A stretch of 36,272 nucleotides of DNA from Phascolarctobacterium sp. (GTDB lineage: Bacteria > Bacillota > Negativicutes > Acidaminococcales > Acidaminococcaceae), in the NCBI GenBank assembly GCA_021201965.1, contig JAJQDY010000034.1, forward strand, positions 1-36,272, written 5' to 3'. This document shows, one piece after another, positions 1 through 36,272 of the stretch. The notes under the pieces are model-generated. The model was not told the DNA's origin. It saw nothing but the letters and a program-made list of their open reading frames with translations, and made no database searches. The position numbers and the translations under genes are program-made. How positions within the stretch are numbered: position 1 is the stretch's first letter; each line of letters begins with the position of its first letter.

Positions 1-150
1 GCACCGAAAGGTCAATCAATGGATAACTTATCCGATGAGGACGTGGAATACGCTGCTGACTTGATCTGTGGACTGCCGCGTAAGGAACTGGGCTACCGTA
101 CACCGGAAGAACTCTTTGACGCTTGCCTGGATGAAATCTACACTGCGTGA
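1..150 (+). CDS. IS30-family transposase, C-terminal fragment (5' part outside window)
   Basis: The open frame enters from the window edge and ends at TGA 148-150, giving 49 residues. It starts with the PKG turn that follows the last catalytic glutamate region of IS30 transposases and contains LPRKELGYRTPEELF, the family's characteristic C-terminal NxRPRKxLGYxTPxE-like motif. The DDE catalytic residues themselves lie upstream, outside the window, so activity cannot be judged. It is the only clear + strand gene in the window. Assignment to IS30 rests on this motif and on the position close to the element's end; the exact ISfinder group is unknown. Confidence 0.8.
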   Translation, partial: APKGQSMDNLSDEDVEYAADLICGLPRKELGYRTPEELFDACLDEIYTA

Positions 151-152
151 GT

Positions 153-187
153 AGCAGAGCCATTTGGCAGGGTCAAGTGGCTCTGCT
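153..187 (+). repeat. Subterminal stem-loop of the IS element
   Basis: AGCAGAGCCA (153-162) and TGGCTCTGCT (178-187) form a perfect 10-bp inverted repeat with a 15-nt loop, starting 2 bp after the transposase stop. There is no T-run behind it, so it is a weak candidate for an intrinsic terminator; it may end transposase transcription or protect the mRNA 3' end. A second, small palindrome, CCAGCT-A-AGCTGG, lies a little further on within the terminal repeat. Confidence 0.6.
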
Positions 188-256
188 GTTGGGTAATCAA
201 GCCCAGCTAAGCTGGACTCTATTAAACTTTTACACGGATGTGTTCAACTTGCACTT
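186..256 (+). repeat. IS terminal segment, copy A (inverted partner at 36202-36272)
   Basis: These 71 bases are the reverse complement of the last 71 bases of the window with one mismatch. They include the IS terminus, which read inwards from the tip is AAGTGCAAGTTGAAC. The two copies are oriented with their ends facing each other across the 36 kb between them. Just outside each terminus, after two unlike bases, the flanks share AATTTTCG. Confidence 0.9.
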
Positions 257-300
257 GCAATTTTCGCATAAAAAGTATCAACATGCTGCAGTTTAAGCAT
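257..300 (-). pseudogene. livF: livF remnant, amino-acid ABC transporter ATPase, cut by the IS element
   Basis: The ATG at 298-300 opens a frame reading MLKLQHVDTFYAKI, which matches the usual start of LivF (family form LxxxxVxxxYGxIxAL). After 14 codons it runs into the IS terminus and stops at TGA 244-246. LivF is the second ATPase of the Liv/HAAT branched-chain amino-acid importer and is normally about 235 residues, so over 90% of the gene is missing here. Its 5' end overlapped the 3' end of livG, as is usual. The glycine of the YGKI motif is already alanine, which fits decay of the whole operon. Confidence 0.75.
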
Positions 301-1077
301 TTTCCCCCTCCGGTCCAAGATATGTGCATCAATAACCTGCTGATTTAACGCGACTTCATTAAATGTGCCAAAGGCTATATTTTTTCCATAATTCAAGACC
401 ATAACTTTATCTACAAGACCTTTAACAAAGGCCATATCATGCTCAACAACAATAACAGTAAGCTGCGGCAAAGCCTTTTTTACCTTCAGCAAATCATTCA
501 TTAATTTTATCGTTCCCATACTGTCCATACCGGCAGAAGGTTCGTCGAGAAGAATAACCCGAGGCTCCGATGCAATAGCCCTGCAGATTTCAAGCCGCCG
601 CCTGACAGAATAAGGAAGGTCTTTGGCAAACTTGTCAGCCTTGCTTATCAGAAGATCTTCGAAAATCCGCATAATATCAAGAGCTTTTTGTATAACATCA
701 GCATTTTTTTCTTTATTTTTTCTGGAAGAAAAAAGTCCACCAAAAATCGGCGCCTCGCGTACGTCTTTAAGTCACATCACAACGTTTTCGTGGACACTTA
801 AATTCCAGAACAAGCGTCCATTCTGGAAAGTACGGGAAATGCCTTTTCTGAAAACCAAATCCGGACGCAGTCCATGAATATTTTCACAGTCGAGAAGAAT
901 TTCCACGCAGGTAGGCTTATAGATTCCAGATAGCAAATTGAATAAGGTCGTTTTCCCACTAACGTTGGGACCGATAATACCAAAAACTTCTCCCTGGTTT
1001 AGGGCAAAACTGACATTATCTACTGCGGTAACACCGCCGAATTTTATGGTAAGATCCTTTACTTCAATAATACTTAT
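293..1077 (-). pseudogene. livG: livG pseudogene, amino-acid ABC transporter ATPase
   Basis: Read in one frame from 1077, the conceptual product follows LivG almost throughout (IIEVKDLTIKFGGVTAVD, then an ABC ATPase ending near AGMD and VVEHDM). It carries several lesions. The expected start is ATA (1075-1077), although one G-to-A change would restore an ATGA overlap with livM. The Walker A reads GPNVSGKTT with Val39 for Gly. The LivG signature LPYGxxRRLE reads LPYSVRRRLE. A TGA stop lies at 772-774. An extra CA near 322-326 shifts the last ten codons, so the frame runs into livF instead of stopping at 293-295. Walker B (VILLDEP) is intact. The protein would have been one of two cytoplasmic ATPases of a Liv importer; no functional product is expected. 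Confidence 0.85.
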
Positions 1078-2226
1078 ACCTTCTCGGCCTCCTTCTCCTT
1101 AAAAATACGGTATTTGAATGGTAAACCGTCATCTCGCATAAAGAGTAGGCAAAATACAATAATCAGCCCATAAAAGAATATACGATAATCTTCAAATACC
1201 CTGAATTTTTCTGGAAAAACCGTTAAAAAGAGTGCTCCTGCTATTGCTCCTGGAATAGAATCAAGACAACCTAAAATTATCATACTGATAATAATAATTG
1301 ACAAACCATAGCCAAAATTTTCAGGTGCAATGAAGTTAATCATTCCTGCATATATTCCTCCAGCCAGGCCGCCGAAAATAGCGCCAATGGCAAAAGCATA
1401 AAGCTTATAGCGTTTAAGGTTCATTCCGTAGCACTAGGCAGCCAATTGGTCCTCGCGCATGGATGGCATTTAAAGAAAGCCCGAAGAATGAATTACTGAG
1501 ATAATAAATTGTCATTACGGAAATAATAAGTACTGCAAGAATCAGATAATAAAAATTCGCCAGATAATTCATGGACATAAACCCAAAATAAATGCTTGTG
1601 GCAAAGTCATGCGAAAAAAGTACCGGCGAAGGGATGTCTATAAGTCCATTCGTCCCTACTGTAACACTTTCAGCATTCAGTGCAATTTCCTGAACGATAA
1701 GGCCGAAAGCAATTATACCTAAGGCAAGATAATGCCCTTTTACGCGCAGCGCCGGCAGTTCCAGAAGAATAACAACAAAAAATGCAAATAGCCCGCCTAA
1801 AGGAAATGCTATCCAGAAACTTATCCCTATTTTTAATGTCAAGATACCGACCGTATAGGCTCCAATAGCCTAAAAGGCTGCATATCCCAGACAGATAAGT
1901 CCTGCACGCCAAGTCATAAGATTCAGGCCAAGTACCATCATAGCATTCATCATAGCAAAATTGATGACCTGCATCCAATAGGCATCACCGCCGATTAAAA
2001 ATGGAAATGCTCAAGCCAGAACAGCCATAAAAAGTCCGGCTTTCGGAAGATTATCGGCATAAAGTCTTTCCAACTTGGCAAGTCTGTCTTTCTTTTTGCG
2101 CCTCAAGTAAAAAATTGCAACCGCAACTGCTATTATATAGACAGCTACTAGCGGTGGCTCTTCAATTATTATAAAAGCCAGGAACAAAACATATAAAATT
2201 ATTTCCGAAAGAAAAATTTGTGACAT
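1074..2226 (-). pseudogene. livM: livM pseudogene, amino-acid ABC transporter permease
   Basis: The ATG at 2224-2226 starts a hydrophobic N-terminus followed by the LivM core (GLNLMTWRAGLICLGYAAF, then AIGAYT, and further on LPALRVKGHYLALGIIAFG). The frame is broken by TGA 2011-2013, TAG 1870-1872, an indel near 1460 within the AIHAR loop, and TAG 1434-1436 just before GMNLKRYKLYAFAIGAIFGG. The last part is then intact to TAA 1074-1076. Family glycines are replaced at MTWRAG (Trp), TVGTNG (Val) and LGCLDSIPG (Cys). LivM is normally one of the two membrane permeases of the importer. Because the broken pieces align end to end with a full-length gene, this is decay rather than a novel small protein. 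Confidence 0.88.
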
Positions 2227-2237
2227 ATCCCATGCTC

Positions 2238-3162
2238 CTATATTTTTTCATATGCTTTTTCGCCAAACAGACCTGCTGGACGAAATACAAGACAAATAAT
2301 TACAATAATGAAGCTGATCATATCCTGATAGCTTGATCCGTCTGTAATGAAGCTTACAGTGAATATCTCCATGAAGCCTAGTAGCAAACCTCCGATTATG
2401 GCACCGTAAATATTGCCCAGCCCGTCTACTACTGCCGCTGCAAATCCCTTAATACTTGCCGCAAATCCCATATTGAATTTGACGATGTTATATGTCATGC
2501 CGTTCGTGAGTCCTGTAACAGATCCCAGTATGGATCCAATAATTAACGTAAAAATAAATATTTTCTTTACGTCAATACCCATCATCATGGCTATCCCTCT
2601 ATCCTTAGCCGTAGCACGGATATAACGGCAATATGTAGTATTTTAGATAAAACGATGCATTGCTGCAATCATAATAGTCGACAGCATAATACAAAGCAGG
2701 GTCTCTGGTTTTACCAGAGCCCAGCCAATGTGAATAGTATCCATTTCCACCAAAACCGGAAATGTCTGAGGATTCCTTCCGTCAGGAACAAAAAGCATGC
2801 CAGCTTCCCTAACTACGATTGATGCACCGAGAGTAATCAGAAGAGTCATAATATCAGAAGCATCACGCATAGGGCTAACTATATATTTTTCCAATACTGC
2901 CCCGAATAATGCGCAAATTATAATGACCACTGCCAAAATCAACAAGATAAACAGCAAAGATCCTTGAGTAAGACCGCAAGAAACTAAAACGCCGCTTGCG
3001 ATCATAGCTGCAAATGCTCCAAGCATGAACACTTCACCATAGGCAAAATTAACTACCTCAATTACACCAAAAAAACAGTGTGAATCCTACAGCAATCAGA
3101 GCATACATAACGCCAAGGCTCAAGGCATTGAGAAATTGCTGCGTAAGTACCGCACCTGTCAT
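2238..3162 (-). pseudogene. livH: livH pseudogene, amino-acid ABC transporter permease
   Basis: The ATG at 3160-3162 has a good AGGAG site upstream and gives the LivH start (LNALSLGVMYALIAVGFTLFF). A T7 run at about 3069-3075 then shifts the frame; with six T residues the reading continues as GVIEVVNFAYGEVFMLGAF, which is the conserved LivH motif. A TAA at 2643-2645 interrupts the loop that should read like TxxGRxxRATAxD and here reads NTTYCRYIRATAKD. The rest, including MGIDVKK and the C-terminal helices, is continuous to TAG 2238-2240. At least two lesions therefore separate it from a working permease. It lies between livK and livM as in standard liv operons. Confidence 0.88.
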
Positions 3163-3204
3163 TTATTTGCACTCCTAATGAATAAATTTATTTTTGAAAC
3201 ATTT

Positions 3205-4378
3205 CTATTTTTTTACTATTTTCTTATCCACTATCTGCAGATCTGCCTTCTCATAAGAGAGCCATTTACCATCTTCCGAAATAAAGGCGGTAATAAGCTT
3301 GTTCTGAGTCTGTCCTTTTTCATCAAAAGTCGTTTCGCCAATAACTCCATGATATCCCTTAGTAGCCCTCAAAACATCAATAACCTTGGCACGGTCAGTG
3401 GATTTTGCTCTATTTACGTCATCCATTATAACGCCTACTGCGTCATAGCCGAAATGACCATAATTTTCATAAGGCGCCGCAAATTTAGCCTTTGTGTAAT
3501 CTTCCATAAATTTTTTGCCTCCAGGCAGTTCTGCCAAAGGTTTCTCAATGTTGAAGGCTATAATACCATCAGCTGCAGGAGCAGCAATTTTGTTGAAGGT
3601 ATCTGAAATAATACCAGAATCGAAAAACATCAGGCAGTCCATCGGTAAATCCTTCATCTGACGGCGGATTAAAGCCGCTTCAGTTACCACACCACCAAAA
3701 TAGATTGCGTCATGGTTTTTGGCTTTGATATTAGTAAGAACAGCCGAGAAATTCTGCTACCCTACTGCGATACCGTCCTCAAATAAAACAGTGGCCACAT
3801 TTTTAACAGCAGCCCATGCAAATTGCTCTGCATTCGTTTTGCCATAGTCAGTACGGTCATTTATAAGGCAAAGGGTCTTAACTCCCCACTCCTTAGCAGC
3901 GCGTTCGCCTGCATACTCATTCTGAACATTTAAATGAGTCATGACGCGGGTTATTTCCTTATATCCTTTTTCCGTAATATCAGGATGAATAGCAGAAGCT
4001 ACTACTAAAGCACAGCCGTTTTTATGGAATACCGGAGCGGTAGCCAAAGCACAGCCGCTGTTAAAATGACCTGCCACAGCAACAATACTTTTATCCGCAA
4101 TAAGTTTATTAGCTGCCGCTACTGCGGCTGACGGGTCGCCTCCGTCATCTGCAGCAACCAGTTCGAATTTGTATGGATATTTCCCAGAAGCATTAGCCGT
4201 ATCAACAGCCAGCTGCGCAGAATTTTTAAGACCGATACCAAGTGCGGCATTCCCGCCTGTTAAAGGAGCAAGAAAGCCTATTTTTACAACTTCCTGCTTC
4301 TTCTCTCCGCTGCAGCCTGCAAACAGTGACATTGCTAAACCTGCAGCCACGAGGGAGCATAATATTTTTTAATTTCAT
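3205..4378 (-). pseudogene. livK: livK pseudogene, periplasmic amino-acid-binding lipoprotein
   Basis: From ATG 4376-4378 the first codons are followed by a frameshift in an A6 run (about 4365-4370). The downstream frame shows a lipoprotein signal peptide with lipobox LFAGC and then a type 1 periplasmic-binding fold (VVKIGFLAPLTGG, AVAGHFNSGCALATAPVF). An in-frame TAG at 3757-3759 splits the protein in the hinge region (DGIAVG-stop-QNFSAVLTNIKAK). The second lobe is then continuous to TAG 3205-3207. Family members bind leucine, isoleucine, valine or other neutral amino acids; the glycine riboswitch upstream suggests glycine relevance. The two lesions should abolish export and folding. Confidence 0.88.
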
Positions 4379-4410
4379 TTTCTAACCCTCTTAGGTTTGA
4401 CTTGAAGCGA

Positions 4411-4444
4411 ATAAAAAACACCAGAAGCTGCTTTAATTCTGGTG
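4411..4444 (-). terminator. Intrinsic terminator of the glycine-riboswitch leader
   Basis: On the minus strand CACCAGAA and TTCTGGTG (4437-4444 and 4419-4426) form an 8-bp stem with a 10-nt loop, followed directly by TTTTTTATT. It lies 45 nt after the second glycine aptamer and about 33 nt before the livK start, the usual place for a transcription-attenuating expression platform. An antiterminator pairing was not obvious by eye, so the sign of the response (on or off with glycine) is not assigned. Confidence 0.8.
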
Positions 4445-4488
4445 ATTAACATATATTAAACAAAATGTGATTATCCTTGTGTAATAAT

Positions 4489-4648
4489 ACTCTGTCCACG
4501 GGCCTGAGAGATTAGAGCAAAATGCCCCTTACACCTTCGGCGCCAATTTAAGGAACTCTTCAGAGTTGTGTCCATATACAGTACCCGTTTTTTAACAAAA
4601 CACCTAAGAGTGTTACTCCTTCGGTAGGTCAGACCTTCTCCCGTATAT
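4489..4648 (-). ncRNA. Tandem glycine riboswitch upstream of livK
   Basis: Two aptamers are visible on the minus strand. Aptamer 1 (about 4574-4648) is closed by ATATAC/GTATAT, has GGGAGA at its 5' side, the core CCGAAGGAGTAA, and GGAC after its closing strand. Aptamer 2 (4489-4566) is closed by ACTCTG/CAGAGT, has the core GCCGAAGGTGTAA, and ends CTCTCAGG...GGACAGAG, the hallmark 3' motif of glycine aptamers. The two are separated by a few nucleotides, as in cooperative tandem glycine riboswitches. The leader promoter lies upstream and a terminator downstream. Such switches normally control gcv genes or glycine/alanine carriers, so a Liv-type ABC operon is an unusual client. Confidence 0.88.
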
Positions 4649-4677
4649 TTCATTCACTTTTATTTACTTATGGAAAA

Positions 4678-4705
4678 ATTATAACACTATTTTATCCAAA
4701 TGCAA
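4678..4705 (-). promoter_or_regulatory. Promoter of the riboswitch-liv operon
   Basis: The minus strand shows TTGCAT (4700-4705), a 16-bp spacer and TATAAT (4678-4683) preceded by TG one base upstream, an extended -10. Transcription would start about 25 nt before the first aptamer. Confidence 0.7.
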
Positions 4706-4771
4706 TAATTAAAACACTTTTTATGTCATATTTTCCTCACAGACATATTACTATTGTATATAATGCAACAA

Positions 4772-4801
4772 TAAAAAAGCTCCGTATTACTATACGAAGC
4801 T
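4772..4801 (-). terminator. Intrinsic terminator of tRNA-Asn
   Basis: AGCTTCGTAT (4792-4801) pairs with ATACGGAGCT (4778-4787) on the minus strand, with one G-U pair and a 4-nt loop, followed by a T-run. It begins 7 nt after the tRNA 3' end. Confidence 0.85.
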
Positions 4802-4808
4802 GATCATC

Positions 4809-4884
4809 TGGCTCCCCGAGTAGGACTCGAACCTACGACGCCCTGATTAACAGTCAGGTGTTCTACCGGCTGAACTATCGGGGA
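4809..4884 (-). tRNA. tRNA-Asn (anticodon GTT)
   Basis: The 76-nt minus-strand sequence folds as a standard tRNA. The acceptor arms TCCCCGA/TCGGGGA pair fully, the anticodon loop in CTGACTGTTAATCAG carries GTT, and the T arm contains GGTTCGAGTCC. The 3' CCA is encoded (4809-4811). It lies as a single-gene unit between the cobalamin operon and the liv operon, with its own promoter and terminator. Confidence 0.95.
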
Positions 4885-4889
4885 ATTAT

Positions 4890-4913
4890 GTTAGTAACGC
4901 ACGGTTTACTAAC
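4890..4913 (-). other. Stem-loop at the predicted 5' end of the tRNA-Asn precursor
   Basis: GTTAGTAA (4906-4913) and TTACTAAC (4890-4897) form a perfect 8-bp stem with an 8-nt loop. Seven bases after the -10 box fall exactly at its first G, so the primary transcript would begin with this hairpin, 5 nt before the mature tRNA. There is no T-run, so it does not look like a terminator for cbiC. Confidence 0.5.
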
Positions 4914-4920
4914 GCTAATA

Positions 4921-4949
4921 ATTATACTTTCCATTAATTACTTTGTCAA
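4921..4949 (-). promoter_or_regulatory. Consensus promoter of tRNA-Asn
   Basis: TTGACA (4944-4949), a 17-bp spacer and TATAAT (4921-4926) match the sigma-A consensus at all twelve positions. It starts 3 bp after the cbiC stop codon, so the cobalamin operon and tRNA gene are nearly abutted. Confidence 0.9.
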
Positions 4950-4952
4950 CTG

Positions 4953-5582
4953 TTATTTACGAGTAAGCTTGTAAATAAGGGCATTACAGATAGCCGCAGC
5001 CACATTGCTTCCGCCTTTGCGCCCACTGGCCACTATATAAGGTACCCCAGTCTTCATAATAATTTCCTTGGACTCCACTACATTGACAAAACCTACCGGA
5101 ACACCGATAACAAGCTCTGGATTAATCTTCCCCTCTCTAACCAGCTCATCAAGGCGTACGAGAGCAGTAGGGGCATTCCCAATAGCAATGATCACAGGTC
5201 CCTCTACAGTGCACGCTTTTTCCATACATGCGGCAGCCATGGTCGTCCCAGCTTCCTTAGCCCTTGCCGCAACATCAGGGTCGCTCATAAAACAAACTGC
5301 TTTGACGCCCAGCTTTTCCATCCCCATTTTATTTATGCCGATACAGGCCATGTTCGTATCAGTGACAATAGTTACACCTTTTTTTAAGGCATCTAGAGCC
5401 TTTCCTACTACTCCGTCCGAAAAATGCAGTGTTCTTGCATAATCAAAATCAGCAGAAGTATGGATGACACGTTTTACAATATCAATTTTTTCATGGTCAA
5501 TTTTAAGTTCTCCCAATTCCTCGCCTATTATCTCCATGCTTCGTCTTTCAATATCTTTTGGCAATACATTCTGTAATTTCAT
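4953..5582 (-). CDS. cbiC: Cobalt-precorrin-8 methylmutase CbiC
   Basis: This 209-residue protein would catalyse the 1,5-methyl shift from C11 to C12 that turns cobalt-precorrin-8 into cobyrinate in the cytoplasm. The catalytic histidine lies in RVIHTSADFDYA near residue 41, and the family stretches GVTIVTDTNMACIGIN and GVPVGFVNVVESKE are present. Length matches CbiC/CobH (about 205-215). I place the start at ATG 5580-5582, which has AGGTAGG at good spacing; an upstream TTG would overlap cobA. It is the last gene of the 14-gene cobalamin operon, 7 bp after cobA, although it acts earlier in the pathway than its two upstream neighbours. Confidence 0.93.
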   Translation of the reverse strand: MKLQNVLPKDIERRSMEIIGEELGELKIDHEKIDIVKRVIHTSADFDYARTLHFSDGVVGKALDALKKGVTIVTDTNMACIGINKMGMEKLGVKAVCFMSDPDVAARAKEAGTTMAAACMEKACTVEGPVIIAIGNAPTALVRLDELVREGKINPELVIGVPVGFVNVVESKEIIMKTGVPYIVASGRKGGSNVAAAICNALIYKLTRK

Positions 5583-5589
5583 TTTCGGC

Positions 5590-6120
5590 CTACCTTTCAA
5601 TACCTTCCCTTGCTTTAATCAATTTGTCAAATGGGTGACATATTTTACATATTTCAGATACATAGTCGCCCATTCTAAGAAGTTCAGGCGACGGATTTCG
5701 CCCCGTCAGTACAACTTCCATTTCAGGTGCTTTCTTCTTCAAAAAATCTATAAGCATCTTTTCCTCAAAAAGCCCCTTATCGCAAGCGCCTAGGATTTCA
5801 TCAAGAATCAAAAGATCTATCTCACTTGCAGAACACTTTTCCCGCATCTGTTCAAATAATACCTCATGCGCCTTGAGGACCTGGCTTTTTTCATCCGCTG
5901 TCATCTGGAACGTGAATTTAGATGTTTCCTTACCGCGCAGCACCTCCACTCCCGGCAGGAGTGCAAGGCTTTTCAGTTCGCCCGTATCTCTGTTTTTCAA
6001 AAACTGTACTATAAGAACCTTATTGCCGTGTCCACTGCATCTTAAGGCCAGCCCCATGGCGGCTGTTGTCTTGCCTTTACCGTCACCGCAATAAATATGG
6101 ATCAGTCCTCCATCTCTCAT
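5590..6120 (-). CDS. cobA: Corrinoid adenosyltransferase (CobA/CobO/BtuR family)
   Basis: The product of 176 residues transfers the adenosyl group of ATP to the cobalt of reduced corrinoids, making adenosylcobyrinate a,c-diamide or adenosylcobinamide. It has the N-terminal P-loop GDGKGKTTAAMG (residues 12-23) and the family pattern LLILDEILGACDKG around the Walker B position, followed by VVLTGRNPSPELL. Length is typical for the short CobO/BtuR form. The gene starts on the base after the cobyric acid synthase stop (TAA then ATG), with GGAGG just upstream inside that gene, so the two are probably translationally coupled. The name CobA here means the Salmonella adenosyltransferase, not the uroporphyrinogen methylase of the same symbol. 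Confidence 0.93.
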   Translation of the reverse strand: MRDGGLIHIYCGDGKGKTTAAMGLALRCSGHGNKVLIVQFLKNRDTGELKSLALLPGVEVLRGKETSKFTFQMTADEKSQVLKAHEVLFEQMREKCSASEIDLLILDEILGACDKGLFEEKMLIDFLKKKAPEMEVVLTGRNPSPELLRMGDYVSEICKICHPFDKLIKAREGIER

Positions 6121-7641
6121 TTATATACCAGCCTCCAGAATTGCATAGACTTTCTTTATATCAATGTTTTTACGCACGCTGTCTGCAAGAATATCATACT
6201 GCTGTTTTTTATATTCGACAAAATCTACAGTCTTCACGTTATCCATGCTTAAGCCTTTTTTTGCCAGCAGAGCAGATACAATCTGCGCAGCAATTCCTTC
6301 ACCATCAAATATTCCGTGGATATAGGTTCCATAAATATTCATTTTATCAGTAATATTCTGTGAACCTTCAGGCATGATCGCGCCTTCTTCATGAATGGGT
6401 CTGATTTTCGTAAGAGAATTGGCTTCTGCAAACGTAGTCACACCGGAATGTATCTCATAACCAAATAGTGTCTTATTGCTTAAAACTGAAAAGATTCCCT
6501 TTATACTGCCAAAAGTACCTTCCATCTGTATTGTACGCTTTTTTTCAATGAATTCCGTTTCAATATCAAGAAGACCCATCCCATGAGTAACGCCACCTTC
6601 CTCCACACCATAGGGATCGGAAATGTTTTTGCCAAGAATCTGATATCCGCCGCAAATGCCGAAGACAACTGTTCCGTTATCAGCCTTCTTCAAAATTTCA
6701 GCCTCCAGGCCGCTTTGCCTCATCCATTTCAGATCGCCAATAGTATTTTTCGTACCCGGTATAATAATCATATCAGGGTTGCCAAGATCCACGACGGATG
6801 TAACATACCTCAGAGAAACACCCGGTATCAGCTCAAAAACGTTAAAGTCCGTATAATTTGACATGCGCGGCAGGCGTACGACCACAATGTCGACAAGGTT
6901 AACTTCCGTATGACTTATTAAGCGGTCTGAAAGACTGTCTTCATCTTCTATGTCCACATTCAGCATAGGCAAGACTCCCACAACGGGCACGCCTGTCTTT
7001 TCTTCTATCATGTCCAGTCCGGGGCACAATATTTCAATATCACCACGGAATTTATTAATGATAATACCCTTTACCATTGACCTCTCTTCAGGATCCATCA
7101 ACATAAGCGTGCCGTATATCAAAGCAAATACCCCTCCCCGGTCAATATCAGCCACGAGAAGAACAGGTGCTTTAGCCATTTTTGCCATACCCATATTCAC
7201 GATGTCTTGTGATTTTAAATTAATCTCTGCAGGACTGCCTGCACCTTCCAGAACGATAATATCAAATTCCACGTCCAGCTTGTTATAGGCTTTCATAATA
7301 TCCGGAATGAGGGTAGTTTTAAATTTAAAATATTCATCAGCAGTCATGGTTCCGATGGCCTCACCATTGACGATTACCTGAGAACCGTTGTCACTGGTCG
7401 GTTTTAAGAGGATGGGATTCATCAGGACGCTAGGCTCTACATTGGCAGCTTCCGCCTGAACAACCTGTGCCCTTCCCATTTCCGCCCCTTCCCTGGTAAT
7501 AAAAGAATTAAGAGCCATATTTTGGGATTTGAAGGGTGCCACCTTTTTGCCGTCCTGATTAAATACACGGCATAATCCGGCCGTCACAAGACTTTTTCCT
7601 GCATTTGACATGGTTCCCTGGACCATAATTGCTTTTGCCAT
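6121..7641 (-). CDS. cbiP: Cobyric acid synthase CbiP/CobQ
   Basis: This 506-residue amidotransferase amidates side chains b, d, e and g of adenosylcobyrinate a,c-diamide, using ATP and glutamine. The N-terminal synthetase domain starts [17 protein letters not shown] with the P-loop-like GTMSNAGKS, and continues through [13 protein letters not shown] and [13 protein letters not shown]. The C-terminal class I glutaminase domain has the nucleophile cysteine in [11 protein letters not shown] (about residue 330) and the histidine in [10 protein letters not shown]. The start at ATG 7639-7641 lies 1 bp after the TGA of the ApgM-like gene and has GGAAAGAG upstream. Length is normal for the family. 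Confidence 0.95.
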
Positions 7642-7642
7642 A

Positions 7643-8755
7643 TCAATCACTCTTTCCCATTAAAAAAGTCAATATATCCTGATAATTACTGATGTTTACC
7701 TTTTTATTACCGTTTAAATATCCGGCTGCAACCGGTCCTTTACCCCTGCAGTGCTTCCCACTGGCAGAGCTGGTAATATGATCTCCACATACCACTATTT
7801 TTAACGGCTTGCGGACTTTTTCAGAAATGTAACAGAGAAAATCCGTATCTATTTTTTGGATAAATGCTGCCTTACCAACAGCATCATATCTGTGTGCCGC
7901 TTCATCAGCGCCGTTAAAATGGGTAATCACAAAGTCGTTGCGTTCCAAAAGGTCTGCGGTAGCTACAGCTTTCTCTAAGACATTTGTATTAATATCTCCC
8001 GTGGCATGTTCCGGCACTATGAGCTTCATTCCCATTCCCTTTGCTATGCCTCTCATTATTTCAGCTTTACCTACTACTCCTCCTGTCAGATTATGCAACG
8101 TATAAAACCCTGGAAGCGTTTCCCTTCCAGCCGGCCCCCAGGGATATAATCTGTAGCGCATACCGTCACGGCCAAAACTTTTCAGACGCTGCTCTATTTC
8201 TTTAAGAAAATATTTTAACGACAGAGATTCTTTTGTTATTTCAGCAAGGAGCTCGTCTATGTTTTCGCCAAGACTTTCTTGGGAAGGAGCAATCCTGCAT
8301 TCTAAAATTTTCTTTTCTTTATTTAAGATAAGAAGATTACGATATTCAGACAAATGAATGAACTCGACATCCTTCAAAATTCCGTTGCAAATTTCTGCCA
8401 CCGAAGCCATGGCATTAGAAGATAGGTTTCCTCCATTAAAGCTTACAAGATGTCCCTCTCCGTCTATGGCTACCAGATTGCAGCGCAGTACCATCTCATA
8501 CTCTGATATATCTCTTCCATGTGCCAAAAGTTCCAGATAAGACCTGTTTTGCGGCATCTGTTCCCTGTTTACGCCAAGAAGGCGCAGGATACAGCTGCAG
8601 CTCTCGGGCACAATATCATTTTCACAGATACTAGCTGCATTTAAGCTGAGTTTATCCATATAAGGATGTCTTGCATAATCAAAAGGGGTTTTTCCATCCA
8701 ACATAGCTACAGGCTCATCGCCCAGACCATCAATAAGTACCAGTAAAGATTGCAT
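7643..8755 (-). CDS. ApgM-like alkaline-phosphatase-superfamily protein in the cobalamin operon
   Basis: The 370-residue protein belongs to the metal-dependent ApgM/iPGM branch of the alkaline phosphatase superfamily. The first metal site is in [10 protein letters not shown] (residues 6-15). A candidate nucleophile Ser lies in [13 protein letters not shown], aligned with the family's PGSDxAxLSLLG. Later motifs are [30 protein letters not shown] and VCGDHITS with a following histidine. All expected metal ligands appear present. It overlaps the 3' end of cobD by 26 bp and is followed directly by cbiP, so it is part of the operon. Glycolytic phosphoglycerate mutase activity is unlikely here. Some relatives are reported or proposed as homoserine kinases, so L-threonine kinase (feeding CobD) or alpha-ribazole phosphatase are the functions I would consider; neither is shown by the sequence. 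Confidence 0.75.
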
Positions 8756-9818
8756 GTTTTCTTGCTTCCTTCATAGCTTTAATAAGACTGCGGTTCAGCA
8801 CTCTTGTCTTAACTGCGATACGATAAAAATCGTTCCCAAGATTACGATAGTTTGCACAGCTGCGGATGAGATAGCCTTGCTCCTGCAGCAGTTCAACAAG
8901 ATTTTTCGGATGTTCCAGTCTGAAAAAAATATAATTCGCTTTAGACCCATAAATTTCTGCTCCCAGCAACTCAAGCTGGGTTATAAGATACTTACGTTCT
9001 TCTTTAACCACGAAAGAAGATTCATGAAGATACACTGGTTCCTTTAAGGCAGCCTTACCAGCTTCCTGTGCCAAAACAGAAACACTCCAGTCCTGCCCGT
9101 TTTCGTACAATTCCCTCTGCAGATCATTGTCTGCGCAAAGACAATATCCCAGGCGCAATCCCGGCATAGCGAAAATTTTCGTAAAAGCTTTCAAAATGAT
9201 TAAGTTTGAATATTTCTCCAGTTCCCCGCACATAGTATATTCTTGATTTTTATCAACAAAATCCATAAAGCATTCGTCAATCAAAAGATATGCCTTCACG
9301 TTGGCACATTTTTCAATAATTGCTTCCAATATTTTTTTATCTGTAATCTGCCCGGTTGGATTATTGGGATTACAGATGACAACCATATCTGTTCTGGCAG
9401 TAATCTGCTTTAAAATATTTTTCTCTACTTTGAACCCGTTAGCTGCCGAAAGCTTATAATGGCCAATTTTACAGTCAACAGTATGCAGTGCCCTTTCATA
9501 GTCGGCAAAAGTAGGTGCTAAAAGCAGTGCCCTACGGGGCTTCAAAGTCAAAACCAGGCGGAAAAGGACGTCTGATGCACCATTGCCTAAAAAAAGATAT
9601 TCTTCCTCAACCTTTAGGAATTTTGCCAGGGCTTCTTTCAACTCCAGGCAAAAAGGATCGGGATAATTTATGCATTGCTTTATGGCTTTTTTTACGGCAT
9701 TCTTTACTCCCAACGGCAATCCCAAAGGGTTTATATTAGCAGAAAAATCAACAAATGCTTTACCGCCAGAAGTTAATTTATGGCTATAGACATCGCCGCC
9801 ATGGACGTATTTGTACAT
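8730..9818 (-). CDS. cobD: L-threonine-O-3-phosphate decarboxylase CobD
   Basis: This PLP enzyme of the class I aminotransferase fold (362 residues) makes (R)-1-amino-2-propanol phosphate, the linker of the nucleotide loop. It begins MYKYVHGGDVY, has DFSANINPLG near residue 25, the CNPNNPTG loop, LLIDECFMDF with the cofactor aspartate, and the Schiff-base lysine in LKAFTKIFAMPGLRLGY. This order is typical for CobD, and the HGGD N-terminus separates it from HisC. I use ATG 9816-9818, with GGAAGG about 10 nt upstream. Its substrate needs a threonine kinase (PduX type), which is not seen in the window. CbiB, which uses its product, is the gene before it. Confidence 0.9.
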   Translation of the reverse strand: MYKYVHGGDVYSHKLTSGGKAFVDFSANINPLGLPLGVKNAVKKAIKQCINYPDPFCLELKEALAKFLKVEEEYLFLGNGASDVLFRLVLTLKPRRALLLAPTFADYERALHTVDCKIGHYKLSAANGFKVEKNILKQITARTDMVVICNPNNPTGQITDKKILEAIIEKCANVKAYLLIDECFMDFVDKNQEYTMCGELEKYSNLIILKAFTKIFAMPGLRLGYCLCADNDLQRELYENGQDWSVSVLAQEAGKAALKEPVYLHESSFVVKEERKYLITQLELLGAEIYGSKANYIFFRLEHPKNLVELLQEQGYLIRSCANYRNLGNDFYRIAVKTRVLNRSLIKAMKEARKHAIFTGTY

Positions 9819-9845
9819 TTTTAACAACCTTCCAAATAAGAATTA

Positions 9846-10811
9846 TCATATGAATAATATTATAATCAGATAGATCAATGAGAACAGCAAAAGAGTAATT
9901 ACCGCCGTCATATAAAGCAAATTATCCGCCACAACAATGTCTTCTGCACGCACCGGACGAAGATTATCTCCAATAGTGTCTTTATGCACCCATTGGCCAA
10001 AATAATAATGTCCGCCGCCAAGCTGGATATTTAGCGCTCCTGCAGCCACCGATTCAGTCATTGCAGAATTTAGGCTTAAGTGGTTATAACGGTCACGGCA
10101 AAATGTTTTCCAAGCCCTGACTGCATCAAGATTCAGAAAATAGGCCGCTATAATCATGATACCAGCAGTAATTCTTGAAGGCAGCAAATTGGCAATATCA
10201 TCAAGCTTAGCTGCACAGCGGCCGAAATACAGATACTTTTCATTTCTATATCCTACCATGGAATCCATGGTATTAATACCCTTATATAAAAATGCAGGAG
10301 GTGCACCGCCAAAAAACATATAAAACATGGGGGCAATTATACCATCCGCAGTATTTTCCGCTACAGTTTCCACTGCGGCTTTGCCTATTTCTTCAGGTGT
10401 AAGATTTTCCGTATCGCGTCCAACAATCCAGGACAGCTTTTTCCTTGCATCTGATAAATCATCTTTTTTTAAAGCATAATATACTTTTAAACTTTCATCA
10501 CGCAATGATTTAGTAGCAAAAATCTGGTAACACATAAATGTTTCGAGAAAAAAAGCCAGGGCAGGACTTATACGTTGCGCTGCATGCAAAATACCATAAG
10601 GTAATAAAAATGACACTGTAACCACAATAATTACCATCAACAGCCCGCCAAAAAACAATCCATTATTACTGAAGCCGAAGACTTTCCTGAAACTTTTTTC
10701 CAGAAAACTTATGAAATTGCCAATAAGGCAAATAGGATGCGGCAACCACTTGGGATCCCCTAAAATCAGATCTAAAATAAAACCTGCCACAATAGCAGCT
10801 AAGGTCATCAT
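9846..10811 (-). CDS. cbiB: Adenosylcobinamide-phosphate synthase CbiB
   Basis: The 321-residue integral membrane protein joins adenosylcobyric acid to aminopropanol phosphate. Family signatures are the N-terminal LDLILGDPKWLPHPICLIG, the cytoplasmic stretch ARKKLSWIVGRDTENLT, and ETVAENTADGIIAPMFYMFF, followed by KGINTMDSMVGYRNEKY. About five hydrophobic segments are visible, including the C-terminal LLYMTAVITLLLFSLIYLII. Length fits CbiB (about 310-325). Two adjacent ATG codons are available at the start, behind GAGGAG. The gene sits between cbiA and cobD, so that the linker enzyme follows the enzyme that uses it. Confidence 0.94.
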   Translation of the reverse strand: MMTLAAIVAGFILDLILGDPKWLPHPICLIGNFISFLEKSFRKVFGFSNNGLFFGGLLMVIIVVTVSFLLPYGILHAAQRISPALAFFLETFMCYQIFATKSLRDESLKVYYALKKDDLSDARKKLSWIVGRDTENLTPEEIGKAAVETVAENTADGIIAPMFYMFFGGAPPAFLYKGINTMDSMVGYRNEKYLYFGRCAAKLDDIANLLPSRITAGIMIIAAYFLNLDAVRAWKTFCRDRYNHLSLNSAMTESVAAGALNIQLGGGHYYFGQWVHKDTIGDNLRPVRAEDIVVADNLLYMTAVITLLLFSLIYLIIILFI

Positions 10812-10822
10812 AAAATCTCCTC

Positions 10823-12193
10823 TTAATCTATGTGAGCATTTTTCTCATAGGAACAGCAGCTGGCAACGAAGTTTTTAGCAAACTCTGGATTTCCCCATAA
10901 ATGAATATGCGGATATCCTGCATAAAGCGTAGGGCTTATATTGATACAAGCCCATGATTTGCCTCCCGATTTCTTTCGGGCAATGAATCCGCTAGCGTTA
11001 GCAGTACTGTCAGAATAGTGGAATTCATGACCGTTTATCCCCTCTCCAGCACTGCACAATATGTTGTCCCTTTCAGCTTGCAAATATACATACCCGAAAT
11101 GCGTAAGACTTTTAGTCATAAATGATTCTCCCGCAATAGCGCCCACCCAATTGTATCTGTTAGCATTATCGACATGCTTTTCCAGCAGATACATAAATCC
11201 TCCGCATTCAGCAAAACAGGGCAGATTATTTTTAAGAGCGTCCCTGATGTCAGAAAGCATTGTCTTATTTTCGGACAGTTGTCTGGCATAAAGTTCCGGA
11301 TATCCGCCGCCCAAAATTATTCCGCTGCACTTCGGCAGATGCTTATCCTTTAACGGGCTGAAAGGCACAAGTTCTGCCCCAAGCTCCTTAAGCAGATCCA
11401 AAGCATCCTGATAGTAAAAGCAAAAAGCTTTATCCTGCGCTATAGCAATTTTTACATCCCCGAGTTTACGGACGGCCTGTGGACTATACCTCAACGGATT
11501 GGCCGACTTGCATATTTTAAGAAGAGCATCAAAATCAATTGACTGTTCTGCCTGCCGTGCAAGTCTGTCCACAATCTCCTGCAGATCTTTAATTTCCTCT
11601 GCAGTTACAAGACCAAGATGCCGGCTTTCAAAACTACAGTTGTTCATGACTGGAAAATATCCCAATACTTTTACTTTTATTTCCTTTTCAAGAACTTTTT
11701 TATAAAAAAGATATGTTAAAGGCTTGATATTATTTAAAATAACTCCTTCAATACGGCTGTCTGTTTTAAATTCCTTAAACCCCTTAATTAATGCGGCGAC
11801 AGAAAGAGCCACCCCCTTGCCATTCACGACCAAAATGACGGGAACATCACATGTCTTTGCCAAATCATAAGCGCTGCTTTCCACGCTAGCCCCTATTCCA
11901 TCATAGTACCCCATGGCTCCTTCAAAAACAGCTACGTCTGACCCGAAAGAATTTTTAGCAGCCAAATAGCGTACTGTTTTTCTGCCCAACATAAATATAT
12001 CAAGATTTCTGGATTTAGTGCCGATGACCCGGGAATGGAACATGGGATCAATATAGTCAGGGCCTGATTTAAAAGCAGAAATCTTAAATCCTCTGTCAAT
12101 TAGGGCCTTTAAAAGCGCACAAACAATAGTTGTTTTCCCGCTGCCGCTCTGAGGTGCGCTAATCATAAACCTTGGAATTTGCAAATTTGCCAT
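10823..12193 (-). CDS. cbiA: Cobyrinate a,c-diamide synthase CbiA
   Basis: CbiA (456 residues) amidates the a and c acetate side chains of cobyrinate using ATP and glutamine. The N-terminal domain has the P-loop ISAPQSGSGKTT (residues 12-23), FKSGPDYIDPMFH and FEGAMGYYDG, all strongly conserved. The C-terminal glutaminase domain has IILGGGYPELYA and the nucleophile cysteine in CFAECGGFMYL (about residue 330), with the histidine region GHEFHYSD. Length is normal. It starts with ATG 1 bp after the cbiET stop, behind GGAAG, and lies upstream of cbiB in the order of use. CbiP further downstream is its paralogue for the remaining side chains. Confidence 0.95.
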   Translation of the reverse strand: MANLQIPRFMISAPQSGSGKTTIVCALLKALIDRGFKISAFKSGPDYIDPMFHSRVIGTKSRNLDIFMLGRKTVRYLAAKNSFGSDVAVFEGAMGYYDGIGASVESSAYDLAKTCDVPVILVVNGKGVALSVAALIKGFKEFKTDSRIEGVILNNIKPLTYLFYKKVLEKEIKVKVLGYFPVMNNCSFESRHLGLVTAEEIKDLQEIVDRLARQAEQSIDFDALLKICKSANPLRYSPQAVRKLGDVKIAIAQDKAFCFYYQDALDLLKELGAELVPFSPLKDKHLPKCSGIILGGGYPELYARQLSENKTMLSDIRDALKNNLPCFAECGGFMYLLEKHVDNANRYNWVGAIAGESFMTKSLTHFGYVYLQAERDNILCSAGEGINGHEFHYSDSTANASGFIARKKSGGKSWACINISPTLYAGYPHIHLWGNPEFAKNFVASCCSYEKNAHID

Positions 12194-12194
12194 T

Positions 12195-13409
12195 CTAATC
12201 TTCCTTTTTTACCGCTGTCATTATATATACAGGATTTTGCGCCATCATTAAATTATATCTGCCATGTTTTCTGCTGCGGGCAGCAGAAATATTTACGATT
12301 TCAAGATTATACGAACTATTGTCTTTATAGTACGCAGTTACCTCTGCAAGCGTTTCCAACGTAATTGCAGTAATTACTATGCGGCAAGCTAGATTTTTAG
12401 CATAAATAATGTCAAGCATTTTGCAGATAGTACCGCCGCTCCCGCCGATAAAAACACAGTCAGGCGCTGACTTGTCCCTGATATTTTCCATTGCATCGCC
12501 TGCAACTATCTCAATATTGTCTAATCCGAAGCGTTCCTTATTTTCTTTTAAAAGCTGCAGGGCCTCGGCATTCTTTTCAAATGCCAGAACATTTCCTTGC
12601 TTTGCGATAAGTGCAAGTTCCACAGAACATGATCCTGTACCGGCCCCAATATCAAAAATACAATCGGCCACTTTGGGTCTAAGCTTTGAAATGGCCACAC
12701 TACGAACTTCCTGTTTTGTCATGGGAGCTTTTCCCCGTACGAACATTTCGTCATCAAGTCCATGTACAGACTGCTCAAAATTATTAGCGGCTTCATTTAA
12801 AATCATCATTACGGAAAGTGACGAATAATTCCCTTTACTTATTTCAGCAGCAGTACCAACGGTTATTTTTTCCTCCGGGTAGGAAAGATTTTCACCTACA
12901 TAAACCTTAACATGCCCCATATCATAACTGCATAATTTAGCACACAATGCCTGTGGAGAATTGTCTCCACCAGTAAGGCAAAAAACTTTTCTGTTCTGTG
13001 CTACAGCAGAAACAAGGTTCTGGTTTCTTCCATGCATACTCACAAGCTTCACATCATCCCATGGCATCTTTAGCTTGGCGGCAAAATACACAAGACTGCT
13101 TATACCGCAATAATGCATACATTCACAGTCAGTCAGCTTATTAGTCAGAATTTTGGCCAAACTGAAAAAGCCAATATCGCCTGAGACCAGTACTGCCAGC
13201 TCATCTTTTTCCGGATTTGCGGCAGTAATAATATCCATAATATCGGCAAATTTAATGGTGTAGTGAATACTTTTACCTTCTGCCACAAAGAGTTTCAACA
13301 TTCTTTTATCGCCAATCAAAATATTACTTTCCTCTATAGCTTGGTGCGCAGACTCTGTCAGAAGTTCTGGATTCCCAGGACCGATACCCACAATATTAAC
13401 TCGCAGCAT
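12195..13409 (-). CDS. cbiET: CbiE-CbiT fusion: cobalt-precorrin-7 C5-methyltransferase and cobalt-precorrin-6B C15-methyltransferase (decarboxylating)
   Basis: The 404-residue protein joins two enzymes. Residues 1-200 are CbiE, a tetrapyrrole methylase with MLRVNIVGIGPGNPELLT and VLVSGDIGFFSLA. Residues from about 210 are CbiT, a Rossmann methyltransferase with GKAPMTKQEVRSVAISKL and the SAM motif DIGAGTGSCSVELA, then AVFIGGSGG-like CVFIGGSGG. The fused form corresponds to CobL, although the rest of the pathway here is the anaerobic type. I place the start at ATG 13407-13409 with a purine-rich site upstream, 4 bp after cbiJ; a longer reading from 13523 would overlap cbiJ by over 100 bp and adds no conserved sequence. 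Confidence 0.93.
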   Translation of the reverse strand: MLRVNIVGIGPGNPELLTESAHQAIEESNILIGDKRMLKLFVAEGKSIHYTIKFADIMDIITAANPEKDELAVLVSGDIGFFSLAKILTNKLTDCECMHYCGISSLVYFAAKLKMPWDDVKLVSMHGRNQNLVSAVAQNRKVFCLTGGDNSPQALCAKLCSYDMGHVKVYVGENLSYPEEKITVGTAAEISKGNYSSLSVMMILNEAANNFEQSVHGLDDEMFVRGKAPMTKQEVRSVAISKLRPKVADCIFDIGAGTGSCSVELALIAKQGNVLAFEKNAEALQLLKENKERFGLDNIEIVAGDAMENIRDKSAPDCVFIGGSGGTICKMLDIIYAKNLACRIVITAITLETLAEVTAYYKDNSSYNLEIVNISAARSRKHGRYNLMMAQNPVYIMTAVKKED

Positions 13410-13413
13410 TTTC

Positions 13414-14181
13414 CTATCTCCCATAAAATTTATATTTTTGCAGCAGATACTGTAAGACTTCGGAATATCCGCTCCCCTGTTCCTCGTTACTTCGCCCAAT
13501 AACAATAAGCTTTGCGCCCACACTTAAAGCTGCATCAACTTTCTCTTTAAATCCGCCGGTCGTTCCGGAATTTTTCGTTACTATAAATTGACTCCCATAT
13601 TTCTTAAACATGGCTATGTTGAAATCTTTAGAAAAAGGCCCCTGCATGCACACAATATTTGATGGATTATAGCCAAGATGCAGCGCAAGACGCAGCGAAC
13701 CCTCCATGGGCAGAATTCTCAGTGCTATGCGTTCATCATATCTATTTATGCTGGTAAAGTCTGATAAGTTCTTACTACCGGTCGTTAAAAAGATATTTCC
13801 GTCAACATTATTTAAAAGTTCCACCGCCTCGGCAAAATCGTTTACATCGGTGTAATCTCCCGCATCTTCTGTAGGACGCAACAGGCGTATGTACTGGCAA
13901 TTTTCTTTTTTACATGCATTCTTTACCGTTTCCGTGACCAATGCTGCATAAGGATGTGTGGCATCAATAACACATTCAGGGCAATGCTTTTTAATAAAGT
14001 CACGCATTTCATCAAGACCCATTCTTGACACTTTGACATATACGTTGTCATGTGGAACAATCAGTCCTGCACCGTATTCTGTAGCGACAGAAACGAAAAT
14101 TTTTATATCAAGTCCAGCTAAATCCTTAATTAGACTGCGCCCCTCGCTGGTCCCGCCTATTATCCAAATTACCCGTTTCAT
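13414..14181 (-). CDS. cbiJ: Cobalt-precorrin-6A reductase CbiJ
   Basis: CbiJ (255 residues) reduces a ring double bond of cobalt-precorrin-6A with NAD(P)H. The N-terminus WIIGGTSEGRSLIKDL is the family's nucleotide-binding start, followed by VIDATHPYAALVT and CQYIRLLRPTED. Near the C-terminus FIVTKNSGTTGGFKEKVDAA is the other conserved block. Length fits CbiJ/CobK (about 250). Its ATG overlaps the stop of the upstream cbiH as ATGA, so translation is probably coupled. No missing motifs were seen. Confidence 0.92.
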   Translation of the reverse strand: MKRVIWIIGGTSEGRSLIKDLAGLDIKIFVSVATEYGAGLIVPHDNVYVKVSRMGLDEMRDFIKKHCPECVIDATHPYAALVTETVKNACKKENCQYIRLLRPTEDAGDYTDVNDFAEAVELLNNVDGNIFLTTGSKNLSDFTSINRYDERIALRILPMEGSLRLALHLGYNPSNIVCMQGPFSKDFNIAMFKKYGSQFIVTKNSGTTGGFKEKVDAALSVGAKLIVIGRSNEEQGSGYSEVLQYLLQKYKFYGR

Positions 14182-14909
14182 CTCAACCGGTAACCTCTGG
14201 GAGTTACAATACGGCCATTAATGACTTCAGTCTGGGTGTTGCCAATGATAACTGTAGAAAACATATCTACCTGCTTATCGCACAATTCCTGAAGTGTGGT
14301 TATTTCAAATGTCTCACCCTCACGCCCGATGTTACGCACAATACCTGCAGGAATATTGCCATTTTGGTTTTTCAGCATGATATCACAGGCCTTTTGCAGA
14401 TAGTCGCGCCGTTTTACGCTTGAAGGATTGTATATGCATATACAGAAATCAGCCTTAGATGCGTAATCAAGCCTTTTTTCGATTTTTTCCCAAGGAGTCA
14501 AAAGATCACTTAGGGAAATGAGGCAGAAATCACTGATAATCGGAGCCCCAAGAACAGCAGCTCCTGAACAGGCAGCCGTAATTCCCGGAATAACATCAAT
14601 ATCAATATCAGAATGGTCTGCAGCCACCTGGCACATAACCCCCGCCATTCCGTACACTCCTGCATCTCCACTGGAAATTACGGCTACCGTTTTCCCGCTT
14701 ACTGCTGCATCAAGAGCCATTTTACAACGATCAACTTCCTTGCGCATTCCCGTGGAAAGAAATTCTTTCCCTGGGAAATCATCCATTATTAAATTTACGT
14801 AAACCTGATAACCAGCAATGACATCACATTTATTTAAAATGTCATATGCTTTTTTCGTCATCTGATCTACTCCTCCAGGACCAAGACCAACAACATAAAT
14901 TTTTGCCAT
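14178..14909 (-). CDS. cbiH: Cobalt-precorrin-3 (precorrin-3B) C17-methyltransferase CbiH/CobJ
   Basis: The 243-residue tetrapyrrole methylase adds the C17 methyl group and catalyses ring contraction. It begins MAKIYVVGLGPGGVDQMT, the family's SAM-site start, with AVISSGDAGVYGMAG in the second conserved block and DIDVIPGITAACSGAAVLG after it. FCICIYNPSSVKRRDYL is specific for the CobJ/CbiH branch. Length is normal. It lies 14 bp after cbiG, its pathway neighbour, and overlaps cbiJ by four bases. In the anaerobic route the ring is contracted with cobalt already inserted; the presence of CbiG and CbiD supports that variant. Confidence 0.93.
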   Translation of the reverse strand: MAKIYVVGLGPGGVDQMTKKAYDILNKCDVIAGYQVYVNLIMDDFPGKEFLSTGMRKEVDRCKMALDAAVSGKTVAVISSGDAGVYGMAGVMCQVAADHSDIDIDVIPGITAACSGAAVLGAPIISDFCLISLSDLLTPWEKIEKRLDYASKADFCICIYNPSSVKRRDYLQKACDIMLKNQNGNIPAGIVRNIGREGETFEITTLQELCDKQVDMFSTVIIGNTQTEVINGRIVTPRGYRLR

Positions 14910-14923
14910 ACGTAATCATCCTT

Positions 14924-15970
14924 TTAATCAGATTTTGCAAAACAAAGCGTTATATTTTCAACAGCTACAGCTAATGTTGCTCCGATAAGAGTAGTTTTCG
15001 GCAGGATAAGCCTTCCCCCTCTGCTGGAAAGAACGGCACTGCGTTCGCAGACATTACCAACGCAAGTTACACTCTCCACAAAAGCGGAAGCACTGAAATC
15101 TCCCTCCAGACTGTTGAGTTCATCAGCACTGTAAAAAGTAACCGGCAGATTATATTTTTTTGCAAAAGACAGCAGTCCCTGCTCGTCTTTTTTTATAGCT
15201 ATTGAAGATATGCCGGCAACAGATCTCATATCTATCTTAAGCTTTTCAAGCTCTGGTAAAACCAGATCCTCAAGTGCACTTAAAGACACGTCCCTGCGAC
15301 AGCCGATGCCTAAATGTACTATTTTCGGGAGCAAAAGCAGCGTGTCAGGAAAAGGCCTGCCAATCTTGTCAATTGTTACTGCCATCCCCTCTTTGAAATC
15401 CATATCTTCAATTATATGATTCGGCAGAGATCCAATAACGGGAAATTCACTGAAAAATCCAACCGTATGCCCATCTATCAGTGCCGCAGCAAAATCTTTA
15501 GCGGCTTTTAATGATGTAATAACCATATTGTTACGTGCCGCCCATTCATCAACGGAAAAAAGACCGTTAACATCCGTGGCTGTAGTCATACAGGCTTGTC
15601 CTCCAACGGCTTCTGCCAGACGGCGTGCAAGGTCATTTGCTCCGCCGATATGTCCAGAAAGAATGGGAATAATAAATGTACCGCACTCATCCATCGAAAT
15701 AATAGCAGGATCCGTAAGCTTGCTCTTAATAAACGGGGCTATGGTGCGCACAGCAATGCCAACTGATCCCACAAAAACAATGGCATCACAATTCACAAAA
15801 TCTTCCGCACAGGACGCATTATGATCAGACATTGCAGGTATTCCTGCTTCTGCCGCATATTTTGGCATGGTACCTATTCGTACCTCATAACCTATGCTGC
15901 TTAAAAAGTCACGTATTTTTTTGCTCAGGAATGCTCCCCTACGGGAAAAGGAATATACTGCTGCTTTCAT
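14924..15970 (-). CDS. cbiG: Cobalt-precorrin-5A hydrolase CbiG
   Basis: CbiG (348 residues) opens the delta-lactone of cobalt-precorrin-5A and releases the C20 fragment as acetaldehyde; it occurs only in the anaerobic route. The N-terminal domain has AIVFVGSVGIAVRTIAPF and the block FIIPILSGHIGGANDLARRL. The C-terminal domain shows HLGIGCRRDVS and later VAGISSIAIKKDE. Length is typical of the single, unfused protein. The ATG shares one base with the stop of cbiF (TAATG), so the two are translationally coupled. Nothing unusual was seen. Confidence 0.94.
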   Translation of the reverse strand: MKAAVYSFSRRGAFLSKKIRDFLSSIGYEVRIGTMPKYAAEAGIPAMSDHNASCAEDFVNCDAIVFVGSVGIAVRTIAPFIKSKLTDPAIISMDECGTFIIPILSGHIGGANDLARRLAEAVGGQACMTTATDVNGLFSVDEWAARNNMVITSLKAAKDFAAALIDGHTVGFFSEFPVIGSLPNHIIEDMDFKEGMAVTIDKIGRPFPDTLLLLPKIVHLGIGCRRDVSLSALEDLVLPELEKLKIDMRSVAGISSIAIKKDEQGLLSFAKKYNLPVTFYSADELNSLEGDFSASAFVESVTCVGNVCERSAVLSSRGGRLILPKTTLIGATLAVAVENITLCFAKSD

Positions 15971-16755
15971 TATTTTACCTCAGGTCTGATGTTGAATTTA
16001 CTGTGATCTGCTTCACGGTATCCATGAGTAAAAGCAGGATTATAGAGCTCACTCCTGTCATATTCATTACCCAGGAAATTGCCAACGACTATAAGAGCTG
16101 TTTTTGTTATTTTATGCTTGGCTGAACTATCAGCAAGTGTATCCACAGTACAGCGAATGACTTTTTCGTCAGGCCAGGTGGCCTTATAGACAATTGCCGC
16201 TGGCGTTTTAGGATCGTATCCGCCTTTAATAAGCTCCTTTTGCAGCTTATCAAGCATCCCTGAACTGAGGAAAATTACCATTGTCGCATTATGAGCAGCG
16301 TAATCTGAAATTTTCTGCTTTGAAGGTACGGGAGTTCTGCCTTCCATACGGGTAATGATGACTGACTGACTTATATTTGGCAGTGTGTATTCTGTATTAA
16401 GGCAGGCTGCTGCTGCGCAGAAAGAACTTACACCAGGTATTACATCAAATTCAAGATCATAACTGCGCAAAAGATCCATCTGTTCACGATACGCACCATA
16501 AAGACTGGGGTCACCAGTGTGCAGGCGTACAACTATTTTCCCCTGCTGGGCTGCCGGAACCATAGCGGCAATTACTTCCTCCAGTGTCATTTTTGCGCTG
16601 TCCATTATAACACAGCCTGTTTTTGCATATTTCAAAAGTTTAGGATTAACGAGAGATCCTGCATAAATAATGATATCCGCCGTTTCCAAAAGCTCTTTTC
16701 CTTTTACAGTAATGAGATTAACTGCTCCGGGACCTGCTCCAATAAAATAAATCAT
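15970..16755 (-). CDS. cbiF: Cobalt-precorrin-4 C11-methyltransferase CbiF/CobM
   Basis: This 261-residue member of the tetrapyrrole methylase family adds the methyl at C11. It starts MIYFIGAGPGAVNLITVKG, has DIIIYAGSLVNPKLL, the block VVRLHTGDPSLYGAYREQ and FDVIPGVSSFCAAAACLN, which is the pattern of CobM/CbiF. The C-terminal part holds RMEGRTPVPSKQKI and AIVYKATWPDEKVIR, also specific for this branch. Length is normal. It overlaps the upstream cbiL stop by one base (TAATG) and the downstream cbiG start in the same way. Confidence 0.94.
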   Translation of the reverse strand: MIYFIGAGPGAVNLITVKGKELLETADIIIYAGSLVNPKLLKYAKTGCVIMDSAKMTLEEVIAAMVPAAQQGKIVVRLHTGDPSLYGAYREQMDLLRSYDLEFDVIPGVSSFCAAAACLNTEYTLPNISQSVIITRMEGRTPVPSKQKISDYAAHNATMVIFLSSGMLDKLQKELIKGGYDPKTPAAIVYKATWPDEKVIRCTVDTLADSSAKHKITKTALIVVGNFLGNEYDRSELYNPAFTHGYREADHSKFNIRPEVK

Positions 16756-17459
16756 TATTTTTCAAACTCCTTTTCTTTAATCAGGATAATAGAAAAATAG
16801 CTATTCTGGGAATTATCTATTTCATCAATATTTTGGTAAACTTTTTCTCCTGGAAGACCACAACGTTCCACCATAGCTGCATTTTTCACAAGTCCCAGCG
16901 CTTTAAGTTCCTTACACACACGGCCGATTTCTTTACCAGACTTCATGAGAACTTTATTTCCTGGTCCGTCAAGAAAATTGGTCGCCCATTTATAACTAGC
17001 AGGAAGTATTATAAGCGGCTCCTCTCTTTCACAAAGAGACGTATTAAGCCTTGCAGCAACAGCACACACAGATGTTACCCCTGCGACTAGTTCGGTGTCG
17101 TATCCTGCCTTATGTACAAGCTTGTGTACATATATACAGGTTGCGTAAACCGTAGGACAGCCAAGGGTGATAAACACAACATTTTTGCCTTTATCCATCC
17201 ATTTTATAATAGCATCCGCCCCTTCACGATGGGCCTTATTCATGGCTGAAATATCTTTGGTCATGGGCATGTAAATGATAAGCTGTTCTTTCTTACTAAG
17301 ATCAATTACCTGACTTACTATACCGCTGGCGGTCATAATATCCGTATCGCCTTTTGGCAGTGCTATAACATCACATTCCCTCAGCAGACGTACCGCCTTT
17401 AACGTAAGAAGTTCCGGATCACCAGGTCCTATGCCGACGCTGTAAAGCTTACCCTTCAT
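16755..17459 (-). CDS. cbiL: Cobalt-factor II C20-methyltransferase CbiL
   Basis: CbiL (234 residues) methylates C20 of cobalt-factor II, the first committed SAM step after cobalt insertion. It starts MKGKLYSVGIGPGDPELLT and has the blocks VIALPKGDTD, VFITLGCPTVYATCIYV and LVAGVTSVCAVAARLN. Length agrees with CbiL/CobI (about 230-240). The chosen ATG (17457-17459) lies 4 bp after the cbiD stop, with AAGGAG inside the cbiD tail; a longer reading would overlap cbiD by 29 bp and adds a basic, non-conserved leader. Whether cobalt or a metal-free ring is used cannot be read from the protein, but CbiD and CbiG argue for cobalt. Confidence 0.93.
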   Translation of the reverse strand: MKGKLYSVGIGPGDPELLTLKAVRLLRECDVIALPKGDTDIMTASGIVSQVIDLSKKEQLIIYMPMTKDISAMNKAHREGADAIIKWMDKGKNVVFITLGCPTVYATCIYVHKLVHKAGYDTELVAGVTSVCAVAARLNTSLCEREEPLIILPASYKWATNFLDGPGNKVLMKSGKEIGRVCKELKALGLVKNAAMVERCGLPGEKVYQNIDEIDNSQNSYFSIILIKEKEFEK

Positions 17460-17463
17460 TTTT

Positions 17464-18597
17464 TCAGTTCTCCTTCTTAACATGTAATTCAAGTAATTTA
17501 TCTGCTAGTGCGGTTTTCCCTAAGATTCCATAAACATTAGAAAACATGAGAGCCGCAGTTTTTATTTTTCCATGTACCCTGTTTTGCATATAAAAATCTA
17601 TTTTTTCCGCCACTTCATGCATTACGACATCAAACAGTCCTTCCATCTTCAATATTTTTACGACTTCATCCGTTGTAAGGCACTCATATATTTCCCTCCC
17701 AATTTTTCCAGAAGCCCCATGGAACATTGCCTGAATTACAAAAAACTCCGTACGGCAATCCGCATATTTAGAATGGGTATTCATAATCCCTTGAGCAAGT
17801 TTCACAAGTTTACCGCTGTGTCCTATAAGAAGCAATGTTTCAAAACCGCAATAAACCGCATAATCAAGGAGCTCTCCCACAAAATTACTGCAGGTAACGG
17901 AATTGCACATATCAAGCCTTAAGACATCGCGGGAAAAATCCTCTCCGTAGTTCCCGAAAAATACCAAAAGATTCTTATTGTTTCTTGCTTTCTGTGTATT
18001 CATTTCCACATACATAGTTTCAATAAGAGCTTTTTCACTCATAGGCTCCACAATACCACTAGTACCAAGTACGGAAAGTCCACCCACAATTCCCAACCTG
18101 GGATTAAATGTTTTTTTTGCGATTTCCACTCCTTCTGGTATTGAAATAGTTATCTTAACACCGCCAGTATAATTATTGGCAGTCATCACTTTCTGTACTT
18201 CGTCAGTAATCATTTTATGGGGAACAGGATTAATGGCAGGACCGCCTTCAGGACATGCAAGTCCAGGTTTCGTTACACATCCCACACCGATGCCGCCAAT
18301 AATATTCATTCCTTCATAACATTTTTCAACTTTTGCATAGACAAGCACTCCATTGGTATCATCAGGATCATCACCGGAATCTTTTCTAACGGCACAACTG
18401 GCATAAGATATGTTGAATTCCACATCAAGTGGTTCCAAATTAAGAGTTATTCCCTTAGGTGTATCAATACGTACAGTATCAATCCTCTCACCGGTAAAGA
18501 GCATAACGACTGCAGCTTTAGCTGCAGCGGCAGCGCAGCTTCCTGTGGTATATCCGCATCTTAGTATTTTCCCTTGAGAAAATTGATATTCTTCCAC
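17464..18597 (-). CDS. cbiD: Cobalt-precorrin-5B C1-methyltransferase CbiD
   Basis: CbiD (377 residues) methylates C1 of cobalt-precorrin-5B in the anaerobic pathway. The N-terminal signature LRCGYTTGSCAAAAAKAA is unmistakable, followed by VRKDSGDDPDDTNG and GVGCVTKPGLACPEGGPAINP, and LGIVGGLSVLGTSGIVEPMS in the middle. Length is typical. The start is a GTG (18595-18597) with AAAGGAG 10 nt upstream. It is the first gene of the cobalamin operon, directly behind a cobalamin riboswitch and extended -10 promoter, so its expression, and that of the 13 genes after it, should fall when cobalamin is plentiful. Confidence 0.95.
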   Translation of the reverse strand: MEEYQFSQGKILRCGYTTGSCAAAAAKAAVVMLFTGERIDTVRIDTPKGITLNLEPLDVEFNISYASCAVRKDSGDDPDDTNGVLVYAKVEKCYEGMNIIGGIGVGCVTKPGLACPEGGPAINPVPHKMITDEVQKVMTANNYTGGVKITISIPEGVEIAKKTFNPRLGIVGGLSVLGTSGIVEPMSEKALIETMYVEMNTQKARNNKNLLVFFGNYGEDFSRDVLRLDMCNSVTCSNFVGELLDYAVYCGFETLLLIGHSGKLVKLAQGIMNTHSKYADCRTEFFVIQAMFHGASGKIGREIYECLTTDEVVKILKMEGLFDVVMHEVAEKIDFYMQNRVHGKIKTAALMFSNVYGILGKTALADKLLELHVKKEN

Positions 18598-18657
18598 GGA
18601 AATAACTCCTTTACAATTAAGTCTACCAAATACAAATTTTTACTAATAACGAAGCAA

Positions 18658-18684
18658 GGCCTCCGCCAGAGTCCAGCGAAGGCC
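18658..18684 (-). other. Expression-platform hairpin between the cobalamin aptamer and cbiD
   Basis: GGCCTTCGC and GCGGAGGCC form a 9-bp minus-strand stem (one G-U pair) with a 9-nt loop. The following bases are only moderately T-rich, so it may be a weak terminator or a pausing hairpin. The segment 18669-18678 (CGCTGGACTC), covering the loop and part of the 5' arm, can instead pair with GAGTCGAGCG at 18704-18713 apart from one mismatch, so the two structures exclude each other. This is what a riboswitch expression platform needs, but which form is ligand-bound is not determined. Confidence 0.55.
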
Positions 18685-18738
18685 ATAAAGACATAATCCA
18701 ACCCGCTCGACTCCATCACCAGTGGATTCCAGCCGTTC

Positions 18739-18826
18739 ATATGGGGAGGCTGCTGACTTAAGCAAGTGCTTGCACAGCGGCAGGACCATGAAAATCTAAC
18801 CAATTATGCTTTAAAAGCACCCATAT
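18739..18826 (-). ncRNA. Compact cobalamin riboswitch aptamer
   Basis: The minus strand carries the B12-box-like AAGTCAGCAGCCTCCCC (18743-18759), the upstream core GGTCCTGCCGCTGT (18774-18787) and a closing stem ATATGGG/CCCATAT (18820-18826 with 18739-18745). A small hairpin GGTGC...GCA follows the 5' strand, and GCAAGCACTTGC lies between the core and the B12 box. This order is that of cobalamin aptamers with reduced peripheral arms. It sits at the 5' end of the transcript, 141 bp before cbiD, and is followed by alternative stems. The assignment is by motif and context; the subclass is not certain. Confidence 0.75.
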
Positions 18827-18838
18827 AATTACCACCTC

Positions 18839-18867
18839 ATTATAACATAAACTCACCTAAATTCCAA
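18839..18867 (-). promoter_or_regulatory. Promoter of the cobalamin operon
   Basis: The minus strand reads TTGGAA (18862-18867), a 17-bp spacer ending TGT, and TATAAT (18839-18844), a good sigma-A promoter with an extended -10. Transcription would begin just upstream of the cobalamin aptamer, within the 64 bp between the HAD phosphatase stop and the aptamer. Confidence 0.85.
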
Positions 18868-18893
18868 GTTTTTCTAAATATAATAGGATAAAA

Positions 18894-19556
18894 TCAGCCA
18901 GCAAAATTAACCTCTTTTAAGAGGTCAAGAGGATGGGATATAAGTATTTCTGCACCGTTTTCCAGAAGTTCATCTTTAGAACGGAATCCCCATAAGACTC
19001 CAACGGGAAGCATATTGCCGTTGACAGCTGTCTGCATATCCACTCCAGAGTCACCAAGATATACTATTTTATCCAGAGAAATTCCCCAGACTTCTGCCAT
19101 AGAGGATATTTTCTGCGGATCAGGTTTACGCTTCATATCAGGCCTATCACCTATAATAGCCGAAAAGTATCCGGCAAATAAGGCATCTGCAATCTTTTTT
19201 GCCTCATCATCAGGTTTATTCGTGCAGATTCCCATATTTATCTTTTTTTTACTCAATATCTCAAGAAGCCATAAAATTCCTTCATAAGGACGTGTTTTAT
19301 TTAGTGAATTTACCGCATAAATTTCCCTATATTTCGCAAGAGCATCATCAATTATGGCATTATTTCCTGGCGGCAGAGCACGTTCCATAAGTTTTCTGAT
19401 CCCATTACCGACTCTGTACTTGTAGCTTTCCACATCATGTACCGGAAATCCATATTCTTTCAGTACGCAATTAGCACTGTCAGCAAGATCAGCAAGAGAA
19501 TCTATAAGCGTACCATCAAGATCAAAGATGACAGCCTCATAATTTCTATCAATCAT
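18894..19556 (-). CDS. HAD-family phosphatase, phosphoglycolate phosphatase-like
   Basis: This 220-residue protein has all four haloacid-dehalogenase motifs: FDLDGTLIDS (nucleophile Asp, residues 11-20), a threonine in ICTNKP, a lysine in RKPDPQKI, and the acidic pair region YLGDSGVDMQTA. An alpha-helical cap between motifs I and II fits the Gph/PGP subgroup. The likely reaction is hydrolysis of a small phosphate ester, such as 2-phosphoglycolate, but substrate cannot be read from sequence. It follows the thiD-thiM pair by 12 bp and may be co-transcribed, so a phosphatase linked to thiamine or pentose metabolism is also possible. Start ATG has GGAGGAAGA directly upstream. Confidence 0.8.
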   Translation of the reverse strand: MIDRNYEAVIFDLDGTLIDSLADLADSANCVLKEYGFPVHDVESYKYRVGNGIRKLMERALPPGNNAIIDDALAKYREIYAVNSLNKTRPYEGILWLLEILSKKKINMGICTNKPDDEAKKIADALFAGYFSAIIGDRPDMKRKPDPQKISSMAEVWGISLDKIVYLGDSGVDMQTAVNGNMLPVGVLWGFRSKDELLENGAEILISHPLDLLKEVNFAG

Positions 19557-19568
19557 TCTTCCTCCGTA

Positions 19569-20345
19569 TCAGTTCTGCTTTGTAGAATTAAAATTAATTA
19601 CTTCCCATTTAGTGGTAATATGATATATCCCATCAAAAAGGCGCACTTTATACATGCCAGGACCGTCTTTTTTTTCAATGAGATTAGCCGCAAGTTCTGC
19701 TGCCTGTTCAAGGACTACAACCCCAAACACTGCCGCAGAAAACATATCCTTTGTCACTGCAGAACAACAGGCACACAATGTGCTTATAAGTGCTGGTGCA
19801 CAATTTATATCATTAAGCATGGGCTGCCTGTTATTTAGAACTATTGTCTGCTTCCCGTTGCTGATATTGTTCGCACCGCCGGAAACAATAAAAACACTTT
19901 TGAATTTTGTGGCGGCATCTTTTGCTGTTTTAAGTGCTTCTCCTGCGTTATTTCCAATAAAGGCTTCGCATTCGTTCTGGCTTCCGTGCGCAATACTGAT
20001 ATAGCCTTCCTCTAATAATTTCCTGGCAAAACAGAACCAGATTGATGATGTCATTATCCCGCCAAGATCAAGAATAACGGGAATTCCTTTACCTTTGGCA
20101 TTTTCTGCTGCTTTAGTCATAGCAGTTATTTTTTTCGGGGTTAGAATGTTAGCCGTAAACAGCATGGCATCAGCCGGTATTTCGCTTTTATCATCATACA
20201 TATCGCCAAATATAGGGAATGCACCTGAGGCCAACGTTGCGTCCGCACAACTTTCGCCAATTAAGTAATTCGTAAAATGACAGATAACTGGACCCTCTTT
20301 ACGTAGAACACCGACAATCGTTTCAAAATCAGCTTTAAAATCCAT
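19569..20345 (-). CDS. ThiM-like protein (hydroxyethylthiazole kinase family) with altered active site
   Basis: The 258-residue protein aligns with ThiM by order of motifs: VICHFTNYLIGESCADATLASGA (positions 17-39; family form xxHxxTNxVxxNxxANxxLxxGA), IPVILDLGG for the family IPVVLDPVG, and VVSGG for the nucleotide strand. The family's catalytic GTGC motif, expected in MTxVTGTGCxLSA, reads MLNDINCAPALIST here: the cysteine and both glycines are gone. ThiM normally phosphorylates hydroxyethylthiazole for thiamine salvage. The reading frame is intact and one base overlaps thiD (TAATG), so it is probably translated, but standard kinase activity is doubtful. It could be a divergent kinase or a pseudoenzyme. 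Confidence 0.75.
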   Translation of the reverse strand: MDFKADFETIVGVLRKEGPVICHFTNYLIGESCADATLASGAFPIFGDMYDDKSEIPADAMLFTANILTPKKITAMTKAAENAKGKGIPVILDLGGIMTSSIWFCFARKLLEEGYISIAHGSQNECEAFIGNNAGEALKTAKDAATKFKSVFIVSGGANNISNGKQTIVLNNRQPMLNDINCAPALISTLCACCSAVTKDMFSAAVFGVVVLEQAAELAANLIEKKDGPGMYKVRLFDGIYHITTKWEVINFNSTKQN

Positions 20346-21148
20346 TATCCAAGAATACCAGCCTTTCTGTAAAGTTCGACAAAATGGTGTGTAGGACCGC
20401 AGCCATGACCTATGTTGGGACCATATTTTATGGCCTCCGTTACATATTTTTTTGATGCTTCCACAGCAGAGACAAGATCCATTCCATTGGCGAGATTTGC
20501 CGCAAGAGAACTGGAAAGTGTACATCCGGTTCCATGTGTATTCTTCGTATCTATCCTATCTCCTGAGAACCACCGCGCCTCCTTACCATCAAAAAGGAGA
20601 TCATCAGCAGTATCACTTAGATGTCCTCCCTTAATAAGTACCGTCTTTGCTCCCATTACGACGATTTTTTCTGCCGCAGGAAGCATGGCATTTTTATCAT
20701 TTATTTTAAGTCCCGTAATGACTTCCGCCTCTTGAAGATTAGGCGTTAGCAGTGTTGCAAGATGCAAAAGTTCTTTGATAAGCATACCGCAGGCATCAGG
20801 ATTTAAAAGCGGATAACCGCTTTTTGAAATCATAACTGGATCAACGACAATAATATCTGGATGGTACCTACGTAGGGAAGATGCTATGGTTTTTATGATC
20901 TCAGTCTGAGCAACCATGCCTATTTTCACAGCATCCACATGAATGTCACTAAATACTGCGGCAATCTGATATTTAACCACCTCAGGATCAATATTTTGGA
21001 CTTTCGTTACTCCACATGTGTTTTGTGCCGTAACAGCTGTAATGACGCTCATGCCAAAAGTCCCATGAGCGGCAAAAGTCTTAAGGTCCGCTTGGATGCC
21101 TGCGCCACCGCTGCTATCACTGCCGGCAATAGTAAGTAAATTTTTCAT
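20345..21148 (-). CDS. thiD: Hydroxymethylpyrimidine/phosphomethylpyrimidine kinase ThiD
   Basis: ThiD (267 residues) phosphorylates hydroxymethylpyrimidine twice for thiamine synthesis and salvage. It begins MKNLLTIAGSDSSGGAGIQADLK, has the substrate block VITAVTAQNT, VVDPVMISKSG, and the catalytic-anion-hole motif KNTHGTGCTLSSSLAANLA near residue 210. Length is normal. I use ATG 21146-21148, at proper distance from AAGGAG; an in-frame TTG two codons earlier lies too close. The gene is immediately downstream of a terminator-like hairpin after transketolase, with no space for a separate promoter, and overlaps thiM by one base. The intact GTGC here contrasts with the damaged one in its neighbour. 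Confidence 0.94.
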   Translation of the reverse strand: MKNLLTIAGSDSSGGAGIQADLKTFAAHGTFGMSVITAVTAQNTCGVTKVQNIDPEVVKYQIAAVFSDIHVDAVKIGMVAQTEIIKTIASSLRRYHPDIIVVDPVMISKSGYPLLNPDACGMLIKELLHLATLLTPNLQEAEVITGLKINDKNAMLPAAEKIVVMGAKTVLIKGGHLSDTADDLLFDGKEARWFSGDRIDTKNTHGTGCTLSSSLAANLANGMDLVSAVEASKKYVTEAIKYGPNIGHGCGPTHHFVELYRKAGILG

Positions 21149-21161
21149 TTCCAACTCCTTA

Positions 21162-21187
21162 TAAAAAAGCAGGAAGCCATGCCTGCT
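21162..21187 (-). terminator. Intrinsic terminator between tkt and thiD
   Basis: AGCAGG and CCTGCT form a 6-bp stem around an 8-nt loop on the minus strand, followed by TTTTTT. It begins 7 bp after the tkt stop, and its T-run abuts the thiD ribosome-binding site. Confidence 0.7.
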
Positions 21188-21193
21188 GTGATA

Positions 21194-23170
21194 TTACAAT
21201 GCTTCTTTAACTTTTGCAACAACATTTTCCACGGTGAATCCATATTTTTCCATCAACAGATCTCCTGGAGCAGAAGCTCCAAATGTAGTAATTCCGATGA
21301 CGTTGTTCTTGTTACCCGTATAGTAATCCCATCCCCAAGGGACACCTGCTTCAACCGCAATTTTTATAGTAGCAGCAGGGAGTACTTTTTCCTTGTAATC
21401 TGCACTCTGCTTTTCAAATGCATCCCAGGATGGCATGGAAACAACGCTGACATCAATATTTTCGCCGTTGAGCACCTTTTGTGCCGCCAAGGCAAGATGA
21501 ACTTCACTGCCTGTAGCTATTAACACAACTTTAGGATTTTCTTTAGCCGGGCTGAGCACATATCCTCCTTTAGCTGCATTGTTATGGATAACATCAGTAA
21601 AGCCATGCAATACTGGAAGTTTCTGCCTGCTCAGCAAGAGACATGACGGTTTTTTTGCCAAGCAGGCTTGACGCCATACAGTTGCCGTTTCTAAAGCATC
21701 CGCCGGACGAAATACACTGACATTAGGTATAAGACGCAGTGCCATAGCTGTTTCAATAGGCTGGTGGGTAGGTCCGTCTTCCCCAACCGCTATACTGTCA
21801 TGCGTAAATACAAAAATAGACTGCAACCTCATAAGCGCTGCCATACGTACGGCAGGTCTAAGGAAATCGGCAAAAACAAGGAAAGTAGCCCCGAAAGGAA
21901 TAAATCCGCCATGAAGGGCCATTCCATTAACTGCAGCACCCATTGCATGTTCCCTAACGCCAAAATGGATGTTGCGCCCGATGCGGTCCAGCTTTGAAAA
22001 AAACTCGCAATCTTTCATTATAGTTTTATTGGAAGGTCCTAAATCTGCGCTTCCACCAGTAAATGCAGGAATTGCGGCAAGTTTCTGGATAATATCGCTG
22101 GAAGCTTCGCGGGTTGCTACTTTTTCCTTATTTGTAAAAATATTTTCAAGTTCTGTAAGGTCAATGGATACATTACCTGCTAAGCGATCGGCTAACTCAG
22201 CTGCAAGCTCAGGATATACCTTTTTGTAGGCATTCATGAGATCTTCCCATTCCTTTTCTGCAGCACTGCTGGCAAGCTTCTTTTTCGCAAAATACTCCTT
22301 TACTTCATCAGGGATATAAAACATTTCGTTGGGCCAAGCGGCTTTTTCCTTTGTTGCCGCAAGTGCTTCTGTTCCAAGAGGTTCTCCGTGACATAAAGGA
22401 CTATCCTGCTTCGGACTGCCAAAACCGATATGCGTGCGCACCATGATAAGTGTCGGATGTTCCTTATCTTTCTGTCCTTCTTTCATAGCGTTTGCAAGAG
22501 CATCAATATCCTCAGAATTTTCTACCCTTAGAACTTGCCAATCATAAGATTTAAAACGGGATTCAACGTCTTCAGAAAATGCAATATCTGTATCTCCCTC
22601 TATAGTTATTTTATTATCATCATAAAGATAGATAATTTTTCCCAGTCCTAATGTTCCTGCAAGGGATGCAGCCTCTGATGATACGCCTTCCATAAGATCA
22701 CCATCAGAGGTAAGACCATAAGTATAATGGTCAATAACCGGATAACCGTCCTTGTTATAGCGGGCAGCCATCATAACTTCGGCAATGGCAAGTCCCACAC
22801 CCATGGCAAAACCATGTCCCAAGGGCCCAGTAGAAACATCCACACCAGGCGTATGCCCATATTCAGGATGTCCTGGGGTCTTACTGCCCCACTGGCGGAA
22901 ATTTTTCAGCTCTTCAAGGGATAAATCATATCCTGCCAGATGCAACATAGCATAAAGCAGTGCACTTCCGTGCCCCGGTGAAAGAATGAAACGATCTCTG
23001 TTAAACCATGCAGGATCCTCAGGATTATACCGCATAAAACGATCCCAAACGGTATACATAAGGGATGCCGTTCCCAAAGGAAATCCAGGATGTCCGGATT
23101 TTGCTTTTTCCACCTGATCAACCGACAGAAATCTTAAAGTATTTATACAAACATGATCTAACGTCCGCAT
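21194..23170 (-). CDS. tkt: Transketolase
   Basis: This 658-residue thiamine-diphosphate enzyme moves two-carbon units between sugar phosphates in the pentose phosphate pathway. The N-terminal domain has the catalytic region SPGHGSALLYAMLHLAGYD (His near 66), GPLGHGFAMGVGLAIAE, and the cofactor motif SDGDLMEGVSSEAASLAG with the downstream Asn in LYDDNKI. The middle domain has GVREHAMGAAVNGMALHGG with the catalytic Glu and VFTHDSIAVGEDGPTHQP. The C-terminal domain is complete (VVLIATGSEVHLALAAQ). Length is normal for bacterial Tkt. It is the enzyme that uses the thiamine cofactor, and lies upstream of the thiD-thiM pair. It ends at TAA 21194-21196, ahead of a terminator. Confidence 0.96.
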   Translation of the reverse strand: MRTLDHVCINTLRFLSVDQVEKAKSGHPGFPLGTASLMYTVWDRFMRYNPEDPAWFNRDRFILSPGHGSALLYAMLHLAGYDLSLEELKNFRQWGSKTPGHPEYGHTPGVDVSTGPLGHGFAMGVGLAIAEVMMAARYNKDGYPVIDHYTYGLTSDGDLMEGVSSEAASLAGTLGLGKIIYLYDDNKITIEGDTDIAFSEDVESRFKSYDWQVLRVENSEDIDALANAMKEGQKDKEHPTLIMVRTHIGFGSPKQDSPLCHGEPLGTEALAATKEKAAWPNEMFYIPDEVKEYFAKKKLASSAAEKEWEDLMNAYKKVYPELAAELADRLAGNVSIDLTELENIFTNKEKVATREASSDIIQKLAAIPAFTGGSADLGPSNKTIMKDCEFFSKLDRIGRNIHFGVREHAMGAAVNGMALHGGFIPFGATFLVFADFLRPAVRMAALMRLQSIFVFTHDSIAVGEDGPTHQPIETAMALRLIPNVSVFRPADALETATVWRQACLAKKPSCLLLSRQKLPVLHGFTDVIHNNAAKGGYVLSPAKENPKVVLIATGSEVHLALAAQKVLNGENIDVSVVSMPSWDAFEKQSADYKEKVLPAATIKIAVEAGVPWGWDYYTGNKNNVIGITTFGASAPGDLLMEKYGFTVENVVAKVKEAL

Positions 23171-23217
23171 TGCTGAAACCTCCGCCTTGATATTATTTTT
23201 TCTGGTAAATTAACAAC

Positions 23218-23239
23218 GCAGCCTGCCGATGCAGACTGC
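23218..23239 (-). terminator. Stem-loop after the EF-G paralogue, possible weak terminator
   Basis: GCAGTCTGC and GCAGGCTGC (one G-U pair) form a 9-bp stem with an ATCG tetraloop, 14 bp after the fusA-like stop. The bases that follow (GTTGTTAATTT) are only partly T-rich, so termination may be weak. Confidence 0.5.
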
Positions 23240-23253
23240 ATTGCAAGATTGTC

Positions 23254-25317
23254 TTACTCTTCTTTTTTCCGATCAGCAATTATTTTTTCAGCAATCTTAG
23301 CTGGTACGTCCTCGTAGTGATCAAACTTCATTTCAAAGGTACCGAGACCCTGAGTAATTGCACGCAGGTCAACAGCATATTCTGTTATCTCGGCATAAGG
23401 AACCTGTGCAGAAACTATACTCATTCCATCTTCAATGGACTGCATCCCAAGGATATGGCCGCGTTTAGAGTTCAGATCGCCAATAACGTCACCCATCATA
23501 GAATCTGCGCAGGTAACATTTAGGCTGTATATCGGCTCAAGAAGCACTGGTTTTGACTGCTCCATTGCTTTCTTGAAAGCGATATTAGATGCGGTCTTAA
23601 ATGCCATTTCTGATGAGTCAACAGTGTGATAGGAGCCATCAAGGAGAGTAATACGCATATCTACTACCCGATATCCTGCTAGGATTCCTTTTTCTAAGGC
23701 TTCATTCATCCCTTTTTCTACAGCTGGAATATATTGACGTGGCACAGCACCACCAAAAATTTTATCGACGAACTCAAACCCGCCTCCTGGAGGTAGTGGC
23801 TCCATTTTGATAACTACATGACCGTATTGCCCGTGCCCGCCGGATTGTTTTTTATACTTACCCTCAACTTCAGCACTTCCGCGTATTGTCTCACGGTACT
23901 CAATAGCAGGTGCTCTGAGATCTGCCTCGACGCCAAATTTACGTTTCATACGCTCCATGATGATTTCAATATGCTGATCACCCATACCACTGATTAATGT
24001 TTCTTTCGTTATATGGTTTTTAGTTACAATAATAGTGGGATCTTCATCCATCAGACGATTTAAGGAGGACATAATCTTGTCCTCATCACCTTTCTTTTTG
24101 GAGAAAATAGCCCTGGTATACATGGGTAATGGGAATTCAATAGGCGGAAATTCTACCTGCGAATTTTTATCGCAGAGAGTATCACCTGTAAAAGTATACT
24201 GCAGTTTAGCCACAACTCCAATACCTCCTGCCACAACTTCCTTCATGGGCAACTGTGTCTTGCCACGCATTGAGAAAAGATTGCCAATACGCTCCTCTTC
24301 TTCACGTCTGGAATTATAAATTACGCTGTCACTCTTAATTGTTCCAGAAAACACACGTACGAAACTAAGACGCCCGACAAAAGGATCCGATGTCGTCTTA
24401 AATACTAGAGCAGCCATCGGTGCATTGGCATCACGGACGATTTTCTCTCCAGTTGCCTTATCAATAACAACATAATCATTCAAAATAGCAGGATAGGTAT
24501 AATCAATGATGGCATTCATAAGCCGGCCAAGACCGATATTTTTATAAGCACTTCCGCAAATCATGGGGAAAATGATTGCCTGACGGATTCCTTTAATGAG
24601 GCACTGCATTATTTCTTCATCGGAAATATCCTCGCCTTCCAAATAACGCATCATGCAGTCATCATCTGCCTCAACTGCGGATTCAATCATTTTTTCGCGG
24701 GCTTCTTTAGCCGTTTCCATATATTCTTCAGGAATATCTATTTCATCTGAGCCATTACCATTGCCCCTATAGGCTTTCATCTTGAAAAGATCAATAAGAC
24801 CTGCAAAATTATCCTCCTTTCCGAGAGGCAACTGCAGCGGTAGGACACGTTTCCCGAACTTAGCTCTGAGATTTTCAAGAATGGTCAGAAAATCAGCATT
24901 TTCGCGATCCATTTTATTTACAAAAATAATGCGTGGAAGATTTGCCTCTTCAGCAAGTTTCCAGCACTGCTCAGTACCAACTTGTACACCTGCCGTTGCT
25001 GAAACAACGATTAAAGCACTGTCCACTGCACGGAAAGCTCCTTTAACCTCCGCTACGAAATCAGCAAAACCAGGCGTATCAATGAAATTTATCTTAGTAT
25101 CACGCCATTCAACAGGAGCTAGCGTTGCATTTACAGAAACCTGGCGTTTTATTTCTTCCGGCTCATAATCAGTAGTAGTAGTTCCATCTTCTACTTTGCA
25201 CATTCTGTTAATCGCACCCGAACGATAAAGGAGCGCTTCAGTAACCGACGTAGTTCCGGCTCCGCCATGACCTACAATGGCCACATTCCTAATTTTGTCG
25301 CCGGTATAATCTTTCAT
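23254..25317 (-). CDS. Elongation factor G paralogue (FusA2-like GTPase)
   Basis: The 687-residue protein has EF-G domain order: a GTPase domain, domain II (MAALVFKTTSDPFVGRLSFVRVFSG), domain III (ITKETLISGMGDQHIEI), domain IV with SGGHGQYGHVVIKMEP, and domain V at the end. G3 DTPGFADF, G4 NKMD and G5 GSA are present. The P-loop, residues 16-24, reads GHGGAGTTS, so the invariant lysine of GxxxxGK[ST] is threonine (ACT at 25252-25254). It is most like the non-canonical EF-G group found beside a housekeeping FusA; ribosomal-protein and tuf neighbours of true fusA are absent. Its role may be ribosome release, a stress function or a GTP-independent role. Start ATG follows AAGGGGG. Confidence 0.88.
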   Translation of the reverse strand: MKDYTGDKIRNVAIVGHGGAGTTSVTEALLYRSGAINRMCKVEDGTTTTDYEPEEIKRQVSVNATLAPVEWRDTKINFIDTPGFADFVAEVKGAFRAVDSALIVVSATAGVQVGTEQCWKLAEEANLPRIIFVNKMDRENADFLTILENLRAKFGKRVLPLQLPLGKEDNFAGLIDLFKMKAYRGNGNGSDEIDIPEEYMETAKEAREKMIESAVEADDDCMMRYLEGEDISDEEIMQCLIKGIRQAIIFPMICGSAYKNIGLGRLMNAIIDYTYPAILNDYVVIDKATGEKIVRDANAPMAALVFKTTSDPFVGRLSFVRVFSGTIKSDSVIYNSRREEEERIGNLFSMRGKTQLPMKEVVAGGIGVVAKLQYTFTGDTLCDKNSQVEFPPIEFPLPMYTRAIFSKKKGDEDKIMSSLNRLMDEDPTIIVTKNHITKETLISGMGDQHIEIIMERMKRKFGVEADLRAPAIEYRETIRGSAEVEGKYKKQSGGHGQYGHVVIKMEPLPPGGGFEFVDKIFGGAVPRQYIPAVEKGMNEALEKGILAGYRVVDMRITLLDGSYHTVDSSEMAFKTASNIAFKKAMEQSKPVLLEPIYSLNVTCADSMMGDVIGDLNSKRGHILGMQSIEDGMSIVSAQVPYAEITEYAVDLRAITQGLGTFEMKFDHYEDVPAKIAEKIIADRKKEE

Positions 25318-25440
25318 AACTTTTTCCCCCTTGTCAAAATAAGCTTGTTAATAATTCTCTAAATCAAGATATTATTCCTGCTTAGACAATTAAATTCTTT
25401 TTAAATACCTAAAAATGTAAAACAAGTAACAAATTTACTG

Positions 25441-25995
25441 CTATTTCAGCAGACCACAGGCATAAAGAGCACACAGGCTCTTAGAATCAAAAAGATGTCC
25501 GTACTTAATCATGGAAATAATTTCCTCCAACGTAAAAGCATACACGTCTATAAATTCATCCTTATCTGTATGCTGTTCATGTGCTGTAAGTCCCCATGCT
25601 TTATAGAGATGGATAATTTCATCTGAAAATCCTGGAGTGGTGGCAATTGAAATAAGCTTTCGCCAATGTTCTGCACTGTACCCCGTTTCCTCACTGAGTT
25701 CACGTGCTGCACATTCATTAGGATTTTCCCTTGCATGATCAAGCTTTCCTGCTGGAATCTCCCACATAACCGTTTCCAGAGGATAGCGGTACTGTTTTAC
25801 CAGTACAATTCTTCCATCATCAAGTATCGGCACAATAGCTACAGCCCCTGGGTGACGAATATATTCCCTAGTAGAAATGGTTCCGTCAGGTAATTTAGCC
25901 TCATCCAGTATCACTTTCAATAGTTCTCCATCAAAAATCTCCATGCTTCCTATAGGAGTTTCGTCAAGATTTTTTTCGTGAAATTTATAAATCAT
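25441..25995 (-). CDS. Nudix hydrolase, ADP-ribose pyrophosphatase-like
   Basis: The 184-residue protein resembles NudF-type ADP-ribose pyrophosphatases: an N-terminal beta domain, VKQYRYPLETVMWEIPAGKL before the Nudix box, and LISIATTPGFSDEIIHLYKA after it. The box reads GKLDHARENPNEC then AARELSEETGY. The REL-EE-G end is canonical, but the first part has six rather than five residues between Gly and Glu, or Arg in place of Glu if aligned without a gap. The likely reaction is cleavage of ADP-ribose to AMP and ribose 5-phosphate with Mg2+. Its ATG begins on the base after the recN stop (TAAATG), so it belongs to the recN end of the operon. Confidence 0.85.
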   Translation of the reverse strand: MIYKFHEKNLDETPIGSMEIFDGELLKVILDEAKLPDGTISTREYIRHPGAVAIVPILDDGRIVLVKQYRYPLETVMWEIPAGKLDHARENPNECAARELSEETGYSAEHWRKLISIATTPGFSDEIIHLYKAWGLTAHEQHTDKDEFIDVYAFTLEEIISMIKYGHLFDSKSLCALYACGLLK

Positions 25996-27684
25996 TTAAA
26001 ACAACCTCTCAGTCTTGCGCGCTTCTGCCGCACATAACAATTCAGCAGCATTATCATAGGCAGCTTTGCTCTTTTTCGCTATCCCTGCCATGCGCATGAG
26101 TTCTATAATTCTACCATCCCTGTCAAGAGCCGTAAGTACTGTAACTGTACGTCCATTAGTACTGCGTTTTTCTATATAGATGTGTCTATCTGCAAAAGCT
26201 GCTATCTGCGGCAGATGAGTGATGCAGATCACTTGCCCCACTCGTGAAATTATTGAAATTTTTTCCGCCATTTTCCGTGCCGTAACACCGCCAACGCCAG
26301 AATCTATTTCGTCGAAAACCATTGTAGGTACACTGTTAGCATTCATCATGACTGTCTTTATAGCAAGCGCAATACGCGACAATTCCCCTCCAGAAGCCAC
26401 CTTCTCCAACTCATTTACTGCCTCTCCCATATTGGCGCTAAACATGAATTTTACTATGTCATGCCCATGGGCTGCGAAATCATCCGATCTTGTAATTATA
26501 ATATTAAAAACACCATTCGGCATGGTAAGATCACGAATGTGTTCTGTAATAAGGCCAGAAAGGCGACTAGCTGATATCTCTCTCGCCTCACTGAGTTCAT
26601 CTGCAACAATCTGCAATCGTTTGATATTGGCAGCAAGTTCCTTTTCCATCTGTGCCATGTTTTTTTCAATACTTAAGAGTTCGTCATATTTTTTTTGTAT
26701 TTCAGCAAGATAAGCAAGAACCGCACTGACCGATCCACCATATTTTTTCTCAACACGGAAAATGGTATCAAGTCTATCCTGTACCGCAACAACCCTATCA
26801 CTGTTAAAATCACTATCTAATAAATATGTATTCATTTCCTGACGGCAATCGTCCAACGTAATCCAGATACTGTCCACCGTGCCTGCTATATCAAGTAACC
26901 TTTCATCATATTTTCCTGCATTATGGAGATTTGTCTTTACTCTGCCGAGAAGTTCCAGTATCATATTTTCACTATTTAATAGTTCATGTACAGAACCTAC
27001 CGCACTGATGATTTTTTCACTGTTTTGAAGAATATGATTTTCATCCTCCAATGCTTCCTTTTCACCTTGTTTTAAATCAGCATTTACAATCTCCTTAATT
27101 TCCCAGTCATATCTAGCTAGCAATAGATCTCTCTGATCTCTATCTGCAGTAAGTTCTGCAAGTTTCTTTTTTGAGACAAGATAATTTTTATAGCATTCTG
27201 CATAATTTACCATTTTATTTTCAATTTTTCTGCCTCCAAAAGCGTCTGTAATCACTCGCGCAAAGTCTGCCTGTAGAAGAGCCTGGTTTTCATGCTGTCC
27301 GTGGATATCAACAAGGTATCCACCAATATGACGCAATATGAGAAGCGGTACCTGCACGCCATTTACAAACGCCCTACTCTTTCCCGCAGTATTTAGTTGA
27401 CGTTTCAATAGCAGGTCATCATCTATTTCCATTCCATGCTCGGAAAGATAAGTCTTAAGCTCAGGTAAATTTGAAATATCAAAAACAGCTTGGACCCAAA
27501 ACTCATCTGCGCCGCATCGAATATAATCTGTAGAAGCCCTGCCACCAAGTACCATACTAAAAGCATCAATAAGAATGGATTTTCCAGCACCAGTTTCTCC
27601 AGAAAAAACGTTAAACCCTTTAGAAAAATCAGCCGATGCATCTTCCAAGAGTGCAAAATTGTGAACATGCAATGATTGCAGCAT
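25996..27684 (-). CDS. recN: DNA repair protein RecN
   Basis: RecN (562 residues) is an SMC-like ATPase that acts early in double-strand-break repair at DNA ends. The Walker A is VFSGETGAGKSILIDAF (residues 28-44), preceded by LHVHNFALLEDA, the typical N-terminus. A long coiled-coil region fills residues about 155-370. The ABC signature ASGGELSRIALAIK and Walker B TMVFDEIDSGVGG follow, with QVICITHLPQIAAFADRHI at the switch histidine. Length is normal. The arrangement argR then recN is common in Gram-positives and Negativicutes; here 20 bp separate them. Confidence 0.96.
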   Translation of the reverse strand: MLQSLHVHNFALLEDASADFSKGFNVFSGETGAGKSILIDAFSMVLGGRASTDYIRCGADEFWVQAVFDISNLPELKTYLSEHGMEIDDDLLLKRQLNTAGKSRAFVNGVQVPLLILRHIGGYLVDIHGQHENQALLQADFARVITDAFGGRKIENKMVNYAECYKNYLVSKKKLAELTADRDQRDLLLARYDWEIKEIVNADLKQGEKEALEDENHILQNSEKIISAVGSVHELLNSENMILELLGRVKTNLHNAGKYDERLLDIAGTVDSIWITLDDCRQEMNTYLLDSDFNSDRVVAVQDRLDTIFRVEKKYGGSVSAVLAYLAEIQKKYDELLSIEKNMAQMEKELAANIKRLQIVADELSEAREISASRLSGLITEHIRDLTMPNGVFNIIITRSDDFAAHGHDIVKFMFSANMGEAVNELEKVASGGELSRIALAIKTVMMNANSVPTMVFDEIDSGVGGVTARKMAEKISIISRVGQVICITHLPQIAAFADRHIYIEKRSTNGRTVTVLTALDRDGRIIELMRMAGIAKKSKAAYDNAAELLCAAEARKTERLF

Positions 27685-27704
27685 CTTTTATACCCTCAAA
27701 CATG

Positions 27705-28145
27705 TTATTTAAGCCGCTCAATCAAAATAGGGACATTCCCTTTCTTATCGGGAGCCACAAAAACAGTATCGTAACCCGCAATGGTTCCCAAGATTTCCGG
27801 CCATTTCATGTAATCTATCGCATAAGCCACTACCTGCCCTGCTCCAGGTAGAGTATGTACTATTACTAAAGATTCTGATGCCATGACACTTACAATTGAA
27901 TTCCGAAAAATTTTCTCGAGACGTCCAAAAGCCAACATTGCACTATGATCTTTCGTATAGGCATAGTGATAATTGCCCTCAGCATCAGGCTCCTTTACCA
28001 GCATCATTTCCTTAATATCACGAGAAACTGTGGTCTGGGTAACATTAATTCCTTCCTTTCGCAGAGCTGCTGCTAAATCTTTCTGAGTTTCAATATTATT
28101 ATTATCAATAATTTCTTTAATTTTAACATGCCTCGTTACTTTCAC
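27705..28145 (-). CDS. argR: Arginine repressor ArgR/AhrC family
   Basis: ArgR (about 146 residues from GTG 28143-28145) is an arginine-responsive DNA-binding regulator. The winged-helix domain has RHVKIKEIIDNNNIETQKDL and the recognition region GINVTQTTVSRDIKEM. The C-terminal oligomerisation and arginine-binding domain contains LPGAGQVVAYAID and GTIAGYDTVFVA. The family motif there is GTIAGDDT; the first Asp is Tyr (TAC at 27771-27773), in the effector site. The start is uncertain: GTG 28143-28145 has GGGG upstream, GTG 28152-28154 and a longer reading overlapping nadK are alternatives. No arginine genes lie nearby, as is normal for this argR-recN location. Confidence 0.9.
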   Translation of the reverse strand: MKVTRHVKIKEIIDNNNIETQKDLAAALRKEGINVTQTTVSRDIKEMMLVKEPDAEGNYHYAYTKDHSAMLAFGRLEKIFRNSIVSVMASESLVIVHTLPGAGQVVAYAIDYMKWPEILGTIAGYDTVFVAPDKKGNVPILIERLK

Positions 28146-28159
28146 ATCAGTCACCCCGT

Positions 28160-29008
28160 CTATAGATTTCTCATTAGCTTCTGCTGCCAAGTCTGGTAAT
28201 AGTCACTCCCAGTAAGTCTTATAAATTGCATTTTGTATGGACTTTTTGAAATGCGTACGTAAGTACCCTGTTTAACTTCCGCGGCATTTTCCCCATCGGC
28301 GGTAAGTACCATATCTTCATCACCTGGATCAATCTCTATAGTCTCAGACATTGGAATTACGAGTGCTCTTGCCGTAAGCGAATGTGCACATATAGGTGTA
28401 ATAATACTTATATCCAGTTCCGGCTGCACCAAAGGGCCTCCAGCAGAAAGTGAATACCCTGTGGATCCTGTGGCAGTAGCTACTATAATCCCGTCAGCTG
28501 CGTATAATCCTGAAGGCTTTCCGTTAATATAAAGTCTTATATGCGGCAGTTTGCTAAAAGATCCCTTTGCCAATACCACATCGTTTAATGCATCGACCGT
28601 TATAATACAACGCTCCTTCTTAAAAAACTCTGCTCGAAGAAGACTGCGACTTTCGATTGTATATTTACCTTCCCAAAGTTTAACAACTGCATTTTTTATC
28701 CCTGGTAAATCTATCTCCGCTAGAAATCCAAACTTCCCAAAATTAATTCCAAATCCCGGAATTCCAAGTGGGATTATGCATCGTGCCATTTTAAGAAGCG
28801 TTCCATCACCACCTAAAGAAACCATCACATCTAATTTTTTCATGCTCCTCCTATTATCAGGATTATAACTCGCACAACCATATTCTCCGCAAAGTTCAAT
28901 TGGCATATACGGTTCAATATGGTTTTCACGGCATAAGTCGATAAATCCCTTAAGATTTGCACATACTTTTTCCTTTCCCATATGCGGGAAAATTCCTAAC
29001 TTTTTCAT
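28160..29008 (-). CDS. nadK: NAD kinase
   Basis: NadK (282 residues) phosphorylates NAD to NADP. The catalytic MVSLGGDGTLLKMAR motif (GGDGT) is near residue 67, followed by GIPGFGINFGKFGFLAEI and the second conserved region LNDVVLAKG. The glycine-rich TATGSTGYSLSAGGPLVQPE and TPICAHSLTARALVIP are typical. Length fits the bacterial enzyme. It begins with ATG directly after the tlyA stop (TAAATG), and its own TAG is 14 bp before the preferred argR start. The dxs-tlyA-nadK-argR-recN order is a conserved cluster. Confidence 0.95.
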   Translation of the reverse strand: MKKLGIFPHMGKEKVCANLKGFIDLCRENHIEPYMPIELCGEYGCASYNPDNRRSMKKLDVMVSLGGDGTLLKMARCIIPLGIPGFGINFGKFGFLAEIDLPGIKNAVVKLWEGKYTIESRSLLRAEFFKKERCIITVDALNDVVLAKGSFSKLPHIRLYINGKPSGLYAADGIIVATATGSTGYSLSAGGPLVQPELDISIITPICAHSLTARALVIPMSETIEIDPGDEDMVLTADGENAAEVKQGTYVRISKSPYKMQFIRLTGSDYYQTWQQKLMRNL

Positions 29009-29827
29009 TTAGCCCTCAATAATATGTTTTTCAAGTTCAATATGGCTGCGCTGAACGATATTGTCTACATCAATCACGTTACTTTCACTTCCAAAAACAA
29101 GATAAAGTAGATATTCGATATTACCTTCAGGTCCTTTGACAGGCGAAAAATCAAGTCCCTTAACCACAAAACCCTCATTTTCTGCAAAAGTAGTAACTTT
29201 TTTTATAACATTTGCGTGAACTTTCGAATGGCGTACAACTCCTTTTTTTTCAATATTATCCCTGCCAGCTTCAAACTGCGGTTTTATAAGTGCTAATACA
29301 AAACCTTTGGGTTTCAACATCTTTTTCGCTGTTGGCAAGATTTTATCAAGCGAAATAAATGCCACATCAATGAGCACTCCATCCAATTTCCCGATTTTTT
29401 CGAAATCTATATATCTTGCATTAGTGCGTTCCATATTAACTACTCGCTCATCATTGCGTAGCTTCCAAGCAAGTTGTCCATATCCCACATCTATCGCGAA
29501 TACTTTAGCCGCTCCATTCTGCAAGGCACAATCGGTAAATCCTCCGGTTGAAGCACCAATATCAGCAAGTATCTTTCCTTCAAGATTTACTGAAAATACT
29601 TTAAGAGCCTTTTCTAATTTGAGTCCGCCACGGCTTACGTATGCAATCTTATTTCCCAAGACCCTTATATTAGAAATATTATCCACCTGTGTGCCTGGTT
29701 TATCTATTTTTTGATCATTGACTAATATTTCTCCTGCCATAACAGCTGACTGGGCCATGGCCCGACTTTTATAGAATCCTTTTTCAACAAGAAGTTTATC
29801 AAGACGCTGTTTAGTCAAGTTTTTCAC
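29009..29827 (-). CDS. tlyA: TlyA-family rRNA methyltransferase
   Basis: The 272-residue protein joins an S4 RNA-binding domain (RLDKLLVEKGFYKSRAMAQ, residues 8-26, then AGEILVNDQKIDKPG) to an FtsJ-type methyltransferase (LADIGASTGGFTDCALQNGA, residues 86-105). TlyA proteins 2'-O-methylate cytidines of 16S and/or 23S rRNA; some members were also annotated as haemolysins. A GTG start (29825-29827) overlaps dxs by 17 bp. The position between dxs and nadK is standard for Firmicutes and Negativicutes. Which rRNA site is modified cannot be told from the sequence. Confidence 0.92.
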   Translation of the reverse strand: MKNLTKQRLDKLLVEKGFYKSRAMAQSAVMAGEILVNDQKIDKPGTQVDNISNIRVLGNKIAYVSRGGLKLEKALKVFSVNLEGKILADIGASTGGFTDCALQNGAAKVFAIDVGYGQLAWKLRNDERVVNMERTNARYIDFEKIGKLDGVLIDVAFISLDKILPTAKKMLKPKGFVLALIKPQFEAGRDNIEKKGVVRHSKVHANVIKKVTTFAENEGFVVKGLDFSPVKGPEGNIEYLLYLVFGSESNVIDVDNIVQRSHIELEKHIIEG

Positions 29828-31703
29828 TCTTTATTTTATTCGCAATTGTATCAGCATCCATACCTATATCCTTTAACAACTGCTCCCTAGGCCCATGTCC
29901 TACAAATTTATCAGGAATACCGAAGAGATATACCTTGGGAATATATTTTGAATCATTTATTATCTCAAGTACAGCACTCCCCGCCCCTCCTAAAACTACA
30001 CCTTCTTCAATAACTGCAATGGTCTTATATTTAGCAGCATGTTCAAGAAGAAGATCTTTATCAATAGGTTTTATAAATCGCATATTTACCACCGCAGCAC
30101 TTATATTATCAGAAGCCAATTTTTCTGCTACTTTCACAGCCATGTCCGCCATGGTTCCAAGCGCCCAGATAGAAAGATCAGATCCATATTTTAAAACTTC
30201 AGCCTTACCCAATGGTATTGTGTGAATATCTTCATCAATAGCGACTCCAAGCCCGTATCCTCTAGGATACCGTAAGGCAATCGGCCCATCGTGATCAAGA
30301 GCTGTAAACAACATGTGACGCAGTTCATTTTCATCTTTTGGCGCCATAATCGTCATGTTAGGCATCGAATGCAAATAAGCATAATCGAAAACACCATGAT
30401 GCGTACAGCCGTCATCACCTACTAACCCTGCCCGATCGAGGCAGAAAGTTACATGAAGATTCTGCATACAGATATCATGCAAAACTGAATCGTACGCCCT
30501 CTGAAGGAATGTTGAATAAACTGCAACAACAGGATTCAGACCTGCTACCGCCATTCCTGCTGCTGCCGTGACAGCATGTTGCTCTGCTATGCCTACATCA
30601 AAAAATCTTTCAGGATATTTTTCTGCAAATGGTGTTAGACCTGTCCCATCCGGCATAGCAGCCGTAATGGCAACTATCTTTTCATCTGCGGATGCCATTT
30701 TGATAATTGTTTTTCCAAATACTTCTGTATATGTCAAAGGAGGATTGTCCATCTCTATCTTTTTCCCCGTCGCTATTTCAAAAGGCCCTGTCCCATGGAA
30801 TTTATTTGGATTTTCCTCCGCAGGCTTATATCCCCTGCCCTTTTGGGTAAGAACATGAATCAATACAGGTCCATTGATACGTTTAGCAGTTTCAAACAGT
30901 TTAACCATGCCATTATAGTCGTGCCCGTCAATCGGTCCCAGATACGTAAAACCAAGTTCTTCAAAAACAGACATGGGTATCATAAGATATTTAACGCTAC
31001 CTTTGACACGTTGGATAAACTTAAGTACATCCTGACCAAAGTCCATGCTTTTCAGCCAACCTTCAAAATCTCCTTTGATCTTAGTATAAATTTCGCCAGT
31101 CCTCAGACGATAAAGGTACTTTGACATGGCACCAACATTTTTTGATATGGACATCTCATTATCATTCAAAACAACAATGAGCTTTTTATGCAGATTGCCT
31201 GCATTATCGAGCGCTTCAAATGCCATTCCACCAGTCATTGAACCATCTCCTATGACAGCAATAACATTGTAGTTCTCATGCTGCAAATCCCGGGCAATAG
31301 CCATACCAAGAGCTGCTGAAATCGACGTACTTGAATGTCCTGTTCCAAAAGCATCATGTTTGCTTTCGCTAATTTTCGGGAATCCGGAAATTCCTCTGTA
31401 CTGCCGTAGGGTATTGAATTCCTTGCGTCTGCCAGTAATAATTTTATGGATATATGACTGATGCCCTACATCAAAAATTATTTTATCTTCTGGCGTTGAA
31501 AACACTTTATGCAAAGCAAGTGTCAGCTCTACAACCCCAAGATTAGGCGCCAAATGCCCTCCATTTCTAGAAACCACTTGGATTAGCATTTCCCTGATTT
31601 CACTTGCGAGCTGCGCTATCTGCTCATTTGTAAGTTTTTTTATATCCTCTGGTGAATTTATGTTGTCAATCAATTTTCGTTTTATTAATGAATATTCACT
31701 CAA
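29811..31703 (-). CDS. dxs: 1-deoxy-D-xylulose-5-phosphate synthase Dxs
   Basis: Dxs (630 residues) condenses pyruvate and glyceraldehyde 3-phosphate in the first step of the MEP isoprenoid route, using thiamine diphosphate. It has the N-terminal SRNGGHLAPNLGVVELT and FDVGHQSYIHKIITGR, the cofactor motif IGDGSMTGGMAFEALDNAG with the Asn in LNDNEMSIS, and the catalytic Glu in DVGIAEQHAVTAAAGMA. DRAGLVGDDGCTHHGVFD is also typical. Length is normal. The start is TTG (31701-31703) with GGAGGAG 5 nt upstream; no ATG lies in a suitable place. It follows ispA, the next enzyme type in isoprenoid chain building, by 1 bp. Confidence 0.96.
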   Translation of the reverse strand: MSEYSLIKRKLIDNINSPEDIKKLTNEQIAQLASEIREMLIQVVSRNGGHLAPNLGVVELTLALHKVFSTPEDKIIFDVGHQSYIHKIITGRRKEFNTLRQYRGISGFPKISESKHDAFGTGHSSTSISAALGMAIARDLQHENYNVIAVIGDGSMTGGMAFEALDNAGNLHKKLIVVLNDNEMSISKNVGAMSKYLYRLRTGEIYTKIKGDFEGWLKSMDFGQDVLKFIQRVKGSVKYLMIPMSVFEELGFTYLGPIDGHDYNGMVKLFETAKRINGPVLIHVLTQKGRGYKPAEENPNKFHGTGPFEIATGKKIEMDNPPLTYTEVFGKTIIKMASADEKIVAITAAMPDGTGLTPFAEKYPERFFDVGIAEQHAVTAAAGMAVAGLNPVVAVYSTFLQRAYDSVLHDICMQNLHVTFCLDRAGLVGDDGCTHHGVFDYAYLHSMPNMTIMAPKDENELRHMLFTALDHDGPIALRYPRGYGLGVAIDEDIHTIPLGKAEVLKYGSDLSIWALGTMADMAVKVAEKLASDNISAAVVNMRFIKPIDKDLLLEHAAKYKTIAVIEEGVVLGGAGSAVLEIINDSKYIPKVYLFGIPDKFVGHGPREQLLKDIGMDADTIANKIKSEKLD

Positions 31704-31704
31704 C

Positions 31705-32580
31705 TTAACTCCTCCGGTTGCACATCATGCGCGTTATTTCGCATAGGGGCTCTGCATTTTCGCCGAACATTTCAAGGCACTGCAATGCTTCAGCTGTAGT
31801 TTTCGCAGCCATCACTCTTGCTACATCAAGTGTATAAAGACTAACATAAGTTGATTTATGATTTTTTTCATCGCTACCTATTGGTTTACCAAGTTCAATT
31901 GCATCTCCCTTCACATCAAGTATGTCATCTGTAATTTGAAAAGCCAATCCAAAGAGATCCGCAAATCTAGTAAGTGCTGTGAGCTGCTCTGATGTAGATC
32001 CTGCAAGCCTAGCTCCTCCTCTTACGGCTGCAATAAAGAGTGCTCCTGTTTTTCCTGCATGCATACGGCGAAGTTCGTCTGCAGAAACCTTCTTTCCTTC
32101 ATATTCAAGATCAAGTCCCTGTCCGCCGACCATCCCAAAATTGCCAGCACACATAGCTATTTCCCTGACCGTTTCTATCAAAACTTTCTTATCGACATTT
32201 TTCTGCTCCAACATCACTTCAAATGCAAGCGTAAGAAGTCCATCTCCTGCAAGAACAGCCATAGCTTCCCCATATATTCTGTGGTTTGTAAGTCTGCCAC
32301 GACGATAGTCATCATTATCCATACATGGCAGATCATCATGAATCAAGGAATAGGTATGAATCATCTCAAGACCGCAAGCTACAGGAAGATAATCATAACC
32401 TTTTTTGCCGAGGGCTTCAGCAGTTGACATAAGAATAACTGGGCGTATACGCTTTCCTCCTGCAAGAAGACTGTAAGCCATGGCATCATCTACTTTAGAA
32501 ATACCTTTTTTAGCCATCCGTTTTTCCAAAAAATCCTCAATCAGTTTTTTCCTACTGTCATAATAGATTTTAAAATCCAT
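31705..32580 (-). CDS. ispA: Polyprenyl (farnesyl/geranyl) diphosphate synthase
   Basis: This 291-residue trans-prenyltransferase builds farnesyl or geranylgeranyl diphosphate from DMAPP and IPP. Both aspartate-rich motifs are present: LIHDDLPCMDNDDYRRG (first DDxx(xx)D, about residues 82-98) and FQITDDILDVKGD (second). The GGKRIRPVIL motif lies near residue 42 and KNHKSTYVSLY near the end. Length and sequence resemble the bacterial IspA (short-chain) group. It is joined to xseB by TAA-ATG with GGAGG in the xseB tail. The product chain length cannot be fixed by eye. Confidence 0.93.
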   Translation of the reverse strand: MDFKIYYDSRKKLIEDFLEKRMAKKGISKVDDAMAYSLLAGGKRIRPVILMSTAEALGKKGYDYLPVACGLEMIHTYSLIHDDLPCMDNDDYRRGRLTNHRIYGEAMAVLAGDGLLTLAFEVMLEQKNVDKKVLIETVREIAMCAGNFGMVGGQGLDLEYEGKKVSADELRRMHAGKTGALFIAAVRGGARLAGSTSEQLTALTRFADLFGLAFQITDDILDVKGDAIELGKPIGSDEKNHKSTYVSLYTLDVARVMAAKTTAEALQCLEMFGENAEPLCEITRMMCNRRS

Positions 32581-32835
32581 TTAATCCTCCAAATCCTGAA
32601 AAGGATCCAGTCTATAATCATCACATGATACAGTTACGATTTTTTCAACTTCCTGCCTAGCAGCATTAAGCTTATCTGCGCATATTTTACTAAGTTCAAT
32701 TCCGTATCTAAAAACCTCAATAGACTCATCAAGCGTAAGTTTTCCGCTTTCCAACATCTCTACCTGCTTTTCCAGTACATCCAGCGCTTCTTCAAATTTT
32801 ATGTCTTTGGAAACTTTTTTACTAGTCATTTTCAT
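32581..32835 (-). CDS. xseB: Exodeoxyribonuclease VII small subunit XseB
   Basis: XseB (84 residues) is the small helical subunit of exonuclease VII, which degrades single-stranded DNA. The core FEEALDVLEKQVEMLESGKLT, then LDESIEVFRYGIELSKIC, is the family signature; the acidic C-terminus DPFQDLED is also common. The ATG shares one base with the xseA stop (TAATG), matching the coupled translation seen in most xseA-xseB pairs. A second in-frame ATG two codons later is possible. Confidence 0.94.
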   Translation of the reverse strand: MKMTSKKVSKDIKFEEALDVLEKQVEMLESGKLTLDESIEVFRYGIELSKICADKLNAARQEVEKIVTVSCDDYRLDPFQDLED

Positions 32836-34034
32836 TACCTTTCCGTACTCTGTACCACTGAAATTATTTTACCATCAACAAGAGTAGTCTTCAATTTCTG
32901 GCCCAATCGTACCTGTTTAACGGAGGTGACTCTTTGATTATCAGTCTCCGTTATCGTGAAGCCTCGTGCCAGAACCGCCAAAGGACTTAAGTTGTCAAGC
33001 TTCGTGGCAATAAGTTCGAATTTATGTCCCTCTTTCTGCAATCTACCATCAGCATGTGCCATTAAATCTTTGCAGGTACTATCAAGTCTTAATATGCTAC
33101 CTTCAAAAAGTCTTTTCGGATTCTGCAGTACCCAAGAATGGGTTATATTATCTAATTTCAATTCAGCACGTTCGATTTGATCCGTAAGCAGATTTTTAGC
33201 ACGCTGCTGCAATTCATTAAGCTTTCGTTTCAAAATATCCATATTGACAACAGCAAGCTGTGCGGCATGTGTTGGAGTCACAGCTCTTTTATCTGCCGCA
33301 AAATCGCTAAGAGTGAAATCTGTTTCGTGTCCTACAGCGCTAATAACAGGTATTTCAGATGCTGCTACAGCCCTGACCGTTATCTCCTCATTAAAGGCCC
33401 AAAGATCTTCGATAGAACCACCACCGCGGCCTATTATAAGAATATCGGCAAGCTTATGACTATTAAAGAAACCTATGGCCTCAGCTATTTCCGCAGCAGC
33501 CCCGTCTCCCTGTACCTTTACAGGATAAAGCAACATTTTAATACTTTCACTACACTGCCTCACTACCCTTATTATATCCCTGACAGCAGCTCCATCAGCT
33601 GATGTAATGATTCCGATAGTTTCTATATATTTAGGGATTGCTTTTTTACGCTCTTCATCAAAAAGTCCTTCCTGTCCTAGTTTTTTTTTCAACTTTTCAA
33701 AGGCCAGCATAAGTTCGCCTTCTCCTTGACAAAGGAGTATATCCGTATAGAGTTGATAATTACCGTCGCGTTCAAAAACACCAATGCGACCCACGGCAAC
33801 AGCCTTATCTCCATTTTGTGGTTCAAAACTCAGATACATGGCTTGCTTGTGAAACATGACCGCTTTTAAAACAGATGTACCATCTTTTAATGAAAAATAA
33901 CAATGTCCAGAAGAATAGCGTTTAAAATTAGATATTTCTCCCATAACCTGAACATTGCGAAGAAGTGGCTCGTGGTCCAGTATACTTTTGATATAAGCAT
34001 TAATTTCACTCACCGAATAAATTTTCTCTTTCAT
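32835..34034 (-). CDS. xseA: Exodeoxyribonuclease VII large subunit XseA
   Basis: XseA (399 residues) is the catalytic subunit of exonuclease VII. An N-terminal OB fold (NVQVMGEISNFKRYSSGHCYF) is followed by the conserved catalytic-domain blocks IITSADGAAVRDI, LIIGRGGGSIEDLWAFNEE, VISAVGHETDFTLSDFAADKR and TPTHAAQLAV, and a helical C-terminal region. Length fits the family. Two adjacent ATGs exist; I use 34032-34034, which shares one base with the stop of the upstream gene (TGATG) and has GGAG at 7-nt spacing. Nothing is missing. Confidence 0.95.
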   Translation of the reverse strand: MKEKIYSVSEINAYIKSILDHEPLLRNVQVMGEISNFKRYSSGHCYFSLKDGTSVLKAVMFHKQAMYLSFEPQNGDKAVAVGRIGVFERDGNYQLYTDILLCQGEGELMLAFEKLKKKLGQEGLFDEERKKAIPKYIETIGIITSADGAAVRDIIRVVRQCSESIKMLLYPVKVQGDGAAAEIAEAIGFFNSHKLADILIIGRGGGSIEDLWAFNEEITVRAVAASEIPVISAVGHETDFTLSDFAADKRAVTPTHAAQLAVVNMDILKRKLNELQQRAKNLLTDQIERAELKLDNITHSWVLQNPKRLFEGSILRLDSTCKDLMAHADGRLQKEGHKFELIATKLDNLSPLAVLARGFTITETDNQRVTSVKQVRLGQKLKTTLVDGKIISVVQSTER

Positions 34035-34978
34035 CATCCTTCTCCAATGTATCTGGCATAAGCCGCACAACCGACAGCATTATCACTACTAAAACGTACT
34101 TCTGGAACCCAACAGTGCACATTTTTTTCGGCAAGTCTTGCGATAACATGTTTACGAATAAAGTTATTACCAGATACCCCACCTACCATCAACACATCAG
34201 CTACTTCATATTCATCTATAGCATTTGCCAACATCCTAGCAAAACTTTCCGCAATAACATATTCCGTTCCAAGTGCTAGTGCACCTACATCGCAGCTATG
34301 AAGTTTACGCATAGCAGACGTTGCAGGACCTGAGAGACTTATATTTGTACCGTTAACCGATATAGGGAGTTCTATTTTCTTCTCTGCACACTCTGCAATT
34401 TTTTCAAATTCCGACCCTACAGGAAACTTAAGCCCGATGGCAACTCCAATGCGGTCAATAAATTGTCCAGCGTGCAAATCAACGCTTCCTCCAACTTGGG
34501 TTAATAAATATTTACCATCGTCTTCTGTATTCACAAAGAGCAAATCAGTAGTGCCGCCCGAAGCATGTAACATTAAAAATTTTTCTGCCCTAAACCCTTT
34601 AACAGAAAAAAATCCTGCCACTAAATGATTTTCCTGGTGACTCAGCATGTAAAGTTTACTAGCAGTCGCAACTGCAAGTGCACGTGCTATACCAAGCCCT
34701 GCAAGAAATACTGGCATATATGATCCTTTAACCGAACGTGGAAAACTGGAAACACCGACACCAAGAAGACGATATCCTTTATCTCTCAGAGCAGTTTCCA
34801 GAAGTTCTGGCAGGTTCCGCATATGCTGGAAAACCATCTCTGACTGTTTTAGACCACATTTTCCATGTTTTACGTCTAAAACTCTACGTACATCCTCTAG
34901 CAGTTTTCCTTCTGCAGAAATAACTGCTACTGATGCCGTGTAACAGCTTGTATCAATACCAAGATAAACATATTGCAT
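34034..34978 (-). CDS. TsaD/Kae1-like (M22) paralogue of unknown function
   Basis: The 314-residue protein has the ASKHA fold of TsaD: YLGIDTSCYTASVAV at the start (family GIETSCDETxVA), MLHASGGTTDLLFV (family LVSGGHTxL), HAGQFIDRIGVAIGL, and VGGVSGNNFIRKHV. The metal ligands are kept: His pair in SHQENHLVAG and Asp in SSDNAVGCAAY. It is shorter than TsaD (about 340) and deviates in the SCDET, SGGHT and substrate loops, so it is most likely a paralogue of the tRNA t6A enzyme, not the enzyme itself. It lies between nusB and xseA, joined by TAATATG and TGATG junctions. Old annotations as O-sialoglycoprotein endopeptidase are not supported by a protease motif. Confidence 0.8.
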   Translation of the reverse strand: MQYVYLGIDTSCYTASVAVISAEGKLLEDVRRVLDVKHGKCGLKQSEMVFQHMRNLPELLETALRDKGYRLLGVGVSSFPRSVKGSYMPVFLAGLGIARALAVATASKLYMLSHQENHLVAGFFSVKGFRAEKFLMLHASGGTTDLLFVNTEDDGKYLLTQVGGSVDLHAGQFIDRIGVAIGLKFPVGSEFEKIAECAEKKIELPISVNGTNISLSGPATSAMRKLHSCDVGALALGTEYVIAESFARMLANAIDEYEVADVLMVGGVSGNNFIRKHVIARLAEKNVHCWVPEVRFSSDNAVGCAAYARYIGEG

Positions 34979-34979
34979 A

Positions 34980-35381
34980 TTATTTTACCATTTTTCCTAA
35001 AATACCATTGATAAAACGAGGAGATTCATCCGTACCATATTTTTTTGCGATTTCAACTGCTTCATTAATAGCAACATTGGGTATATTTTTTTTATCAGCA
35101 AACAGCATTTCAAAAACAGCAATACGCAGAATATTACGGTCAGTAGCGGGCATCCTTTCCACCGTCCAGTCAATGGCATACTGCCCTATCTTTTCATCAA
35201 TTTCAGCCAAACGCTCGCGAACGCCTTTTAGAACATCTTCTGCATACTCCCTAGCTTTTTCCACATGTGGCTCCTGACGCACCGATAGAGAAGCATCTAG
35301 AGCTTGCTCTTTGCTACATCCTGAAAAATCCATCTGAAAAAGACTTTGCAATACTACTTCCCGTGCTGTTCTACGAATCAT
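34980..35381 (-). CDS. nusB: Transcription antitermination factor NusB
   Basis: NusB (133 residues) is an all-helical factor that joins NusE (S10) on boxA RNA for rRNA antitermination. Conserved features are RRTAREVVLQSLFQMDFSG at the N-terminus, DWTVERMPATDRNILRIAVFEMLF in the middle, and NVAINEAVEIAKKYGTDESPRFINGILGKM, the classic C-terminal block. Length is normal. It lies 23 bp after the DUF2273 gene and 1 bp before the TsaD-like gene. Confidence 0.96.
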   Translation of the reverse strand: MIRRTAREVVLQSLFQMDFSGCSKEQALDASLSVRQEPHVEKAREYAEDVLKGVRERLAEIDEKIGQYAIDWTVERMPATDRNILRIAVFEMLFADKKNIPNVAINEAVEIAKKYGTDESPRFINGILGKMVK

Positions 35382-35404
35382 TTTTCTTCTCTTTCACTGA
35401 AATA

Positions 35405-35632
35405 TTATCGATGATATCCTGGTGGCAATAGTCTATCTAACCACTCCACAAGGTCTTCATTCTTATCTAGCTTGTTCCCTAAAAAGAAACCTCCAGAGAT
35501 ACATATAAGCAGAAAAATGGCTTTGAAAAACCCCAACCATAAAAACATTGCGCCAACAAATAACCCAACTAAGGTACACAGTAAACGCCCACGATAATTT
35601 TGCCAAATATCCGTAAAAACTTCATTGAACAT
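35405..35632 (-). CDS. Small membrane protein, DUF2273 family
   Basis: The 75-residue protein has two adjacent hydrophobic stretches (LLCTLVGLFVGAMFLWLGFF and AIFLLICISGGFFLG) and a charged tail DKNEDLVEWLDRLLPPGYHR, the pattern of DUF2273. These small proteins accompany Asp23 and AmaP in Gram-positives and Negativicutes and probably act with them at the membrane in envelope stress. Gene order amaP-DUF2273-nusB supports this. No enzymatic motif is present. Confidence 0.85.
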   Translation of the reverse strand: MFNEVFTDIWQNYRGRLLCTLVGLFVGAMFLWLGFFKAIFLLICISGGFFLGNKLDKNEDLVEWLDRLLPPGYHR

Positions 35633-35643
35633 TTTTCTGCCCC

Positions 35644-36162
35644 CTATTTTTTAGCACTAATTTGTTTATAGAACAACTCTATTTCTTTTACGTCAACGCC
35701 AGTTACATTTTTAATCATATTCTTGACGTTCGTTTTAACTTCGCCAGTGGTTTCTGGAATATTTATTCCTGGTTCTATTGAAGCATTTATTCTGACATTG
35801 ATAGCTGCTTCATCAAGTTTTACTATGACCTTCACATTATGAATTCCGTAAACCTCCTGAGCCAAGGAAGCAATATACCCCTCCAATGCGCCTTTACCTA
35901 CCTGAACTTTACCGTTCGGTCCATCACTGAGTTTTAAAGAATTTTCTCCCGAAACTCCGATTCCAGCAATAAGGAGACGTGTACTTATAAGGAGTGTCAT
36001 AACACCGCCTACAGCATAAATCCAGTTACCAGGTACTCCGGCCATAAAATTGGAAATGGCTTCTTCGGGGAAAACATCCAGACTACATAGTATCATAAAG
36101 ACGGATACTACTGTCATCAAGATAGTATACAATGTCAGAATTATTCTATCAGGTATCCCCAT
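35644..36162 (-). CDS. amaP: Alkaline shock response membrane anchor AmaP-like protein
   Basis: This 172-residue protein has two predicted transmembrane segments (about residues 8-28 and 48-68) and a soluble C-terminal domain with Asp23-like strands (VGKGALEGYIASLAQEVYGI, VKVIVKLDEAAINVRI, and KNMIKNVTGVDVKEIELFY). AmaP anchors the abundant Asp23 protein at the cell membrane. The start is ATG 36160-36162 with AGGGGGCG upstream. An asp23 gene, and often accB-accC, would be expected just before it, but the IS end begins 39 bp upstream. Whether the gene keeps its native promoter depends on that insertion. Confidence 0.82.
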   Translation of the reverse strand: MGIPDRIILTLYTILMTVVSVFMILCSLDVFPEEAISNFMAGVPGNWIYAVGGVMTLLISTRLLIAGIGVSGENSLKLSDGPNGKVQVGKGALEGYIASLAQEVYGIHNVKVIVKLDEAAINVRINASIEPGINIPETTGEVKTNVKNMIKNVTGVDVKEIELFYKQISAKK

Positions 36163-36196
36163 TATTCTCGCCCCCTCAATAATTTCTTTTTCGAAA

Positions 36197-36202
36197 ATTA
36201 TA
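36197..36202 (-). promoter_or_regulatory. TATAAT hexamer spanning the IS junction upstream of amaP
   Basis: On the minus strand TATAAT lies exactly over the IS border, 34 bp before amaP. No good -35 is found at 16-18 bp inside the IS end (the hexamers there read ACGGAT, CACGGA or ACACGG), so it is only a weak candidate for a hybrid promoter. Confidence 0.25.
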
Positions 36203-36272
36203 AGTGCAAGTTGAACGCATCCGTGTAAAAGTTTAATAGAGTCCAGCTTAGCTGGGCTTGATTACCCAACAG
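36202..36272 (-). mobile_element. Inverted copy of the IS30-type end, cut by the window edge
   Basis: These bases repeat 186-256 in inverted orientation with one mismatch (36217 reads C in the complementary sense where the left copy has T). Since the same transposase-proximal end is seen on both sides, the transposase of this second copy would be encoded on the minus strand outside the window. The stretch ends at the window edge, so a complete element is inferred, not seen. Confidence 0.8.

Follow-up and report, generated by a model that had tools for sequence, protein, structure and literature searches.

A tandem glycine riboswitch before a decaying liv operon in Phascolarctobacterium, and a probable glycine-OFF switch on LivK-type binding proteins across the Negativicutes

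Why would a glycine riboswitch stand in front of an operon for a branched-chain-type amino acid importer, and what is left for it to control once that operon is broken? We analyzed a stretch of 36,272 nucleotides from Phascolarctobacterium sp. (contig JAJQDY010000034.1), referred to here as the window; its genome is G000 in our set. A sequence-only reading of the window had placed a tandem glycine riboswitch directly upstream of livKHMGF. We consider it probable that this switch is a glycine-OFF attenuator that was recruited within the genus and is now an orphan, and that an OFF switch acts class-wide on stand-alone LivK-type binding proteins.

The tandem riboswitch and its placement

We searched for the switch with the RF00504 covariance model, which has a curated (gathering) cutoff of 32 bits. 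Aptamer 2, on the minus strand at 4573-4482, scored 48.0 bits (E value of 5e-7 over the window). Aptamer 1 lies directly 5' of it (minus strand, 4653-4569). The genome search gave this aptamer 31.1 bits and cmscan gave it 21.0 bits, below the cutoff when it is taken alone. The counterpart of aptamer 1 in a second Phascolarctobacterium genome, G001, scored 33.3 bits, above the cutoff. We also searched 61 related genomes with RF00504 and found that the spacing between the two aptamers is the tandem spacing of dozens of these relatives. The aptamer cores and the 3' hallmark quoted in the sequence-only reading were all located: the core CCGAAGGAGTAA is in aptamer 1, and the core GCCGAAGGTGTAA and the hallmark CTCTCAGG...GGACAGAG are in aptamer 2. 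With one aptamer well over the threshold and an adjoining one just under it, the stretch at 4411-4705 is a genuine tandem glycine riboswitch, as had been claimed, of an already known aptamer family.

The promoter and the terminator proposed with it were found as well. On the minus strand, TATAAT (4683-4678) is followed by aptamer 1, aptamer 2, the terminator (4444-4411), and livK. Reading the sequence, we paired TATAAT with TTGCAT at 4705-4700, 16 nt away, as a probable promoter (4678-4705) that is kept in G001 and has a weak -35 element. The intrinsic terminator, CACCAGAATTAAAGCAGCTTCTGGTG-TTTTTT, came from a folding search and has an aligned counterpart in G001. It consists of an 8-bp stem (CACCAGAA/TTCTGGTG), a 10-nt loop, and a T tract at 4418-4411. 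A consensus promoter and terminator scan listed neither element, because the loop is longer than the limit of 8 nt and the -35 element is weak.

An intact livK operon does stand behind the same switch in a related Negativicutes genome. G001 is a MAG of the same genus, and on contig JAJQAO010000009.1 it carries the switch before an intact livKHMGF set and an M20 deacylase gene. We found that the two leaders are 93% identical over the aptamers and that the switch, the terminator, the ribosome-binding region, and the livK start are colinear in G000 and G001. The intact LivK orthologue matches PF13458 (Peripla_BP_6) with 197 bits, and the deacylase passes TIGR01910, of the ArgE/DapE family.

LivK orthologues that are 60 to 80% identical occur in G037, G040, G014, G021, and G047. 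All of them lie in the same six-gene operon, and the M20 deacylase is the sixth gene of each orthologous operon examined. We found no glycine switch before the liv operons of G037, G014, G021, and G047, the four with readable leaders; the G040 contig ends inside livK. The sequence-only reading had named, as evidence against itself, a switch that serves another adjacent gene in related genomes while the liv operon has a promoter of its own, and these four leaders from other genera go part of the way there. Upstream of livK at three loci without a glycine switch (L133 1500-1900, L134, and L135), the leader has a hairpin with a T tract after it. This suggests that the switch-less liv-M20 operons may carry another kind of attenuator. 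As far as sampled, the link between switch and liv operon is confined to the genus of the window, where it was found in 2 of 2 genomes, one of them 73% complete; recruitment of the switch within the genus rests on these two.

Glycine switches and their expression platforms across the Negativicutes

We surveyed 74 glycine-switch sites in 50 Negativicutes genomes. The first gene after the switch was an AGCS symporter gene at 29 sites, gcvT at 20, a LivK-type binding protein gene at 19, an APC-type amino acid permease gene at 3, and another gene at 3. The 19 binding-protein sites are spread over 15 of the 24 families sampled, and 17 of them represent one clade that is about 32% identical to the LivK of the window. 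The G004 member of this clade is a contig-end fragment. Downstream of the other 16, we read up to 7 kb and found no liv permease gene. A tree of 71 LivK-type proteins groups all complete stand-alone switch-linked members in one supported clade, with a few unlinked proteins among them, and places the LivK of the window's genus outside it.

Some sites have unusual layouts. In two genomes (loci L071 and L149), a second, diverged LivK-type gene follows the first behind one glycine switch. At L095 (G055:C1 302359-302878), a short, repetitive frame of 113 aa, instead of a gene for metabolism or transport, lies behind two sites that have ON-type terminators, and at L086 (G052:C23:154-510), three consecutive glycine aptamer matches lie upstream of gcvT.

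We found a binding-protein switch and a symporter switch together in only 1 of 19 genomes (Fisher P = 8e-7, with close relatives among the sampled genomes as non-independent data points). Split by family, the exclusion gave P values of 0.002 inside the window's family and 0.014 outside it. This near-exclusion suggests that the two kinds of switch mark alternative regulated glycine importers.

We then compared the expression platforms. In the gcv leaders, the 5' arm of the terminator is the P1 3' strand itself (ACAGAGACAAAG and near variants), in 20 of 20 leaders by inspection and in 14 of 14 that were scored; glycine binding should thus block termination (ON). The binding-protein and symporter leaders have a terminator further downstream, with a 5' arm (CCAGAGT, TCCGGAG, TCAGAGTC, and others) that complements the P1 5' strand (ACTCTGGA). 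Where the arm can pair with that strand, glycine should close P1, free the arm, and halt transcription (OFF). A match of at least 7 bp between the terminator arm and the P1 5' strand was present in 15 of 19 binding-protein leaders and in 14 of the 21 symporter leaders scored, compared with none of the 14 gcv leaders that were scored. For the binding-protein and symporter groups, the median shuffle frequency of the match was 0.01 to 0.02. Four binding-protein leaders fell below 7 bp. That of G000 is among these, as are G050 and G057, and in G050, and probably in G057, the automatic terminator choice had passed over a closer candidate.

Both architectures were computed from the leaders, and from them we infer a glycine-OFF design for the binding-protein leaders and an ON design for the gcv leaders. 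OFF behavior has been measured for symporter-linked glycine switches of Streptococcus pyogenes and Vibrio cholerae (PMC5829553, PMC11477304). Such OFF logic would fit uptake and not the disposal of excess glycine; the handling of excess glycine, which had been offered as an alternative role for the transporter, thus finds no echo in the binding-protein leaders, whose architecture fits import.

Applied to the liv-linked leader, the proposed mechanism involves both strands of the aptamer 2 P1 helix. The 5' strand, ACTCTGA (minus strand, 4560-4566), is the strand with which, by the complementarity test, the terminator 5' arm is proposed to pair when glycine is absent, and the 3' strand (GGACAGAG; minus strand, 4490-4497) was placed by the leader folding search. 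Without glycine, the 5' strand would pair with the terminator arm and RNA polymerase would read through. With glycine, the two strands of P1 would pair with each other, so that the terminator would form and the operon would be off. A separate terminator with a mutually exclusive antiterminator, the mark of an attenuator, is present in G001 and damaged in the window.

Cargo of the LivK proteins and decay of the window operon

The closest solved structure to the window-type LivK by sequence is Atu2422 (3ip5 and others; E value of 1e-45). Atu2422 is a small-amino-acid/GABA binder with GABA, proline, alanine, and valine as ligands (PMC5924552), and it has been engineered into a glycine sensor with reduced serine and GABA binding (PMC7411573). 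At Atu2422 position 77, we found Phe in both switch-linked clades and mostly N, A, T, V, I, or Y in unlinked paralogues. The link between riboswitch and F77 comes down to 3 independent pairs in the tree and has no significance, so we regard F77 as a feature of the clades and not as proof. The PDB chain of 3ipc, which we take to be a leucine-accepting mutant, differs from Atu2422 at this position (Ala).

In canonical members of the LivJ/LivK family, S79, T102, Y150, and D/E226 contact the alpha-amino acid. The stand-alone switch-linked clade has all of these intact (S79, T102, Y150, and D226) plus F77, which makes glycine a plausible cargo of these proteins. The window-type LivK keeps S79 and Y150 but has I102 and S226 in 6 of 6 orthologues, so that the T102 and D/E226 contacts are lost. 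An AlphaFold model of this protein had a mean pLDDT of 57, too low for a fold search. Glycine import by the window-type liv operon appears doubtful because two contacts are lost and the orthologous operons are without the switch; the deacylase neighbor suggests that the substrate may be modified or peptidic. The sequence-only reading had argued from the switch that this HAAT-type system imports glycine. That inference was half right: it was right in spirit class-wide, where 17 further sites and their OFF design lend it support, and weakest for its own operon.

We favor the following explanation. In the window's genus, the switch would have been recruited once before a livKHMGF-M20 deacylase operon that is switch-less elsewhere. 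In other Negativicutes, the same OFF switch would act on stand-alone LivK-type binding proteins of a separate clade. We infer that these most likely hand glycine, and perhaps further small amino acids, to a Liv permease that they share and that is encoded at another locus. We are evenly divided on a more specific proposal: that a single ancient clade (F77, G100, and the canonical contacts) is a glycine-uptake module under an OFF switch that uses Liv permeases encoded elsewhere and replaces AGCS as the regulated importer, and that in the window's genus, as a second and independent case, the switch was attached to a whole liv operon and later abandoned.

It seems rather unlikely that the liv-M20 operon of the genus truly served to import glycine or some compound that releases it (such as an N-acyl derivative or a peptidic form that the ArgE/DapE-type deacylase would cleave), with the switch providing feedback. 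Retention of the switch in both genomes of the genus, intact in G001, would agree with this, as would F77, the kinship to the small-amino-acid/GABA binder Atu2422 and its glycine-sensing derivative (PMC5924552, PMC7411573), and a deacylase that is sixth in all orthologous operons examined and passes TIGR01910 in G001. The replacement of T102 by Ile and of D/E226 by Ser in every orthologue argues against it, as do the orthologous operons of other genera, which have no glycine switch.

We also think it unlikely that the switch, having once served a symporter or a stand-alone binding protein since lost, came to lie beside liv through a rearrangement accident that has no functional meaning. The nearest rows to the liv-linked switch in an aptamer tree are symporter-linked switches of the same family, without support; the sole AGCS match of G000 is a pseudogene; and orthologous liv operons go without the switch. 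An accident of this kind is hard to square with the colinearity from switch to livK start in both genomes and with the 8-bp antiterminator match and intact operon of G001.

Recruitment followed by abandonment, which we prefer, is read from the state of the window's operon. Compared with G001, livK (minus strand, 3205-4378), encoding the HAAT-type substrate-binding protein (Peripla_BP_6 in the intact orthologue), is a pseudogene with one in-frame stop and two frameshift-type gaps. On the same strand, livH (2238-3162) and livG (293-1077) each have one stop and one such gap, livM (1076-2226) has three stops and one gap, and livF (262-332) is a stub of the first codons only, about 9% of the gene. 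There are thus six in-frame stops in livK, livH, livM, and livG and about seven frameshift-type gaps with the livF stub included, and the translations downstream of the switch come out in pieces. The complete K-H-M-G-F set is absent in the window and present in G001. The placement directly upstream of livKHMGF therefore stands for livK, livH, livM, and livG, all on the same strand and all broken, and fails for livF, which is no longer a gene.

The 20 genes across the switch from liv have no stops and no frameshifts and are colinear with G001 over 25 kb. Between the window and G001, dN/dS was 0.12 to 0.22 for livK, livH, livM, and livG, near the 0.03 to 0.21 of intact neighbors, which suggests that the operon died recently. 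Although G000 is a 92-contig draft assembly, it is very improbable that the lesions are sequencing or assembly errors in a functional operon, given that six stops of three types and about seven gaps fall in liv and none in 20 neighbors on the same contig, and that livF was lost next to a repeated IS-like element. Sequencing error as the origin of the stops was rejected because the lesions are confined to the liv genes, and recoded stops were rejected because all three stop types occur in liv and the neighbors are intact.

Beside the livF stub, at 1-240 on the plus strand, lies the end of the multicopy IS-like element, with a C-terminal transposase-like frame. This sequence has about 50 matches in the window genome, many at contig ends, and none in G001. 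The frame at 1-150 had no match in Pfam or NCBIfam; we presume that the element resembles IS30. Both ends of the window (1-240 and 36218-36272) are fragments of it. Its expansion seems to be recent and seems to break the assembly as well. The only AGCS symporter match in the window genome (G000:C78:15702-16900, L169) is a pseudogene, its frames split and interrupted by several stops. We found no glycine switch beside it, on a contig that ends about 240 nt upstream, and gcvT had no match in G000 or in G001 (73% complete). We read the window genome as being in active decay.

The switch of the window is decaying along with the operon. Its leader differs from that of G001 at 12 positions, two of which are invariant across all 34 other tandem switches of the OFF type: the C at 4606 in aptamer 1 has become T, and the G at 4560 in aptamer 2 has become A. 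The conserved aptamer core is otherwise mostly retained. In the complementarity test, the antiterminator match fell from 8 bp in G001 to 4 bp in the window because of the change at 4560 and one change in the terminator arm. Constrained folding put the antiterminator state above the P1-plus-terminator state by 3.3 kcal/mol in G001 and by 5.0 kcal/mol in G000, and the unconstrained folding minimum was without the native P1; thermodynamics alone is thus no proof of switching. The remnant switch should, if anything, favor permanent termination. It had been suggested that the switch remains legible before a dead transporter. The transporter is dead, and the switch is legible only with the qualification that 4606 and 4560 are altered and that 4 bp of the antiterminator are left. 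We propose that the operon died amid the expansion of the IS-like element and that the orphan switch, its antiterminator weakened, may be following it.

Known systems

In a literature search that covered neither subscription papers nor supplementary files, we found no glycine riboswitch tied to livK or to a HAAT importer. The transporter targets described for this riboswitch class in the literature searched are symporters and permeases, and a HAAT binding protein or importer as a target appears to be undescribed there. The class-wide link gives a testable substrate for many proteins annotated merely as branched-chain amino acid binding, and it predicts that the orphan binding proteins share permeases. 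With gcv ON and importer OFF designs side by side, the same genomes suit the study of one aptamer wired both ways, and the window offers a riboswitch and its operon at an early stage of joint decay.

The arrangement resembles the OFF-type RF00504 tandems before AGCS (sodium:alanine/glycine symporter) genes in that glycine aptamers precede a transporter gene. It differs in its target, which is a HAAT-type ABC importer operon in the window's genus and a stand-alone HAAT binding protein in the rest of the class. The ON-type switch before gcvT-H-PA-PB, with 20 sites in the same genome set, belongs to the same aptamer family, but there the P1 3' strand serves as the terminator 5' arm. Among HAAT-family proteins, Atu2422 of Agrobacterium shares F77, S79, and Y150 with the window-type LivK, which has I102 and S226 in place of T102 and D226 and adjoins a deacylase gene. 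An RF00504 search of control genomes gave matches in two only, neither of them E. coli. The LivJ/LivK branched-chain system of E. coli has the same protein families and gene set as the operon described here, but its leucine-binding protein has L77 where the window-type LivK has F77.
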